From NCBI RefSeq assembly GCF_009296185.1, contig NZ_WBJR01000006.1, positions 62,001 through 126,000 of the forward strand: 64,000 nt of DNA. The letters run 5' to 3'. The position numbers and the translations under genes were made by a program. Shown in pieces: positions 1 through 64,000 of this stretch (its first letter is position 1; each line of letters begins with the position of its first letter). The notes below the pieces were generated by a model. The model was not told the DNA's origin. It searched no databases and saw only the letters and a list, made by a program, of their open reading frames with translations. The DNA comes from Hydrogenovibrio sp. JE_KL2 (GTDB lineage Bacteria; Pseudomonadota; Gammaproteobacteria; Thiomicrospirales; Thiomicrospiraceae).

Positions 1-166
1 ATCAGTACTTTTTTCCATTATTTACTTTTTTCTTATATTCCTGATGTTCATTGTAAAGGCAAATTTAAATGGATGATAGGTTCTTGTTGTTTTTTGACAA
101 AAACGGGCGATTTTTGGGGGACTAAAAGTGTTGAAAATAGCGGCATTTTTATTTCTTTATTTAGCT

Positions 167-192
167 TAAGTAAGTCTGTTCTCTGCCGATAG
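167..192 (+). promoter_or_regulatory. candidate sigma28 (FliA) promoter
   Basis: TAAG (167-170), 14 bases, then GCCGATAG (185-192). This is close to the flagellar sigma28 consensus TAAA-N15-GCCGATAA, one base short in the spacer and with one mismatch in each box. It lies 25 bases before the start codon at 218. Match by eye only; no transcript evidence. Confidence 0.4.
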
Positions 193-217
193 ATTTCTAC
201 AGAGGGAGACTGAGTTT

Positions 218-838
218 ATGAAAAAGCAAGACATTACCAAGGGATTGAAATATTTCTTCAAGAAATTGGAGAAAAAATCCTCTGAGCTTGAAGAAGAAAG
301 GGCGTCTCTTGTTGCCTCGCACCGGGATGTCCCCTTTGATCAGGTGGAGAATTTTTCGCGTGCGTTGATGACGCAGAACATCTTTATTCACACGGTTGGG
401 GTGAATGGTAAGCATGAGTCAACGATTTTGTCGAAAGCTATGTTTAGCATCAATAAAGTGGTTCGACTATATTATTCCACGAGTTTTGATGAATCGGTTC
501 AAGGGTATATCCGCATGCGTCCATGTTATCAACAGCAATTAATTGTGGTTGAACGCATGCATGGTTATAGACCAAAGCCTGAGTTGTTGTATGCAAGCGT
601 TGACGAGTGTCATGTAATTCGCTTTTTCTCAAATTGGGTGGTGAAGCGTATTGATTGGAGTAAAACTAAAATCAGCAATCTTGACTTGTATAGACGTTTT
701 AAAGAAGTCGAGCGCCAAGAGTACGAAGAGCAAGTGGCAGAGGAAATCGCTCAGTTGGAAGCGATGGAGTTACAAAAGACGCTAGATAAACACTTCGGAA
801 AAGAAGGCCGTTTGCCAATTAGGAATGTGTCACCTTGA
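218..838 (+). CDS. hypothetical protein, possibly flagellar/chemotaxis regulon
   Basis: I do not recognise the family of this 206-residue protein. A purine-rich ribosome site (agaggga, about 199-205) precedes the ATG. The N-terminal 30 residues are rich in Lys and Glu, and the C-terminal 45 are Glu/Gln-rich and likely helical or coiled coil. The middle is mixed alpha/beta with no signal peptide or membrane segment, so it should be cytoplasmic. It stands alone and converges on ispB, 15 bases away. The sigma28-like sequence just upstream suggests expression with motility genes, which is inference. No catalytic motif is visible. Confidence 0.75.
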   Translation: MKKQDITKGLKYFFKKLEKKSSELEEERASLVASHRDVPFDQVENFSRALMTQNIFIHTVGVNGKHESTILSKAMFSINKVVRLYYSTSFDESVQGYIRMRPCYQQQLIVVERMHGYRPKPELLYASVDECHVIRFFSNWVVKRIDWSKTKISNLDLYRRFKEVERQEYEEQVAEEIAQLEAMELQKTLDKHFGKEGRLPIRNVSP

Positions 839-853
839 TTGGTGGTTGCGGAT

Positions 854-1819
854 TTAGTGGTTACGATTAACCGCTAAGTCTGCCAAACTGATTAAGGCTG
901 TTTTAAATGCCGATTCCGGTAGCGATTTGATCGCTTGCTTAGCTTTTTCAGCTTCATCTTTAGCAAAGCGGACGGTATAGTCGATTGCGCCACTGTTCTG
1001 AATGATTTCCGTCACTTTCTTGAGCAGATTCAGTCCTTCGGTTTCGATTGCTCGACGGATAATTTGTTTTTCGTCTTCAGATCCATTTTCCAGAACATAA
1101 ATTAGTGGCAGAGTCGGTTTGCCTTCTGCTAGGTCATCACCGATGTTTTTGCCGAGCTCTTCTTCATCCGCCATATAGTCCAACGCGTCGTCAATTAGCT
1201 GGAAAGCTGCTCCAAGGTGTTTGCCGTATAGAGTGAAAGCGGTTTCATACTCTGGTGTATTTGCCAGTACAGGGCCTAAAAGGGCTGCAGCCTCGAACAG
1301 TTTTGCCGTTTTACGATGGATGACTTCTAGGTAGCGTTCTGCGGTCGTGTCGGCATCGTGGCAATTCAATAACTGAAGCACTTCTCCCTCGGCGATAACA
1401 TTGGTGGTTTCCGAGAGGATTTCCATGATGCGCATAGAGCCGGGTTCAACCATCATTTCAAAGGAACGGGAATAAAGGAAGTCACCCACCAGAACGCTCG
1501 CGGCATTGCCCCAAACTTCATTAGCGGTTTTGTTGCCTCGGCGAGTTGAAGACTCATCAACAACATCGTCATGTAATAGTGTTGATGTATGGATAAACTC
1601 AATGACAGCAGCCATGTTGTGATGTTGGTTGCCTTGATATCCACAAGTTTTTGCAGATAAAAGAACCAATAGCGGTCTTAGGCGTTTGCCGCCACTATTG
1701 ATGATGTAGTGGCCGATTTGATTAATCAGAACAACATCTGAAGCCAAGCGGTTTAGAATCAAATCATCCGTTTTTTGGATGTCATCAATAATCAGTGCGC
1801 GAATATCATTAAGAGTCAT
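854..1819 (-). CDS. ispB: octaprenyl (polyprenyl) diphosphate synthase
   Basis: Trans-polyprenyl diphosphate synthase that extends farnesyl diphosphate with isopentenyl units to make the side chain of ubiquinone. The 321-residue length is normal. Both Asp-rich motifs are present: DDVVD at about 84-88, followed by the STRRGN stretch, and DDALD at about 210-214; GGKRLRP near 43-49 binds pyrophosphate. It is divergent from rplU-rpmA, the usual gammaproteobacterial arrangement. The product chain length (C40 or other) cannot be read from the sequence. Confidence 0.93.
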   Translation of the reverse strand: MTLNDIRALIIDDIQKTDDLILNRLASDVVLINQIGHYIINSGGKRLRPLLVLLSAKTCGYQGNQHHNMAAVIEFIHTSTLLHDDVVDESSTRRGNKTANEVWGNAASVLVGDFLYSRSFEMMVEPGSMRIMEILSETTNVIAEGEVLQLLNCHDADTTAERYLEVIHRKTAKLFEAAALLGPVLANTPEYETAFTLYGKHLGAAFQLIDDALDYMADEEELGKNIGDDLAEGKPTLPLIYVLENGSEDEKQIIRRAIETEGLNLLKKVTEIIQNSGAIDYTVRFAKDEAEKAKQAIKSLPESAFKTALISLADLAVNRNH

Positions 1820-1970
1820 AGAGTTTTATAGAATATAAATAAGTTTGCAAAGTTTATTATGAATGGGAGTGGGATTCAAAGCTTTCGTTTGGAAAAGGGG
1901 GTAATTAATGCGCAAATGATAGGGTGATTTATCTTTCGTATTAATTAGTTAGATTTTTTTAGAAATTCAA

Positions 1971-1999
1971 TTGACCTAAGTTTAAAAACTCATTATAAT
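1971..1999 (+). promoter_or_regulatory. sigma70 promoter of rplU-rpmA
   Basis: TTGACC (1971-1976), 17 bases, TATAAT (1994-1999): a near-perfect sigma70 promoter. It leaves a leader of about 150 bases before rplU. This accounts for much of the 337-base ispB-rplU gap. Confidence 0.85.
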
Positions 2000-2156
2000 C
2001 CCGCCTTTGCCGTAATTCGGCGTGAAATACAGAATTTAAAAGAATTTCTGAAAAGTAGTCCTTTGAGCCATTGTAGCAGTAGGTCGGGAAAAAACGACTG
2101 GATGAGTTGGCTATTTGGGATGTTTCAGGTAACTATGAAACCGGGAGTTTCCAAGA
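2000..2156 (+). promoter_or_regulatory. long rplU leader, possible L21 autoregulatory RNA
   Basis: The transcript from the promoter above would begin with about 150 untranslated bases. A small hairpin, GTTTCA (2122-2127) with TGAAAC (2136-2141), sits just before the GGGAG ribosome site. Gammaproteobacterial L21 operons are known to carry an L21 leader RNA; whether this one matches that model needs a covariance search. Confidence 0.4.
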
Positions 2157-2471
2157 ATGTATGCGGTAATTAAAACCGGTGGTAAGCAATATAGAGTCCG
2201 TGAAGGTCAAGTATTGAAAGTTGAATCCCTAAACGCAAGTGAAGGTGATGCAATTGAATTTGACCAGGTTATGATGGTTGGTGAAGGTGCTGATGTTAAA
2301 GTTGGTGCTCCACTTGTTGAAGGCGCTAAAGTTGCTGCAACTGTTAAGTCTAACGGTCGTGGTAAAAAAGTGACGATCATCAAATTCCGTCGTCGTAAGA
2401 ACAAATCACGTTCTAAGCAAGGCCATCGTCAAAACTATACTGAAGTAGTAATCGGTAAGATTTCTGCTTAA
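2157..2471 (+). CDS. rplU: 50S ribosomal protein L21
   Basis: L21 binds 23S rRNA in the large subunit. The 104-residue length is typical. It begins [14 protein letters not shown] and has the basic [17 protein letters not shown] signature near residues 77-93. First gene of the rplU-rpmA transcript, with rpmA 88 bases downstream. The start is supported by a GGGAG ribosome site ten bases upstream. Confidence 0.98.
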
Positions 2472-2559
2472 TACTCTGAGTTAGATACTTAGATTTCGAT
2501 TAATAGAACTTGAGCTACTTCTGAGTAGGGGGTAGACAGGTTAACAGGAGATTGTCACC

Positions 2560-2820
2560 ATGGCTCATAAGAAGGCTGCAGGTAGTACAAAAAACGGTCG
2601 CGATTCTAATGCTCAGCGATTAGGCGTAAAACGCTTTGGTGGTGAGCTAGTTTCTGCTGGTAGCATCATCGTTCGTCAACGTGGTACTAAGTTCCACGCG
2701 GGTGATAACGTTGGTCGCGGTAAGGATGATACTTTGTTTGCAAAAGCAGATGGTAAAGTTGCTTTTGTATCTAAAGGTAAGCCAGTACGTACTTATGTAA
2801 CTATTGAAGCTTCTGCGTAA
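2560..2820 (+). CDS. rpmA: 50S ribosomal protein L27
   Basis: L27 sits near the peptidyl transferase centre. The 86-residue protein begins [20 protein letters not shown], the conserved N-terminal tail that reaches the P-site tRNA. An AGGAG ribosome site lies just before the ATG. There is no N-terminal extension of the Firmicute (Prp-cleaved) kind. A strong terminator follows. Confidence 0.98.
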
Positions 2821-2832
2821 GCTTAGCTTTAA

Positions 2833-4041
<1,209 letters not shown>

Positions 4042-4071
4042 TTGCATTGGATTTTAGCGAGAAAAATTAGC

Positions 4072-5199
4072 GTGCAAAGTCGAGAAGCAGTCAAAAATTC
4101 TAAGCGTTGGGTCGTAAAAATTGGCAGTGCCTTGCTGACGGACGATGGTAAGGGGTTAAACCTGTCCGCAATGAAACAATGGGTTGAGCAGATTGTAGCC
4201 CTGAGAAATCAGGGGGTTGAGGTGGTGATTGTTTCGTCCGGCTCAGTTGCAGAAGGGATTAAGCGTTTAGGCTGGGCAAAGCGCCCAACAGAAATCAACC
4301 AGCTTCAAGCGGCCGCTGCTGTAGGTCAGATGGGGTTGATTCAAGCTTATGAATCAGCTTTTTCAGAGCATCAGATTTTAACGGCACAAATTCTCATGAC
4401 GCATGATGATTTGTCAAATCGTGCACGTTATTTGAATGCTTCAAATACTATTCAGACGCTGCTTCAGCAAGGTGTGATTCCTATCATTAATGAAAATGAC
4501 ACGGTCGTAACCGATGAGATTCGTTTTGGGGATAATGACACTTTGGCGGCGTTGACAGCTAACTTGGTGTCGGCGGATATTTTGGTGATTTTGACCGACC
4601 AGCAAGGGCTGTATGACGATAATCCGCGTACCAACCCGAATGCAAAACTTATTTCCGAAGCACATGTGAGTCGTAAGGATATTGAAGCCATGGCAAGTCC
4701 AGAAGGCGGTTTGCTGGGTAAAGGTGGTATGTATACCAAGGTGATGGCGGCGAAACGCGCGGCACGCTCCGGTACGGCAACCTTTATTGCTTCGGGTAGA
4801 GAGGCGAATATTTTGCCTAGACTGCAGTCTGGTGAACAAATCGGTACCTTGTTGATTCCTGACTTGGAGCCAATGACCGCGCGTAAACAGTGGTTGGCAG
4901 GTCACCTTCAGGCAAAAGGTCAGTTGGTGCTGGATGATGGCGCGGTACAAGCGCTTAAACGTACTGGCAGAAGTTTATTGCCGATTGGTGTGTTGGAAGC
5001 TTCGGGGCAGTTTCGTCGTGGTGAAATGGTGGTATGTGTCAATCAACAGAATCAAGAAGTGGGTCGTGGCTTGGTGAACTATGATTTTGATGATGCGCAA
5101 AAAATCATTGGTAAGCCGTCATCAGAAATAGAATCCTTGCTTGGGTATAACGAAGGCGAGTTCTTGATTCATTGCGATAACTTTGTTTTGTCTGAATAA
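4072..5199 (+). CDS. proB: glutamate 5-kinase
   Basis: Phosphorylates L-glutamate to glutamyl 5-phosphate, the first step of proline synthesis. The amino-acid kinase domain has VVKIGSALL near the N-terminus, NENDTV and [10 protein letters not shown] in the middle, and GKGGMYTK for nucleotide binding; the last ~80 residues form a PUA domain. I chose the GTG at 4072 (375 residues), since the frame is open to a TTG at 4042 directly after the obgE stop but family members begin shortly before the VVKIGS strand. proC lies near 60 kb, not adjacent. Confidence 0.92.
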
Positions 5200-5238
5200 G
5201 CCTTTCGCTTTTATTTCTCTTAACTGAATTCTAACTGA

Positions 5239-5314
5239 CCCAACCTGGCAGATTTTCTCGCCTTACTCCTTCGGGCGCCGAGTACTTTGTTGGATGAAAA
5301 TCTGCCAGGTTGGG
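5239..5314. repeat. inverted pair of the 18-bp dispersed element after proB
   Basis: CCCAACCTGGCAGATTTT (5239-5256) and its exact complement AAAATCTGCCAGGTTGGG (5297-5314) flank 40 bases. The RNA would form a perfect 18-bp stem, with a T-run 15 bases beyond. It lies 39 bases after the proB stop, so it may work as a terminator. The arms recur at five other places in the window. Confidence 0.85.
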
Positions 5315-5376
5315 GGGCTCCTCAAAAATTTTTTTCCTTTCATCTCCTTGAAAAGCAGAAAAGCGTCACTATATTC

Positions 5377-5404
5377 TTGACAGCTTTAAATGATTGTCTA
5401 AAAT
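5377..5404 (+). promoter_or_regulatory. sigma70 promoter of groES-groEL
   Basis: TTGACA (5377-5382), 16 bases, TAAAAT (5399-5404). The -10 box is directly followed by the CIRCE operator, so bound HrcA would block initiation. No clear sigma32 promoter was seen. Confidence 0.75.
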
Positions 5405-5406
5405 GT

Positions 5407-5433
5407 TTAGCACTCTCATAGATAGAGTGCTAA
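5407..5433. promoter_or_regulatory. CIRCE operator (HrcA binding site)
   Basis: TTAGCACTC (5407-5415), nine bases, GAGTGCTAA (5425-5433): a perfect match to the CIRCE consensus. HrcA is a heat-sensitive repressor that needs GroEL for activity, so groES-groEL should be feedback-controlled. hrcA itself is not in the window. Confidence 0.96.
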
Positions 5434-5482
5434 TTGAAAGCGATATATTTATGAAATCAAATCATTTTTTTAGGAGTAATGT

Positions 5483-5773
5483 ATGAATATCAAACCTTTG
5501 CATGATCGCGTTGTAGTTCGCCAAGTTGAAGAGCAGAAAGAATCTGCTGGTGGTATTTTGCTGCCAGGTTCTGCGCAAGAAAAAGAAAATCGTGGTGAAG
5601 TTGTTGCGGTTGGTCCAGGTAAAGCTGCGGATAACGGTTCGATTATCCCTATGACTGTGAAGGTAGGCGACAAAGTGCTTTTCGGCCAATACTCTGGTCA
5701 AGAAGTAAAAGATGACAACGGTCAAGCGTTGAAAGTAATGCGCGAAGACGACATCATCGCCATCATTGATTAA
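5483..5773 (+). CDS. groES: co-chaperonin GroES
   Basis: Ten-kDa lid of the GroEL folding chamber, active in the cytoplasm. The 96-residue protein begins [13 protein letters not shown] and has the mobile loop around [15 protein letters not shown] (17-31). A TAGGAG-type ribosome site precedes the ATG. It is the first gene of the CIRCE-controlled operon, with groEL 71 bases downstream. Confidence 0.98.
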
Positions 5774-5832
5774 TGATTGGATAGTGCACTTTTAGAATTG
5801 TCTAAAACATTTGAACAAACAGATTTAAGTAA

Positions 5833-7479
<1,647 letters not shown>

Positions 7480-7486
7480 ATTTTGG

Positions 7487-7613
7487 TTTCAGAGGCTCAT
7501 TTTCACGCCATCTTCTGCGTTGAGAATTTGCTTCCGATGCTCATGTGCTATTTGCACACTCCGCTTCGGGTCAAATTCTCGCCTTAAGTCTGGCGCAAAA
7601 CTGAAACTCTGAA
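7487..7613. repeat. long imperfect hairpin, REP/BIME-like
   Basis: A 127-base imperfect palindrome. Paired blocks from outside inward are CAGAG with CTCTG, CGCCA with TGGCG, and GAGAATTTG (7522-7530) with CAAATTCTC (7572-7580), plus an inner GTGC/GCAC stem near 7545-7557. It encodes nothing visible and lies between groEL and its terminator. It looks like a dispersed extragenic palindrome; the block TCTCGCCTTA also occurs in the repeat after proB. Confidence 0.6.
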
Positions 7614-7650
7614 TGTCAAAATTGAACTCAAATAAGTTCGTTTATTCTCA

Positions 7651-7675
7651 AAAGCCGGCATATGCCGGCTTTTTT
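7651..7675 (+). terminator. terminator of groES-groEL
   Basis: AAAGCCGGCA and TGCCGGCTTTTTT form a tight GC stem with a short loop, followed by T's. Confidence 0.92.
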
Positions 7676-7800
7676 AATTACCTGATTTTAATACTTCCTT
7701 CCTTTTAAAAATTTCTTTTAATAATTTTTGCGTACTTACTTAATATACCTTATGTTTTTCATGGTTGAGTTTTAGTTTTATTTGATAAAAGTATTGTAAA

Positions 7801-7815
7801 CGATAATTGTTATTA
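7801..7815. promoter_or_regulatory. candidate Fur box
   Basis: CGATAATTGTTATTA matches the 7-1-7 Fur inverted repeat TGATAAT-N-ATTATCA at 11 of 14 positions. It lies 40 bases before the start of a siderophore receptor, where iron control is expected. The rest of the 375-base gap from groEL holds the hairpin, the terminator and AT-rich sequence. Confidence 0.55.
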
Positions 7816-7854
7816 TATACTTACGCATCTTCACAAAATTTGCTGGGTATCTTA

Positions 7855-10020
7855 ATGAACGAGTCATCAAAAAATGTTGGTATTAGTTGTCTAAACCAAA
7901 GCAAGAATCCATTGTCATCAGTATTCAGTCGATGTCTACTAGGGTCGGCTTTGATTGTAAATCCACTAATCTCGCATGCTGCCAAAGTAACAGAGCTTAA
8001 GCCGGTAGTTGTACAGTCTGATAAAGATAAGGCGGCTATTAGTAAAGATGCTTCAACTGTAAAAGGAAGTACGGCGACTAAGTCAGCTCTGTCTTTGGCT
8101 GAGACCCCCGCTGTGGTGAGCGTGGCCAAGAGTGATGACTTGGAATTTAAAGGTGCAAGTTCTTTAAGTGAGGCAACACACTATATGGCAGGGATTACGC
8201 CTGATTCTAGAGGTGGCGTCGTCAGTCGTTATGACATGTTCACCATTCGTGGTTTTTCTTCAAACAACAATTACTGGAATGGCTTGTCGTTGATGTATGA
8301 CAACTGGTATTTGTATCCACAGTTGGATAACAGTATTTTGGATCGAATTGAGATACTCAAAGGGCCAGCATCTGTGCTGTATGGTAATGCTGCTCCAGGT
8401 GGTTTGGTTAATATGGTGAGTAAAGAACCAAGTTTCAAATCCAAGAATGAAATTGGAGTTAAGCTTGGTAACTACAATTTAAGAGAGTTATCAGGTGATT
8501 TTACTGGCGGTATCGGTAGTAGTGACTTTAGTTACAGGTTAATTGCGTTAGGTCGTACTGAAGATGGGCAAGCTAAAACAACGGAAGCAGAGCGCGTAGT
8601 GTTGGCTCCATCTTTAAAGTGGGAGCCATCTGATAAAACCTCGTTGACAGTCCGGGCACTGTATCAGAATGATCCAAAATCTGGCTCTTATGGATCTGCA
8701 CCGAGCAAAGGTTCGCTTTACTCAAATCCATTGGGGCAGTTAGAGCCTGATTTTTATGATGGTGATACTAATTTTGAAAAATTCAATCGGGAGCAACGTT
8801 CTCTTGGATACAGTCTTCGACATGAGTTTAAAAACGGTATTACTTTTAAGCAAAATGCCAGAGTGATGAATAGCAAGGTCGATTATGAAAGCATTTATGG
8901 TTCAGGTCTACAGGCTGATAATCATACGCTGACGCGCTATTCAATCTACTCCTATGAAAGTATGGATACGCAAACCATAGATAACCAGTTGTCAGGCATA
9001 CTGGAAACAGGAAAGGTTAAGCATCATTTGTTGGTTGGGTTGGATTATCAGAATATGGATGCTCACCTGAATACAGGGTATGGCAGTGCACCAACATTAG
9101 ATATTTTTAACCCTAACAATAGTCAGGTGACACATGCAGGCATCATGTCATCCATGTATTCGATTACCAAGCGCGAAATCAAAGCCAAGCAAGTTGGAAC
9201 CTATTTGCAAGATCAAATGAAGTGGGACAATTTTGTTGTGATGGCTGGCACCCGTTACGATCAATATGATGGTTCCGAGGTTGCGAATGGTACAAAAACC
9301 AAAGTGAATCAAAATCATGTTTCAAGTAGATTGGGCGCACTTTATACGTTTGATTCAGGTATTGCGCCATTTATCAGTTATAGCGAGTCATTTGAGCCTC
9401 AGTCTGGTTCCGGTTATGACGGCAAAGCCTTTAAGCCGACGACAGGTCAGCAAATAGAGTTAGGAACGAAGTATAACTCACCGAACAAGAAAGTATCTTT
9501 GACGGCATCTGTTTTTGATTTGAAAAAGCAGAATATCACGGCAACAGATCCTGCTCACACGGGGTACAAAATTCAGTCGGGTGAAGCGCAATCTAAAGGG
9601 TTTGAGATGGAGGCAAACTTTACTCCAGTTGATCGCTTTGATGTGGCCTTGACTTATACGGCTCTGGATATGGAGTATACAAAAGGTGATAACAAGGGGA
9701 AAACGCCAACATGGGTCGCTGACAAGACGGCATCTTTATGGGGGCAATATGCCTTTACAAGTGGTGTGAAGTTGGGTGGTGGTGCGCGTTATGTAGGAGA
9801 AACTTATGTTGATGCAGCTAATACAGGCAAGACACCTGGATATACGCTTTATGATGCGTCAGCTTCCTACAAGACAAAAATGATGGACAAATCTGTGTTG
9901 TTCAATTTGTCTGTACATAACTTGACGGATGAACGTTACGTGTCCGGTTGTTACTCTACTTCTTGGTGTTGGTTCGGAAAACCAAGAACGGTTGAAGCCG
10001 GCATGAAAGTAGAACTTTAA
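7855..10020 (+). CDS. TonB-dependent ferric-siderophore receptor (FhuA-like)
   Basis: Outer-membrane gated channel for iron-siderophore uptake. From the ATG at 7855 it has 721 residues: a long signal peptide ending near SHA (about 42), a TonB-box-like segment, a plug domain (about 75-190, with GPASVLYGNAAPGGLVN) and a 22-strand barrel. The C-terminus has the paired-cysteine loop GCYSTSWCWFG before KPRTVEAGMKVEL, as in hydroxamate (FhuA-type) receptors. The frame extends to a TTG at 7807, inside the Fur-like box, so I reject that start. The ligand cannot be fixed. A PepSY gene follows 14 bases later. Confidence 0.9.
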   Translation: MNESSKNVGISCLNQSKNPLSSVFSRCLLGSALIVNPLISHAAKVTELKPVVVQSDKDKAAISKDASTVKGSTATKSALSLAETPAVVSVAKSDDLEFKGASSLSEATHYMAGITPDSRGGVVSRYDMFTIRGFSSNNNYWNGLSLMYDNWYLYPQLDNSILDRIEILKGPASVLYGNAAPGGLVNMVSKEPSFKSKNEIGVKLGNYNLRELSGDFTGGIGSSDFSYRLIALGRTEDGQAKTTEAERVVLAPSLKWEPSDKTSLTVRALYQNDPKSGSYGSAPSKGSLYSNPLGQLEPDFYDGDTNFEKFNREQRSLGYSLRHEFKNGITFKQNARVMNSKVDYESIYGSGLQADNHTLTRYSIYSYESMDTQTIDNQLSGILETGKVKHHLLVGLDYQNMDAHLNTGYGSAPTLDIFNPNNSQVTHAGIMSSMYSITKREIKAKQVGTYLQDQMKWDNFVVMAGTRYDQYDGSEVANGTKTKVNQNHVSSRLGALYTFDSGIAPFISYSESFEPQSGSGYDGKAFKPTTGQQIELGTKYNSPNKKVSLTASVFDLKKQNITATDPAHTGYKIQSGEAQSKGFEMEANFTPVDRFDVALTYTALDMEYTKGDNKGKTPTWVADKTASLWGQYAFTSGVKLGGGARYVGETYVDAANTGKTPGYTLYDASASYKTKMMDKSVLFNLSVHNLTDERYVSGCYSTSWCWFGKPRTVEAGMKVEL

Positions 10021-10034
10021 AAAAGGGTAGCTGT

Positions 10035-11156
10035 ATGGTGTTTGGATCACGCAGGTTTTGGTTTAAGTTGCATGGTTGGTTTTCGCTGCCTGTTTGGTTG
10101 CTGTTTAGCTTTGTATGTGTTACCGGAACAATCGCCGTTATGAGTCATGAAATAACTTGGATAACCAATCCAGAAGCGCGTGCTGAAAATCCTAAGAATT
10201 TGCCCAAAAAATCTATGGTTGAGCTTTTTAAAGCAGTGCAGGCACAAGTTCCGGATGCAAAAGTAACACGGATCATGGAGTTGGAGCCGTACTTGGTGAC
10301 AGCCGTATTTGTAAATAGAGAAGATAAGCCACCTGCAATTTTATATGTAAATCCATACTCCGCAAAAGTTCAGGAAGTGAACCAAGGTCTAACGTTTATC
10401 GGGTTTATGCGAATGTTGCACGGCTGGCTTTTATTTCCGTGGCACCATCATTACAGCGTGGGTTATTACTTGGTGACCTTGATGGCATTTGTGCTCATGG
10501 GGGCGTTGATCTCGGGTTTGGTCGTTTATAAAAAATTTTGGCGGTGTTTTTTACAACCAAAGTTAAGGTTAAATCAAGGCAGGCAAGCCTTCTATAAAGA
10601 CTTTCACCGCTTGGTTGCCATATGGTCAATTTGGTTTTTTGTCATTATGTCGCTGACAGGCATATGGTATTTCGTTCAAGCAGTCATGTGGCATAACGAA
10701 GTGCCTCTATGGAAGGAGGCAAAGCCTATTTCTCAACAGGTAATGTCTCAAGCGCAACAGAAGTCACTGCAATCCCCAGATGTTTTGTCTGCAGCACTGA
10801 AGAGGTCTGAATCTGAATTTAAAAACTTTCAACCAAAGATGATCTCTTTTCCTGAGCATAATCGCGACTACTTCCGGGTTGCGGGAACTGAAGGCGCATT
10901 TCTATTTGATGACTATTCATATCAATTGTTGGTCAACCCTTGGAATGATGAAGTTTCTGATGTAAGAAAACCTAGTCAGATGAATGTGTTGCAAGTTATT
11001 TCGCATATAGCGGATCCATTGCACTATGGCACCTTTGCGGGATTGTGGAGTAAAGCAATATGGTTTGTTTTTGGTTTGTTGCTTTCGACCATGTCGATAA
11101 CGGGGTTTTTGATGTGGAGTAAGCGCACAATTATTAAGCCAAAGAAGGCAGTGTGA
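10035..11156 (+). CDS. PepSY-associated transmembrane protein (PiuB-like)
   Basis: Inner-membrane protein of 373 residues with about four helices: one near 10-36, two in the middle (about 145-170 and 190-220), and one near 340-365. Two periplasmic PepSY-type regions lie between them. HGWLLFPWHHHYSVGYYL near 134-151 and LHYGTFAG near 327-334 are family signatures. Such proteins accompany siderophore receptors and are thought to act in periplasmic iron reduction or siderophore handling; the exact role here is inferred from context. It starts 14 bases after the receptor and overlaps the next gene by one base. Confidence 0.85.
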   Translation: MVFGSRRFWFKLHGWFSLPVWLLFSFVCVTGTIAVMSHEITWITNPEARAENPKNLPKKSMVELFKAVQAQVPDAKVTRIMELEPYLVTAVFVNREDKPPAILYVNPYSAKVQEVNQGLTFIGFMRMLHGWLLFPWHHHYSVGYYLVTLMAFVLMGALISGLVVYKKFWRCFLQPKLRLNQGRQAFYKDFHRLVAIWSIWFFVIMSLTGIWYFVQAVMWHNEVPLWKEAKPISQQVMSQAQQKSLQSPDVLSAALKRSESEFKNFQPKMISFPEHNRDYFRVAGTEGAFLFDDYSYQLLVNPWNDEVSDVRKPSQMNVLQVISHIADPLHYGTFAGLWSKAIWFVFGLLLSTMSITGFLMWSKRTIIKPKKAV

Positions 11157-11593
11157 TGAAAGTATTTTGGCTGAGATATCGTTTTTGGATAAATGGCTTT
11201 ATTCTGTTGTTGCCATTCTGGTTTTTATATCAGGCATTAACGCCGCCGCCATTAGAGTCAAAATGGGCGAAAAAACAGAGCGGAGAGTTTTCGGCTGAGG
11301 TTAGGCCGATGGATAAAGAACCGCCATACCTGCATGATGGTAAAAGAGAGAAAGATTTTAGTGTGATTTTTGGTGACAGTTGTGCCAATAAAGTTAAGCA
11401 GGCGTATTTGAGAGTCGCTACAAGCGCACCTAATCTGCCTGATGATGACAGTGGAATTGTACATGGCAATACCTCAATACAGCACGCTCATGTACCTTTT
11501 CCCGATGTAATAAAAACAGATGATCGTTTGTGGTTAACTATTCAAGATTGGCAAGGGCGAATCATTCAACTCTCGTGGGTATTGGAAAAATGA
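11156..11593 (+). CDS. small membrane-anchored protein of the iron cassette
   Basis: A 145-residue protein with one N-terminal membrane helix (about 10-27, FWINGFILLLPFWFLY) and a soluble domain that should face the periplasm. I do not recognise the family. The start overlaps the PepSY stop (TGATG), implying translational coupling. By position it is an accessory of siderophore uptake, but that is inference from the operon alone. A terminator closes the cassette. Confidence 0.7.
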   Translation: MKVFWLRYRFWINGFILLLPFWFLYQALTPPPLESKWAKKQSGEFSAEVRPMDKEPPYLHDGKREKDFSVIFGDSCANKVKQAYLRVATSAPNLPDDDSGIVHGNTSIQHAHVPFPDVIKTDDRLWLTIQDWQGRIIQLSWVLEK

Positions 11594-11618
11594 TGGAATG
11601 AGATTTAAACTATTTTTA

Positions 11619-11647
11619 AAAAGCCGCAATTACTGCGGTTTTTTTTC
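11619..11647 (+). terminator. terminator of the iron-uptake operon
   Basis: AAAAGCCGCA, five-base loop, TGCGGTTTT followed by a T-run. It ends the three-gene cassette. Confidence 0.88.
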
Positions 11648-11744
11648 TCTAAAAGAAAGTGGTTAAATAAACTATCGCTGATTTTTTTGCCGTTTTCTGG
11701 CAAAATTAGCTTTCTGTCTAAAAGAATTTGTAAGGTCGTAAATA

Positions 11745-12788
11745 ATGAAACAAATTAAGGTTGGAATCGTCGGTGGAACAGGCTATACCGGTGTGGAATT
11801 GCTGAGAATTTTGGCAAACCACCCGAATGCCGAAGTTGCGATGATTACTTCTCGTAGTGAAGAAGGGGTTGCTGTCGCTGATATGTATCCCAACCTGAGA
11901 GGGTTTTACGACCTGTGTTTTTCAGTGCCTGATGTCGAGCAACTGCAAACTTGCGATGTAGTGTTTTTTGCGACGCCGCATGGTGTAGCGATGAGCATGG
12001 CGGAATCGTTGGTGGAGAAAGGCGTCAAAGTGATCGACTTGGCGGCTGATTTCCGTCTTGAAGATTTGGATGTTTGGCAAAAATGGTACAAGCACGAGCA
12101 TACTGGGAAGCACCTTTTTCCAAAGGTTGCTTATGGTTTGCCTGAATATTATCGTGATGCGATTCAGAAGGCCGATATTATCGGAAACCCTGGGTGTTAT
12201 CCAACCAGTATCATGCTTGGGTTGTTACCTTTGGTGAAGGCAGGTTGGATTGATTTGAATTCAATCATCGCCGATGGTAAGTCAGGTGTGAGCGGTGCAG
12301 GTAAAGGTGCTAATGTTGCGATGCTAGGTGCGGAGATGAGCGAGAGCTTTAAGGCGTATGGCGTTGCCGGACATCGTCATTTGCCTGAGATGAAGGAAAA
12401 ACTTGCGCAACAAGCCGGTAAAGCGGTTGGTCTGACGTTTGTACCTCACTTGGTGCCAATGATTCGTGGGATGGAAAACTCGATTTATGCGACCATGACG
12501 GTTGAAAAATCTCAAGCTGAGATCCAGACATTGTATGAATCTGCCTACCAGGATGAGCCGTTTGTCGATGTGATGCCTTCGGGAAGCCTGCCTGAAACTC
12601 GAATGGTAAAAGGTTCCAATATGTGTCGTCTGGCGATTTACCGCCCGGAAGACAGTCCTTTGGTTGTGGTGACTTCGGTCATCGACAACTTGGTCAAAGG
12701 CGCTTCTGGTCAGGCAGTGCAAAATATGAACATCCTGTTTGGCTTGCCGGAAACAACCGGGCTACAGCAAGTAGCACTCTTGCCATAA
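11745..12788 (+). CDS. argC: N-acetyl-gamma-glutamyl-phosphate reductase
   Basis: Reduces N-acetylglutamyl phosphate to the semialdehyde with NADPH in arginine synthesis. The 347 residues include the NADP-binding GGTGYTG (10-16) and the catalytic cysteine C151 in GNPGCYPT. It stands alone with its own leader; no other arg gene lies nearby. argC next to erpA recurs in several gammaproteobacteria. Confidence 0.96.
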
Positions 12789-12833
12789 TCAACTGATTAG
12801 TTTCTAGGACAAAGCTGTCCTCACATTCTTAAA

Positions 12834-12863
12834 AGAAGGGTTTTGGGTTATAATACCCTTCTT
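12834..12863 (+). promoter_or_regulatory. erpA promoter embedded in nested palindromes
   Basis: The -10 box TATAAT (12849-12854) is the centre of a perfect palindrome, GGGT-TATAAT-ACCC (12845-12858). It lies within a wider repeat, AAGAAGG (12834-12840) and CCTTCTT (12857-12863). No good -35 box is seen, which suggests a regulated promoter with an overlapping operator. The regulator is unknown. Confidence 0.55.
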
Positions 12864-12893
12864 AGAATTGATAACGCTCTGAAGGAGGTCGTT

Positions 12894-13235
12894 ATGTCAG
12901 AAATCCCAACGCCAGTAAATTTTACGGATGCCGCCGCTTCAAAAGTCAGTGGTTTGATTGAAGATGAAGGCAATCCTGAACTTAAGCTGCGCGTGTATAT
13001 TACCGGTGGCGGTTGTTCTGGCTTCCAATACGGTTTCACTTTTGATGAAAACCAAGCGGAAGACGATACTGTTGTAGAAAAAAGTGGTGTCAAACTGATG
13101 ATTGACCCAATGAGTTTTCAATACTTGATGGGCGCCAAGATTGACTATCTTGAAGACTTGCAAGGCGCGCGCTTTGTCATTGAAAATCCGAATGCAACGA
13201 CCACGTGTGGTTGCGGGTCATCTTTTAGTGTTTAA
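12894..13235 (+). CDS. erpA: iron-sulfur cluster insertion protein ErpA
   Basis: A-type carrier that delivers Fe-S clusters to apoproteins, including those of isoprenoid synthesis. From the ATG at 12894, behind a strong AAGGAGG ribosome site, it is 113 residues. The three conserved cysteines are C41 (GGGCSGF), C105 and C107 (TTCGCGSSF). The frame is open upstream to 12843, but that region contains the promoter. gltA follows 15 bases later and may be co-transcribed. Confidence 0.93.
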
Positions 13236-13250
13236 CTTGTAAATAGGCTT

Positions 13251-14429
13251 ATGGAATATATCCCAGGATTGGCAGGTGTCCCTGCTACCAAATCAGAAAT
13301 TTCTTTCATTGATGGTCAGAAAGGCATTTTGTCATACCGGGGCTACGATATTATGGAGCTGGCGGAGAAATCTTCGTTTGAAGAAACGACGCTGTTGCTA
13401 CTCTTCGGTCGCTTGCCGACAAAAGAAGAGTTGGAAGCATTTGACCAGTCTTTGCGCCAATCTCGTCGCGTTAAGTTCAATATTCGTGAAATGATGCGCA
13501 ATTTACCATCAACAACACATCCAATGCACATGTTGCAGGTGGTTGTTGCGAGCTTGGCGAGCTTCTATCCAAGTACCGAATATATGAAAGGTGGTACGGA
13601 AAACCAAGCCTATATCAATGACGTAACCGTAAAAATCATCGCGCACATGGGGACGTTGGTTGCTATGTGGGAACATATGCGCAATGGTTATGACCCAATC
13701 GAACCGCGTACCGACTTAAGTTATGCGGAAAACTTCTTGTACATGGTGACGGGTGAAGAGCCGGACAAAGACTGGGCGCGTCTGTTGGATGCTTGCTTGA
13801 TCTTGCATGCGGAGCACACCATCAATGCATCAACGTTCACCACGATGGTGACGGGGTCGACTTTGGCGAATCCATGTTCGGTTATTGCGTCTGCTATCGC
13901 TTCTTTGTCAGGCCCTTTGCATGGCGGCGCCAACCAAATGGTGATTGAAATGCTGGACGAGATCGGTCGTCCTGAAAATGCACGCGCTTATATCGAAGAT
14001 CGTCTTGCCAAGAAGAAAGTGATTTGGGGGATGGGGCATCGTGAGTACAAAACCAAAGACCCTCGTGCTACCATTTTGCAGAAGCTATCGAGTGATATTC
14101 TGAGAAACAAATCCGGCAGTCTCAGTATTGCGTTTGATACGGCGCAGGAAGTTGAAAGAGTTTGCGAAGAGCTGCTGGGGCATAAAGGGGTTTATCCAAA
14201 CGTCGATTTCTATTCCGGTATTCTTTATAAAGAAATGGGGTTTGACGCTGGTTTGTTTACGCCTATTTTTGCGGTAGCGCGTTCTGCAGGTTGGATGGCG
14301 CATTGGCGTGAGCAGTTGCAGGACAACAAAATTTTTAGACCAACCCAGATTTATACGGGTGTCGGTAGTGCTTGTTATATCCCGCTGGAGCAACGTGGTC
14401 ACGGAGACCCGGACTTTATGGATAAATAA
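13251..14429 (+). CDS. gltA: citrate synthase (short type)
   Basis: Condenses acetyl-CoA and oxaloacetate. At 392 residues it belongs to the short citrate synthase/2-methylcitrate synthase group, not the ~430-residue E. coli GltA. Active-site regions are visible: the histidine of GPLHGGANQ, the histidine of GMGHREYKTKDPRA and the acidic segment around GFDAGLFTPIF. No prp genes are near, which favours citrate over methylcitrate, but PrpC activity is not excluded. It ends at a terminator, and anmK converges on it. Confidence 0.85.
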   Translation: MEYIPGLAGVPATKSEISFIDGQKGILSYRGYDIMELAEKSSFEETTLLLLFGRLPTKEELEAFDQSLRQSRRVKFNIREMMRNLPSTTHPMHMLQVVVASLASFYPSTEYMKGGTENQAYINDVTVKIIAHMGTLVAMWEHMRNGYDPIEPRTDLSYAENFLYMVTGEEPDKDWARLLDACLILHAEHTINASTFTTMVTGSTLANPCSVIASAIASLSGPLHGGANQMVIEMLDEIGRPENARAYIEDRLAKKKVIWGMGHREYKTKDPRATILQKLSSDILRNKSGSLSIAFDTAQEVERVCEELLGHKGVYPNVDFYSGILYKEMGFDAGLFTPIFAVARSAGWMAHWREQLQDNKIFRPTQIYTGVGSACYIPLEQRGHGDPDFMDK

Positions 14430-14455
14430 CAGTCTGCTGAGCCAGGTTGAACTTT

Positions 14456-14484
14456 AAATGCCCGACTTTTGTTGGGCATTTTTA
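14456..14484 (+). terminator. terminator after citrate synthase
   Basis: ATGCCCGAC pairs with GTTGGGCAT around a short T-rich loop, followed by a T-run. Confidence 0.85.
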
Positions 14485-14503
14485 TTTGTGGCGAAAAGCC
14501 AGA

Positions 14504-14521
14504 CCCAACCTGGTAGATTTT
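14504..14521 (-). repeat. single copy of the 18-bp dispersed element
   Basis: CCCAACCTGGTAGATTTT, the complement of AAAATCTACCAGGTTGGG. It lies in the convergent gap between citrate synthase and anmK. Confidence 0.8.
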
Positions 14522-14550
14522 TGCAAAGAGTTGGCGAATAGTTTCGAGGA

Positions 14551-15642
14551 TTAAGGTAGCCAGACGCCGCCGAGAATGGAGGCTTTAGAGGCGCCGGTGA
14601 TTGATTGTAGTTCGACGGGTTGTTCGTTTAATCTTTGATGCGCTAGCCAAGCCATCATCATTGCTTCAATCGCATGTGGGTTTACGCCATAATCAAAAGC
14701 GGTAAGTACTTCAACGTTCAGAGCAGTCTGTAATCTGTTTTTTATAGTGCTATTTTCAGCACCGCCACCGGATAAGATGACTTTTTCAACATCAAAGCCG
14801 CGTATTGCATTAGCAAGCGTTTCAACAGTCAATTGATTAAGTGTTGAGATTAAAACCTCAGTCGACAGGTGGTTGGTGTTGAATTGGTTTAACCAATTCA
14901 GATTGAATAAATCTCTTCCTGTACTTTTAGGAAAGGGTTTTGCAAAGTAAGGTTCGGCCAACATTTTCATTAGCAGCGTTTGGTCTGGGTTTTGAGAGGC
15001 AGCAATAGCACCATTCTCATCATAATTAATGCCGAGATGTTGTTGGCAAATTTCATCCATTAAACCGTTTGCGGGGCCTGTATCGGCGCCAATGACATTC
15101 CCGTTTTCCGACAGTAGAGAGACATTGGCGATGCCCCCTAGGTTAACAACAGCCAGGCGTTCATTATTTTGTTGGAATAATGTTTTGTGGAATGCCGGTG
15201 CTAGCGGGGCACCTTGGCCGCCATTGGCCATGTCGTCAATACGAAAGTCAGCCACAGTCTTGATGCCAGTCTGTTTGGCAATAAAAGCAGGGTGGCCGAT
15301 TTGTATTGACATTGAGACGATTGGATCATGAAAAATAGTCTGCCCGTGTGAACCAATGGCCTTAATGTAGTGATTAGTGAGGTCATTTTTTTTCAGGAAG
15401 CGGTTGATATTGTCGCTGTAGAGTTGACCGAGTTCTGACTGCAGCTTGGCAAGCGTGTGTAGTGATACCGCGGGACTTAAGTTTAGGGTGTGCAGCTCAT
15501 CTTTAAGGTCAGCCGGGTAGGGAATTGTGTCAAATACCAGGCATCTAATAGCGTGAGAGTCATCAGAAATTTCAGTCAGCGCAATGTCCACACCATCCAG
15601 GCTGGTGCCTGACATTAGCCCAAGATAGAGTGCGCTATTCAA
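14551..15642 (-). CDS. anmK: anhydro-N-acetylmuramic acid kinase
   Basis: Opens and phosphorylates 1,6-anhydroMurNAc released from peptidoglycan, giving MurNAc-6-phosphate for recycling. The 363 residues begin with the family signature YLGLMSGTSLDGVD, and GGIANVS and GADTGPAN form the ATP/sugar site. The start overlaps the end of the upstream M23 endopeptidase by eight bases, so one transcript joins wall cleavage with recycling of its products. Confidence 0.95.
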   Translation of the reverse strand: MNSALYLGLMSGTSLDGVDIALTEISDDSHAIRCLVFDTIPYPADLKDELHTLNLSPAVSLHTLAKLQSELGQLYSDNINRFLKKNDLTNHYIKAIGSHGQTIFHDPIVSMSIQIGHPAFIAKQTGIKTVADFRIDDMANGGQGAPLAPAFHKTLFQQNNERLAVVNLGGIANVSLLSENGNVIGADTGPANGLMDEICQQHLGINYDENGAIAASQNPDQTLLMKMLAEPYFAKPFPKSTGRDLFNLNWLNQFNTNHLSTEVLISTLNQLTVETLANAIRGFDVEKVILSGGGAENSTIKNRLQTALNVEVLTAFDYGVNPHAIEAMMMAWLAHQRLNEQPVELQSITGASKASILGGVWLP

Positions 15643-16927
15643 AGCGACTCGCCAGTTGTGTGTTTTGAGGCGTCAATCTGTCCAGTTGGCCATGCATCAA
15701 GGCGGCATACTCAACAAATTGCGTGCGATACTTCTTAGGAACCGGCGCGGCGTCCGGGAACTTGACTTTCATAGGGTCGACAAATCGTCCATTAATGCGG
15801 AACTCATAGTGAAGATGAGGGCCAGTTGCTAGACCTGATTGCCCGATGTAACCGATGACTTGTCCCTGTTTTACCCATTGCCCTTGTTTGAATTTTCCAA
15901 AGCGTGACATGTGCGCGTAGACAGTGGTGTATTTCCCGGCATGCTTGATATAGATGACTCGGCCATAGCTATTGCTCCAACCTCGCTTGATAATTTGGCC
16001 TTCGCCTACGGCATGAATTGGCGTACCAACAGGTCCACCATAGTCAACACCACGATGTGCACGCCATTTTTTGAGCACAGGGTGGAATCTCATAGGTTTG
16101 TAAGTAGAGGTGATGCGCACATAGTCAACAGGGTTACGCAAGAAGGCTTTTTTCAGATTGTGTTTGTGGATGTCGTAGTAACCGATGTTTTCACCCTTAG
16201 AACTCCTAAGGAGAAATGCAGTGTGTTTGTCATCGCCTGCAGTTGTTACCTCGGCAGCCAGGATGTCGCCATCGCCAACATATTGACCATCAATAAAGCG
16301 TTGTTCGTAAATGACCTTAAATGGATCGCCTGGACGAAGCTGGCGGATAAAGTCAATTTCCCAATTGAAGATGTCCGCAAGATTCATAATGGTGTTCGCA
16401 CTTAACCCAGCATCCTGAGCGCTTAAGTAAAAAGAGTGCTTGATCACGCCGGCAGTCGATACGATTTTGGTTTCGACTGGGTGTTCAACGGCTTGAATTT
16501 TAAATCCTTCATCAGAACGCGTTAGTTGGTAGTGAAGTCCGCGAGTTCTTGGGTAGTCAATTTTTTGTAGTTCTCTGTTTTGATCAACCCAAATGTGTAA
16601 GGTGTCACCAACTCGGAGTTGCGTCAAGTGACGACTGTTTTTCAGTTTTTTGATTTCAAAAGCAGTGGCTTTGCTGATGCCTAGGCTATCCAGTGCTTCC
16701 GATAAAGAACCATTTTTGGGGATTTTGACCGAGTATTTTGCCCATTTCGCTGAGCTGGATTTGTTTGAAGTGTCAAGTCCTAAAGACGGGTTGAGTTGCG
16801 AGTGAAGCGGGGGAAGCGGTAAGGTTTGTTTTTCAAAAGGCTGGCTTGCATCAGAGTTAAATGCATAGAGACTCACTAATAGGAGGGAAGTGACGATAAA
16901 CCCCAATTTTTTAATGAAAGCCTGCAC
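15635..16927 (-). CDS. M23 peptidoglycan endopeptidase (MepM-like)
   Basis: Zinc metallopeptidase that cuts peptide cross-links of the cell wall. The 430 residues have an N-terminal membrane/signal segment (about 9-24), a LysM-like OapA region (about 64-115) and a C-terminal LytM domain. The zinc ligands are visible: H291 and D295 in HRGVDY and the HLH pair H371/H373 in GPHLHYEF. It therefore looks active, unlike EnvC-type activators. It resembles E. coli MepM in layout and is co-transcribed with anmK. Confidence 0.9.
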   Translation of the reverse strand: MQAFIKKLGFIVTSLLLVSLYAFNSDASQPFEKQTLPLPPLHSQLNPSLGLDTSNKSSSAKWAKYSVKIPKNGSLSEALDSLGISKATAFEIKKLKNSRHLTQLRVGDTLHIWVDQNRELQKIDYPRTRGLHYQLTRSDEGFKIQAVEHPVETKIVSTAGVIKHSFYLSAQDAGLSANTIMNLADIFNWEIDFIRQLRPGDPFKVIYEQRFIDGQYVGDGDILAAEVTTAGDDKHTAFLLRSSKGENIGYYDIHKHNLKKAFLRNPVDYVRITSTYKPMRFHPVLKKWRAHRGVDYGGPVGTPIHAVGEGQIIKRGWSNSYGRVIYIKHAGKYTTVYAHMSRFGKFKQGQWVKQGQVIGYIGQSGLATGPHLHYEFRINGRFVDPMKVKFPDAAPVPKKYRTQFVEYAALMHGQLDRLTPQNTQLASRFE

Positions 16928-17031
16928 GAGAGTGTTCTTACCTGACTGAAATTTTTAATCTATGGCTTCAGATTATACTGAAAACCGGAATAGAATCTAG
17001 CGGAGTCAAATGGTGACAAGAAAAATTGTCC

Positions 17032-17283
17032 CTAACTCACACTGACCGTAATGAAAAGTACGGATGTGGTTTGACCTTTAAAGTCGCCTTCTCTTGTTGA
17101 GCTGTCTGTCATGTCGTGTTTGTTGACTTTGCACCAGCTGCTAATATCCTTTTCAGCACCCATGTCTGTGCACTCTATCGTGATGGTGTCGCCAGACGAT
17201 GCATTGCGAATGGCTTGCTGGAGTTTTATCACCGGCATCGGGCATCTGAGTCCCTTAGCGTCTATTACGTGGTTTTCAGGCAT
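17032..17283 (-). CDS. tusA: TusA/SirA-family sulfur carrier protein
   Basis: Small cytoplasmic protein that carries persulfide sulfur. The 83 residues contain the signature LRCPMPVIKL near 12-21, with the sulfur-accepting cysteine before Pro. E. coli TusA serves tRNA 2-thiolation; in sulfur oxidizers related proteins also feed oxidation pathways. No dsr, hdr or rhodanese gene is adjacent, so the simple housekeeping role is preferred. It is divergent from glyQ. Confidence 0.85.
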   Translation of the reverse strand: MPENHVIDAKGLRCPMPVIKLQQAIRNASSGDTITIECTDMGAEKDISSWCKVNKHDMTDSSTREGDFKGQTTSVLFITVSVS

Positions 17284-17310
17284 TTTCTTCCTAATTTAGT
17301 GACTTTAAAT

Positions 17311-17319
17311 TGGTATAAT
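17311..17319 (+). promoter_or_regulatory. extended -10 promoter of glyQS
   Basis: TGGTATAAT, an extended -10 element, about 85 bases before glyQ. No convincing -35 box, as is usual for this promoter class. Confidence 0.55.
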
Positions 17320-17403
17320 TATCAGAATTTTACGTGTCGAACACGAATAGAAACATTTTAAACGAAAAAACATCCCGAAACACTCAGATAGGAAACAATT
17401 CAA

Positions 17404-18324
17404 GTGTCTTCAAATGCAGCAACCGATATTTTAACTTTTCAAGGGTTAATCCAAACATTGCAAGCCTATTGGGCTGAACAAGGGTGCGTAATCATGCAGC
17501 CTTATGACAACGAAATGGGCGCAGGAACTTTTCACCCGTCCACTTTTCTAAGATCCATCGGTCCGGAGCCGTGGAGAGCTGCATATGTGCAGCCATGCCG
17601 CCGTCCGACAGATGGTCGTTATGGCGAAAACCCTAACCGCTTGCAGCACTATTACCAGTTCCAAGTCATGCTCAAGCCTTCTCCAGACAACATTCAAGAG
17701 TTGTATTTGGACTCTTTGCGCAAATTGGGTATTGACCCTTTAGAACACGATATTCGTTTTGTTGAAGATAACTGGGAATCGCCAACACTCGGTGCTTGGG
17801 GATTAGGTTGGGAAGTCTGGATGAATGGCATGGAAGTGACGCAATTCACCTACTTCCAGCAAGTCGGTGGTTTGGAATGTCGTCCGGTGACGGGTGAAAT
17901 CACCTACGGCTTGGAACGTATTGCTATGTATCTGCAAGGGGTGAATAGTGTTTACGATTTGACTTGGGTCAATGGACCAGAAGGCAAAGTCACCTATGGG
18001 GATGTTTTCCATCAAAATGAGGTCGAAATGTCGGCCTATAACTTCGAAAAAGCGGATACGGATATTTTGTTCCGTACGTTTGACGAGTGTGAAACGATTT
18101 TTGCCAAGTTGGTAGCAGACAAACTGCCTTTGCCAGCTTATGAACAAGTATTAAAAGCCTCTCATGCATTTAACTTACTGGATGCACGTCATGCCATCAG
18201 TGTTACCGAGAGAGCGAGATTTATCGGAAGAGTAAGAGCAATGGCCAGACAAATTGCCGAAGCCTATTATGAGGGGCGTGAAGCCTTAGGGTTCCCATTG
18301 GTGAAAGATGGAGGAGCCCAATAA
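17404..18324 (+). CDS. glyQ: glycyl-tRNA synthetase alpha subunit
   Basis: Catalytic subunit of the alpha2-beta2 bacterial glycyl-tRNA synthetase. It is 306 residues from a GTG start preceded by an AGGA ribosome site. Class II features are seen in [32 protein letters not shown] and [13 protein letters not shown]. Its stop overlaps the glyS ATG by one base (TAATG), giving coupled 1:1 synthesis of the two subunits. Confidence 0.98.
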
Positions 18325-20402
18325 TGACGATGACGACAGCAGATTTTTTGGTCGAAATAGGAACAGAAGAGCTTCCGCCAAAGGCGTTGAAAAAATTGTC
18401 AGAAGCATTTGCTTCGGGCATTCAGTCAGGACTGGATGAAGCTGAATTGACTTATGGAGCCGTCAGTATTTACGCCTCTCCTCGTCGTTTGGCGGTGAGA
18501 GTTGAACAGCTCCAGCGCGTTCAAGCAAATAAAACAGTCGAGAAAAAAGGGCCAGCGAAAAAAGCAGCTTTTGACGACCAAGGTCAAGCAACCAAAGCTT
18601 TGCTTGGTTTTGCTCGTGGTTGTGGGGCAGAGGTCAGTGAACTTTCTGAGATTGAAACCGATAAAGGTACTTGGATGGTTTACTATCAGGCGCAACAAGG
18701 GCAAGCAGCCGAAGTATTGTTGCCTGAAATCGTCAATCAATCCCTTGCCAAATTGCCGATTCCAAAGCGTATGAGATGGGGAGCATCAGATGTTGAGTTT
18801 GTTCGTCCTGTTCATTGGGTGTTGATGTTGTTGGATGAGGTTGTGGTTCCCGCTGAGATTCTAGGTTTGAAAACGGGCAACACCACGCGTGGACATCGAT
18901 TCCATGCACCGCAGGAAATTCAAATTACGTCTCCTGCGGTTTACTTGTCTACACTGGAATCAGAAGGGAAAGTGAAGGCTGACTTTGCTTCACGCTCAGA
19001 CATGATTCGTCAGCAAGTTGAAGCGGCGGCAAAATCATTGGGTGGTATTGCCGATATCGATGAAGACCTGTTGGAAGAAGTTACGGCTCTAAATGAATGG
19101 CCTCAAGCTGTGGTGGGTGATTTTGACGAAGTATTTTTGTCGGTGCCATCCGAGGCATTGATCTCTGCAATGAAAGGACATCAGAAGTATTTTCATTTGC
19201 TAAACCAAGACGGTAGTTTGATGGCGAAATTCATTACTTTCTCAAATATTGAAAGTAATAACCCGGATTCAGTGAAGAAGGGGAATGAACGCGTTATTCG
19301 ACCAAGATTGTCGGATGCCAAATTCTTCTGGGATCAAGATCGCAAGCAATCGCTTGATGACTTTTTACCACGCCTGAAAACAGTTGTTTTTCAGCAGAAG
19401 TTGGGAACCTTGTTTAACAAGATTGAACGCCTTGAAACTTTGGCGGTCAAAATCGGGAAACCCTTAGGTGAAGAACCACAGCTTTTGGAAAGAGCTGCAC
19501 GTTTATCCAAGTGCGATCTGATGTCTGAAATGGTGGGTGAGTTTCCTGAATTGCAAGGCATTATGGGGCGTTATTATGCTCTGGAACAAGGTGAGAACGC
19601 CGCAGTGGCAGATGCGTTAGATGCGCAATATCAGCCAAGATTTGCGGGTGATGATTTGCCAAACTCCGGCGTTGCACAGGCCTTAGCGATAGCTGATAAA
19701 TTGGATACCATTACCGGTATTTTCGGTTTGGGTCAGGTGCCTACCGGAGACAAAGATCCTTTTGCATTGCGTCGTTCGGCGCTAGGCTTGCTAAGAATCA
19801 TGATTGAGAAGCAACTAAATCTCGATTTAATGTTACTGATTCGAGAAAGCTTGAAATTGCATGATGCGGTTGACGCGACAGATGCATTGGCAGCAGATAT
19901 CTACGACTTTATTGTCAGCCGTCTGAAAGCTTATTATGCTGATAAAGGTATTTCGGCTGAAGAGTTTGAAGCGGTTAGAGTTTGTGAGCCGAGTCATCCG
20001 ATAGATTTCGACAAACGTATTGCTGCGGTTCAGCAATTCGGTGCGATGGAAGAGGCGGAAAGCTTGAGTGCAGCGAATAAGCGTATCTCGAATATCTTGA
20101 AAAAGTTGGATCAACCTTTTGCAGAAACGGTCGATACTAATTTGTTTGAAACCGATGCGGAAAAGAACCTGTTTGCCACTTTAGATGAGCTAAGGGAAGA
20201 GGTGAGTTGCTTGATTGCTGACAGAGATTACGCGCAAGCCATGCAGACTTTGGCGAAAATCCGCCAGCCGGTAGATGTGTTCTTTGATGATGTTATGGTG
20301 ATGGCTGATGATTTGAATGTTCGCAACAATCGTCTGGCCTTGTTGAACCAAATTTATCAACTCTTCTTGCAGACCGCTGATATTTCACGTTTGTCAGCTT
20401 AG
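18324..20402 (+). CDS. glyS: glycyl-tRNA synthetase beta subunit
   Basis: Beta subunit of 692 residues that recognises the tRNA. It begins with the family signature TADFLVEIGTEELPPKAL, carries the B3/B4-like and HD-like middle, and ends with a DALR-type anticodon-binding domain (VDVFFDDVMVMADD, near 655-668). Coupled to glyQ by overlap. A terminator follows. Confidence 0.98.
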   Translation: MTMTTADFLVEIGTEELPPKALKKLSEAFASGIQSGLDEAELTYGAVSIYASPRRLAVRVEQLQRVQANKTVEKKGPAKKAAFDDQGQATKALLGFARGCGAEVSELSEIETDKGTWMVYYQAQQGQAAEVLLPEIVNQSLAKLPIPKRMRWGASDVEFVRPVHWVLMLLDEVVVPAEILGLKTGNTTRGHRFHAPQEIQITSPAVYLSTLESEGKVKADFASRSDMIRQQVEAAAKSLGGIADIDEDLLEEVTALNEWPQAVVGDFDEVFLSVPSEALISAMKGHQKYFHLLNQDGSLMAKFITFSNIESNNPDSVKKGNERVIRPRLSDAKFFWDQDRKQSLDDFLPRLKTVVFQQKLGTLFNKIERLETLAVKIGKPLGEEPQLLERAARLSKCDLMSEMVGEFPELQGIMGRYYALEQGENAAVADALDAQYQPRFAGDDLPNSGVAQALAIADKLDTITGIFGLGQVPTGDKDPFALRRSALGLLRIMIEKQLNLDLMLLIRESLKLHDAVDATDALAADIYDFIVSRLKAYYADKGISAEEFEAVRVCEPSHPIDFDKRIAAVQQFGAMEEAESLSAANKRISNILKKLDQPFAETVDTNLFETDAEKNLFATLDELREEVSCLIADRDYAQAMQTLAKIRQPVDVFFDDVMVMADDLNVRNNRLALLNQIYQLFLQTADISRLSA

Positions 20403-20411
20403 TTCAACCAA

Positions 20412-20440
20412 ACCGGGCGAGATAATTCGCCCGTTTTTTT
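20412..20440 (+). terminator. terminator of glyQS
   Basis: CGGGCGA (20414-20420) and TCGCCCG (20427-20433), six-base loop, then seven T's. Confidence 0.9.
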
Positions 20441-20461
20441 GCGTATACTTGTTGTTGTCTT

Positions 20462-20998
20462 ATGAATAAAATCATTGTTTTGGATCGTGACGGTGTCATC
20501 AATCAGGATTCAGACGCCTATATCAAACACCCGAATGAATGGATTCCCGAAACTGGTAGTATTGAAGCGATTGCAAAGCTGAAAAAAGCAGGGTGGACAG
20601 TTGCTATTGCCACCAATCAATCCGGTGTGCGTCGAGGATATTATTCTCGTCAAACATTGCATGCAATGCATCAAAAATTCGTTGGGCTTCTGGCGGAGCA
20701 TGGTGTGACAGTTGATTGGATCAGTTACTCGCCCTATGTGTCTGAAGATAACTCTCCTTGTCGAAAGCCAGGGACTGGAATGCTACAAGCCATACAAAAT
20801 AGATTTGATGTTTCCTTGGTTGGCAGCCCAATGATTGGTGATTCAATTGCGGATATTCAAGTCGCTCAGGCAATGAAAATGAAGCCTATGCTGGTTAAAA
20901 CCGGCAAGGGTGAGCGGACGTTGGCAAAAAATGCCCCTGAGCTGTCGGATGTGCCGGTTTACGACAATCTTTTGACGGCGGTGGAGAGTTTGTTATGA
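20462..20998 (+). CDS. gmhB: HAD phosphatase, GmhB-like, without the usual zinc site
   Basis: By family and position (glyQ-glyS-gmhB-plsC, as in Pseudomonas) this should be D-glycero-beta-D-manno-heptose 1,7-bisphosphate 7-phosphatase of LPS core synthesis. The 178 residues have the HAD nucleophile motif LDRDGVIN (D8, D10), TNQSG and GDS (D127). GmhB normally binds zinc through a Cys-x-His ... Cys-x-Cys loop; here the segment is SYSPYVSEDNSPCRKP and only C100 remains, so the zinc site is lost. Substrate specificity is therefore less certain. It overlaps plsC by four bases. Confidence 0.82.
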   Translation: MNKIIVLDRDGVINQDSDAYIKHPNEWIPETGSIEAIAKLKKAGWTVAIATNQSGVRRGYYSRQTLHAMHQKFVGLLAEHGVTVDWISYSPYVSEDNSPCRKPGTGMLQAIQNRFDVSLVGSPMIGDSIADIQVAQAMKMKPMLVKTGKGERTLAKNAPELSDVPVYDNLLTAVESLL

Positions 20999-21729
20999 AG
21001 TTTTTGACAGCCTTAAGGTCTGCTGTATTTTTTACTGGGCAAATTATTTCGCTGATTTTTTTTGTGACGACGGCTCAGGTTTTATGGCTCACATCGCCCG
21101 CTGTACGCTATGCGTACATTCACTTATGGGCGCGTTTCACCATTCGTTGGTTGAAGTGGACTTGTGGGGTCAAGTACCAGGTGCATGGGCGCGAACATCT
21201 GGACGTATCCCAACCTGGCGTAATCCTTGCTAAACATGAGTCGGCGTGGGAGACTTTTGCGTTTCAGGAGTTTTTTCCTCGCCAAACCTTTGTATTAAAA
21301 CAAGAATTATTGAAAATTCCTTTTTTTGGATGGGGTTTAAGGATGATGGGGCCGATTGCGATTGATCGCAAAGCCGGCCGAAAATCGATGATGCAAGTCA
21401 TTAATCAAGGGAATGAAAAGCTCGCAGAAGGTGTTTGGGTCGTAATTTTTCCGGAAGGTACCCGAACATCGCATGGAAAGATAGGCAAAATCAATACAGG
21501 CGGGGCAATCCTCGCCAATCGGTCAAAGGCCAAAACCTATTTTGTTTCGCACAACGCGGGACAATGTTGGCCTTCTGGCAGTTTGCTTATCTATCCTGGG
21601 ACGATAGATGTTTACATCAGTCCATCGATTGATCCAGCGGCATTTTCAGTTGAAGAAATCAACCAACAACTAGAGGATTGGTTTAGAACGCACCTACCGT
21701 CCCCTCCTGAAGAGAGTGGAGGTGCTTAA
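20995..21729 (+). CDS. plsC: 1-acyl-sn-glycerol-3-phosphate acyltransferase family protein
   Basis: Membrane-bound acyltransferase that adds a fatty acid to lysophosphatidic acid or another lysophospholipid. The 244 residues have an N-terminal hydrophobic helix (about 10-37), the catalytic block KHESAWET (the H-x4 acidic variant) and FPEGTR for glycerophosphate binding. The homologue in the same position in Pseudomonas takes part in phospholipid and ornithine-lipid remodelling. The ATG overlaps the gmhB TGA. It contains CCCAACCTGGC (21209-21219), a core match to the dispersed repeat. Confidence 0.87.
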   Translation: MKFLTALRSAVFFTGQIISLIFFVTTAQVLWLTSPAVRYAYIHLWARFTIRWLKWTCGVKYQVHGREHLDVSQPGVILAKHESAWETFAFQEFFPRQTFVLKQELLKIPFFGWGLRMMGPIAIDRKAGRKSMMQVINQGNEKLAEGVWVVIFPEGTRTSHGKIGKINTGGAILANRSKAKTYFVSHNAGQCWPSGSLLIYPGTIDVYISPSIDPAAFSVEEINQQLEDWFRTHLPSPPEESGGA

Positions 21730-21741
21730 AACCTATAATAA

Positions 21742-22569
21742 ATGAGTAAATTAGCGAGCATTATCGGATTAATTCTGGGTTTAGTTGTCGTCCTATTCAA
21801 TATGGTCGACTTTAAATCAGGTCAGTTGCTATCCGCGTTCTTTAATTTGCAAGCTTTATTGGTGGTTTTAGGCGGTACATTCGCTGCCGCTTTCATTAAT
21901 TATCCTTTGAATCAAATGCTCTGTTTTTTCAAAGGAATTGGTAAAGTCCTTGTTGCCGAACCAGAGTCGGAATCAAAAATCATCGAACAACTTATGTATC
22001 TATCTCATCTCGCTTATACCAAGGGAGAACTGGCATTGGAAAAAGAGATAGAGAATCAATCAGATCGATTCCTGACGTTTGCTTTGACAGAAATGATGAT
22101 CTATCGAGATGAAGAACAACTACGTTTAAGTCTTGAGAATCACCTTAACTCCATGCGTATGCGCCATTTGAATTGCCAAGATGTGTTTAACAACATGGCT
22201 TCTTATGCACCTGCATTCGGTATGATGGGAACGGTAATGGGGTTGATCATGATGATGACCTCTCAAGTTGGCGGAGGCGATACTGCCAATGTTGTCGGGC
22301 AGTCCGAAAATATGTTGAACTCATTGTTGGCTGGGATGGGGTTGGCATTGGTGACAACTTTCTATGGGGTCTTGTTCGCCAACTTTATCTTTATTCCAAT
22401 GGCTGGGAAGCTCAAGGTGCTTTCTGATGCAGAAGTCGTAAAAGACGAAATTATTATCTATGGTGTGATGGGGTTGAAACAAAAGCTACCACCATTGATG
22501 ATGAAAGAAAGTTTACTTTCCTACGTTAATCACAAAACTAAACAAAAGCTAGACTTAGAGCTTCATTAG
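21742..22569 (+). CDS. MotA/PomA-like stator protein of a three-gene cassette
   Basis: Inner-membrane proton/sodium channel subunit of the MotA/TolQ/ExbB superfamily, 275 residues with four helices (about 5-25, 33-53, 148-172, 186-208). The cytoplasmic loop has RDEEQLRLSLENH, matching the rotor-contacting Arg/Glu region of MotA. Two conserved prolines are present (YAPAFGMMG and FIFIPMAG). Two OmpA-domain partners follow, which differs from the usual motAB pair; a conventional pair lies at 33-34.6 kb. No strong ribosome site is near the ATG; GGAGG lies 17 bases upstream. Confidence 0.85.
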   Translation: MSKLASIIGLILGLVVVLFNMVDFKSGQLLSAFFNLQALLVVLGGTFAAAFINYPLNQMLCFFKGIGKVLVAEPESESKIIEQLMYLSHLAYTKGELALEKEIENQSDRFLTFALTEMMIYRDEEQLRLSLENHLNSMRMRHLNCQDVFNNMASYAPAFGMMGTVMGLIMMMTSQVGGGDTANVVGQSENMLNSLLAGMGLALVTTFYGVLFANFIFIPMAGKLKVLSDAEVVKDEIIIYGVMGLKQKLPPLMMKESLLSYVNHKTKQKLDLELH

Positions 22570-22585
22570 AGACTAAGGAGAAACC

Positions 22586-23332
22586 ATGAAACGCATGCTC
22601 CTTAATCAGTCTAAACAAGAAGCGGAAGTTGAAGCGAGTGGTTTTTTAAGGCTTAAGCGCTATCGTTCGTCTCAAATCATTTTCATTGCATTGTTTACTT
22701 CGCTGTTAGCATTGTTTGTCATCATTATTGCTATTGTCGGTATCGAAACCAGTCAAGAAAAACGTAGTTATCAAAAAGTGATTAATACACTCTACCGTGA
22801 TGTCAAAACACAGGCGCAGAAGGATGGTATGAGTTGGCTGGAGGTTGATAATACGGTAGCAAAAGGTGTCAAAATTACCTTCAAGCCGGAGCTGTTTGAG
22901 AAAAACCAACTTTTTGCAGCGGCGCGCGCAAAAATAAATCCGCTGTACTTACCCTATTTGAACCAGCTAATTCAGTTGCTGAAACAAGTAAACTTTGAAA
23001 ATTATATTCAAGAGCATAAGTTTTTGGTTGGAGCGATTCCGATCGAGAAGGGGGATGAGTTGATTATGACCCTTCGAGTGGAAGGTCATACTGATGCAGG
23101 TGCTTTGGCAAAAACCGCCCTGTATCAGAGTAATATTGAACTCAGTGGTTTTAGGGCTTACGCCATTATGAATTACATTCAGCTCTATAGTCAGATTCCA
23201 GAGGATCGCTTTGGCATTGCCGGCTACGGTAGTTTACGTCCTATTTCCAACAATCAGATGGATCCCATTAACCGTCGAGTAGAAATTTATCTGTTGCCTC
23301 AAATTATTACCAAGCCAGAGGGGCAGTCATGA
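22586..23332 (+). CDS. OmpA-domain membrane protein lacking the stator Asp
   Basis: A 248-residue protein with one N-terminal helix (about 29-51) and a C-terminal OmpA/MotB peptidoglycan-binding domain (about 150-240). That domain keeps the wall-binding residues in EGHTDA and the final NRRVEIYL. The helix has no acidic residue, so it cannot carry the proton-relay Asp of MotB. A strong AAGGAG ribosome site precedes it, and it overlaps the next gene by four bases. It may be a structural anchor or a third stator component; that is inference. Confidence 0.8.
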   Translation: MKRMLLNQSKQEAEVEASGFLRLKRYRSSQIIFIALFTSLLALFVIIIAIVGIETSQEKRSYQKVINTLYRDVKTQAQKDGMSWLEVDNTVAKGVKITFKPELFEKNQLFAAARAKINPLYLPYLNQLIQLLKQVNFENYIQEHKFLVGAIPIEKGDELIMTLRVEGHTDAGALAKTALYQSNIELSGFRAYAIMNYIQLYSQIPEDRFGIAGYGSLRPISNNQMDPINRRVEIYLLPQIITKPEGQS

Positions 23333-24015
23333 GTGTTAAATCGGAAAAGATTAAATCCGGTTGGCTATTGTCTTTTGGCGATATGATCACGCTTCTGATT
23401 ACATTTTTTATTTTGATGATTGTGCTGAACAAAGGTGAAATTTCAAAAGTTCAGAAATGGCTGGAAGATGACTTGGATCAGATCTCTATTGAGTTGACGG
23501 AAAGGTTGAAAGATGCTGTTTTCATCAAGGTGAAAAGAACCTCGTTAGGGGTGGAAATTAATATCAATAACGACCAGGCCTTTGTGGAAGGGGGGTTTAA
23601 ACCATCCGAAGGTTTGGTGAAAGAGTTGACAGAAGTTGGAGAAGAATTGAAAAAAATTCCATTGTTGACGGAAGAGCAATCGAAAATTCTGCCTGCAGGG
23701 ATTGCTTATGATGCAGGGAAACAAGGCTTGCTTTTACATCGGGAAATCTCCATTGCCGGTTATACGGATAATGCAAAAATCAACCCGGAATCGAGCCTAA
23801 GAAATAACTGGTTTTTAAGTACCATGAGAGCGGAAAGCGTAATGCAGCTTCTGTCGGCTTCAAGTGGGTTACCTCAGGACTTATTCGGAATTGCCGGTTA
23901 TGGTATGTACCGCCCGATAGCGTCAAATGACACACCGGACGGTCGTGCTAAAAACCGCCGGGTGAAAATAGTCATCACCGCCAACTTCGCGCACCAAGAA
24001 AAGTTAGAAAAGTAG
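23329..24015 (+). CDS. MotB-like stator protein
   Basis: A 228-residue MotB-type protein. The N-terminal helix SFGDMITLLITFFILMIVL (about 15-33) holds the conserved Asp of the ion path. A plug/linker region and a C-terminal OmpA domain follow, with GYTDNA, GYGMYRP and NRRVKIVI. With the MotA-like gene 21742-22569 it can form a complete stator; the protein between them is extra. It converges on the chemoreceptor gene, 20 bases away. Confidence 0.83.
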   Translation: MSVKSEKIKSGWLLSFGDMITLLITFFILMIVLNKGEISKVQKWLEDDLDQISIELTERLKDAVFIKVKRTSLGVEININNDQAFVEGGFKPSEGLVKELTEVGEELKKIPLLTEEQSKILPAGIAYDAGKQGLLLHREISIAGYTDNAKINPESSLRNNWFLSTMRAESVMQLLSASSGLPQDLFGIAGYGMYRPIASNDTPDGRAKNRRVKIVITANFAHQEKLEK

Positions 24016-24035
24016 TCGTTAAGCTAAATTAGAGT

Positions 24036-25880
24036 TTAATCTTTGTATGGTAGCGCATAATTGTCATTGTGAGAGCTTGATGCTTTTACTTGGAATCCAG
24101 ACACATCCTGTTGTAGCTTGATGGCCTGTTCCGTCAGATGAGAGGCGTTGGCAGCAGTCTCTTCAACCAAAGCTGCATTCTGTTGAACGGCACTGTCTAA
24201 TTGTGAAATAGCTTGGTTCACTTGGCCTATACCGGTAGCCTGCTCTCTAGCACTGACGGTGATTTCAGCTACGATTTCGGTAACAGTTTGTACACCATGA
24301 TTGATTTTGTCGAAAGCATCATTCGTTTCATTAAGTTGCGAAGCCCCTTGATTTACTTTTGCGACCACTTCATCAATGAGCTTTCTAATGTCGTTGGCGG
24401 CATCCGAAGATTTTCCGGCTAGGCTTCGAACTTCACCGGCAACAACGGCAAAGCCTCGCCCGTGTTCGCCAGCTCGAGCCGCTTCAACCGCCGCGTTAAG
24501 CGCCAATAGATTAGTTTGGAAAGCGATGCTATCAATGAGTGCAATGATGTCACTGATACGTTCACTGGACTCTTGTATGCGGGACATGGATTCAACGGAG
24601 TCCTGCATGACCTGACGACCCTCGTTGGCTAGCTTCATGGTTTCAGTAGCCAGTTGGTGAGCACGTTGTGCATGATCGGAAGTTTGCTGTACTGTAGACG
24701 TGATTTGCTCAACGGCTGAGGCGGTTTCCTCCAAAGAAGCCGCTTGCGATTGTGTTCTTTCCGAAAGGTTGTCGTTTCCTTGGGAGATTTCAAATGTTCC
24801 TTGTGCGACTTCTGACGACGTGTTGATAACCTGTGTCATAGAGTCATTCAATTGGCTGACGGCATGTTGCAGGTTGTCTTGTAATGTTTTCAAGTCACCG
24901 CTGAATGTTCGGGTCATGCTGTAGGCAAGGTTACCTTGGCTTAGGTGTTTGGTTGCAGTGTTCAGTTCCTGAATGCCTTGCGATATTTCGGAAACGGCTT
25001 CATTGATGAAGGACTTAAGCTCCGCCATTTGCCCTTTTGCTTCGCCAGTAACACGTTCACTAAAGTCCGATACCATCATTTTTTGCATCACGTCATTGAT
25101 TTGTTGAATGATTGTGTCCATGTTGTGCATAGCCGTGTCGATTTTAATGCGGATAGTGCCTTTGACTTCAGGGTTCATTCGCGCTGAGAAATCGCCATTA
25201 GAAATGGCATCTCCTATATCTTCTAGAGAATTCATGGTGACATGAACACTGTCAACGGATGCATTTACGCGGTTTTTCAAAGTTTCCAGGTCTCCGTGAA
25301 CATCGATTGTACAGCGTTGTTCAAAGTTACCATTTGCCACTTGTTCAAGATTGCTGTTGATACGGTCAAATACGTTCTTTAGGTCGCCAGTCAGCCCATT
25401 GAAACAGCGGATGACCTGCCCAACTTCATCTTGGTATTTCACATTCAAAACTTTAGAAAAGTCATTGGTGGACGTGATTTCCAAAATGCCTTTTTCCATT
25501 TCTTTGACAGGTCTGACGATTTTGATAATAAGTGTGCTGTACATCAAAATAAAGAACGCGCCAACTGCAAGTAGTACGGCAATAATGAAATAAACGGTTA
25601 ATGCCTTCACCGCTTCAATACTGTGAGAGAGTTGTTCGCTATGTGCTTGTAGGTTTGAAGTCTGTAAGACGCCGGTGTCAGACAAAATTTTCTGGATAAT
25701 CTGCCAGTCCTTCAATGCGCCATCAAGTTGGATGTGAAGAACACTAAAGGCTGTGGTGAAAAAGACCCCTGCACCTGCCATCATGACAAGCAATATGATG
25801 CTCAAAGTTGATATTTTTGCCCGGCTCCATAAGCCAGCTTTCTGTATTTTGACGTTTTTGTCCATAATGTTAAAGCTCAT
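24036..25880 (-). CDS. methyl-accepting chemotaxis protein
   Basis: Membrane chemoreceptor of 614 residues. TM1 spans about 24-46 and TM2 about 94-119, with a short periplasmic part of only ~48 residues. HAMP and HAMP-like repeats run from about 120 to 340, and the signalling domain follows. The highly conserved hairpin tip ([20 protein letters not shown], near 448-467) contacts CheA/CheW. The small periplasmic part suggests sensing through the membrane/HAMP region or a partner. No C-terminal NWETF-type pentapeptide is present. It faces the MotA/OmpA cassette. Confidence 0.93.
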
Positions 25881-26043
25881 TTGGTCACAAGAGTGCTAGT
25901 TTTAATACTTATAGTCTAGCATAAAATCTATGAATTCTTACCTAGGAGAAAAGTGGAGAAACCCCAGTTTTATAGGGATAATTGCCTAAAAAGTGGATTT
26001 TAATAACAGGGTGTATAGGGATAGAAATTCTGGGTTATTAAGA

Positions 26044-26742
26044 TTAAACAACCGGAAGTTGCCAGTTTATCGGTGTTTTGCCATGCTGTTGCAAATAACT
26101 GTTGGTTTTAGAAAAGGGCTGACTACCAAAAAAACCACGGTAAGCAGAGAGGGGAGACGGGTGCGGAGACTCAATCACAAAATGTTTTTGTCGGTCGATA
26201 AATTTTCCTTTTTTCTGCGCGTAAGCCCCCCATAAAATGAATACCAAATGTTCATTATTTTCGGCCAATAGATGCACGATTTTGTCGGTAAACTGCTCCC
26301 AGCCTCTGTTTTGGTGAGCATTGGGTTTGCCTGCCTCCACGGTAAGCACGGCGTTGAGTAGCAAGACTCCTTGATTTGCCCAAGGTTGTAAATAACCGGT
26401 ATGGGCGTTATTCACGCCTACATCGGTTAGGAGTTCCTGATTAATATTAAGCAGAGATTTTGGGAGGGGAGACACGCCTGGCAGTACGGAAAAACTTAAC
26501 CCATGAGCGTGACCGGGTGTGGGGTAAGGGTCTTGTCCAAGCACAACTACCTTAACCTGATCGAACGGCGTAGAGTTGAGCGCGTTAAACCAAAGGCTTC
26601 CTTTCGGTAAGATGGTTTTGCCTTGCTGCTTTTCCGCCAATAAAAAAGCCTTCAACTGCTGCATATAGGGCATGTCGAATTCTTGTTTGAGTTGTGACAG
26701 CCAGGATGCTTCTAAATCAATCATGTGGTTGGTGTTTGTCAT
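26044..26742 (-). CDS. ung: uracil-DNA glycosylase
   Basis: Removes uracil from DNA in base-excision repair. The 232 residues have the catalytic water-activating loop VVLGQDPYPTPGHAHG (D71) and the C-terminal HPSPLSAYRGFFG, which carries the catalytic His. Family 1 UDG of ordinary length. The pdxH gene lies 22 bases upstream on the same strand. Confidence 0.97.
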   Translation of the reverse strand: MTNTNHMIDLEASWLSQLKQEFDMPYMQQLKAFLLAEKQQGKTILPKGSLWFNALNSTPFDQVKVVVLGQDPYPTPGHAHGLSFSVLPGVSPLPKSLLNINQELLTDVGVNNAHTGYLQPWANQGVLLLNAVLTVEAGKPNAHQNRGWEQFTDKIVHLLAENNEHLVFILWGAYAQKKGKFIDRQKHFVIESPHPSPLSAYRGFFGSQPFSKTNSYLQQHGKTPINWQLPVV

Positions 26743-26764
26743 AGCTTTTGTCGGTTATGTGTGT

Positions 26765-27412
26765 TTAAGGGCAAAGGCGATCTATTTGCCAGTTTTCGCC
26801 TTGTTTTAGGTAGCGAAAACGATCATGCAAACGGTTCGGGCGGCCTTGCCAAAACTCGAAAAGATTCGCTTTTAATTGATAACCACCCCAGTTAGCCGGA
26901 GCGGGAATTTCCTGATCTTGGTAGGTCGTTTCAGCTTGTTGTAGTCGCTGCTCAAGTGTCGCCCGGTCTGCGACTACTTCACTTTGTTCTGAAATCAACG
27001 CAGCCAGTTGGCTGCCTCTTGGGCGGCTGTGGAAATAAGCTTTGGATTTTTCGGGATCAATTCTAGAAATGGTTCCTTCAATGCGAATTTGTCGGTCAAG
27101 CTCCGGCCAGAAAAACAAGAGTGCAGCTTTGGCATTATTTGCAAGTTCGTGCGCTTTTGCACTGTTGTAGTTGGTGTAGAACACAAAACCTGAAGCAGAA
27201 AATTCTTTCAAGAGCACGACTCGACTGTGAGGTTGTCCTTCGGCATCAACCGTGGTGACCGACATGGCAGTCGGATCTTTAATCTCCGCTTCTTGGTGCG
27301 CGAAAGTCATCCATTTCGTGAATTGTTCAAAAGGATTGGCGTCAATCTGGTCTCTGTCAAGTGAAGCGAAGTTGTACTCGCGTCGCTCAGAGTGATAATC
27401 ACGATTCGGCAT
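26765..27412 (-). CDS. pdxH: pyridoxamine 5'-phosphate oxidase
   Basis: FMN enzyme that makes pyridoxal 5'-phosphate. I use the ATG at 27412 (215 residues, MPNRDYHSERREYNF), which aligns with the E. coli start and length. The frame is open to a GTG at 27463. FMN and substrate signatures are RVVLLKEFSASGFVFYTNY, YFHSRPRGSQLAA, and at the end FWQGRPNRLHDRF with the terminal RLCP. Divergent from parE. Confidence 0.94.
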   Translation of the reverse strand: MPNRDYHSERREYNFASLDRDQIDANPFEQFTKWMTFAHQEAEIKDPTAMSVTTVDAEGQPHSRVVLLKEFSASGFVFYTNYNSAKAHELANNAKAALLFFWPELDRQIRIEGTISRIDPEKSKAYFHSRPRGSQLAALISEQSEVVADRATLEQRLQQAETTYQDQEIPAPANWGGYQLKANLFEFWQGRPNRLHDRFRYLKQGENWQIDRLCP

Positions 27413-27597
27413 TGATATGTCTCTATGTTGAGTTAATTTGATGTCAGTGAACCTATTGTTCACAGATATGATTTGGGTTGAATCTTGGTGTTGTCCCTTT
27501 TTTTATGTAATATAGCGGAGACTCGTTTGTAACTCAACATACGAGCATTACCGAAAAGCTAAAATCGTCATTTAATTGTTTGCAGGAGTTGTTGCTA

Positions 27598-29484
27598 GTG
27601 AGCGAAAACTATAATGCCTCAGAAATCGAAGTGCTAACCGGACTGGATCCAGTTCGAAAACGCCCTGGGATGTATACCGATACCACTCGACCTAACCATT
27701 TGGCACAAGAGGTTATCGACAACTCTGTGGATGAAGCGCTAGCAGGTTATGCCAATGAAATTCTCGTCACGCACTATAAAGATGGCGGAATGTCGATTGA
27801 AGATAACGGGCGAGGGATGCCCGTAGATATCCACCCGGAAGAGGGTGTGCCTGGGGTAGAAGTTATTCTTACCAAGTTGCATGCCGGCGGAAAGTTTTCC
27901 AATAAGGCTTATCAGTTTTCGGGTGGTTTGCACGGTGTAGGTGTTTCTGTTGTAAATGCCTTGTCAAAACGTGTTGAGGTTGAAATTAGACGTGGCGGTG
28001 TTAAGTACCAGATCGCTTTTGAAAATGGCAATCTTGTCGAACCTTTGACGGAAATTGGTAAAGTCGGTAAAAAAAATACCGGAACCAAAGTGACTTTTTG
28101 GCCGGATGCCAGCTTCTTCGATACACCTAAATATGCGTTGTCGAAGCTGAAGCATTTACTCCGCGCAAAAGCGGTGCTGAGTCCCGGATTGCAAGTGATC
28201 TTCTTTGATGAAGTCAGTGATGAAAAATGCGAATGGTACTATGAAGATGGTTTGAGAGACTATTTGAACCACGCACTGGATGGCATTGAGCGTTTCCCGG
28301 TTGAAGGTTTTGTTGGGGATGTGAATGGGGAACATGAAGGTGTTTCCTGGGCAATCGCTTGGTTAGCTGAACCAGCGGAAGCCCTATTAGAAAGTTATGT
28401 GAACTTGATTCCAACCCCACAGGGTGGGACGCATGTTAACGGTTTGCGCTCGGGAGCGACTGACGCCATTCGTGAGTTTTGTGAGTTCCGAAATTTATTG
28501 CCGAGAGGCATTAAGCTGACGCCCGAAGACGTTTGGCAAAACGTTGCATTTGTTTTGTCGGCCAAAGTACGCGAACCTCAGTTTGCTGGTCAGACCAAAG
28601 AGCGTTTGTCTTCACGCGAGTGCGTTCCATTTATTTCGGGGGTGGTTAAAGATGCCTTTAGCTTGTGGCTGAACCAACACACCGAGATTGCCGAGAAAAT
28701 TGCGGAAATCGTTATTAATAATGCGCAAAGCCGGAATAAAAAAGCCAAGAAAGTGACCCGTAAAAAGATTACTTCCGGCCCTGCATTGCCTGGAAAGCTG
28801 GCGGATTGTACCGAGTCGGACATCAATATGACTGAACTATTCCTAGTGGAAGGGGACTCGGCTGGTGGTTCTGCGAAGCAGGCACGAGATAAAAACTATC
28901 AAGCCATCATGCCGTTACGCGGAAAAATCTTGAATACTTGGGAGGTAGACTCCTCACAGGTTCTTGCATCACAGGAAATTCACGACATCAGTGTGGCAGT
29001 GGGTGTTGACCCGGGCTCCAGAGACTTGTCTGGCTTGCGCTATGGGAAGGTTTGTATTTTGGCGGATGCGGATTCCGATGGTGCGCATATCGCTACCTTG
29101 ATTTGTGCGCTGTTTGTTAAACATTTTCCCGCGCTTATCGAAAACGGGCATATTTATGTTGCGATGCCACCCTTGTATCGTGTCGATGTCGGTAAGCAGG
29201 TCTTTTATGCATTGGATGAAGCTGAAAGAGAAGGCATTCTGGATCGTATAGAGACTGAAAAGTTACCCGGTAAGATTCAGGTAACGCGATTCAAAGGTCT
29301 GGGGGAGATGAATCCTTCGCAGTTGCGTGAAACCACCATGTTGCCGGCAACTCGTCGTTTAGTTCAACTGAGCATGGACGAAGCGGAATCAATTCCTATT
29401 ATGGATATGATGTTAGCGAAGAAACGTTCAGCTGATCGTAAAGAGTGGCTGGAAGAAAAAGGCGATTTGGCTGCAGTGATTTAA
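27598..29484 (+). CDS. parE: DNA topoisomerase IV subunit B
   Basis: ATPase subunit of topoisomerase IV, which decatenates daughter chromosomes. It is 628 residues from the GTG at 27598, nine bases after an AGGAG ribosome site (the frame is open to a TTG at 27580). Order: GHKL ATPase (DNSVDEALAGY, DNGRGMP, GGLHGVGVSVVNAL), transducer, then Toprim with LVEGDSAGGSAKQARD and DADSDGAHIATL. The uninterrupted Toprim and the shorter length fit ParE, not GyrB. parC lies 1.2 kb downstream. Confidence 0.96.
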   Translation: MSENYNASEIEVLTGLDPVRKRPGMYTDTTRPNHLAQEVIDNSVDEALAGYANEILVTHYKDGGMSIEDNGRGMPVDIHPEEGVPGVEVILTKLHAGGKFSNKAYQFSGGLHGVGVSVVNALSKRVEVEIRRGGVKYQIAFENGNLVEPLTEIGKVGKKNTGTKVTFWPDASFFDTPKYALSKLKHLLRAKAVLSPGLQVIFFDEVSDEKCEWYYEDGLRDYLNHALDGIERFPVEGFVGDVNGEHEGVSWAIAWLAEPAEALLESYVNLIPTPQGGTHVNGLRSGATDAIREFCEFRNLLPRGIKLTPEDVWQNVAFVLSAKVREPQFAGQTKERLSSRECVPFISGVVKDAFSLWLNQHTEIAEKIAEIVINNAQSRNKKAKKVTRKKITSGPALPGKLADCTESDINMTELFLVEGDSAGGSAKQARDKNYQAIMPLRGKILNTWEVDSSQVLASQEIHDISVAVGVDPGSRDLSGLRYGKVCILADADSDGAHIATLICALFVKHFPALIENGHIYVAMPPLYRVDVGKQVFYALDEAEREGILDRIETEKLPGKIQVTRFKGLGEMNPSQLRETTMLPATRRLVQLSMDEAESIPIMDMMLAKKRSADRKEWLEEKGDLAAVI

Positions 29485-29509
29485 GATTCGACCGGGGCAG
29501 AGAAAGTTA

Positions 29510-29527
29510 AAAATCTGCCAGGTTGGG
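29510..29527 (+). repeat. single copy of the 18-bp dispersed element
   Basis: AAAATCTGCCAGGTTGGG in the convergent gap between parE and a PilZ gene. It ends two bases before the stop codon of the PilZ gene. Confidence 0.8.
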
Positions 29528-29528
29528 G

Positions 29529-29894
29529 TTAGCTGTTGTCAGGTTTGTGGTGAGTCTTTTTGCCGAGTTGATGTAGGCGATCTTTGTAGTCGATAAAGTC
29601 TTGAATGTAGTCTTTGATCTCATCAGGAACGTCTTCAAAACGTATGCCCAATAGAAACCCATTGTCGGCACTGTGAAAGTGCTCCACAAATCCTGTTGTG
29701 CTTAATTCTCTAAAATAACCTTTTGCAGGAATCTCAAAGAACACTTCAACACGTGTACCGATGCTGGCTCTTTTTGGGCTGATAACCACCACACCACTGA
29801 TGGATATCTCGGTTAAGACAGCATCAACAGTAACGGTTTGGCCTCTGACCTTGGCAGCACGTTCGGTATGTACAGATGGATTGTTGAAGAGCAT
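29529..29894 (-). CDS. PilZ-domain protein, degenerate c-di-GMP motif
   Basis: A 121-residue single-domain protein of the PilZ fold. The second motif is recognisable (LTEISISGVVV, for D/N-x-S-x-x-G), but the RxxxR part is weak (TERAAKVRG), so c-di-GMP binding is uncertain. It ends with a basic helical tail (DYIQDFIDYKDRLHQLGKK). A second PilZ gene lies 45 bases upstream on the same strand, likely a tandem duplication and one transcript. Confidence 0.75.
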   Translation of the reverse strand: MLFNNPSVHTERAAKVRGQTVTVDAVLTEISISGVVVISPKRASIGTRVEVFFEIPAKGYFRELSTTGFVEHFHSADNGFLLGIRFEDVPDEIKDYIQDFIDYKDRLHQLGKKTHHKPDNS

Positions 29895-29939
29895 TTGGCG
29901 TCTCTGAAACTCTTAATTATTATCGTTTTGAAAGTTATT

Positions 29940-30284
29940 TTAATCCAATCGGTGATGAAATCGAATAAATTCGTTGATTGCCGATTCGTAATTCTTTAGA
30001 AGCCCGACGAACTCTAGTCCCAAAAAACAATCTCCTCTGATTGAACTGTGGTGCGTGATGATTGCTGAAAGGGTAAGCGGTGTTCCGCCACTGGTCGGTA
30101 AATGGAACATGATTTGTACTTGATCGCAAGTTATGCAGCTTGAATGGACAATAACGCCCGCGCCATGAATGGAAATGTCGATCATTTTGCCCTGCAAAGC
30201 ATTGTTTTCGGGCGTTAATAAGGTAACGGGTCTTTCGGTTGAAACTCGTTCGTAGTGGCGTCTGTTGGGTATTATTGCTTTCAT
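29940..30284 (-). CDS. PilZ-domain c-di-GMP receptor
   Basis: A 114-residue single-domain PilZ protein with both binding motifs: NRRHYER near 7-13 and DISIHGAG near 36-43. It should bind c-di-GMP. The C-terminus (YESAINEFIRFHHRLD) resembles the helical tail of its downstream paralogue. Targets are unknown; PilZ proteins often act on motility or pili, which fits the many motility genes in the window. Confidence 0.85.
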   Translation of the reverse strand: MKAIIPNRRHYERVSTERPVTLLTPENNALQGKMIDISIHGAGVIVHSSCITCDQVQIMFHLPTSGGTPLTLSAIITHHSSIRGDCFLGLEFVGLLKNYESAINEFIRFHHRLD

Positions 30285-30385
30285 ATGTTTAGAGATTGCG
30301 CATTTATTCGAATAGATTTCTATGATAAATTAACTTGATAATCATGGACAAGATTCATCATACCGGATTTAGAGGAAATAACATA

Positions 30386-30667
30386 ATGTATAGCCTTCAG
30401 GTAGAGAATATCAAATGTGGTGGTTGTGCCAATAGCATCACCAAAAAACTTTTATCGTTGGAAGGTGTCGCTGATGTTCAGGTCGATATCGAAAACGGCG
30501 AAGTCCGCTTTGAGGTGGACAACGAAAATCAAGTTGAGCAGGTTAAAGCGCAATTGACCGGAATGGGGTATCCTGAAACCGGTACGATTCAGGGAATGGC
30601 TTCGGCGGGTGCAAAAGCGAAATCTTTTGTTTCCTGTGCCGTTGGTCGTATGTCTGACAAAGCATAA
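30386..30667 (+). CDS. heavy-metal-associated (HMA) domain protein
   Basis: Small metal-binding protein, 93 residues from the ATG at 30386 (AGAGGA ribosome site; the frame is open to 30335). The ferredoxin-like HMA fold carries IKCGGCANS with a CxxC metal site near residues 10-13. The C-terminal 25 residues extend beyond the usual CopZ length and contain one more cysteine. No metal ATPase is adjacent, so it is a free-standing chaperone-like protein; the metal is unknown. parC follows 41 bases later. Confidence 0.82.
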   Translation: MYSLQVENIKCGGCANSITKKLLSLEGVADVQVDIENGEVRFEVDNENQVEQVKAQLTGMGYPETGTIQGMASAGAKAKSFVSCAVGRMSDKA

Positions 30668-30708
30668 TCAAACGAACCTAATTTAAACCTTTAGAGAAAA
30701 GACGACGC

Positions 30709-32940
30709 ATGAGCCAGCAATCAATCAACTACGAAGGCATCGAACATCAAACCATCGCTCAATTTACCGAAAAGGCCTACTTAGATTATGCGATGTACGT
30801 TATTTTGGATCGTGCACTTCCGCATATCGGTGATGGGTTGAAGCCTGTTCAAAGACGTATCATCTACGCCATGTCAGAGTTGGGGTTGAAGGCTTCTGCA
30901 AAGCATAAAAAATCAGCGCGTACCGTTGGGGATGTGTTAGGTAAATTCCATCCACATGGCGACTCGGCCTGTTACGAAGCCATGGTATTGATGGCGCAGG
31001 ATTTCTCTTTCCGCTATCCATTAGTTGACGGGCAAGGTAACTGGGGGTCTGTCGATGATCCGAAGTCGTTTGCCGCCATGCGTTATACCGAAGCCAAGTT
31101 GTCAAAATTCAGTCAGTTGTTGCTGGAAGAGATTGGTCAAGGTACCGTGGATTGGGTACCGAACTTCGATGGTTCTCTCAATGAGCCAAGTGTGCTGCCG
31201 TCTCGTGTACCTCACGTTCTATTAAATGGGACTTCGGGTATTGCCGTCGGGATGGCGACGGATATTCCCCCTCATAACCTCAAAGAAATCGTCGGTGCCT
31301 GTATTGCCATTCTGGAAAATAAAAACATTACCGATGAAGAGATTTTTGAACACGTCCCGGGACCGGATTATCCAAACCGTGCGTTGGTGATCACACCAAA
31401 GAGTGAAATGCAGCGCTTGTATCAAACCGGAAACGGAACCATTCGTCAGCGCGCGCACTACGAAGTAGAAGACGGTGTGAATGTGGTTGTTGATGCGTTG
31501 CCGTTCCAGGTTTCAGGTTCTAAAGTGTTGGAGCAAATTGCCGCGCAAATGCGCGCCAAGAAATTGCCGATGGTGGTGGATTTGCGAGATGAATCTGACC
31601 ATGAAAATCCAGTCAGAATTGTTATCGAGCTACGCTCGCGTCGCATTGATGTTGAGGCGGCAATGCTTCACTTGTTTGCCACTACGGATTTGGAAAGAAG
31701 TTATCGCGTTAACCTGAATGTAATTGGACTGAACGGACGCCCTCAAGTTAAAAGCTTAAAAGACATTTTGACCGAGTGGTTGATGTTCCGTCTTGAGACC
31801 GTTAGAAAACGTTTGCAATACCGCTTGGATAAGGTGTTGGCAAGGCTGCATATTTTGGATGGTTTGTTAATCGCCTACCTCAATATTGATGAAGTGATTG
31901 CCATTATCCGAGAAGAAGATAAGCCTAAACCGGTTTTGATGGAGCGTTTTAATCTAACGGAAATCCAGGCAGAAGCCATTCTTGAGTTGAAGTTACGTCA
32001 CTTGGCGCGCTTGGAAGAGATGAAAATCCGTAGCGAGCAAAACGAGTTGGACAAAGAGCGTCAAATGCTGGAAAAAACGCTTGGCAGCGAAACCAGAATG
32101 AGAACCTTGGTGAAAAAAGAATTGATTGCCGATGCCGAACTTTATGGCGACGAGCGCCGTTCTCCAATTGTTAGTGCTGAAATGGCACGTGCCATGAGCG
32201 AGCAGGATCTTTTGCCATCGGAAGCGGTTACGGTTGTATTGTCGGAAACGGGCTGGGTACGTGCGGCAAAAGGGCATGATATTGATGGACGGGCGCTGAG
32301 CTATAAATCTGGGGATGCCTTTAAACATCAAGCACAAGGGCAAAGCCGTCAAACAGCGATCTTTTTGGATTCAACCGGGCGGGCTTATGCATTGGCTGCC
32401 CACAGTCTACCTTCGGCAAGAAGTCATGGTGAGCCGTTAACGGGCCGCTTGAGCTTGCCGACAGGAGCCAGTATTGAAAGCGTGATTCTAGGGCAGGATA
32501 AAGACCGCTTTATCCTTGCCAGCTCTGCCGGGTATGGTTTTATTACCCAGTTGGAGAACTTATCTTCAAAGAACAAATCCGGAAAAGCGGCGCTGAGTGT
32601 TGATAAGAGTGCAAAAGTGCTTGCGCCAGCTGCTGTGAAAGAAGGGGACTGGGTGATTGTGACGACTAGTGAGCCAAGAATGTTGGTGTTTGAACAATCC
32701 GAGTTGCCGGAAATTGCTAAAGGGAAAGGGAATAAGTTGATTCAAATGCCCAAGGGTGAAGCTGTGACGGCAGTATTTGCCTTTAGTCCGGGCGCTAAAC
32801 TAGAGCTAGTTGCGGGTGATTATGCGAAGTCTTTTGGCCCAACGGCAATAGAAGAAGCCTTTGCAGTTAGAGCGAAGAAAGGAATCACCTTGCCAAGAAC
32901 TTTGAAACAGGTTACCGAAATTCGTTTGGTTAAGGAATAG
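30709..32940 (+). CDS. parC: DNA topoisomerase IV subunit A
   Basis: Breakage-reunion subunit of topoisomerase IV, 743 residues. The N-terminal domain includes the quinolone-determining region ([20 protein letters not shown]) and the catalytic tyrosine in [11 protein letters not shown] coiled-coil tower follows, then a C-terminal beta-pinwheel without a GyrA box, which separates ParC from GyrA. The positions equivalent to E. coli Ser80 and Glu84 are Ser and Glu, the quinolone-sensitive state. Confidence 0.97.
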
Positions 32941-33011
32941 AGTCTAAAAAATAAAGTTGGTCTTAAAGTTGCTTAAGCGACTGTAGAGATTTTTAGGCTT
33001 GTAGAAACATT

Positions 33012-33857
33012 ATGAATATTATTTCAAAACCTTTAGCCATACTGATTATTATCGGAAGTTTTATTGGCGGTTTCCTCATGGAAGGGGGTGTGCTTTCTTC
33101 ATTATGGCACCCTTCAGAGCTGGTCATTATTCTTGGAATTGCATTTGGTGTGTTCCTTGCAGCGACACCAGTCTATGTCTGGAGTAAGACGTTTGTTTAT
33201 TTGGGGCGCTTTTTCAAAGGTGGCCGCGTCAATAAAAAGATATATATTGAGTTGTTGGGCTTGTTGGATGAATTGTCCCGCTTGGCTCGTGCGCAAGGGG
33301 TACTTGCGTTGGAAGCTCACATCACTTCACCTGAGGACAGCTCAATCTTTATGAACTATCCGCTGATTCTTAAGCATAGAGAGCTTAAGAAGTTTATCGT
33401 CGATAACTTCTCTTACCTATTGTTGAATCCACCGCAAGCGCTGGATTTTAAGCATTATTTAGAAGATCAGATTCACGATATTATTCATTCGATGATGGAA
33501 GTGCCGCGCGCGACTGGTAAGATTTCCGGGTTGTTGCCTGGTTTCGGGATCGTGGCGGCGGTAATGGGCGTTATCCTGACAATGAATTTGTTGGGGGGTG
33601 ACATGGATGTGGCAAAAATTGGTAGCTCAATCGGCGCCGCCCTTGTAGGGACTTTGACGGGTATCTTTTTCTCATTTGCTGTTGTTGCGCCCTTTACGCA
33701 TGCAACAGAAGTGATGATTCGTCAGGATCAGGCAATTTTTGAAGTGGCTGCCGCTTTCCTCTATGCATTCTCTCACGGAGTATCGCCTAGTATGGCTGCA
33801 GAGATTGGTAGACAACGTATTCCGCCAGATTTTGAGATTAAGCGAGAAGGGCCTTAA
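33012..33857 (+). CDS. motA: flagellar stator protein MotA
   Basis: Inner-membrane stator subunit, 281 residues, four helices (about 7-25, 33-53, 172-195, 203-226). The region SGLLPGFGIVAAVMGVI holds the conserved Pro of helix 3, and VVAPFTHATE holds that of helix 4. The cytoplasmic part around residues 120-160 contacts the rotor. motB follows 19 bases downstream. This is the conventional stator pair, distinct from the three-gene cassette at 21.7 kb. Confidence 0.95.
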   Translation: MNIISKPLAILIIIGSFIGGFLMEGGVLSSLWHPSELVIILGIAFGVFLAATPVYVWSKTFVYLGRFFKGGRVNKKIYIELLGLLDELSRLARAQGVLALEAHITSPEDSSIFMNYPLILKHRELKKFIVDNFSYLLLNPPQALDFKHYLEDQIHDIIHSMMEVPRATGKISGLLPGFGIVAAVMGVILTMNLLGGDMDVAKIGSSIGAALVGTLTGIFFSFAVVAPFTHATEVMIRQDQAIFEVAAAFLYAFSHGVSPSMAAEIGRQRIPPDFEIKREGP

Positions 33858-33876
33858 TCGTTTATGACGCGCCGAG

Positions 33877-34629
33877 ATGAGTGGAGCCAATATGTCCAGA
33901 GGTAGAGGGAATGAGTGCGAACAAGAAGACAGTGCATGGGAAATTGCACTTGCCGACTTGATGACCGTTTTAATGGTTTTCTTTTTGGTCATGTGGCTGA
34001 CTTCTATCATCGATCCTGAGAAACGAAAAGCCTTCGTTGAAAACCTTGTTGGTGACAGCGGTGGCGGCGATAAGGTTTTAAAGCAGGATGCCTCTGCACA
34101 GGCTGCACCCATCAAGCCACCAATCGAGCAGGAAAAACCTGTCACGGAACAAGAGATTCAGTCTGCTGTAGCGAAAGTTAATCCAAAGGATATCGATATT
34201 CAGCAAACGCCGGAAGGTATCAAGATTACCTTGAGATCGGATAGTTTCTTTGAAAGTGGACGTGCGAATATCACAGATAAAACCAGAGAGCAGTTGGAAA
34301 ACCTTGGGGAAACCCTTGCAGGGCGTAAACAGGATATGATCATTACCGGTTATACCGATAATGTGCCGATTTCCAATTTCCAATTTCCTTCAAACTGGGA
34401 GTTGTCGGCAGCTAGGGCGGCAACAGTTGCCAGAACCTTTATCTACATGGGGGTAGATCAAAAATACATCACCATTGAAGGTAAAGCAGACAATGAACCT
34501 GTTGCACCGAACAATAGTTCTTATGGACGTTCGTTGAACCGCCGAGTGGTGATTATGATCAAGAACAAGAAAGTGGCTCAGCCGACTCGTCCGGTAGCCG
34601 GTCAGGTGGCACCGCCACTTCCTCGCTAA
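33877..34629 (+). CDS. motB: flagellar stator protein MotB
   Basis: Stator partner that anchors MotA to peptidoglycan. The 250 residues have one helix (about 24-44) with the ion-carrying Asp in IALADLMTVLMVFFLVMWL, a linker, and an OmpA domain (about 115-230) with GYTDNVP and NRRVVIMI. A second ATG at 33892 has a better GGAG ribosome site and would shorten it by five residues. It stops two bases before the convergent moeB stop. Confidence 0.94.
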   Translation: MSGANMSRGRGNECEQEDSAWEIALADLMTVLMVFFLVMWLTSIIDPEKRKAFVENLVGDSGGGDKVLKQDASAQAAPIKPPIEQEKPVTEQEIQSAVAKVNPKDIDIQQTPEGIKITLRSDSFFESGRANITDKTREQLENLGETLAGRKQDMIITGYTDNVPISNFQFPSNWELSAARAATVARTFIYMGVDQKYITIEGKADNEPVAPNNSSYGRSLNRRVVIMIKNKKVAQPTRPVAGQVAPPLPR

Positions 34630-34631
34630 AA

Positions 34632-35384
34632 TTAGTTGCCCGAGCAGATCGGGCAATGTGGATCTTTTTTCAAGTTAAGGGTGCGTATATTCATGGTATA
34701 GGCATCCAAAATCATGAGTTTTCCAGTCAATGTTGGTTTGCCCAATAACGCTTTAATGGCTTCAATCGCCTGCATTGAACCGACCATACCCACGACAGGT
34801 GCCAGCACACCGTTTTCGCTACAAGTCAGCTCTTGACCTGAGTCTTCCTTATACAAGCACTGATAGCAAGGAGAGGTGTTCTTTCTGAAGTCAAAAGTCG
34901 AAAGTTGTCCTTCCCAGCGGATGGCTGCGCCAGAGACCAAAGGTTTCTTCTGGGCATAACAGATACGGTTCAGCGTAAAGCGTGTCGAAAAATTGTCAGT
35001 ACAATCAATCACCACATCTGCGTTTTCGATAATGGCTTCAAATTCTTGTTCGGATAACTTGTCATCGTAAGAATGAATATCGATAAAGTGGTTTAGCGCG
35101 CTGAGATTTTCTTCAGCAGACCTGACTTTTGTCATGCCGATATTGTTTTCACGATGGACAATTTGGCGTTGTAGGTTGGAGTCATCTACTTCATCAAAAT
35201 CAATCAGACTAAGCGTTCCTACCCCCGCAGCAGCTAAATAAAGTGATACAGGAGACCCTAGGCCACCCAGCCCAACAATCACAGCATGGGATTCAGTGAG
35301 CTTTAATTGGCCGTCGTAATCCACTTCCGAGAGTAAGATTTGGCGGCTGTAGCGACTCAATTCGTCATCGTTTAAAGATTTCAT
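34632..35384 (-). CDS. moeB: HesA/MoeB/ThiF-family E1-like adenylyltransferase
   Basis: Activates the C-terminal glycine of a small sulfur carrier (MoaD or ThiS) by adenylation. The 250 residues have the nucleotide loop VGLGGLGSPVSLYL, the conserved SRQI arginine region and DCTDNFSTR. Two CxxC pairs bind zinc (CYQC and CPIC at the end). MoeB and ThiF cannot be told apart by sequence alone, and neither moaD nor thiS is nearby. It is last in the hemA-prfA-prmC transcript, a common position for moeB/hesA. Confidence 0.87.
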   Translation of the reverse strand: MKSLNDDELSRYSRQILLSEVDYDGQLKLTESHAVIVGLGGLGSPVSLYLAAAGVGTLSLIDFDEVDDSNLQRQIVHRENNIGMTKVRSAEENLSALNHFIDIHSYDDKLSEQEFEAIIENADVVIDCTDNFSTRFTLNRICYAQKKPLVSGAAIRWEGQLSTFDFRKNTSPCYQCLYKEDSGQELTCSENGVLAPVVGMVGSMQAIEAIKALLGKPTLTGKLMILDAYTMNIRTLNLKKDPHCPICSGN

Positions 35385-35412
35385 CTCAAATCCTTTTTGT
35401 CTTGGTATTGGC

Positions 35413-36249
35413 TTAGAGTTGCCCTAAGGTGACTCTTGGGTTGTGCCCGTAATCGTAAATGGTTTCTACTTGTTGAAAACCGTTGTCGGTAAAGAGTTGT
35501 TGTAATGCCTCGGCTTGGTCGAATCCATGTTCTATCAACAACCAGCCGCCTTCAATTAAATGACTTCTGCTTTCTGATATCAAGGAGCGAATGTCTTCTA
35601 ACCCGTCGTGCCCGGAGGTTAATGCTGTGAGTGGTTCAAAGCGCACATCTCCCAGAGATAAATGAGGGTCGTCTTCAACAATGTATGGCGGGTTGGAAAC
35701 AATCACTTCAAAGCGAGCATTTGCTATGGGTTCAAACCAGCTACCAACGCGAAAATCAATGGACAAGCCATGTTGTTCGGCATTTTGCTTGGCAACTTCT
35801 AGTGCCGCTGGTTGAAGGTCAACGGCGTAGGCATTTATGTAAGGCGCTTCATGTTTGAGTGAGCAAATGATTGCACCTGAGCCTGTGCCCAAGTCCAATA
35901 CACGAGCATTAATGTGATCTTGCTTAAAGCACTCGATTTTTAGCAGTGCTTGTTCCACCAGTATTTCCGTGTCAGGGCGAGGAATCAGTGTGTCAGAAGT
36001 GACCTTGAAGTCTAATCCCCAGAATTCTTTGCTACCGGTTAGGTGGGCGATCGGTACCCCAACCTGGCGTTTTTTCAACAACTCAGAAAAGTGTTCTGCC
36101 TGTTGAGGGGAAAGCTCATGTTCCGGCCAGGTAAAAAGATAAGTTCGGTCTTTGCCTAAGGCATAGGCAAGCAGGATTTCCGTGTCCAGTAATGGCGATT
36201 CAGAGGTTAGGGTGCTTCGCCCCAGATTGAGCGCCTCGGTAATCGTCAT
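35413..36249 (-). CDS. prmC: peptide chain release factor N5-glutamine methyltransferase
   Basis: Methylates the Gln of the GGQ motif of release factors. The 278 residues have an N-terminal helical domain, then a Rossmann methyltransferase domain with VLDLGTGSGAI and the diagnostic NPPY near 184-187. It lies directly downstream of its substrate gene prfA (11-base gap), as in E. coli. Positions 36057-36068 match the core of the dispersed repeat within the coding sequence. Confidence 0.96.
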   Translation of the reverse strand: MTITEALNLGRSTLTSESPLLDTEILLAYALGKDRTYLFTWPEHELSPQQAEHFSELLKKRQVGVPIAHLTGSKEFWGLDFKVTSDTLIPRPDTEILVEQALLKIECFKQDHINARVLDLGTGSGAIICSLKHEAPYINAYAVDLQPAALEVAKQNAEQHGLSIDFRVGSWFEPIANARFEVIVSNPPYIVEDDPHLSLGDVRFEPLTALTSGHDGLEDIRSLISESRSHLIEGGWLLIEHGFDQAEALQQLFTDNGFQQVETIYDYGHNPRVTLGQL

Positions 36250-36260
36250 ATTGACCTTGC

Positions 36261-37346
36261 TTACTGTTCACTCAAAGAGGCAAGTTGTTCCGCTTGGTAT
36301 TCATTGATTAACGGATCAATGACTTGCTGTAAGCCGCCTTGCATAACATCGTCAAGCTTGTAAAGCGTGAGGTTGATGCGGTGGTCGGTAACGCGCCCTT
36401 GCGGGTAGTTGTAGGTACGGATACGTTCGGAGCGGTCGCCTGAGCCGACCAGGCTTTTACGTTCTTGTGCGATTTCCTGGTCGTGTTTGCGTTGCTTCTC
36501 ATCCATGATGCGTGCCGCCAGCAGAGACATGGCTCTGGCACGGTTTTTATGCTGAGAGCGTTCGTCCTGACATTCAACGACCGTTCCGGTTGGAATATGA
36601 GTGATACGAATCGCCGAATCGGTTTTGTTGACGTGCTGTCCCCCCGCACCAGAGGCGCGGAAAGTGTCCACTTTTAAATCGGCAGGGTTTAGTTCAACTG
36701 CTTCAACATCAGGCGCTTCGGGCATGATAACCACGGTTGCGGCGGAGGTGTGGACACGTCCTTGGGTTTCAGTTGCCGGTACGCGCTGTACACGGTGAGC
36801 GCCGGATTCGAACTTTAAGCGAGAGTAAGCGCCATCACCGATGATTCGGGTGATGATTTCCTTATAACCGCCATGCTCACCTTCCTGAGCGTTAAGCACT
36901 TCAATCTGCCATTTCATGTTTTCCGCGTAGCGGCTGTACATACGGAATAAGTCCCCGGCAAAAATAGCGGCTTCGTCTCCACCCGTTCCGGCACGAATCT
37001 CCAAGAAGATGTTGGCGTCATCATTCGGGTCCTTTGGAAGTAGCATTTTCTGTAATGCCAACTCAAGCTCTTCGAGTTTCTTGGATAGGATCGGAAGCTC
37101 TTCTTGCCCCATTTCTTTCAGGTCAGGGTCGCCTGAGGCAATCATAGCTTTTGCTTCATTCAAGTCACTTTCAGTTTGCAGAAACTGTGTGTAGGCTTCC
37201 ACCACGGAACTGATCTGCGAGTGCTCCTTATTGAGGTTCATGAACTTGGTCTGATCACTGATGATTTCAGGATCGGACATCAGATGGTTCACTTCATCCA
37301 GGCGTTCTACGAGCAGGTCGAGTTTTTTACGAATAGAGTCTTTCAT
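36261..37346 (-). CDS. prfA: peptide chain release factor 1
   Basis: Terminates translation at UAA and UAG. The 361 residues include the stop-codon-reading tripeptide PAT (PATETQGR) and the catalytic [15 protein letters not shown], with GGQ near residue 235. Standard length. It lies between hemA and prmC on one strand, the typical proteobacterial operon. Confidence 0.98.
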
Positions 37347-37375
37347 TACGAATTGTCTTTATCAAATGTGGCGTA

Positions 37376-38656
37376 CTAAGAAGTATGCGAGTTGTTTGGT
37401 TTATCAGCTTCAAATAACAGTTGTTTTGCAGCATCAATGATGTGTTGCTCACCTTTCAGTCCAGCATGGTGTAGGTTTGCCGTAGGTGTGTGTAGAATTT
37501 TGTTGGTGAGCTGATTGGCCAGTTTTTTGATGACCAACTCTGGTTTTTCGCCTTTTTGCAGTAGGGCTAAGGCATCTTCTAGCGCATGGTCCTTGATTTG
37601 ATAGGCTTGCTGGCGGTAATGCTGTATCAACGGGCTTGCCTGTAGAGATGCATGGTATTGCATCATGAAGTTTTCAGCTTGAGAGCTGACGATTTCTTCC
37701 GCTTCCAAAGAAGCGTCTTTGCGGGATTGTTTGTTTTCTTCAATAATGGCGGTGAGGTCATCAACCGTATAAAGATAGACGTTGTCCAGTTGCCCAACTT
37801 CCGGCGCAATATCTCTTGGTACTGCGATGTCGACGATAAACATAGGCTTGTGTCTACGGGCTTTAAGGGCCGCCTTGATATCGTTTTGATTCAAAATAGG
37901 GGTTGGGCTTGCTGTGGAAGCAATAATCATGTCCGCCTCATGAAGGTGATCATTGATTTCATTCAAGCCAATCGCATAGCCACCTAATGCTTCGGTAATT
38001 TGGTGAGCTTTCGTCAACGTACGGTTGGCAATAATCAACTTGCCGATATGGTGTTCTTTTAGATGGCGGGCAACCAATTCAATGGTTTCTCCAGCACCAA
38101 TCAATAATGCAGTTTGATCGGATAGATCACCAAAAAACTGTTTTGACAGTGCCACCGCAGAAAACGCGACGGAAACCGGGCTTGAACCAATGGCCGTATC
38201 GGTACGGATTTGTTTGACCGTTTTGAAGATGTGTTGGAACAAAGCATCCATGCGTTGATGAATACTATCGGACTTTTGTGCCAGCGCATAGGCGTCTTTA
38301 ATCTGGCCGAAAATCTGAGGTTCCCCCAGAATCAAGGAATTCAATCCGCTGGATACGCGCATGATGTGCTTAATGGCATCCAGATTGGTTTTCTTGTAAA
38401 GGTAATCCTGCAAGCTTTCTGGCGGAAGATTGAAGTAGTCATGTAGCCATTGCTCAATGACACCTTCTTCTAAGGATTTCAGGTTGCAATAGATTTCCGT
38501 GCGGTTACATGTCGAGAGGATCATGTACTCATCACTAGGACATTTCTCTTTCAGTTCTACGAGTGCATGCTGCACTTGTTCCGGTGAAAAAGACACCTTT
38601 TCACGGACATCCACAGGGGCTGTTTTATGATTCACGCCCAACACAAATAATTTCAT
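37376..38656 (-). CDS. hemA: glutamyl-tRNA reductase
   Basis: Reduces Glu-tRNA to glutamate-1-semialdehyde, the first step of C5-pathway haem synthesis. The 426 residues begin MKLFVLGVNHKTAPVDVREK and place the catalytic cysteine at C50 in LSTCNRTEIY, as in E. coli. An NADP domain (IGAGETIEL) and a dimerisation helix follow. First gene of the hemA-prfA-prmC-moeB transcript, divergent from the TPR lipoprotein. Confidence 0.97.
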   Translation of the reverse strand: MKLFVLGVNHKTAPVDVREKVSFSPEQVQHALVELKEKCPSDEYMILSTCNRTEIYCNLKSLEEGVIEQWLHDYFNLPPESLQDYLYKKTNLDAIKHIMRVSSGLNSLILGEPQIFGQIKDAYALAQKSDSIHQRMDALFQHIFKTVKQIRTDTAIGSSPVSVAFSAVALSKQFFGDLSDQTALLIGAGETIELVARHLKEHHIGKLIIANRTLTKAHQITEALGGYAIGLNEINDHLHEADMIIASTASPTPILNQNDIKAALKARRHKPMFIVDIAVPRDIAPEVGQLDNVYLYTVDDLTAIIEENKQSRKDASLEAEEIVSSQAENFMMQYHASLQASPLIQHYRQQAYQIKDHALEDALALLQKGEKPELVIKKLANQLTNKILHTPTANLHHAGLKGEQHIIDAAKQLLFEADKPNNSHTS

Positions 38657-38755
38657 TGAAGAACCGATTTTTAATAAAAAAGAAAAAATACTGCGCTAAA
38701 GAGGCGTAATTTTGCTAAATTATGCATCTAATTGCAAGTTTATGGATAGATTTCT

Positions 38756-40564
38756 GTGCAGAATTTCCCTTCAAATTTCAAGACGATTTTATCCTTCTTC
38801 TCTATCACCTCTCTCATTGTTTTGATGTCTGCCTGTAGTCAAAACGTTAAACCAGATGGGCAAACAGGGAAGATGCCTACAAAATCCGCCACGTCAAAAG
38901 TGACAAAACCTGAGCCAAAAGTGGTTTATCGACACTTTCCGCCGGATGTTATGTATAAAGTGATGGTTGCCGAATTGTTAATCAAGCGTGACCAAGCTTC
39001 CGCTGCCTATCCATTGATGTATTCGGCTGCCCAGGAATCGAAAGATCCCGGGTTGGCTGAGCGCGCATTCCAATTGTCGATGACGACTTTTAATTTACAA
39101 GCCATCGAAGATGCCACCAATTTGTGGCGAGAAGTCGAACCCAACAAAGCTTTGCCTTGGAAAGCGTCTTATCTGATGTCGGTTCGAGCAGGTGATATCA
39201 ATACCGCCCTGGCACAGTGGGGTCACTACAAGACATTGTCTGGCGCGCCCATTGAGTCCGTTTTGATTGAAACAGGACTCAAAGTCAGTCAGTCAGCTGA
39301 CCGTGCGAAAGGGCTAGAGTTTTTAACCAAATTAAAAAACAACTATCCAAAAGAACCCGCTTCTTATTTTGCGTTAGGGCTGGCATCTGTTAATTACGGC
39401 GCTTATCGCCAAGCGATCCCTGTGTTGGAAAAGTCTGCAGACTTATATCAAAAGGGGAATGGCAGTACGAGTTCTGAAGACTCGATTGATCCTGAAAAGA
39501 TCAACAGAGAAATCTATTTATTGCTGGCGACAGCCTATTTGAAGTCAGACCAACCTGAACAGGGGATGGAAAAAGTCCATCCTTACCTTGATGCCCATGA
39601 AGAAGATTGGGAGTTGCAGGAAAAATTTGCACGCCTAGAAGTAAAAGCCGGGCGCTTTGCTGATGCGGAAAAACGTTACCTAAAAGTTTTGGAACACGAA
39701 CCTAAAGCCTTTACTTCAAGATTGTCGGTGGCATTGTTGCAGCTTGAGCGCAAAGATTACAAAGATGCCATTGGCAACCTGAAACAATTGCGCCAATTGC
39801 CTGAGTACCGTTCGACCGCAAACTATTATCTTGGCTTGGCCAGTCAGGGGCAGGGTGAGTTCAAGCAAGCTGTTAAATATTACCAGTCGGTTAAGACAAC
39901 GGATTATTACTTGGATGCGCAGCTTCATATTGCGGAAATCCGTTTTCCAGATGTTGGGCTTGAGCGTACGCTGGAAATTTTGAACAGCTTACAAGCCACA
40001 AATGATGATCAGCGCGTTAAATTGTATCGTGCGCAAGCAATTTTCTATAAGTTGGCAGGCGAAAAGCAAAAAGCCATCAATATGTATTCCGCAGCACTAC
40101 AACTACAACCGAAAAATGTTACGGTACTTCTGTCGCAGGCGATGATTTACTATGATTTGAAGCAATATAAATCTTATGTTTCCAACATCAAGCGTTCATT
40201 GAAGGTTGAGCCGGATAACATCGAAGCCTTGAATGCTTTGGCGTATTTCTACGTTGAACGCAATGAACATTTGGATGAAGCAGAGAAGTTGCTGAAAAAA
40301 GCGCTCAAGCTTGCGCCGGATGAATATTACATACTGGATAGTCGCGGCTGGCTGTATTACCAACAGGGAAAATACGAACAAGCCGAATCAGATTTAAAAC
40401 GCGCTTTCAGCATGGAAAAAGATGACGAAGTTTTGATTCATCTGATTAAGGTTAAGTGGAAGCTAGGGAAGCGAGATGATGCCAAAAACCTTTGGAATCA
40501 ATATCATCGAAACTTTCCTGAAAATACAGAGTTGCAGGGTTTGATAATTCAATTGGAGAAGTAG
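38756..40564 (+). CDS. TPR-repeat lipoprotein
   Basis: A 602-residue protein from a GTG start. It has a lipoprotein signal with lipobox LMSAC (Cys near 27), a Lys/Pro/Thr-rich linker, then at least eight tetratricopeptide repeats to the C-terminus (for example EYYILDSRGWLYYQQGKYEQ). It should sit at the periplasmic face of the outer membrane as a protein-interaction scaffold. A TPR gene divergent from hemA is common in gammaproteobacteria, usually followed by lolB and ispE; here both are absent and tRNA-Gln follows. Confidence 0.85.
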   Translation: MQNFPSNFKTILSFFSITSLIVLMSACSQNVKPDGQTGKMPTKSATSKVTKPEPKVVYRHFPPDVMYKVMVAELLIKRDQASAAYPLMYSAAQESKDPGLAERAFQLSMTTFNLQAIEDATNLWREVEPNKALPWKASYLMSVRAGDINTALAQWGHYKTLSGAPIESVLIETGLKVSQSADRAKGLEFLTKLKNNYPKEPASYFALGLASVNYGAYRQAIPVLEKSADLYQKGNGSTSSEDSIDPEKINREIYLLLATAYLKSDQPEQGMEKVHPYLDAHEEDWELQEKFARLEVKAGRFADAEKRYLKVLEHEPKAFTSRLSVALLQLERKDYKDAIGNLKQLRQLPEYRSTANYYLGLASQGQGEFKQAVKYYQSVKTTDYYLDAQLHIAEIRFPDVGLERTLEILNSLQATNDDQRVKLYRAQAIFYKLAGEKQKAINMYSAALQLQPKNVTVLLSQAMIYYDLKQYKSYVSNIKRSLKVEPDNIEALNALAYFYVERNEHLDEAEKLLKKALKLAPDEYYILDSRGWLYYQQGKYEQAESDLKRAFSMEKDDEVLIHLIKVKWKLGKRDDAKNLWNQYHRNFPENTELQGLIIQLEK

Positions 40565-40620
40565 GTTCCAATTTTGTTATCATTTCACCATCGTTTTAGG
40601 ATTTATTTTTAAAAATCCTC

Positions 40621-40648
40621 TTGATTTGAATTCCATAAAGTGGATAAT
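40621..40648 (+). promoter_or_regulatory. promoter of tRNA-Gln
   Basis: TTGATT (40621-40626), 16 bases, GATAAT (40643-40648), 30 bases before the tRNA. Confidence 0.65.
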
Positions 40649-40677
40649 ACGCTCCTGTCTTCGATGACACATATAGT

Positions 40678-40752
40678 TGGGCTATCGCCAAGCGGTAAGG
40701 CAACGGGTTTTGATCCCGTCATGCGCAGGTTCGAATCCTGCTAGCCCAGCCA
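40678..40752 (+). tRNA. tRNA-Gln (anticodon TTG)
   Basis: A 75-base cloverleaf with acceptor TGGGCTA/TAGCCCA, T-loop GGTTCGAATCC and encoded CCA. The anticodon loop GTTTTGATC gives anticodon TTG, so it reads CAA and CAG. It precedes prs, as in Pseudomonas. Confidence 0.97.
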
Positions 40753-40813
40753 TTATCCTTACAGAATTCATCAAAACATTTTTCCTTGTCCTACCCATTA
40801 GGAGACGCCTTGA

Positions 40814-41779
40814 ATGGCCTATAAAAATGTCCGATTGTTTGCAGGAAACGCAAACGTTAGTCTAGCAGAGAACATCTCTTCCTCAATTGAAATCCCTCTA
40901 GGCAAAGCTGATGTCGGTCGTTTTAGTGATGGCGAAATCATGGTGCAGATCAACGAATCTGTTCGTGGGAAAGATGTCTATGTTCTTCAACCTACCTGTA
41001 CACCAGAACCTGCTGTCAACTTGATGGAGTTGTTGGTGATGATCGATGCTCTTAAACGTGCGTCGGCCAAACGTATTACTGCGGTGGTTCCTTATTATGG
41101 TTTCGCTCGTCAGGATAGACGCCCTCATTCAGCTCGTGTACCAATTACGGCAAGATTGGCGGCAGATATGATTACTGTTGCGGGTGCGGATCGTGTCATT
41201 ACAGTTGATTTGCATGCCGACCAGATTCAAGGTTTCTTTGATATTCCGGTAGACAATATTTACGGCTCACCGACATTGGTTGCAGACATGCGTACCTCTA
41301 AGCATATCGTTGAAGATGATATGATGGTGGTTTCACCTGATATGGGTGGGGTAGTTCGTGCCAGAGCCGTTGCGAAAGCTTTAGGTTGCGATATGGCGAT
41401 TATCGACAAGCGTCGTCCAAAAGCCAATGTCGCGCAAATCATGAATATTATCGGTGATGTTGCCGGTCGCGACTGTATTTTGGTTGATGACATGGTTGAT
41501 ACAGCCGGCACGCTTTGTAAAGCGGCGCAAGCGTTAATGGATCACGGTGCAAAAAGTGTCACAGCTTATGTTGTGCATGCCGTTCTATCGGGTCCTGCAG
41601 TAGAAAACATTAATAACTCTGCTTTGACTGAGCTAGTAGTGACTGACACGATTCCACTGTCGATTGCAGCGATTGAATCCAGCAAAATTCGTCAGGTCAC
41701 CATCGCGCCAATGCTGGGTGAAACCATCCGTCGTGTTCACCAAGAAGAATCCGTTTCAGAGATTATGCCGATTCGTTAA
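40814..41779 (+). CDS. prs: ribose-phosphate pyrophosphokinase
   Basis: Makes PRPP from ribose-5-phosphate and ATP for nucleotide, His and Trp synthesis. The 321 residues have the class I signatures [20 protein letters not shown], the catalytic region [15 protein letters not shown] and the PRPP loop [12 protein letters not shown]. An AGGAG ribosome site precedes the ATG. Terminator after it, then rplY under its own promoter. Confidence 0.97.
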
Positions 41780-41799
41780 GAATGCCGGCATCAAATCCC

Positions 41800-41834
41800 T
41801 AAAAAGCCTCGAAGAAAAAATCGGGGCTTTTTTG
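41800..41834 (+). terminator. terminator after prs
   Basis: AAAAAGCCTCGA and TCGGGGCTTTTTT with an A-rich loop and T-run; one G-T mispair in the stem. Confidence 0.85.
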
Positions 41835-41866
41835 TTTCTAAGTCTATTATTTTTATCGTTTTTCTG

Positions 41867-41908
41867 TATAATACCGCCTTCATTTCCATGCTTGGTCGCG
41901 GGCATGGA
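41867..41908 (+). promoter_or_regulatory. rplY promoter and leader hairpin
   Basis: A consensus -10 box TATAAT (41867-41872) with a weak -35 region. In the leader, TCCATGC (41885-41891) pairs with GCATGGA (41902-41908) over a ten-base loop, about 50 bases before rplY. It could be a site of autogenous control, by analogy with other ribosomal protein leaders. Confidence 0.5.
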
Positions 41909-41960
41909 GTTTCTGTAATATTGAGAAATAACGATTTCTCAGTTTTTTTGGAGTAAAAAC

Positions 41961-42539
41961 ATGAGTCAAGTATGGACTGCAGAACTTCGTACTGAAGAAG
42001 GGAAAGGTGCGAGCCGCCGCCTTCGTCATGCGGGGAAAATCCCAGCAATTATTTACGGTGCTGGTAAAGACGCTAAATCTGTTTCACTATCAAGCAACAC
42101 GATTGAGCATGCACTACAAGATAACGATATGTACAACACTGTGCTAACCATTAAAGGTGCTGGTGATGAAGAAAACTGCGTTATCAAAGACCTACAACGT
42201 CATCCTGCTACTGGCATGATTTCTCACATCGATTTCCAAAGAGCGTCTGATGCATCTTACATCGTTAAACGTGTACCTTTGGACTTCCAAGGTAGAGCAA
42301 ACTCTCCTGGTGTGAAAATGGGTGGTTTGATGTCATTCATGCAACAAACTGTTGAAGTGCGTTGTTTGGCTAAAGATCTACCAACTAAAATCACTGTTGA
42401 TGTTTCTAAAATGGAAGCAGGCACAAGCCTACGTCTTTCACAATTGGAAATGCCTGCTGGTGTTGTGCTAACAGCTTTGACGCACGGTAGTGCCGATTAC
42501 GACCAAGCTGTAGTAGGTATTGGTAAAGTTAGACGCTAA
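41961..42539 (+). CDS. rplY: 50S ribosomal protein L25 (CTC family)
   Basis: Binds 5S rRNA. At 192 residues it is the long two-domain form: an N-terminal L25 domain (about 1-90, with GKGASRRLRHAGKIPAIIYG) and a C-terminal TL5/CTC beta domain. GGAG ribosome site before the ATG. Start of the rplY-pth-ychF run. Confidence 0.96.
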   Translation: MSQVWTAELRTEEGKGASRRLRHAGKIPAIIYGAGKDAKSVSLSSNTIEHALQDNDMYNTVLTIKGAGDEENCVIKDLQRHPATGMISHIDFQRASDASYIVKRVPLDFQGRANSPGVKMGGLMSFMQQTVEVRCLAKDLPTKITVDVSKMEAGTSLRLSQLEMPAGVVLTALTHGSADYDQAVVGIGKVRR

Positions 42540-42573
42540 TAAGCGCCTAAAAAGCTAGTCTGAAAGCCCGCAT

Positions 42574-43155
42574 ATGTCCTCTGTTAAGTTAATAGTCGGT
42601 CTTGGTAACCCAGGAGCGAAATACGAACAGACCCGACATAATGCGGGTTTTTGGTTTGTGGAGGAAGTTGCCAGACAATTCAGTGTGCAATTTCGTCCAG
42701 AAACCAAATTTCTCGGTGAAGCCGCTCGTATTCAACAAAACGGAATGGACTTTTGGCTTTTGAAGCCGACCACGTTTATGAATCGAAGCGGTCAATCCAT
42801 CCAAGCCCTAGCAAATTTCTACAAGATAGAGCCCGAATCGATTCTGGTGGCTCATGATGAGCTGGATTTGACTCCCGGTGTCGCCCGCTTGAAAAAAGGC
42901 GGCGGACATGGCGGACACAATGGCTTGAGAGACACCATTGCCGCTTTGGGTACAAAAGAGTTTCAACGTTTAAGGTTGGGGATTGGTCACCCAGGTGACA
43001 AAAGTCAGGTCGTTGACTTTGTGCTGAAAGCGCCCTCAAAAACCGAATTTCAGCAGATTGATGATGCTATTTACCAAGCAACCCGAGTCTTGCCCGATTT
43101 GCTTGCAGGCAATGTCGAAAAAGCCATGAATCAACTGCATACCGAAACAAAATAG
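42574..43155 (+). CDS. pth: peptidyl-tRNA hydrolase
   Basis: Frees tRNA from peptidyl-tRNA dropped by the ribosome. The 193 residues have the catalytic H22 (TRHNAGF) and D95 (AHDELDL) at the E. coli positions, plus GLGNPG and FMNRSG. Set between rplY and ychF as in most gammaproteobacteria. Confidence 0.98.
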
Positions 43156-43186
43156 CCGTTCAGAATTTAATATTTAGGAGTATAGA

Positions 43187-44278
43187 ATGGGAATTAAATG
43201 TGGCATCGTGGGATTACCTAACGTGGGTAAATCAACCCTGTTTAATGCATTGACCAATGCCGGTATTGAATCCGCTAACTACCCTTTCTGTACCATTGAG
43301 CCAAACGTCGGTGTTGTTCCAGTACCGGATGCAAGAGAAAATGCTTTGGCAGAAATCGTTAAGCCAGAGAGAGTATTGTCCGCCACGGTTGATTTCATGG
43401 ATATCGCCGGTTTGGTTGAAGGTGCCTCTAAAGGGGAAGGTCTGGGTAACAAGTTCCTAGCAAATATTCGTGAAACCGATGCCATTGTTCAAGTCGTGCG
43501 TTGTTTTGAAAACGACGACATCGTTCACGTTGCCGGTAAAGTCGATCCAGTTTCCGATATCGAAATCATTAATATGGAATTGATGTTCGCCGATATGGAA
43601 TCTTTGGAAAAAGCCATCCAAAAAGTTCAACGTATCGCCAAGAGCGGAGACAAATCTGCCACGGCAAAAATGGCGGTTTACGAGCGCGTATTGAAAGAAG
43701 TCGAAGAAGGCAAGCTGGTCCGTTTAATTGAATTCAACAAAGACGAGCTTCAATTATTAAGAGATTTGCACCTATTGACCATCAAGCCAATGATGTACAT
43801 TGCGAACGTGAATGAAGATGGTTTTGAGAACAACCCTCACCTAGATGCCGTACAAAAAATCGCAGAATCTCAAGGTGCCGTGGTAGTGCCGATTTGTGCA
43901 GAGATCGAAGAACAGTTGACCGAACTGGACGACGAAGAAAAAGAAGAATTCCTAGCTGAAATGGGGCAAGAAGAGCCAGGGCTTAACCGTGTCATTCGTG
44001 CTGCTTACGATCTTCTTGGGTTACAAACCTACTTTACCGCAGGTGTAAAAGAAGTACGCGCCTGGACAGTCAAAAAAGGAGCCACCGCTCCTCAAGCGGC
44101 AGGTGTTATCCACACCGATTTCGAGAAAGGCTTTATCCGAGCAGAAGTGACGGCTTACAATGACTTTATCGAATACAAAGGCGATGCTGGCGCGAAAGCC
44201 GCAGGTAAACAACGTTTGGAAGGGAAAGAATATATCGTACAAGACGGAGATGTGATGCATTTCCGTTTCAATGTTTGA
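43187..44278 (+). CDS. ychF: redox-regulated ATPase YchF
   Basis: Obg-related P-loop protein that prefers ATP to GTP. The 363 residues have [14 protein letters not shown] at the N-terminus, MDIAGLV, and NVNE in place of the NKxD guanine motif, the mark of ATP preference. A helical arm and a C-terminal TGS domain follow. TAGGAG ribosome site 32 bases after pth. An inverted pair of the dispersed repeat follows. Confidence 0.97.
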
Positions 44279-44328
44279 CATACTCTCACCACACCAACAA
44301 ATTCAAATTCCAAAGTGAAATTGAATTA

Positions 44329-44381
44329 AAAATCTGCCAGGTTGGGTGGGTACTCAATCGACCCCCAACCTGGTAGATTTT
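44329..44381. repeat. inverted pair of the 18-bp dispersed element after ychF
   Basis: AAAATCTGCCAGGTTGGG (44329-44346) and CCCAACCTGGTAGATTTT (44364-44381) with a 17-base loop. The stem has a single G-T pair and ends in a T-run, so it should terminate the rplY-pth-ychF transcript. Confidence 0.82.
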
Positions 44382-44424
44382 GCGTTCTTGTTAACAAAAT
44401 ATGAAGAAAAATAGCGTCAAGCAA

Positions 44425-44452
44425 TTGACAAGATTCATAAACAAATTATAAT
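44425..44452 (+). promoter_or_regulatory. promoter of tRNA-Met
   Basis: TTGACA (44425-44430), 16 bases, TATAAT (44447-44452): consensus sigma70 boxes 14 bases before the tRNA. Confidence 0.88.
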
Positions 44453-44466
44453 ACGCAACTTCTTTA

Positions 44467-44543
44467 GGCTACATAGCTCAGCTGGTTAGAGCACATCACT
44501 CATAATGATGGGGTCCCAAGTTCGAATCTCGGTGTAGCCACCA
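44467..44543 (+). tRNA. elongator tRNA-Met (anticodon CAT)
   Basis: A 77-base cloverleaf, nearly identical in plan to E. coli elongator tRNA-Met. Acceptor GGCTACA/TGTAGCC, anticodon loop CTCATAA with CAT, T-loop GTTCGAATC, encoded CCA. Its last 14 bases form the start of an integration site: the 3' end is repeated exactly at 47402. Confidence 0.97.
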
Positions 44544-44576
44544 TATTTTAAAAGCCGTCTTTATGACGGCTTTTTT
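44530..44576 (+). repeat. attL: 47-bp direct repeat covering the tRNA-Met 3' end
   Basis: The tRNA 3' end and the terminator after it (stem AAAGCCGTC/GACGGCTTT, 44549-44577) are repeated without mismatch at 47402-47448. This is the footprint of a tyrosine-recombinase element that integrates at a tRNA 3' end and restores the gene. Confidence 0.93.
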
Positions 44577-44577
44577 T
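44549..44577 (+). terminator. terminator of tRNA-Met
   Basis: AAAAGCCGTC, five-base loop, GACGGCTTTTTTT. Duplicated at 47420-47448 as part of the att repeat. Confidence 0.9.
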
Positions 44578-44662
44578 ATGCCTGAAATCCGCTATAGCCC
44601 TTTGTGGACGCCTTGCTTTAAGTCTTTTAACGAATCAACTTTTTTGACGGTATTGGAATTAG

Positions 44663-44914
44663 ATTATTAGGGATAGGGCGGGCTTTAAAAACCATGAAAG
44701 CAGGCAAGAAGTTTATTACATCTACCCGGAAACGTTTAAAGCCGAGGTTTGCAAAGATGTTAACTACAAAACGGCACTTTCTGAATTAAAAGAAAGAGGC
44801 TTTTTGAAATGTGATGTTGATCGTTTTGATTGCAAACTGCCTTCTAACGCAACGAAAAAACGCCCTCGAATGATTGCTGTTTATGGCGAACTTTTGGGGG
44901 AAGTTGATGAGTGA
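44663..44914 (+). pseudogene. C-terminal remnant of a DUF927-domain (primase/helicase-like) protein
   Basis: An open frame of 83 codons without a start codon. Its translation has RDRAGFKNH, EVYYIYPETFKAEVCKD and a final RPRMIAVYGELLGE, the usual end of the DUF927 proteins found in integrative elements, where the domain is linked to primase/helicase function. The rest (several hundred residues) has been deleted. I recognise it from the conserved RAGF ... YYVLPE-x-F-x-x-EVC pattern; a profile search would settle it. Confidence 0.65.
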
Positions 44915-44940
44915 TTTTTTTAAATTGTTTAAAAAAACGT

Positions 44941-45028
44941 TGGGGCAACTGGGGCAGCTGCCCCAAACCCTTGGGGCAGGTAAAACCCTTATAAAAACTG
45001 GGCTGCCCCGCTTGCCCCAACTGCCCCA
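44941..45028. repeat. TGGGGCA iterons, possible origin remnant
   Basis: TGGGGCA occurs at 44941, 44950 and 44972, and its complement TGCCCCA at 44959, 45013 and 45022, with a near copy at 45004. They form two clusters in opposite orientation, 25 bases apart. They lie just after the DUF927 tail, where elements of this type keep the binding sites of their replication protein. Confidence 0.6.
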
Positions 45029-45122
45029 GTTACTTAGTAAAGAATGATATTATTTTTGTCGCTAATGGATATAATTGGTTGGTATCTTGTAAAAATGTAA
45101 TTAAATTATTTTTGGAGATTTT

Positions 45123-45407
45123 ATGGCAAAGTTTATAGTAAGAGTAGAGTTGCATTCTGCGAACTCAGCGGATTATGATAAGTTGCATAAAGAAATGCAA
45201 AGCAATGGTTTTACAGATGAAATAGTATCTAATGATAATCGTGTTTTCAAAATGCCTCCAGGTGAGTACACCGGCCACAAAAACTTAACTACTGATGAGG
45301 TTCGGGACTTAGTAAATAATATTGCTGGCAGGATAGTAAATGGTCGAGCAGTCCTAGTTAGTGAGTCTATCGGCAGTAGTTGGATTGGACTTGAGCAGAT
45401 TAGGTAA
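45123..45407 (+). CDS. DUF2622 protein, GhoS-like
   Basis: A 94-residue protein behind a GGAG ribosome site. The pattern MAKFIVRVELHSANSADYDK and EYTGHKNLTTDEV places it in the small DUF2622 family. That family includes E. coli GhoS (98 residues), the RNase antitoxin that cleaves ghoT toxin mRNA. There is no GhoT-sized partner next to it; a 109-residue membrane protein gene converges from the other side. RNase activity is not shown by sequence, and the family match is from memory of the pattern. Confidence 0.65.
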   Translation: MAKFIVRVELHSANSADYDKLHKEMQSNGFTDEIVSNDNRVFKMPPGEYTGHKNLTTDEVRDLVNNIAGRIVNGRAVLVSESIGSSWIGLEQIR

Positions 45408-45467
45408 ATTCTGTCAGTTACTCGTCTAGTTGTTGCTGTAAGTTAATTTGCTGTACTATTGAATAAG

Positions 45468-45797
45468 TTAGACATAAAACAAATCTCCGTAAGCCCAAAT
45501 AAGTGTTCCTGTTAAAGCGAATAAGTGCGCTGTTATAGCCAGAATCTTATTCGCTTTTGGTACGGAAACTCCGGCAGGAATGCCTAAACCAGCTACTGTA
45601 TTTGCATCACTGATGCTTTTTTGGAGTATTCCAGCTAATCTGAACTCAACTGTTACCGCGGCAAAAACCATTAATGCTCCTGATCTTGCAAACCATACTT
45701 CCTGCGTTCCAGAAAGTGTAAAGAAGTATGAAAACATTGACCACGCAAAAGCCACAGTCAGCAAGAAGTATTCTTTCCACAATTTACGGTTTAGCAT
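45468..45797 (-). CDS. small three-helix membrane protein
   Basis: A 109-residue protein with hydrophobic stretches at about 10-30, 36-55 and 85-106, so probably three membrane helices. No family is recognised. It follows fic on the same strand with a 32-base gap, so the two are probably co-transcribed, and it converges on the DUF2622 gene (60-base gap). A role as membrane effector or immunity partner is possible but unsupported. Confidence 0.6.
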   Translation of the reverse strand: MLNRKLWKEYFLLTVAFAWSMFSYFFTLSGTQEVWFARSGALMVFAAVTVEFRLAGILQKSISDANTVAGLGIPAGVSVPKANKILAITAHLFALTGTLIWAYGDLFYV

Positions 45798-45829
45798 GAT
45801 GTTTTTAACCCTGTTACGTAATGGTTATA

Positions 45830-46933
45830 TTAAGAATATAATGGGAAATCGTTAGATTCTTGAGTTAATAATTTAAGTAGTTTGGGGTGTAAAAATAACT
45901 TGTCTCTTCCCATGTTTATTTCTTTTAAAACACCAATTTTGCAAAGTTCTTGTAAGTAGTTTGATGCTGTTTGTCTTTGTGCGATTTCGGCATCTATGAG
46001 GTTTTGTATTCTGCAATATGGCTGATTGAATAGAACCTCTAGAAGTTCATAGCTATATTGTTTTGGCATTTGAGCTTTTATATATTTCTTTGTGTGCAGC
46101 ATTAATTTATCAATTGCATTGATCTTTTCTAGAGTCCAATTAGAGGTATCCTCTACGGCAGTCAGCATGAATAAAATCCACTCTTCCCAGTTTTGATCTT
46201 TAGTAACAGATAGTAATAATCTGTAGTAGTCGTCTTTGTGCTCAATTATGTATCTACTTAGGTATAAAATTGGTAAATCAATGAGTTTTTCTTGTAGCAA
46301 GAATAAGCTGTTTATGACTCTTCCAGAACGGCCATTGCCATCACTAAAAGGATGAATTGCTTCGAACTGGTAGTGCGAAATCGCCAGTTTTATCAATGGG
46401 TCTAAGTCTATATCTGAATGTATAAACTTCTCCCAGTTTGATAGTAACTCTCGTATTACGGCTTCTCCTTCTGGTGGTGTATAAATGGTTTCACCTGTTC
46501 GGCTATTTGCTAAAACAGTACCAGGCAGCTTTCTAACCCCCATGTCTTGATCTTTTATGATGCTACAAATTTTTATGGCAGTATTTGCTGTTAGGGGTCT
46601 TTCATTTATATTTTTATAACCCTGAAATAATGCTGTTCTATATCTTAGAGCTTCCTTGGTTGCCGGGTCAGCGCTGTTATAGTTGTCTGAAAATTGGAAT
46701 AGGCTATCTTTTGTAGTTACGATATTTTCTATTTCGGAAGAGGACTGCGCTTCTAATAGAGGTAGAGTATTTATGAGAACCGATTGGTTTGGCATTTGTT
46801 TAGCAGATTGATTTAGCTGTGCTAAAGCAGTTCTGGCAGACGTTACTTTTTTTAGGATGACCTTAGTTTCTATATCGTGTGTTATAGGTAATGTCGGGAT
46901 GTCGTTATATGGAGTTTCAGGATTCCAAGCCAT
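45830..46933 (-). CDS. Fic-family protein AMP-transferase (class II) with winged helix
   Basis: Likely transfers AMP from ATP to a Ser/Thr/Tyr of a target protein. The 367 residues have a Fic_N region (about 20-75), the Fic core with the full active motif HPFSDGNGRSGR (H194-R205), and a C-terminal winged helix (about 295-355). The inhibitory helix motif S/T-x3-E-N is S65-N70, before the core, which defines class II; E69 should block ATP until relieved. A GAGG ribosome site supports the start. The winged helix and the upstream repeat array suggest autoregulation. Confidence 0.9.
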   Translation of the reverse strand: MAWNPETPYNDIPTLPITHDIETKVILKKVTSARTALAQLNQSAKQMPNQSVLINTLPLLEAQSSSEIENIVTTKDSLFQFSDNYNSADPATKEALRYRTALFQGYKNINERPLTANTAIKICSIIKDQDMGVRKLPGTVLANSRTGETIYTPPEGEAVIRELLSNWEKFIHSDIDLDPLIKLAISHYQFEAIHPFSDGNGRSGRVINSLFLLQEKLIDLPILYLSRYIIEHKDDYYRLLLSVTKDQNWEEWILFMLTAVEDTSNWTLEKINAIDKLMLHTKKYIKAQMPKQYSYELLEVLFNQPYCRIQNLIDAEIAQRQTASNYLQELCKIGVLKEINMGRDKLFLHPKLLKLLTQESNDFPLYS

Positions 46934-47042
46934 ATTTTGTACCTCAGCATTTAGGTGTTTAGTTTCTTGATGAGGTTATTATGTTTATATTTTTATTTTT
47001 TGTAAATATATTATGGTTTTGTATTTATAAAATTAAAAAATA

Positions 47043-47279
47043 TAAACATATATAAACAATATGTTTATATGATAACTATATAGTAAGAACATGTTTACTA
47101 AGTTGAGTTTTCTAAACATATATAAACAATATGTTTATATAATAACTATATAGTAAGAACATGTTTACTAAGTTGAGTTTTCTAAACATATATAAACAAT
47201 ATGTTTATATGATAACTATATAGTAAGAACATGTTTACTAAGTTGAGTTTTCTAAACATATTTACACTGTATGTTTATG
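47043..47279. repeat. three 70-bp tandem repeats plus a partial fourth, upstream of fic
   Basis: Units start at 47043, 47113 and 47183 with an exact 70-base period; they differ at one visible position (G or A about base 29). A diverged partial fourth is at 47253-47279. Each unit holds the inverted repeat TAAACATA ... TATGTTTA (9-base gap) and a near-palindrome GTAAGAACATGTTTAC. A further half-site, TATGTTTATA, is at 46980, nearer the fic start. There are no variable spacers. It looks like an operator array. Confidence 0.85.
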
Positions 47280-47401
47280 AGGTCTCTATCATAGTAATAA
47301 TTATTGACGGTATTTGTAACGGTATTACAGGCTTACTAATTAACTAAATATAATAGAAACAATATAATAGAAACAATATAATACGTTAACTTTGTGAATT
47401 A

Positions 47402-47448
47402 CGGTGTAGCCACCATATTTTAAAAGCCGTCTTTATGACGGCTTTTTT
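47402..47448 (+). repeat. attR: second copy of the 47-bp tRNA-Met repeat
   Basis: Identical to 44530-44576, but not preceded by a tRNA body. It marks the distal edge of the island and includes a copy of the tRNA terminator. Confidence 0.93.
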
Positions 47449-47523
47449 GTTAGAAATTTCTTGTGAAATTCCATGGTAGATCAATACACTCAGTCAAAGC
47501 TTTAGGGTCGCTTTCGGTGCTAA

Positions 47524-47694
47524 CTTAAGGCTGAATACGGTAAAGAAACCGGTATTGCGGTCGATATTCTAATGAAGTAGTACTGCGTAGAAAATGGTAA
47601 GATTCACTACTATGACCTGTGGGTGGAATCCTGCTTGTTGCCAGACTTGTCATTTGGCAGAAATAAAATAGACATTTTTGGCGCTTGCTATTAA
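47524..47694 (+). pseudogene. possible decayed gene fragment beside the island
   Basis: A 57-codon frame broken by one TAG (47578) reads like a protein (KETGIAVDILMK, then YCVENGKIHYYDLWVES). It has no start and no recognised family. Together with weak surrounding sequence it fills the gap between attR and the GGDEF gene. It may be debris from an earlier insertion in the same tRNA. Confidence 0.25.
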
Positions 47695-47747
47695 ATTAGT
47701 ATATACGCGCATATTATTGTCAGTCAGTACTATTCGAGGACGAAGGA

Positions 47748-49601
47748 TTGATCTTAAATTGGAATGCATATACCCGGCGTTTTGTGCTGTCTGCAGTTAT
47801 TATTGTGTTGACCGCTGTGTTCTTTCTGAATACCTTTTTCCATTCGCAAATCACCCAAGCTGAAAAAAATCAACTTAACCAGTATGAAGGGTTTTTGCAT
47901 GAAACCATCAGTAACCTTGTCCGTCAGAAACAAACGACAACGCAAGTATTGGCAATAGCACTTTCCAACTCCATTGATTTCCGTAAAGTTCTTAAACAAC
48001 GCCCTGCAGACCTGCATGAAAGATTGAAGAAATTCACCGACGAATTGGCTCTGCACACCGGGTATAGATCCATTTGGATTCAGCTCATTGACACAAAAGG
48101 TGTGAGCATTGGTAGAAGTTGGACAACAGTTGCTGGCGACAGTCTGGCAATGGTGCGTAAAGATATTGCGGATGTTTTAAAGAATCCTAGAAAAATCAAT
48201 AACTTCAGTGTGGGCAAGTTCTCACTGACTTTTAAGTCTCTGGCGCCGATTTTTGATAGCAACGGTAAGCTATTGGGGATATTGGATGTCATTTCGCAGG
48301 TTGACTCCATTGATCGTGATTTGAAAACTAGCAGTGGTGTGAATTCGGTAGTGCTGGTGGATAGACGTTATCGTTCACAGTTGACCAAGGCGCGTACAGG
48401 GATGTTTGTTGATGGTTATTATGTAGCAAATGCGGGTGTACAGAAATCTGTGCTAAATATGATCACCCAGTATGGTGCAGATAAGCTGTTCCGTGCAAAA
48501 GGTCATGTGGTTATTGATAACACGCTTGTCATTACCACGCCAATGAAAAACATTCTGGGTCAAAAAATTGCGGTTTGGTTGAGTTTTAAACCGATGAATG
48601 TGGTCGATCTTTCGAACACGCGTCAGTTGTATAAGAATTATGCGATGGGAATGGTGGCGACAATCCTGTTCTTGGTATTGTCGATGTTGTTGTTGTTCTT
48701 CAAGAAAAAGTCTGATTTGGAACGACGATTCTTCTATCAGGTGTTCGATGAATCTTCGGAAGTGATTTATGTCACCGATAAGCATCGGGTGGTGCAAGCA
48801 AACAGACAATTCTTCTCGTTGTTTGATGATATTTCGACCGTCGAGCAGTTTAATGAGAAATTCGATTGCCTGAGTAATATGCTGGTGGAAGAAGATGGGT
48901 ATTTGAGTCGTTATGTTGACGGTATGCTTTGGTACGAGTATTTGCTACAAGATAACCACAAAACCCTGCTGGCAAAGTTGAAGACAAAAGATGGTGTCAG
49001 AACCTTCAAAGTCAGAACCAATATTATCAGCAACAGTTTTGGACATGATTATATCAGTGTACTGCTGACGGACATTACGGAAGAGATTCGATATAAAGAA
49101 GAGCTGGAACATCTGATTATCCATGATGAGTTGACAGGCATTTACAACCGCCACTATTTCAATGAAACCTTGGAAGAAGAAATCAAGCGTGCGCACCGTT
49201 ACCAAGTGCCTTTCTCGCTGATTTCTTTCGATGTTGATTATTTCAAGAATGTGAATGATGACTTTGGTCACGACATTGGTGACACCGTCTTGAAAATATT
49301 GACGAAAGAAGTTGCGCGCAGTTTGAGAGACACGGATAAGTTCTGCCGAATCGGGGGGGAAGAATTCTGTATCCTGATGCCGGAGACAGATTTGGAAGAA
49401 GCCGCCACAACAGCAGAGCGTTTAAGAAAATCTGTTCAGGAAATTCCTTATTCCGATGTCCCGCGTGCCGTGACAATCAGTTTAGGTGTGACCAAACTCA
49501 ATCGTTGGGATAACGCGTCGACGCTCTATAAACGTGCCGATGTCGCATTGTATCAAGCCAAGGATAATGGTCGAAATCGCGTCGAAGTGATTGCCAGTTA
49601 G
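47748..49601 (+). CDS. membrane-bound diguanylate cyclase
   Basis: Makes c-di-GMP. The 617 residues have TM1 (about 11-30), a large periplasmic sensor region (about 35-290, Cache-like), TM2 (about 298-318), a PAS-like segment and a C-terminal GGDEF domain. The active motif is intact as GGEEF (536-540), and the inhibitory I-site RxxD (RDTD, 527-530) stands five residues before it, so product feedback is expected. Start is TTG with GAGGA seven bases upstream; no ATG or GTG fits before TM1. Confidence 0.9.
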   Translation: MILNWNAYTRRFVLSAVIIVLTAVFFLNTFFHSQITQAEKNQLNQYEGFLHETISNLVRQKQTTTQVLAIALSNSIDFRKVLKQRPADLHERLKKFTDELALHTGYRSIWIQLIDTKGVSIGRSWTTVAGDSLAMVRKDIADVLKNPRKINNFSVGKFSLTFKSLAPIFDSNGKLLGILDVISQVDSIDRDLKTSSGVNSVVLVDRRYRSQLTKARTGMFVDGYYVANAGVQKSVLNMITQYGADKLFRAKGHVVIDNTLVITTPMKNILGQKIAVWLSFKPMNVVDLSNTRQLYKNYAMGMVATILFLVLSMLLLFFKKKSDLERRFFYQVFDESSEVIYVTDKHRVVQANRQFFSLFDDISTVEQFNEKFDCLSNMLVEEDGYLSRYVDGMLWYEYLLQDNHKTLLAKLKTKDGVRTFKVRTNIISNSFGHDYISVLLTDITEEIRYKEELEHLIIHDELTGIYNRHYFNETLEEEIKRAHRYQVPFSLISFDVDYFKNVNDDFGHDIGDTVLKILTKEVARSLRDTDKFCRIGGEEFCILMPETDLEEAATTAERLRKSVQEIPYSDVPRAVTISLGVTKLNRWDNASTLYKRADVALYQAKDNGRNRVEVIAS

Positions 49602-49687
49602 ACCTCGCGGTTTTCTCCATCCTGCAAAGCTATTCATTCCTGTTGCAAATCTGTTAGCATACGCCTGTTTTTTGTGGAGAAAAGTCT

Positions 49688-50074
49688 ATGGGTATCTTGC
49701 CGCACCATCTTTTATATTCCGACGCCCATCTCTGGTTGTTTGTCGATGCCGAAGGCTATGTCACTTTGGGTCTGACAGACTATGCCCAAGAGACTTTGGG
49801 TGATATTGTTGAAGTCTTCTTGCCGCAGGAAGGGGAAGAGCTGGCAGAAGGTTCGGAGTTGATGTCTCTTGCAGGCGAAAGAAACCATTTTGAGATTTTC
49901 GCGCCGATCAGTGGCGAGGTGATTGAAGTGAATGAAGAGCTCAATCAAAACCCGACCTTAATCAACTACGAACCCTATGACAGTGGTTGGCTGGTAAAGA
50001 TTGCGCCTGCCGATAGCGAAGAGCTGGAAGCGTTTCTAACGGATGAAGAATACGAGCAGTTGATTGGTTACTAA
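49688..50074 (+). CDS. GcvH-like protein lacking the lipoyl lysine
   Basis: A 128-residue protein with the lipoyl/biotinyl beta-sandwich of the glycine cleavage H protein (HLWLFVDAEGYVTLGLTDYAQETLGDIVEV, about 14-43, in parts). In H protein the lipoylated Lys lies in ESVKAASDIYAP; here the aligned segment is AGERNHFEIFAP and R65 takes its place. So it cannot be lipoylated there and should not serve glycine cleavage. No gcvT or gcvP is near. GGAG ribosome site before the ATG. Function unknown. Confidence 0.8.
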   Translation: MGILPHHLLYSDAHLWLFVDAEGYVTLGLTDYAQETLGDIVEVFLPQEGEELAEGSELMSLAGERNHFEIFAPISGEVIEVNEELNQNPTLINYEPYDSGWLVKIAPADSEELEAFLTDEEYEQLIGY

Positions 50075-50142
50075 GTGTTTAGTGACCTGCTGTTAAGCCG
50101 TGTGATTAGCATGGCATGATGAAATAACAAACAGGATTGATT

Positions 50143-51363
50143 ATGACGACCGAAACCTCAAGCACGTCACCCAAAGTGACTCTCAGGCTGAAAAAAAACG
50201 AAGACCGTCGCCTCAAACAAGGCCATATGTGGATTTACAGCAATGAAGTCGATACCCAAGTATCGCCGTTGAAGAACTTTGAGTCCGGCCAAGTGGTGAC
50301 GGTAGAGTCGTCCAATGGTAAACCGTTGGGAATCGCTTATATCAACCCAAACACACTTATCTGCGGACGTTTGTTGAGCAGAAATCCTAAAGTGGAGTTC
50401 AATCAGGCGTTTCTTAAAAAACGCATTCAAGCGGCATTGGCGTTGCGTGAAATGAATTTTGAGGCACCTTATTATCGTTTGGTATTCGGTGAGTCGGACG
50501 GCCTGCCAGGTTTGGTAGTTGATCGTTTTGGCGATGTATTCGTCGCGCAAATCACGACCGCAGGTATGGAGAAGATGAAAGCCGAAATCACCCAGACCAT
50601 TGAAAACCTGTTTCATCCAACTGCATTGGTCTATCGTAATGACACCGCCAGTAGATCACTAGAAGGCTTAGAGTCTTACGAAGAAGTTGCAATCGGCACG
50701 CTGCCTGAAAGCATTGTCATTGAAGAGAATGGCGCCAAGTTTCAGATCCCGGTAGAAAGTGGACAAAAGACCGGTTGGTTTTACGATCACCGCATGGCAA
50801 GAAAGCGCATGCAGTCTTTGGTGCAAGGAAAGCGCGTATTGGATGTCTTTAGTTACCTTGGCGGCTGGGCAATGGAAGCCGCAGTTGCAGGTGCTACAGA
50901 AGTGGTTTGTGTTGACGCCTCTTCTGCCGCGCTGGATGGTGTAGAAATCAATGCGGAGTTGAACGGTGTGTCCGACAAGCTGACGACCTACGAGGGCAAT
51001 GCATTCGATGTGTTGAAAGTCTTGATTGGCGAAGCGCAAAAATTCGATGTGGTAATTGTTGATCCACCGGCATTCGTCAAACGTAGAAAAGATTTGAAGT
51101 CGGGGTCGGAAGGTTATCGTCGCATCAATGAGTTGGCAATGCGCTTGGTGGAAAACGATGGTGTGTTGATTTCGGCTTCCTGTTCGCATCACATGTCGCG
51201 CGACGACCTTTTGCAGCAAGTGCAATCGGCGGCAAAACATATTGACCGAACGATTCAAATGTTTGACCAAGGTCATCAAGGATCAGACCATCCGGTACAT
51301 CCTGCGATTGCTGAAACCGAGTACCTTAAATCATTCTTTTTCAAAGTCAGTAAAACTTGGTAA
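50143..51363 (+). CDS. rlmI: 23S rRNA m5C1962 methyltransferase RlmI
   Basis: SAM-dependent cytosine-5 methyltransferase of 23S rRNA. It is 406 residues from the ATG at 50143, which has an AGGA site; the frame opens six bases earlier. Order: N-terminal PUA domain (about 12-90), then an EEHEE-type linker and a Rossmann domain with DVFSYLGGWAMEAAVAGA, VDPPAFVKRRKD and the cysteine motif SASCSHHMS. Length and motifs fit RlmI/YccW. Confidence 0.9.
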   Translation: MTTETSSTSPKVTLRLKKNEDRRLKQGHMWIYSNEVDTQVSPLKNFESGQVVTVESSNGKPLGIAYINPNTLICGRLLSRNPKVEFNQAFLKKRIQAALALREMNFEAPYYRLVFGESDGLPGLVVDRFGDVFVAQITTAGMEKMKAEITQTIENLFHPTALVYRNDTASRSLEGLESYEEVAIGTLPESIVIEENGAKFQIPVESGQKTGWFYDHRMARKRMQSLVQGKRVLDVFSYLGGWAMEAAVAGATEVVCVDASSAALDGVEINAELNGVSDKLTTYEGNAFDVLKVLIGEAQKFDVVIVDPPAFVKRRKDLKSGSEGYRRINELAMRLVENDGVLISASCSHHMSRDDLLQQVQSAAKHIDRTIQMFDQGHQGSDHPVHPAIAETEYLKSFFFKVSKTW

Positions 51364-51429
51364 AGTATAGAGAACTTTATACGAGATCATGAACGATTCA
51401 GAACGGCTAAAATTTCACTCCTTTTTGTT

Positions 51430-51468
51430 GAAGAGTTTGCTAATAGCAGGCTATTAACTGCACTCTTC
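51430..51468. other. stem-loop between rlmI and the next gene
   Basis: GAAGAGT (51430-51436) pairs with ACTCTTC (51462-51468), and AATAG with CTATT inside. No T-run follows directly, so it may be an RNA structure or weak terminator after rlmI. Confidence 0.4.
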
Positions 51469-51563
51469 GCCGCAACGAGTAAAAATTTTTTCTCGTTCTT
51501 CTCTCGCCCCTGACTCATATAAAGATCTCTTCTCGTTTTAATCATACAAAGGTAGTCGGATAT

Positions 51564-52721
51564 ATGCCCCAACACCCATCAACGGTATCAATGTCGAATT
51601 TGATACTGAAAAGACTGATGCAGAACTGCTTCTGGGATGAAGAAGAGCAGCAGTTGTGGGTGGATTGCCGTAAAGTTTTGCCGGAGCATGGTGTGATGGC
51701 GGTTCCAAGTTGGGATCGCATGATGCTGAGCTCTGATCCAATCCCTGATTACCCGAAAGATTTCGCATTACTTTTCCCTTCAGCACACCCTCAGTTGTCC
51801 TATTGGCAAAAGCAAATACCGAGTTGGGTGAGAGAAAGTTGCGCGTTGTTTCCGACCCATCAGCTCAAGCTGTTGCATTATGTTGGGCGTTACCCGCAGT
51901 TGTTGGAGTTGTTGGATCACTCTCCAGTGCTGGCATGGCGATTAATGACCTCTCATCTGAGTGAAGAGGATGTGGTTTCCATGTTGAACGATAAACGCAC
52001 CCAACTGGTCGAGCAACTGGGGTGGCCGGGTAAGGTGGAAACTTTCCGTTTTCTGAAAAAACTCCGCTTACGAAAAGTCAATCAACAGATTGCCGAGCAG
52101 GTTGATGTCTGTTTACTGGATGAAAAACGTTTGAATGCATTGCAAGCCTTGCCAAGAGTGAATTCAATGGCACTGTCCTTAGCTGCAAAGTTCCCTGAGA
52201 TGATTGGTTGTCGCCTGCATTTGACGTTGGCTTCCATGCCGTGTCGACCGATGCAATGTCAGAGCATGATTGCGTTGCTGGAAGATGCCTATCGTTTGGC
52301 AGAACATTTGGCGCTGCCGATAGCTGAAATCAATAAGATTGCCCACACCCGCTATTTGGTTGAGGTTGAGAAACTTTATAACAGCTGGTTGCAGTCGGTG
52401 GTAAAAGGGGCTGAGAGCGAACCAGCGTTAGCGCTAAGCGACGTCCCTAAAAAACTGACATCCTACGAAGCCTGTTTGGCTTTAAGCGCGTTACAGGGGC
52501 ATGCTTGGTTTACAGATTGGCAGGGTGCAGACAACTCACTAAATGGACTTTACGCCATGCAGGTGAATGAGGAAGTGGTCGCCTTCTTGTTTGATGAAAC
52601 GCGTCAGGAAGTTTTGAGAGTCCGTCAAATGCAGAACCAGTTGCCGACCTCGGAGCAGCTCAGCCGTATTCATTTGTGGTCAACGCAAATAGCGAATGAA
52701 GTGAATAAATCAGCTAGCTGA
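51564..52721 (+). CDS. hypothetical protein, 385 residues
   Basis: I do not recognise this protein. It is soluble, rich in Leu, Trp and Gln, mostly helical by appearance, with no signal peptide or membrane segment. A stretch around 105-130 (LKLLHYVGRYPQLLELLDHSPVLAWRLM, in parts) looks conserved-protein-like, and the final ~90 residues contain a small beta region (GLYAMQVNEEVVAFLFDETR in parts). It stands alone between rlmI and a repeat pair. An AAAGG-type ribosome site precedes the ATG. Confidence 0.72.
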   Translation: MPQHPSTVSMSNLILKRLMQNCFWDEEEQQLWVDCRKVLPEHGVMAVPSWDRMMLSSDPIPDYPKDFALLFPSAHPQLSYWQKQIPSWVRESCALFPTHQLKLLHYVGRYPQLLELLDHSPVLAWRLMTSHLSEEDVVSMLNDKRTQLVEQLGWPGKVETFRFLKKLRLRKVNQQIAEQVDVCLLDEKRLNALQALPRVNSMALSLAAKFPEMIGCRLHLTLASMPCRPMQCQSMIALLEDAYRLAEHLALPIAEINKIAHTRYLVEVEKLYNSWLQSVVKGAESEPALALSDVPKKLTSYEACLALSALQGHAWFTDWQGADNSLNGLYAMQVNEEVVAFLFDETRQEVLRVRQMQNQLPTSEQLSRIHLWSTQIANEVNKSAS

Positions 52722-52748
52722 AAGCTGGATTACGAAAAGAAAATATCA

Positions 52749-52800
52749 AAAATCTGCCAGGTTGGGGGTGATAAGAAGAGACCCCAACCTGGCATTTTTT
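52749..52800. repeat. inverted pair of the 18-bp dispersed element, bidirectional terminator
   Basis: AAAATCTGCCAGGTTGGG (52749-52766) and CCCAACCTGGCATTTTTT (52783-52800; three bases of the element lost), with a 16-base loop. It sits exactly between two convergent genes and has T-runs on both strands, so it could end both transcripts. Confidence 0.82.
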
Positions 52801-54054
52801 TTATGGCAGTAGGGCTTCTGTTCCCATCAAGTCTTCGTAAGTCTCACGAGGGCGAATTACAAATGCTTGATCGCCATCCACCATGACTTCCGCCGCCCTT
52901 GGACGCGTGTTGTAGTTTGAGCTCATACTAAAGCCATAGGCGCCAGAAGACATTACTGCTAGGAAATCGCCCGCTTTTAAATTCAACGTGCGGTTTTTAC
53001 CTAGGAAGTCGCCAGTTTCACACACAGGGCCAACCAAGTCCCAGCTGCAATCTTCGCCGTCCGTTCTAAGCGTGACCGCTTGGATATGATGGTGAGATTG
53101 ATAAAGTGCCGGGCGAATCAAGTCATTCATGGCAGCATCGATAATGGCAAAGTTTTTGTGGTCAGTCGGTTTTAGGTATTCCACTTCTGTTAGCAATACA
53201 CCCGCGTTACCGGCGATGGCACGCCCCGGTTCGATAATGATTTCAATGCCTGGTTCATTCAACTTGGTCAGCAGTGCCTGAATGTAAGTTGCGATTTCCG
53301 GTGGTTGTTCGTCGGTGTATTGAATACCCAGTCCGCCGCCTAAATCCAAGTGATGGATTTCGATACCTTGTTCAGCCAAGTCGGATTTCAGCTTCAGCAC
53401 ACGTTCCAGTGCATCAACAAAAGGTGCGATTTCTGTCAGCTGAGAACCGATGTGGCAATCAATCCCCTGAATGGAAATGTTCGGTAACGATTGTGCTTTG
53501 GCGTACAGCGCTGGTGCGGTGTTAATATCGACACCGAATTTGTTGTCTTTCAAACCCGTAGAGATATAAGGGTGAGTTTTGGCATCGACATCTGGATTGA
53601 CGCGCACGGAAATTGGCGCGACTTTGCCCATGGATTCTGCAACTTCCTGAATACGATCTAGCTCGGCATGGGATTCGATGTTGAAACAACGAATGTCGAC
53701 TTCCAAGGCACGCTGGATTTCCGAAGATTTTTTGGCAACGCCGGAGAAAATAACTTTTTTCGGATCGCCACCGGCTTTTAGAACCCGCTCCAATTCCCCT
53801 TGTGAAACGATATCAAAGCCGGAGCCCAGTTTTGCCAGTAGGTTCAATACCGCCAAGTTCGAGTTGGTTTTCACCGAATAACAAACTAGGTGAGGTTGAG
53901 TACCGAAAGCTTGGTCAAACGCTTTCCAGAATGTTTCCAGTGCTTTACGAGAGTAAACGTAAAGCGGCGTGCCATAGCTGTTTGCCAGCTCCGTCAGGGC
54001 AACATTTTCAGCATGAAGGGTGTTGTTGCGATATTGAAATGCATCAAAGCTCAT
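52801..54054 (-). CDS. lysA: diaminopimelate decarboxylase
   Basis: PLP enzyme for the last step of lysine synthesis. I use the ATG at 54054 (417 residues, MSFDAFQYRNNTLHAENV) with an AGGA site; the frame extends upstream only by overlapping lptM. The PLP lysine is K62 (CYSVKTNSN), and later motifs include HCHIGSQ-like DCHIGSQLTE, GGGLGI, EPGRAI and CETGDFLG. It lies ten bases after lptM, the common lptM-lysA operon. Confidence 0.96.
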   Translation of the reverse strand: MSFDAFQYRNNTLHAENVALTELANSYGTPLYVYSRKALETFWKAFDQAFGTQPHLVCYSVKTNSNLAVLNLLAKLGSGFDIVSQGELERVLKAGGDPKKVIFSGVAKKSSEIQRALEVDIRCFNIESHAELDRIQEVAESMGKVAPISVRVNPDVDAKTHPYISTGLKDNKFGVDINTAPALYAKAQSLPNISIQGIDCHIGSQLTEIAPFVDALERVLKLKSDLAEQGIEIHHLDLGGGLGIQYTDEQPPEIATYIQALLTKLNEPGIEIIIEPGRAIAGNAGVLLTEVEYLKPTDHKNFAIIDAAMNDLIRPALYQSHHHIQAVTLRTDGEDCSWDLVGPVCETGDFLGKNRTLNLKAGDFLAVMSSGAYGFSMSSNYNTRPRAAEVMVDGDQAFVIRPRETYEDLMGTEALLP

Positions 54055-54064
54055 AGTAATCCTG

Positions 54065-54298
54065 TTATTGTTCGGTGGTTGGCTGGGCGTCGGTTGCTGT
54101 TTTTGCCTCAGATGCTTTTTGAGCACGTTCTTCTCGAGCCTTCAGTACGGCGTCTCTTTCTGCCTGGTCTTTTTCCATTTGGGCTTTTTGAGCATCCGTT
54201 GGAATGTAAAGCGGTGCTTTGCGTCCGCACCCTGCGAGCAGCAATGTCATTAATGCCGATAGCAGAAGAAAACGACCGATTTGTGAAAAATGGTTCAT
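54065..54298 (-). CDS. lptM: LPS-assembly lipoprotein LptM (YifL-like)
   Basis: A 77-residue lipoprotein with lipobox LLAGC (Cys near 24) and the family hallmark CGRKAPLYIP. A Lys/Glu/Ala-rich charged tail follows, longer than in E. coli. LptM stabilises the LptD/E LPS translocon in E. coli. Its place immediately before lysA is conserved in gammaproteobacteria. Confidence 0.88.
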   Translation of the reverse strand: MNHFSQIGRFLLLSALMTLLLAGCGRKAPLYIPTDAQKAQMEKDQAERDAVLKAREERAQKASEAKTATDAQPTTEQ

Positions 54299-54390
54299 AG
54301 TGCTGTCTCTTTACGCTGCCAACTGTTTTAAAATGGGACTTATTTTAGTATTTTAGCAAATTAGCTGCAAAACATATCAGAGAGTTTTTT

Positions 54391-55086
54391 ATGTCAAATA
54401 CCTTTAGTCCATCCAAACCGCCAATTGTGATCGAGCCGAAACAATCTCAAGCCGAAAACTGTGTTATCTGGTTGCATGGCTTAGGAGCGGATGGTCATGA
54501 TTTTGAGGGTATTTTGCCTCAATTGGACTTGCCGCAGGAAGCGGCGATTCGCTTTGTTTTCCCAACAGCTCCCATTCAACCGGTGACGGTGAATCTGGGG
54601 GATCCGATGACGGCTTGGTATGACATCAGCAGTTTGAACTTGTTGACGGAAACGGATTGGCAAGGCATTGCCCAAAGCGTTGAGTATATTCACGCCTTGA
54701 TTCAGCAGCAGTTGGATGCCGGAATCGATAGTCAAAATATTTTACTGGCGGGGTTCTCGCAAGGTGGGCTGATTGCATTGTACGCGGGATTAACTTATGC
54801 GCAGCCACTGGCCGGTACCATGGCATTGTCCACTTATTTTCCTGATCCAGAGCAGGCGCCGGAATTTTTACAGCCCAAGGCTGAACAAATGAATCTTCCG
54901 GTGTTCTACGGGCATGGTAATGCGGATCCTATTTGTCCTTTAGCGGCGGCTGAAGCTTCTAAAACCACGCTGGAAAAGTTGGGGTTAGAGATTGAGTGGC
55001 ATGTTTATCCGATGGCGCACCAAGTTTGCTACGATGAAGTTAGGCATATTAGCCAGTTTTTGCAATCCTGCTTGCTACAAGATTAG
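54391..55086 (+). CDS. carboxylesterase/phospholipase-type alpha/beta hydrolase
   Basis: A 231-residue esterase of the acyl-protein thioesterase/carboxylesterase 2 family. The catalytic triad is visible: S123 in GFSQGG, D179 in GNADPICP and H210 in PMAHQVC. The oxyanion region is VIWLHGLGADGHDF. No signal peptide, so it is cytoplasmic. The natural substrate is unknown. The dispersed repeat follows ten bases after the stop. Confidence 0.9.
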   Translation: MSNTFSPSKPPIVIEPKQSQAENCVIWLHGLGADGHDFEGILPQLDLPQEAAIRFVFPTAPIQPVTVNLGDPMTAWYDISSLNLLTETDWQGIAQSVEYIHALIQQQLDAGIDSQNILLAGFSQGGLIALYAGLTYAQPLAGTMALSTYFPDPEQAPEFLQPKAEQMNLPVFYGHGNADPICPLAAAEASKTTLEKLGLEIEWHVYPMAHQVCYDEVRHISQFLQSCLLQD

Positions 55087-55096
55087 GACAGGGCAC

Positions 55097-55114
55097 CCCA
55101 ACCTGGTAGATTTT
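55097..55114 (-). repeat. single copy of the 18-bp dispersed element
   Basis: CCCAACCTGGTAGATTTT, directly after the esterase gene and 112 bases before the tPilZ-like gene. Confidence 0.8.
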
Positions 55115-55225
55115 TATTCGATAGCGTTCAGATATTGCAGTTTGGGGTCGATACAGGTTAAATAGAAGTCAGAAAGCACAGTAAAAAGATAACCAAAAAC
55201 AACAAGGATTAGCACTAGGTTTTGT

Positions 55226-56158
55226 ATGCCAAATGTCAGACGATTTTTCCGTTACGATGTCGAAATTCCCATCTACTTCGAGAAGGTAGAAGAGCTGGAT
55301 ATTTTGAATCCGGTGTCCAGAACGCAGTTGATGTCTCAGCGGGAAGAAGTGCATTTGGCGGATTTGAGTGATCAAATCAACAGTTATTTGGAAAAGGTGT
55401 TTACCGTCGACTCCAATATGATGCATATCTTTCATGTACTGAATCACCGCATTGATTTTATGGCTTGGTTGTTGGATTGTTTAATCTCTAGCCAAGACCC
55501 TTCTGCCAAGCATGACTACAAGTTCCGCATTCGTGAAAACAATCGCATGCATTTCCCTTCGATAAAAGATAACTCGAAAGTGAAGTCTCTGATTGAGGGG
55601 ATGGATGCCTGTATCTCAGGTCATCTGGCGGAGTTGATTGAATCGGTTCAAAACAATATCGAAGGCAAGATTTTCCTATTCCCGCGTAAAAAGCAGCCTG
55701 TATTTGACCCAACCTTGTTTGTAACCAATTTGGATTCATTGAGCGGTCAAGGCGTGGCAGCGGCAAAAGTGTTTGTGTTGATCATTGAAAAACTGAACCT
55801 TTGGGAAAATGTTTTTATTCGCCTGAAGGAAAGCCGCGAGTTGATTTCAGACCCGGATAACTGGCCGTTAAGGCAGGTGAATTTATCGGCGGGTGGTTTT
55901 CGGGCGAAAACAGATGACCTGTTTCCTAAGTTCACGATGTTGAATGTCTTTATGCGTTTGAATGAGGATATTCTCATCTGCCGAGGCAAACTGGTTGCCA
56001 GTAAGCCCGCCAAGAACGCGAAAGAGGGCGAGCCAAAAAATGATCTATTGGTGGAGTTTGATTTTCTAAGCTTGGAGAACGCCAGAAAAATCACTTACTT
56101 CATTCAGCACACAGAGCTCCAACACGCGATGGAAATGGATTTTGTGTTGATGAAGTAG
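55226..56158 (+). CDS. atypical PilZ (tPilZ-like) protein A
   Basis: A 310-residue protein that begins with RRFFRYDVEIPIYF, a PilZ RxxxR-type strand, and has the second PilZ motif far away (NLSAGGFR, about 219-226). About 190 mostly helical residues are inserted between. This split layout resembles the tPilZ domain of Xanthomonas, where a helical insert drives tetramer formation. c-di-GMP binding is possible but not certain. It faces a similar gene (56621-57562) across a small gene. Confidence 0.72.
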   Translation: MPNVRRFFRYDVEIPIYFEKVEELDILNPVSRTQLMSQREEVHLADLSDQINSYLEKVFTVDSNMMHIFHVLNHRIDFMAWLLDCLISSQDPSAKHDYKFRIRENNRMHFPSIKDNSKVKSLIEGMDACISGHLAELIESVQNNIEGKIFLFPRKKQPVFDPTLFVTNLDSLSGQGVAAAKVFVLIIEKLNLWENVFIRLKESRELISDPDNWPLRQVNLSAGGFRAKTDDLFPKFTMLNVFMRLNEDILICRGKLVASKPAKNAKEGEPKNDLLVEFDFLSLENARKITYFIQHTELQHAMEMDFVLMK

Positions 56159-56166
56159 GCGTTGGC

Positions 56167-56610
56167 CTAGCTGACCTGATTCTTTTGCGCCGCGCGGCTT
56201 TGTTGTGCCAAAGCAATCTTGACGCGGTTGATTTCCACCAGTTTTCTTAACCACTCTTCAAAATAAAGATAGCGGTTTTCAGAACGTTTCAACAGTTCAC
56301 TGATGGTGATGCCCGGTTCATTCATTGCTAGGCCAATGGCTTTGAGCAGAAGTTTGATGTGCTCCGTTTTCATTTCCGGGAACAAATCGAAATAAGTTAC
56401 TTTGGTCAAAATCACAGCATCCAGCGCACGGAACCATTGTGCTGTGGTGAGTTGGAAACGTTTGGTCAACTCTGGGTATGGGCCTTCTTTACGCATCTCG
56501 ATCAGTTGCTTCAGGCGATAGTACTGAAGCAGGTCCGCCGCTGCTGGTCTGAGCAGATTCGGTAACGGGTCGAGAAACCCTGTTTCCATACTATGATTCG
56601 TACCCGGCAT
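56167..56610 (-). CDS. hypothetical helical protein between two tPilZ-like genes
   Basis: A 147-residue protein with no recognised domain: no membrane helix, predominantly helical, with a basic C-terminus (KLVEINRVKIALAQQSRAAQK, in parts). It starts ten bases after the stop of the tPilZ-like gene 56621-57562 on the same strand, so they should be co-transcribed, and ends eight bases from the convergent tPilZ-like gene. Possibly a partner of these regulators. Confidence 0.68.
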   Translation of the reverse strand: MPGTNHSMETGFLDPLPNLLRPAAADLLQYYRLKQLIEMRKEGPYPELTKRFQLTTAQWFRALDAVILTKVTYFDLFPEMKTEHIKLLLKAIGLAMNEPGITISELLKRSENRYLYFEEWLRKLVEINRVKIALAQQSRAAQKNQVS

Positions 56611-56620
56611 CTAGCGTCCT

Positions 56621-57562
56621 CTAAAACTCGTAATTAAGGCATTCATCAAGTTCAAACTCTTGAATCTTATGCTGTAAAAAATCTTGGTCACGACCGTTCG
56701 GAAAATCAAAATTCACCGCGATTCGTTCTTTGAATTGGTCGTTGATACTGCGAATGTCGACGACTGTTCCATCAAACTGCAAAACACGTTTTTCTTCAGG
56801 GAAAAAGAAAAAGATATCGACGCGTTCAAACTCCTTGAAACGTTTGGTGAACAACATGGCTAACCCGCAAGCACTGACATTGCCTTTCACGGCTCGCCAT
56901 TGATCTGGGAAAAGCCGCATGATGTTGTCGTCGTTGATTTGGCGGTAAGCTTCCATATAGGTGTCCATCAAACCACATAGCGCAACAATCGCTTGGACCA
57001 GCGGGATTTTTTCAAACTGTTCTTTCTGGAAGTGATCCAGTATTTCGTCAATTTTAAACGCATAAGGCAAGTTCGGGTCAGCTTCGAAATGTTGATCGGA
57101 CGACTTGTCGATACTGTTGACCATCGCGCTCAAAAATCTCAGATACTTTTCTTCTATATGCTTGAAGTAAGTATAGGTTTTAGGGGATGAGTCCTTCAGG
57201 GCATTAACCTTAGTGAAGCCTTGCTTTTGTTGATTCACCGAAAGCCAATAGGCAGGGTCTAGACGAGGGTTGATGCCTCGAGAAATTTTCTCGGCACCTT
57301 GTCCAAAAAACTCAATGCAGGCAATGACTTCGGTAAAGAGTTCGGTGATCAGAACTTTTTGGTCTTGAACGCGATCCAGCCAATATAGGGTGTCACGTTT
57401 TTGTTGTGCAATCAGGTTTTTGATTGTCGGTGGGAAATAGTCGATTCCCGTTGCGAAGATTTCACGGTCTTTGATAGGAGAACTTGGCGCAATAAAAACC
57501 CTGACAGGCATGTCGATACGGAAATATCGACGGGAGTTCTGTTTTAGAAACCAGGTTTTCAT
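56621..57562 (-). CDS. atypical PilZ (tPilZ-like) protein B
   Basis: A 313-residue protein with the same layout as the gene at 55226: N-terminal RRYFRIDMPVRVF (about 11-23), a long helical middle, then NVSACGLAML (about 231-240) and a final beta region. The two are diverged paralogues. First gene of a two-gene transcript with the 147-residue protein. A c-di-GMP role is inferred from the motifs only. Confidence 0.72.
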   Translation of the reverse strand: MKTWFLKQNSRRYFRIDMPVRVFIAPSSPIKDREIFATGIDYFPPTIKNLIAQQKRDTLYWLDRVQDQKVLITELFTEVIACIEFFGQGAEKISRGINPRLDPAYWLSVNQQKQGFTKVNALKDSSPKTYTYFKHIEEKYLRFLSAMVNSIDKSSDQHFEADPNLPYAFKIDEILDHFQKEQFEKIPLVQAIVALCGLMDTYMEAYRQINDDNIMRLFPDQWRAVKGNVSACGLAMLFTKRFKEFERVDIFFFFPEEKRVLQFDGTVVDIRSINDQFKERIAVNFDFPNGRDQDFLQHKIQEFELDECLNYEF

Positions 57563-57639
57563 GCGATAAATTGACTCTTAAATATAAACGATTGCTTAAC
57601 TAAAGCAATAACCGTGCAAATTAGGGTTTTTTACCTGCT

Positions 57640-58254
57640 TTATTTTCTTTTTACGCGGTAAATAGCGACTTCACCCAGTAGGTTTGGGATCAATTTCATC
57701 AAAATACTGGATTCATGATAACGATTGACCACCGCTCTATCAACGACTTGGATGTGTTTTTCAGCACACAGGTCTTCAAAGTCCTTGAAAGTACAGAGGT
57801 GAATGTTTGCTGTGTCGTACCAAGTGTCCGGTAATGCATCATTTTGAGGCATACGTCCGTCCAATAACAGTTGCGCACGGTTGCGCCAATGCCCGAAATT
57901 AGGGAAAGTGATAATGCTTTCCTTGCCGATCGTCAGCATTTGATCGAGCAGAATATCAGGGCGTCTGACCACTTGCAGTGCTTGAGTCATAATGACATAG
58001 TCAAAAGAGTCTTCATCGAAATAGTCATAGATGTCATGGCTGTTCAAATTGCTTTGGATGACATTGATTCCGGCTGCGATGGCTTGGATATTCTTTTTCG
58101 GATCGATTTCCATACCATAGCCGGTGGTGTTGCGAGTTGTTTTCAGATAGCTCAGCAATTGACCGTCACCGCAGCCAAGATCCAATACACGCGACTCGTC
58201 TCGAATCCATTTTGAAATCAGTTTAAACTCTGGAGAAAGCGTTGTTTCAGACAT
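57640..58254 (-). CDS. metW: methionine biosynthesis protein MetW
   Basis: SAM-methyltransferase-like protein of 204 residues with [15 protein letters not shown] near the N-terminus. It is nearly always encoded with metX and works with MetX in methionine synthesis in many proteobacteria. Its start overlaps the metX stop by eight bases, so translation is coupled. Confidence 0.94.
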
Positions 58255-59401
58255 CTTGCTCTCCTTTTGCCGTTAAATCTTTTTGCGCAATTTGAGTCAA
58301 ATAGGTACGGAAGACCTCTTCATAATGCTCATTTGGCAATAAGAAGGCATCATGGCCATGGCGGGACTCGATTTCGGCATAACTGACATCCGCATCATTG
58401 TCGAGTAGTGCTTTGACGATTTCATGTGAGCGTTCCGGTGAAAAGCGCCAGTCGGTGGTGAAGGCGATGACCAGAAATTTTGCTGTCGTATGGGATAAAG
58501 CTTTCGTTAAGTCGTCGCCATACTCCGAAGCCGGGTCGAAATAGTCTAGTGCTTTTGTCATCAACAAATAGGTGTTGGCATCAAAATTCTGTTTGGTGGC
58601 GAACTTTTCCCCTTGGTAGCGTAGGTAACTTTCTACTTGGAACTCGACTTCAAAGTTGTAGTTCAGTTTGCCTTCACGCAATTCACGACCGAATTTTGTT
58701 CCCATCAAATCATCGGATAAATAGGTTAGGTGACCGAGCATTCGAGCCAGAGCCAAGCCACGTTTTGGCGTGGTTCCGGCTTCAATGAAGCGTCCATCAT
58801 GAAACTCAGGGTCAGTCATGATTGCGCGGCGAGCTACCTCGTTAAAAGCGATATTCTGTGCCGAAAGTTTTGGTGCCGATGCAATGACAATGGCATGTTT
58901 GATTTTATCCGGGAAATCGATTGCCCATTGCATGACCTGCATACCGCCCATCGATCCACCAATCACTGCTGACCATGCATCAATTCCCAAGTGCTGGCGT
59001 AATTCGTTCTGGCTGTTCACCCAATCCTTACAGGTCACAATCGGGAAATCAGGACCATAGACACGACCGGTTGCAGGGTTAGTGCTAGCAGGGCCAGAAG
59101 AGCCATGACAGCCCCCTAGATTGTTGGAGCAAACGACAAAGAATTGGTCAGTATCAATGACCTTTCCTGGGCCGATATAGTCATCCCACCAACCAGGGTT
59201 TTTATCCCCTTCATGAAAGCCCGCGACATGCTGATGACCGCTCAAGGCATGGCATATCAGAATAGCATTTGATTTCTCCGCGTTAAGGGAGCCATAAGTT
59301 TCATAAGCAATGTCGTATTCAGACAATACGGAACCGCACACCATGTTTAAAGGTGTGGAGACATGCAATGTTTGGGAACTGACGATACCGACCGATTTCA
59401 T
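58247..59401 (-). CDS. metX: homoserine O-acyltransferase MetX
   Basis: Acylates the hydroxyl of homoserine at the start of methionine synthesis. The 384 residues form an alpha/beta hydrolase with nucleophile Ser in GGSMGGMQ, and catalytic Asp and His near the end ([11 protein letters not shown] and [11 protein letters not shown]). Acetyl- and succinyl-CoA forms share this fold; co-occurrence with MetW often goes with succinyl specificity in gammaproteobacteria, but the sequence read alone does not settle it. Confidence 0.94.
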
Positions 59402-59431
59402 GGGCGTTATTTTACTCGATTCTATAGGGGA

Positions 59432-60001
59432 TTAAGAAACTAATCCTTGGCCGATTTGTGCAATGGAACCGACTACAACGATTTGAATAAGTTTGATGAC
59501 AAGAATCGCAACCAGAGGCGATAAATCCAATCCGCTAATCGTAGGAACGACACGCTGAAATGGACGCAATATCGGTTCTGCAAGTTGATAGAAGATCGCC
59601 ACATTCGGGTTATAGCCCTGAACCACCCAGCTCAAAATGGCTTGAATGATGATAATCCAGAACATCATGTCCAATATTTGATTTAACAGTTCGGTAATGG
59701 AATAGATGACAATCAGCAGGATACTGTAGTCACGACCCCCTAACCAGCCAATCAGGTAGGCGGAAATACCTTCAATTACCAATGCAGTGAGTAGGGCACT
59801 CCAGTCCCAACGTCCTCTTAGCGCAAGTACTTTATTGAACGGCACGCAAAGTGGATTGGTGATTTTTGCGATAAAAGTGACAATGGGGTGGCGCCAATCA
59901 ACATAAGCTGCTCTAAGTAAGAATCTTAGAATCAGCGAGAATACGATTAATCCGGCAATAAACTGGATTAAGAACAATCCGCCTTGACCTACTGGTGACA
60001 T
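59432..60001 (-). CDS. YggT-family membrane protein
   Basis: A 189-residue inner-membrane protein of two YggT repeats, with hydrophobic stretches near 6-28, 66-90, 95-120 and 155-180. Each repeat ends in an NPxxxPF-like or EPILRPF motif (TNPLCVPFNK and AEPILRPFQR). Function is poorly known; it is conserved beside proC. GGAGA ribosome site before the ATG, 42 bases after proC. Confidence 0.9.
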   Translation of the reverse strand: MSPVGQGGLFLIQFIAGLIVFSLILRFLLRAAYVDWRHPIVTFIAKITNPLCVPFNKVLALRGRWDWSALLTALVIEGISAYLIGWLGGRDYSILLIVIYSITELLNQILDMMFWIIIIQAILSWVVQGYNPNVAIFYQLAEPILRPFQRVVPTISGLDLSPLVAILVIKLIQIVVVGSIAQIGQGLVS

Positions 60002-60043
60002 AATCTTCTCCGTTTGTGTGTTTTGATACGACTGATCAAGTGT

Positions 60044-60901
60044 TTAATGCTGTTCCAATTTTTTCGGTGGCGGGCAGTCGGAAAGTTCATCTGCCAGCGT
60101 TTCCGCACGAAGTTTAGCACACATCATTGCTTCTGCAACAATGTCCTCTAGGCGATTGTTTTCAAAAGATTGAATTGCCTTTTCAGTGGTGCCGTTCGGT
60201 GAGGTTACGTTTTTGCGTAATTGTGAACAGTCATCGGAACTCTCTAGTGCCATTTTTGCAGCACCAAATGCGGTTTGAATGGTGAGGATTCTAGCGGCTT
60301 GTTCGCTTAGCCCCATACCTTGAGCGGCTTTTTGCATGGCCTCCATAAATAGAAAATAGTATGCAGGCCCAGAACCGGATACAGCGGTAACGGTATCCAA
60401 GTCTGCTTCAGTATTGACCCATACGGTGATGCCAACCGCTCTAAGAATGTTTTCAGCCTGACTTTTTTGTTCTTCGGAAACGAACTCGTTTGCGTAAAGT
60501 CCGGTGGCGCCACTTTGAATCATTGCCGGTGTGTTTGGCATGCAGCGCACAACGGCAATCTTGCCGCCAAGCCAGCGCACAATATCGGTAGCGCGAACAC
60601 CCGCAGCGACAGAAATAATAAGAGGGTTTTTCTGTTGGGTGGCATCACAGACTTCGGTGCAAACGTTCTGCAAAACTTGAGGTTTTATGGCTAAAACGAT
60701 GATGTCGGATTGGGCTACCGCAGAAGCATTATCTTCCAGGCAGGCGATGCCTAGAGTCTGGGAAATGGATTGTCTTTTGGATTCGGTTGGATCGGTGGCA
60801 ATGATATTGGCTGCGGGAAAACCGCTCGCTAAAAGCCCTTTGATCAAGCTAATCGCCATATTGCCCGAACCGATAAAACTGATTTTGATGTTAGAGTTCA
60901 T
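60044..60901 (-). CDS. proC: pyrroline-5-carboxylate reductase
   Basis: Last step of proline synthesis. It is 285 residues from the ATG at 60901, which has AGGGAG eleven bases upstream; the GTG at 60913 would sit on that ribosome site. FIGSGNMA binds NADPH, and the C-terminal signature SPNGTTEKAI is present. Heads the proC-yggT-metX-metW run, a common gammaproteobacterial order. Confidence 0.96.
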   Translation of the reverse strand: MNSNIKISFIGSGNMAISLIKGLLASGFPAANIIATDPTESKRQSISQTLGIACLEDNASAVAQSDIIVLAIKPQVLQNVCTEVCDATQQKNPLIISVAAGVRATDIVRWLGGKIAVVRCMPNTPAMIQSGATGLYANEFVSEEQKSQAENILRAVGITVWVNTEADLDTVTAVSGSGPAYYFLFMEAMQKAAQGMGLSEQAARILTIQTAFGAAKMALESSDDCSQLRKNVTSPNGTTEKAIQSFENNRLEDIVAEAMMCAKLRAETLADELSDCPPPKKLEQH

Positions 60902-60957
60902 TGTGTTAACCACTCCCTGTTGGTATTAGCGGCTAACACAATGCAACTGAGTGGCTT

Positions 60958-63747
60958 CTAAAACTCTCCCCATTCATCGCCGCTTTCCATTTTTGGTGTG
61001 GAAGGTGGCGGTGTTTGCGTGTCCGCATCGCTATGAAGATTGCTATCAGAAGCCAGTTCACGTGCTGCCGCTATTTTTGGCTTGTCAGTGGATGATTTTA
61101 CCGAATTTGACGTCGCTGAAACAGTCTTTGTAACAGGTTTTGGTTGAGAAGTGTGGCTGGTTTCCGCACCGCCCATGGCAATGTCTTTTTCAAGCGCGGT
61201 GATTTTATCAATGACATCTAGGCTCATGGCTTCCAGTTTATCCGTTTCCTCCGTGGCCTTTTCGATGTCACCGACATCTACTAAATCTAGTACCGAACCG
61301 ATAAAAGCATGCAAGTTCGCATGAGCTTGCTCAAGTACAGCATAAGTGGATAGATGACTAACCACCTTACCTGGGCCGTAAATCCACTTCCCAAGAGCGC
61401 ATTGGGAGCCATCGGAAGCCGTGTTTCGGTCAAAATCAATCTCGACATGGTTGATATAGGCCCTAACCTTGACGCGCCACTGTCTGTGTGCACGACGTGC
61501 GCTAGAGAAGTCGAATCCCATTGTCTCCGCAGGGGTATAGATATGAGACATGAATTCATTGATTGTGAAAGCAGATACCGTGTGATCCATTGCCTCAGCC
61601 ATATTGCCAAGCTGCTCTGCGGTCGCAGTCGATTCTTCCACTAAAGCGGCGTTTTGTTGCACGGCGCCGTCAATGCTGGTGATGGCTAAGTTAACCTGTC
61701 CAACACCTTCTGATTGCTCATGGCTGGAAGCCGCGATTTCTTCAATAATGTGATTAACCTTGTTGATGGAGTCAGCGATACCATTCAACGCGTCACCAGA
61801 GTTTTTGACATGCTGTGTTCCTTCGGAAACTTTTTGTACCGTGTCTTCAATCAGTTTGCGAATATCTTTCGCCGCATCCGCCGATTTCCCGGCGAGATTT
61901 CTAACCTCTCCGGCAACCACGGCAAAGCCGCGACCATGTTCTCCGGCACGGGCCGCTTCGACTGCTGCGTTGAGTGCTAGCAGATTTGTCTGGAAGGCGA
62001 TGTTGTCAATCAAGCTGATGATGTCGTTAATTTTTTGGCTGGATTCATGGATTTGTTCCATGGAAGCAATGGCATTTTCCATGACGGTAACGCCATTAGC
62101 TGCCTGTTGGGCGCTTTGTTTAGTAACGTTGCTGGCTTCGATGGCATTGTCGGCGTTCTGTTTTACTGTAGATGTCATTTGCTCCATGCTGGCAGCCGTT
62201 TCTTCAATGGATGCGGCTTGTTCTTGTGTGCGGTCATTGAGCTCCATGCTGGATTGGCTGATTTCCTGAGAACTTCCTTTTACACTGTGGATAGCATTTT
62301 TGGTTTGGCCAATCAAAGAACCAAGGTTGTCCACTGCAACGTTCAGGGCGTCTTGTAGTAAAGCGAATCGACCATGCGCCTTGCTGTGAATATGCTGTGT
62401 CAGGTTGCCTTCGGACATAGACATGGCAAGTTGAATGGCTTCATTAATCGGTGCTTCCAAGGTGTCAAGCAATTCGTTGATGGATTGGCTTACCTCAAAA
62501 GTCACGCCGCTGATTTTCGAGGTGTCTATGCGTTGATCCAATATGCCGAACTTAATCAAATCTATGGTGTGTTTGACTTCTTTAAGAATGGTGAGGTCTT
62601 GTGTATGGTCAATCCACTCTACAATAGTGCCTATACGAGAGCCTGTACGGTCTTTCACCGCCATAACATTCAATTCGAATTGTAAGTCGCTGACGGATAT
62701 ATTTGTTTTCATTTCATCAGACACTTGGTCAAACAAGGCACGATCATGTGCAGGATTTTTATGGAAAATGTCTAGGTTCGAGCCAACCAGTGTTCTGGTG
62801 TCAAAACCAGGAAACTCTGATTTGAACTGCTCGGCATTTTTTTCGAAAAGCTCCTTTAGCCGTTCATTCATATAGGTGATGTTATAGTTTTTGTCTGCCA
62901 TCATCACATTACTGTTGGTTTTGTCGAGAACAGTCTGTATTTGATGAGCTTTATCCAACTGTGATGCAGTCTCTTCGCAGCTGGCCAAGTAAGCCAATGA
63001 AATGGATTCCATGCTTTTGATGAGTTTGCCAGATGACGATCTTGGGTTAACGTTTTTAGAATTTAGAATGTCGCCATTAGCAAGATGCAACAGTTGCTTT
63101 GTGAACTTTGCATAGTTTCGCTCTTGTTTCAGTCCTACCCAAACCAGCGAGAAAAATAAAAGTGCCAATCCCACATATTCGAGGGCAACATGGGCGCCTA
63201 AGAATTTGGATGCAATGATTGGCAGTAGGCCAATAAAAGCAATGATGGGGAGGAGAATGGTCAGTTTTGTGCCCGCGAAAATATTGAACTTTTGCCAGTT
63301 GAATCCGTAATAAATTTGCCCATAGTAAATACGAGCTTTGCCAGAAGCGATATCTTGATAGGCTTGGGTTGCAGCTTTTTTCTGCTCTTCATCAATGGAT
63401 GATCTAACCGATATGTACCCAATGGGTTTGCCATTGGCAAAAATCGGGGTGGCTTGCGCCAGAACCCAGTAGAACTCCCCGTTTTTTCGACGATTTTTAA
63501 CAAGCTGGCACCAAGTAAGTCCTTGTTTCAGCGTTTTCCACATATCTTCAAATACCACAGGGGGAACATCTGGGTGTCGAATGATATTGTGGGGTTGTCC
63601 GATTAGTTCGCTACGAGTAAATCCACTTGCAGCTTCAAATGCATCGTTGCATTCGATAATGTTTCCTACTAAATCGGTTTTTGAGACGAGATGAATGTTT
63701 TTTGGAACCAGGTATTCTTCGTTGATTACAGGTTGATTGTTTCTCAT
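60958..63747 (-). CDS. Aer-like chemoreceptor with PAS and zinc-binding CZB domain
   Basis: A 929-residue transducer. The N-terminal PAS (about 20-125, with [17 protein letters not shown]) resembles the FAD-PAS of Aer, a redox/oxygen sensor. A double membrane segment follows (about 150-205), then a second PAS (about 265-380), a linker and the MCP signalling domain with its conserved tip near 580-625. After that comes a CZB domain (about 755-850), with the zinc pattern [11 protein letters not shown] and CALGKWIYG. The last 80 residues are low-complexity. CZB domains can sense zinc or hypochlorite, so it may integrate energy state and zinc/oxidant signals. Confidence 0.92.
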
Positions 63748-63908
63748 ATGCTCGTACTTCGCGTAGTTGAAATGGTTGTATTAAAAAATAATTATTTATT
63801 TATATAACGATGTCATATTAAAGTAATAAACCTACTTTTTTTAGCGTTTTTGCTTAGAAGTTGATAAAACTTTTTTGGGGGCTATGAACTTAACTTATTG
63901 AATTTTAT

Positions 63909-63934
63909 TAAAGTTCTAAAAAAACGGTCGATAA
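63909..63934 (+). promoter_or_regulatory. candidate sigma28 promoter near the window end
   Basis: TAAAGTTC (63909-63916), then GTCGATAA (63927-63934), 14 bases between TAAA and the -10 box. One mismatch to each half of the FliA consensus. It points right, to a gene beyond the window. Nothing else was found between 63748 and 64000. Confidence 0.4.
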
Positions 63935-64000
63935 AGAGTTAAACAGAATAATAAAATCCGCTCACACGGATGTTTAAGCACTCAATAGGATGTGACGTTC

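What the first reader, a model, noticed from the sequence alone, without database searches (positions are those of the whole stretch)
46980..47279. 70-bp tandem operator array upstream of fic
Three near-identical 70-base units (seven helical turns) plus a partial one, each with the palindrome TAAACATA ... TATGTTTA. Phasing puts all sites on one face of DNA. Since the Fic protein has its own C-terminal winged helix, the array may be an autoregulatory switch with strong cooperativity. Alternatively it could be an origin-type iteron or centromere of the former element.
Basis: partly seen in the sequence, partly recalled or inferred. Interest (0 to 1): 0.68.

Follow-up and report, generated by a model that had tools for sequence, protein, structure and literature searches.

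The report
Operator array of a Fic toxin
The repeats in front of this anti-phage Fic enzyme gene look like its own on/off control sites, and the same spaced sites stand in front of relatives in distant bacteria, which suggests how cells keep this dangerous enzyme quiet.

Summary
A 70-bp tandem array (47043-47278, 3.4 copies) lies upstream of an intact fic gene (45830-46933, minus); its palindrome occurs nowhere else in the genome. The Fic is SoFic (NF046030), a one-protein anti-phage AMP-transferase with a C-terminal winged helix.

The 70-bp period is not peculiar to this genome. Upstream of SoFic genes from several phyla, half-sites TGTCGA/TCGACA recur at fixed spacing, R-N15-F-N13-R-N5-F-N13, repeating every 70 bp. 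The window fits with TAAACA for TCGACA (weights learned without it: 62.9, shuffles 8.4), although one half-site per unit is degenerate. In the family consensus the N5 pair fills the 17-bp spacer of a sigma-70 promoter. None of 44 other Fic frames shows the pattern.

Residues 325 and 322, in SoFic's own recognition helix, best track the half-site's first base among 367 columns; none of 5,247 tree-simulated traits does as well as the pair. I conclude that SoFic reads these sites and represses itself; binding and repression were not measured.

CccR, another Fic, is known to repress itself through one palindrome. My searches listed no operator for SoFic. The one-face claim and the iteron/centromere idea are not supported.

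The parts
45830..46933 (-). fic gene (SoFic, 367 aa): Fic_N, Fic, SoFic-like_C
   Evidence: NF046030 603.5 bits, cut-off 550; Pfam; PADLOC SoFic; HPFSDGNGR and SSSEIEN present
45878..46105 (-). C-terminal winged-helix domain (residues 277-352)
   Evidence: PF21248 E 6e-34; model residues about 275-364 align with PerR/Fur winged helices, Z about 8
45938..45976 (-). putative recognition helix, residues 320-332, with T322 and N325
   Evidence: helix 320-332 in the AlphaFold model; 325 and 322 co-vary best with the half-site's first base
46978..47006 (-). likely fic promoter TTTACA-N17-CATAAT, overlapped at both ends by half-sites
   Evidence: 10 of 12 consensus matches, but 9 promoter-like sites in the region are not clearly above the shuffle mean of 5.0 (sd 2.7); the same two hexamers stand in G001
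46982..47277 (.). whole operator array in register with the family spacing
   Evidence: 16 template positions 47003-47277, 11 of them scoring above 3; 46982-46987
47043..47112 (.). 70-bp unit 1
47113..47182 (.). 70-bp unit 2
47183..47252 (.). 70-bp unit 3
47253..47278 (.). partial unit 4: 25-bp palindrome with diverged centre
47043..47067 (.). 25-bp palindrome TAAACA-N13-TGTTTA; further copies 47113-47137, 47183-47207, 47253-47277
47092..47097 (-). single TAAACA half-site of the unit; copies at 47162-47167 and 47232-47237
   Evidence: score 6.9 each
47073..47078 (+). degenerate fourth half-site (ATAACTAT); copies at 47143-47148 and 47213-47218
   Evidence: score -3.9 each
47003..47027 (.). two weak fic-proximal half-sites (47022-47027, 47003-47008), stronger in G001
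   Evidence: 1.7 and 1.8 here, 8.2 and 6.9 in G001
46982..46987 (-). TAAACA half-site overlapping the -10
   Evidence: score 8.2
44524..44576 (+). tRNA-Met 3' end plus terminator: one end of the island that holds fic and the array
   Evidence: 53-bp direct repeat, 96%; tRNA-Met 44467-44543
47396..47448 (+). second copy of that 53-bp repeat: other end of the island

Best explanation
The array is the operator of SoFic. A SoFic dimer carries two winged helices; each reads one half-site (TCGACA in most relatives, TAAACA here). Half-sites are spaced N15, N13, N5, N13 and repeat every 70 bp, so several dimers can sit along the promoter region and block RNA polymerase. SoFic thereby holds its own level low; when free SoFic falls, or the sites are stripped or outnumbered, transcription rises quickly. 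Shown by computation: the sites, their spacing, their tie to SoFic genes, the promoter overlap, and co-variation with SoFic's recognition helix. Inferred: binding, repression, cooperativity and release by phage infection.
For: TCGACA/TGTCGA: 310 sites in 23.6 kb (up to 300 bp upstream of 80 SoFic genes), 13.1 per kb, against 0.59 per kb elsewhere in the loci; commonest adjacent spacings F-N13-R 68, R-N15-F 42, R-N5-F 32. A 70-bp template with weights learned on those 80 loci scores the window 62.9 (shuffle mean 8.4, 0 of 60 reach it) and G001 47.4 (0 of 60); neither entered the weights, nor has either any exact TCGACA/TGTCGA word. Changing the period by 1 bp drops the window from 63 to 16; shifting two offsets by up to 4 bp gives 8-32. 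74 of 80 training loci score 18 or more. Loci outside training: 12 of 13 strongest NF046030 hits, window included, and 7 of 7 plasmid stretches fetched. 0 of 44 other Fic frames exceed 13.0. Strict four-core spacing: 51 matches upstream of the 80 (in 46 of them), 0 in 462 kb elsewhere. Consensus of 67 loci TTGACA-[TGTCGA N5 TCGACA]-TAaRcT: the N5 pair fills the 17-bp spacer. Residues 325 (phi 0.83) and 322 (0.75) rank first and second of 730 residue tests over 367 columns; A322+R325 goes with non-T half-sites in 17 of 18, the rest with T in 57 of 58; phi 0.93; 0 of 5,247 simulated independent traits reach it. Mixed arrays hold TAAACA beside TCGACA (L166, L171). Precedent: CccR, a Fic with a C-terminal HTH, represses its own promoter through inverted repeats (PMC9755527, passages).
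Against: No binding or expression data for this protein. The R half-site of the N5 pair is degenerate in all three window units, so the strict four-core pattern is absent in the window and in G001, and their likely promoter sits at an N15 pair, unlike the family; the promoter scan itself is not clearly above chance. I had seen the window before writing the template, although its spacings are those counted in the 80 loci alone. Six of 80 training loci score below 18; of four Xanthomonas misses, three keep the core spacing with other bases. 34 of the 80 lack the strict four-core pattern. L047, a partial NF046030 hit, scores 9.1. In the first, four-class co-variation run residue 325 ranked first but 322 was not among the 20 columns listed; the two-class labels and the residue pair were chosen after that. 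The 80 loci are the best of at least 582 and include close relatives (Halomonas, Xanthomonas).
Confidence: 0.88

Rival explanations
1. The sites are bound by another regulator (host- or island-encoded) that controls SoFic, for example in response to phage; SoFic itself does not read them.
For: Binding by SoFic was not measured here, and PMC10628234 states that SoFic DNA binding had not been shown to date (passage).
Against: The same spacing recurs in records titled as Gamma-, Beta- and Alphaproteobacteria-type organisms, Verrucomicrobia, Planctomycetota and Acidobacteria, for which no common regulator is evident; the sites' bases follow SoFic's own recognition helix.
Confidence: 0.07
2. Replication iterons or a partition centromere left from a former element.
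For: fic and the array lie in a 2.9-kb island bounded by a 53-bp repeat of the tRNA-Met end; tandem repeats are typical of such sites (recalled).
Against: Pfam and NCBIfam scans of three island ORFs show no Rep or Par protein (other small ORFs were not scanned); the pattern goes with SoFic genes on chromosomes and plasmids alike; half-sites are inverted with promoter-locked spacing in the family.
Confidence: 0.02
3. A neutral tandem duplication of an AT-rich promoter (VNTR), with one real site and passive copies.
For: The three units are nearly identical, so recent amplification is plain; G001 has about half as many template positions, 8 against 16.
Against: Diverged copies keep the half-sites in register: partial unit 4 here, and an array in G199 whose spacers differ while 17 template positions keep the 70-bp spacing.
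Confidence: 0.03

Closest known systems
CccR of Yersinia pseudotuberculosis and its operator (PMC9755527; passages seen)
   Same: Class II Fic with a C-terminal HTH that represses its own gene by binding inverted repeats near -35/-10; dimer needed for repression
   Different: One pair of 10-bp repeats AGATAATCAT separated by 26 bp in a 46-nt footprint; here several half-sites at N15/N13/N5/N13 in a 70-bp repeat. CccR is described as a T6SS effector; SoFic as a resident anti-phage protein
SoFic (NF046030; PDB 3eqx, 3zcn, 3zec) and EcSofic with antitoxin AS1 (PMC12249575; abstract, sections 2.1 and 3, passages)
   Same: Same protein family and domain order; dimer; toxic when expression leaks
   Different: That paper proposes auto-inhibition, dimerisation, AS1 and CTD contacts; the terms HTH, winged and DNA-binding occur 0 times in its main text. 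The operator adds a transcriptional layer
CbFic2 of Coxiella burnetii (PMC10628234; passages seen)
   Same: Fic with C-terminal wHTH that binds DNA
   Different: Random DNA sequences were used there; the passages name no specific site and say SoFic DNA binding had not been demonstrated
AbiEi/AbiE type IV toxin-antitoxin operons (search listing and abstract start only)
   Same: Defence toxin under negative autoregulation through inverted repeats
   Different: There the antitoxin is the repressor; here toxin and repressor would be one protein

Membership tests
SoFic protein adenylyltransferase (NF046030) | full-length score over the curated cut-off | tested here: met
   603.5 bits against 550
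SoFic protein adenylyltransferase (NF046030) | Fic motif HPFxDGNGR and inhibitory S-x-x-x-E motif | tested here: met
   HPFSDGNGR (194-202) and SSSEIEN in the alignment of 11; the class II motif is recalled, and given for CccR
SoFic protein adenylyltransferase (NF046030) | C-terminal winged helix | tested here: met
   PF21248; Fur/PerR-type matches, Z about 8
SoFic protein adenylyltransferase (NF046030) | AMP transfer, toxicity, anti-phage activity | not testable with these tools
   needs experiment
SoFic operator array (defined here) | half-sites at 70-bp template offsets 0, 21, 40, 51 | tested here: met
   score 62.9 against shuffle mean 8.4, window not in the weights; offset and period controls
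SoFic operator array (defined here) | TGTCGA-N5-TCGACA pair in the promoter spacer | tested here: not met
   R half-site of the N5 pair degenerate in the window and G001; likely promoter lies at an N15 pair
CccR-type single operator | two 10-bp inverted repeats 26 bp apart | not tested
   spacing here is N5/N13/N15, but the CccR sequence itself was not searched for
plasmid iteron or centromere | adjacent Rep or Par gene | tested here: inconclusive
   none among the three island ORFs scanned; other small ORFs not scanned
toxin-antitoxin pair with AS1 | AS1 relative downstream | not tested
   AS1 sequence not at hand; the 109-aa ORF downstream is only partly matched in G001 and, at E up to 1, in no other genome's locus then held

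The most novel reading that the evidence does not exclude
The array is more than a repressor site: it is a DNA 'antitoxin'. SoFic is stored as a dimer chain on its own promoter DNA, with the winged helix held away from the catalytic domain and the enzyme inactive. Phage attack on the chromosome, or competition by incoming DNA, strips the chain, releasing active toxin and opening the promoter at once. Array length (about 3 to 17 half-sites among the loci seen) would set the stored dose.
Probability: 0.15. Interest if true: 0.9.

Novelty: new variant of a known kind. Interest (0 to 1): 0.73.

Why it matters
SoFic is a one-gene phage defence, described as widely distributed in defence islands (PMC12249575), whose control is unclear: authors could not clone the wild-type gene behind a single lac operator, which they took as leaky toxicity, and call its activation elusive. 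A conserved operator read by the toxin itself would explain how a mobile toxin gene arrives in a new host with its own brake, and gives a direct test of how phage infection switches it on. The link between recognition-helix residues and half-site bases is a ready-made specificity code to test.

Tried and rejected
One search read flanks without regard to strand; redone. Rfam found only the tRNA in six loci. A regulon was looked for: in the own genome N13 TAAACA pairs with up to 1 mismatch number 18 (4 of them the array) against 21 for the reversed control, so no excess; in G001 9 against 6, with one exact pair outside the array at C1:441122. In 11 genomes with SoFic the TCGACA pair with up to 1 mismatch is more than double the reversed control in 5 (G199 102 against 8, G177 45/11, G287 33/12, G034 17/3, G178 17/0) and not in 6; the control differs in word composition and the counts include the arrays. 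Exact matches: G199 10 (five in the array) against 0. A small regulon in other species is therefore not excluded. Which two half-sites one dimer spans was not settled: N13 is the commonest adjacency, but 52 of 69 runs scoring 30 or more begin with R and end with F, which favours R-F pairs. TAA-type half-sites (5 of 76 labelled loci) show no recognition-helix residue that sets them apart, and are too few to test. The script ended with an error after printing its whole table. The phage collection gave 1 match, 46% identity, not pursued. PDB titles seen (best 50 entries) show no SoFic-DNA complex; entries 9tb0, 9tc4, 9tch, 9tcl and 9vjc were listed by name only. Paper searches for a SoFic operator; none of the listed titles and abstract starts names one. 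Several listings were capped (for example 20 of 1,035, 25 of 176), and the library is open-access without preprints.

Full report
WHAT IS THERE. The window holds a 70-bp tandem array at 47043-47278 (3.4 copies, 96% matches) upstream of fic (45830-46933, minus strand). Neighbouring full units differ by 1 base of 70; the 70 bases that begin with the partial fourth copy, and run past the array's end, differ at 33, yet its palindrome is in register. TAAACATA-N(7-11)-TATGTTTA occurs four times in the genome, all here, and the array as a whole has no second copy.

THE GENE. The protein is SoFic: NF046030 603.5 bits, cut-off 550, PADLOC SoFic, with Fic_N, Fic and SoFic-like_C domains. The catalytic motif and the N-terminal inhibitory motif are intact. 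A model built from 11 aligned SoFic sequences (mean pLDDT 76) matches SoFic crystal structures (Z 36) and, over the C-terminal domain, PerR/Fur-type winged helices (Z about 8).

FROM ONE ARRAY TO A FAMILY RULE. The nearest relative, G001 (97% identical), has a shorter upstream region built from the same words. Eighty further SoFic loci, the best of at least 582 found and with record titles from several phyla, show TGTCGA/TCGACA half-sites upstream. In up to 300 bp before these genes such sites number 13.1 per kb, against 0.59 per kb in the rest of the same loci. Adjacent sites fall mostly at three spacings: F-N13-R (68), R-N15-F (42), R-N5-F (32). Written as R-N15-F-N13-R-N5-F-N13, this is a 70-bp repeat.

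THE WINDOW FITS IT. A template with period 70 and offsets 0, 21, 40, 51, with base weights learned on the 80 loci, gives the window 62.9 (60 shuffles: mean 8.4, none as high) and G001 47.4; neither entered the weights and neither holds an exact TCGACA/TGTCGA word. I had seen the window before I wrote the template, but its spacings are those counted in the 80 loci alone. Periods of 69 or 71 give 16, and shifting two offsets by up to 4 bp gives 8-32. Outside upstream regions, 1,390 overlapping windows of the loci have mean 8.5; two, both covering one second copy in L081, exceed 20. The window's units carry TAAACA where most relatives carry TCGACA; two plasmid arrays (Pantoea L166, Cedecea L171) hold both forms side by side, so one protein probably accepts both.

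COVERAGE AND MISSES. Of 80 loci, 74 score 18 or more, 72 score 20 or more, 67 score 30 or more. The six below 18 are L109, L130 and four Xanthomonas loci; three of those four keep the exact core spacing with different bases. The strict four-core pattern R-N15-F-N13-R-N5-F is present upstream in 46 of 80, and absent in the window and G001; elsewhere it is found 0 times in 462 kb. Among the 13 strongest NF046030 hits of the class-wide search (the window is one), 12 have the array and L047, a partial match, does not. All seven plasmid stretches fetched score 43-95; these are seven of 257 plasmid records with a match. Of 44 frames of other Fic genes (43 genes) none exceeds 13.0, though three had under 140 bp of upstream sequence. 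The sets may share species, and the 80 loci contain close relatives.

PROMOTER. Aligned on the gene-proximal N5 pair, the consensus of 67 loci is TTGACA, 17 bp, TAaRcT, and the 17 bp are TGTCGA-N5-TCGACA. That is where a repressor would shut a promoter. The window departs from this: in all three units the R half-site of the N5 pair is degenerate, and its best promoter match, TTTACA-N17-CATAAT at 47006-46978, sits at the fic-proximal N15 pair, half-sites overlapping both hexamers. The scan found 9 promoter-like sites where shuffles give 5.0 (sd 2.7), so this match alone is weak; the same two hexamers stand in G001.

WHO READS THE SITES. For 76 loci with at least two readable half-sites I compared the half-site's first base (T or not) with every protein column. 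Of 730 residue tests over 367 columns, R at 325 (phi 0.83) and A/T at 322 (0.75) rank first and second; both lie in model helix 320-332, the winged helix's likely recognition helix. A322 with R325 goes with non-T sites in 17 of 18 loci; all other combinations go with T in 57 of 58. R325 with T322 (3 loci), or A322 without R325 (6 loci), keeps T sites. On a tree of the catalytic part the two traits change 6 and 8 times; 0 of 5,247 simulated independent traits reach the observed phi of 0.93. An earlier run with four site classes also put 325 first, but 322 was not among the 20 columns it listed; the two-class labels and the residue pair were chosen after it, so the first rank of 325 is the cleanest evidence.

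MECHANISM. Most likely SoFic dimers fill the array and block the promoter, a negative feedback that keeps a toxic enzyme scarce. The array here is long (16 template positions, 11 of them scoring above 3); G199 has 17 positions with diverged spacers, so the spacing seems kept by selection and not only by recent copying. At 10.5 bp per turn, 70 bp is 6.67 turns, so successive units are not on one face; the 21-bp R-to-F step is two turns. Which pair one dimer spans is open. No excess of sites elsewhere in the own genome was seen; in 5 of 11 other genomes the count is more than double a crude control.

KNOWN AND NEW. CccR, a Fic with a C-terminal HTH, represses its own promoter through one inverted pair 26 bp apart (PMC9755527, passages). 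CbFic2 binds DNA, and its authors state that SoFic binding had not been demonstrated (PMC10628234, passages). The EcSofic study treats leaky toxicity, AS1 and domain contacts; the terms HTH, winged and DNA-binding do not occur in its text (PMC12249575). Seven paper searches, some with capped listings, listed no SoFic operator. I file this as a new variant of a known kind: toxin autorepression, here by a conserved multi-site operator that travels with a mobile defence gene.

Noticed in passing
window 44524-44576 and 47396-47448: 53-bp direct repeat (96%) of the tRNA-Met 3' end and its terminator bounds a 2.9-kb AT-rich island with a YmfI-like phage ORF (below that model's cut-off), a 109-aa ORF, fic and the array; G003 shows a similar repeat about 3 kb from its tRNA copy.
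   Followed up: partly
window about 44324-44381: Short sequence between ychF and tRNA-Met recurs dozens of times in the own genome and in G010, on both strands: a dispersed repeat.
   Followed up: no
L081 5427-5495: Second copy (84%) of the SoFic operator region before a small ORF at 5562-5804 that looks ParD-like (by eye, no search), in the same locus as SoFic.
   Followed up: partly
L005, L006, L008 just upstream of fic: Another Fic subfamily (47-49% identical) shares a G+C-rich hairpin-like leader ending in CCCTGYGNGGGG, weaker in L009; no Rfam match.
   Followed up: no
L166, L167, L169, L170: Plasmid SoFic genes lie beside integrase or recombinase genes; in L169 and L170 a recombinase gene overlaps the end of fic.
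   Followed up: no
L135, L139, L143, L145: Xanthomonas SoFic genes have changed half-sites (TGTTNN type) and a changed recognition-helix region (GVTRQTAARHL), with core spacing kept in three of four.
   Followed up: partly
window 47347-47383: AATATAATAGAAAC repeated 2.6 times in tandem between the array and the island end.
   Followed up: no
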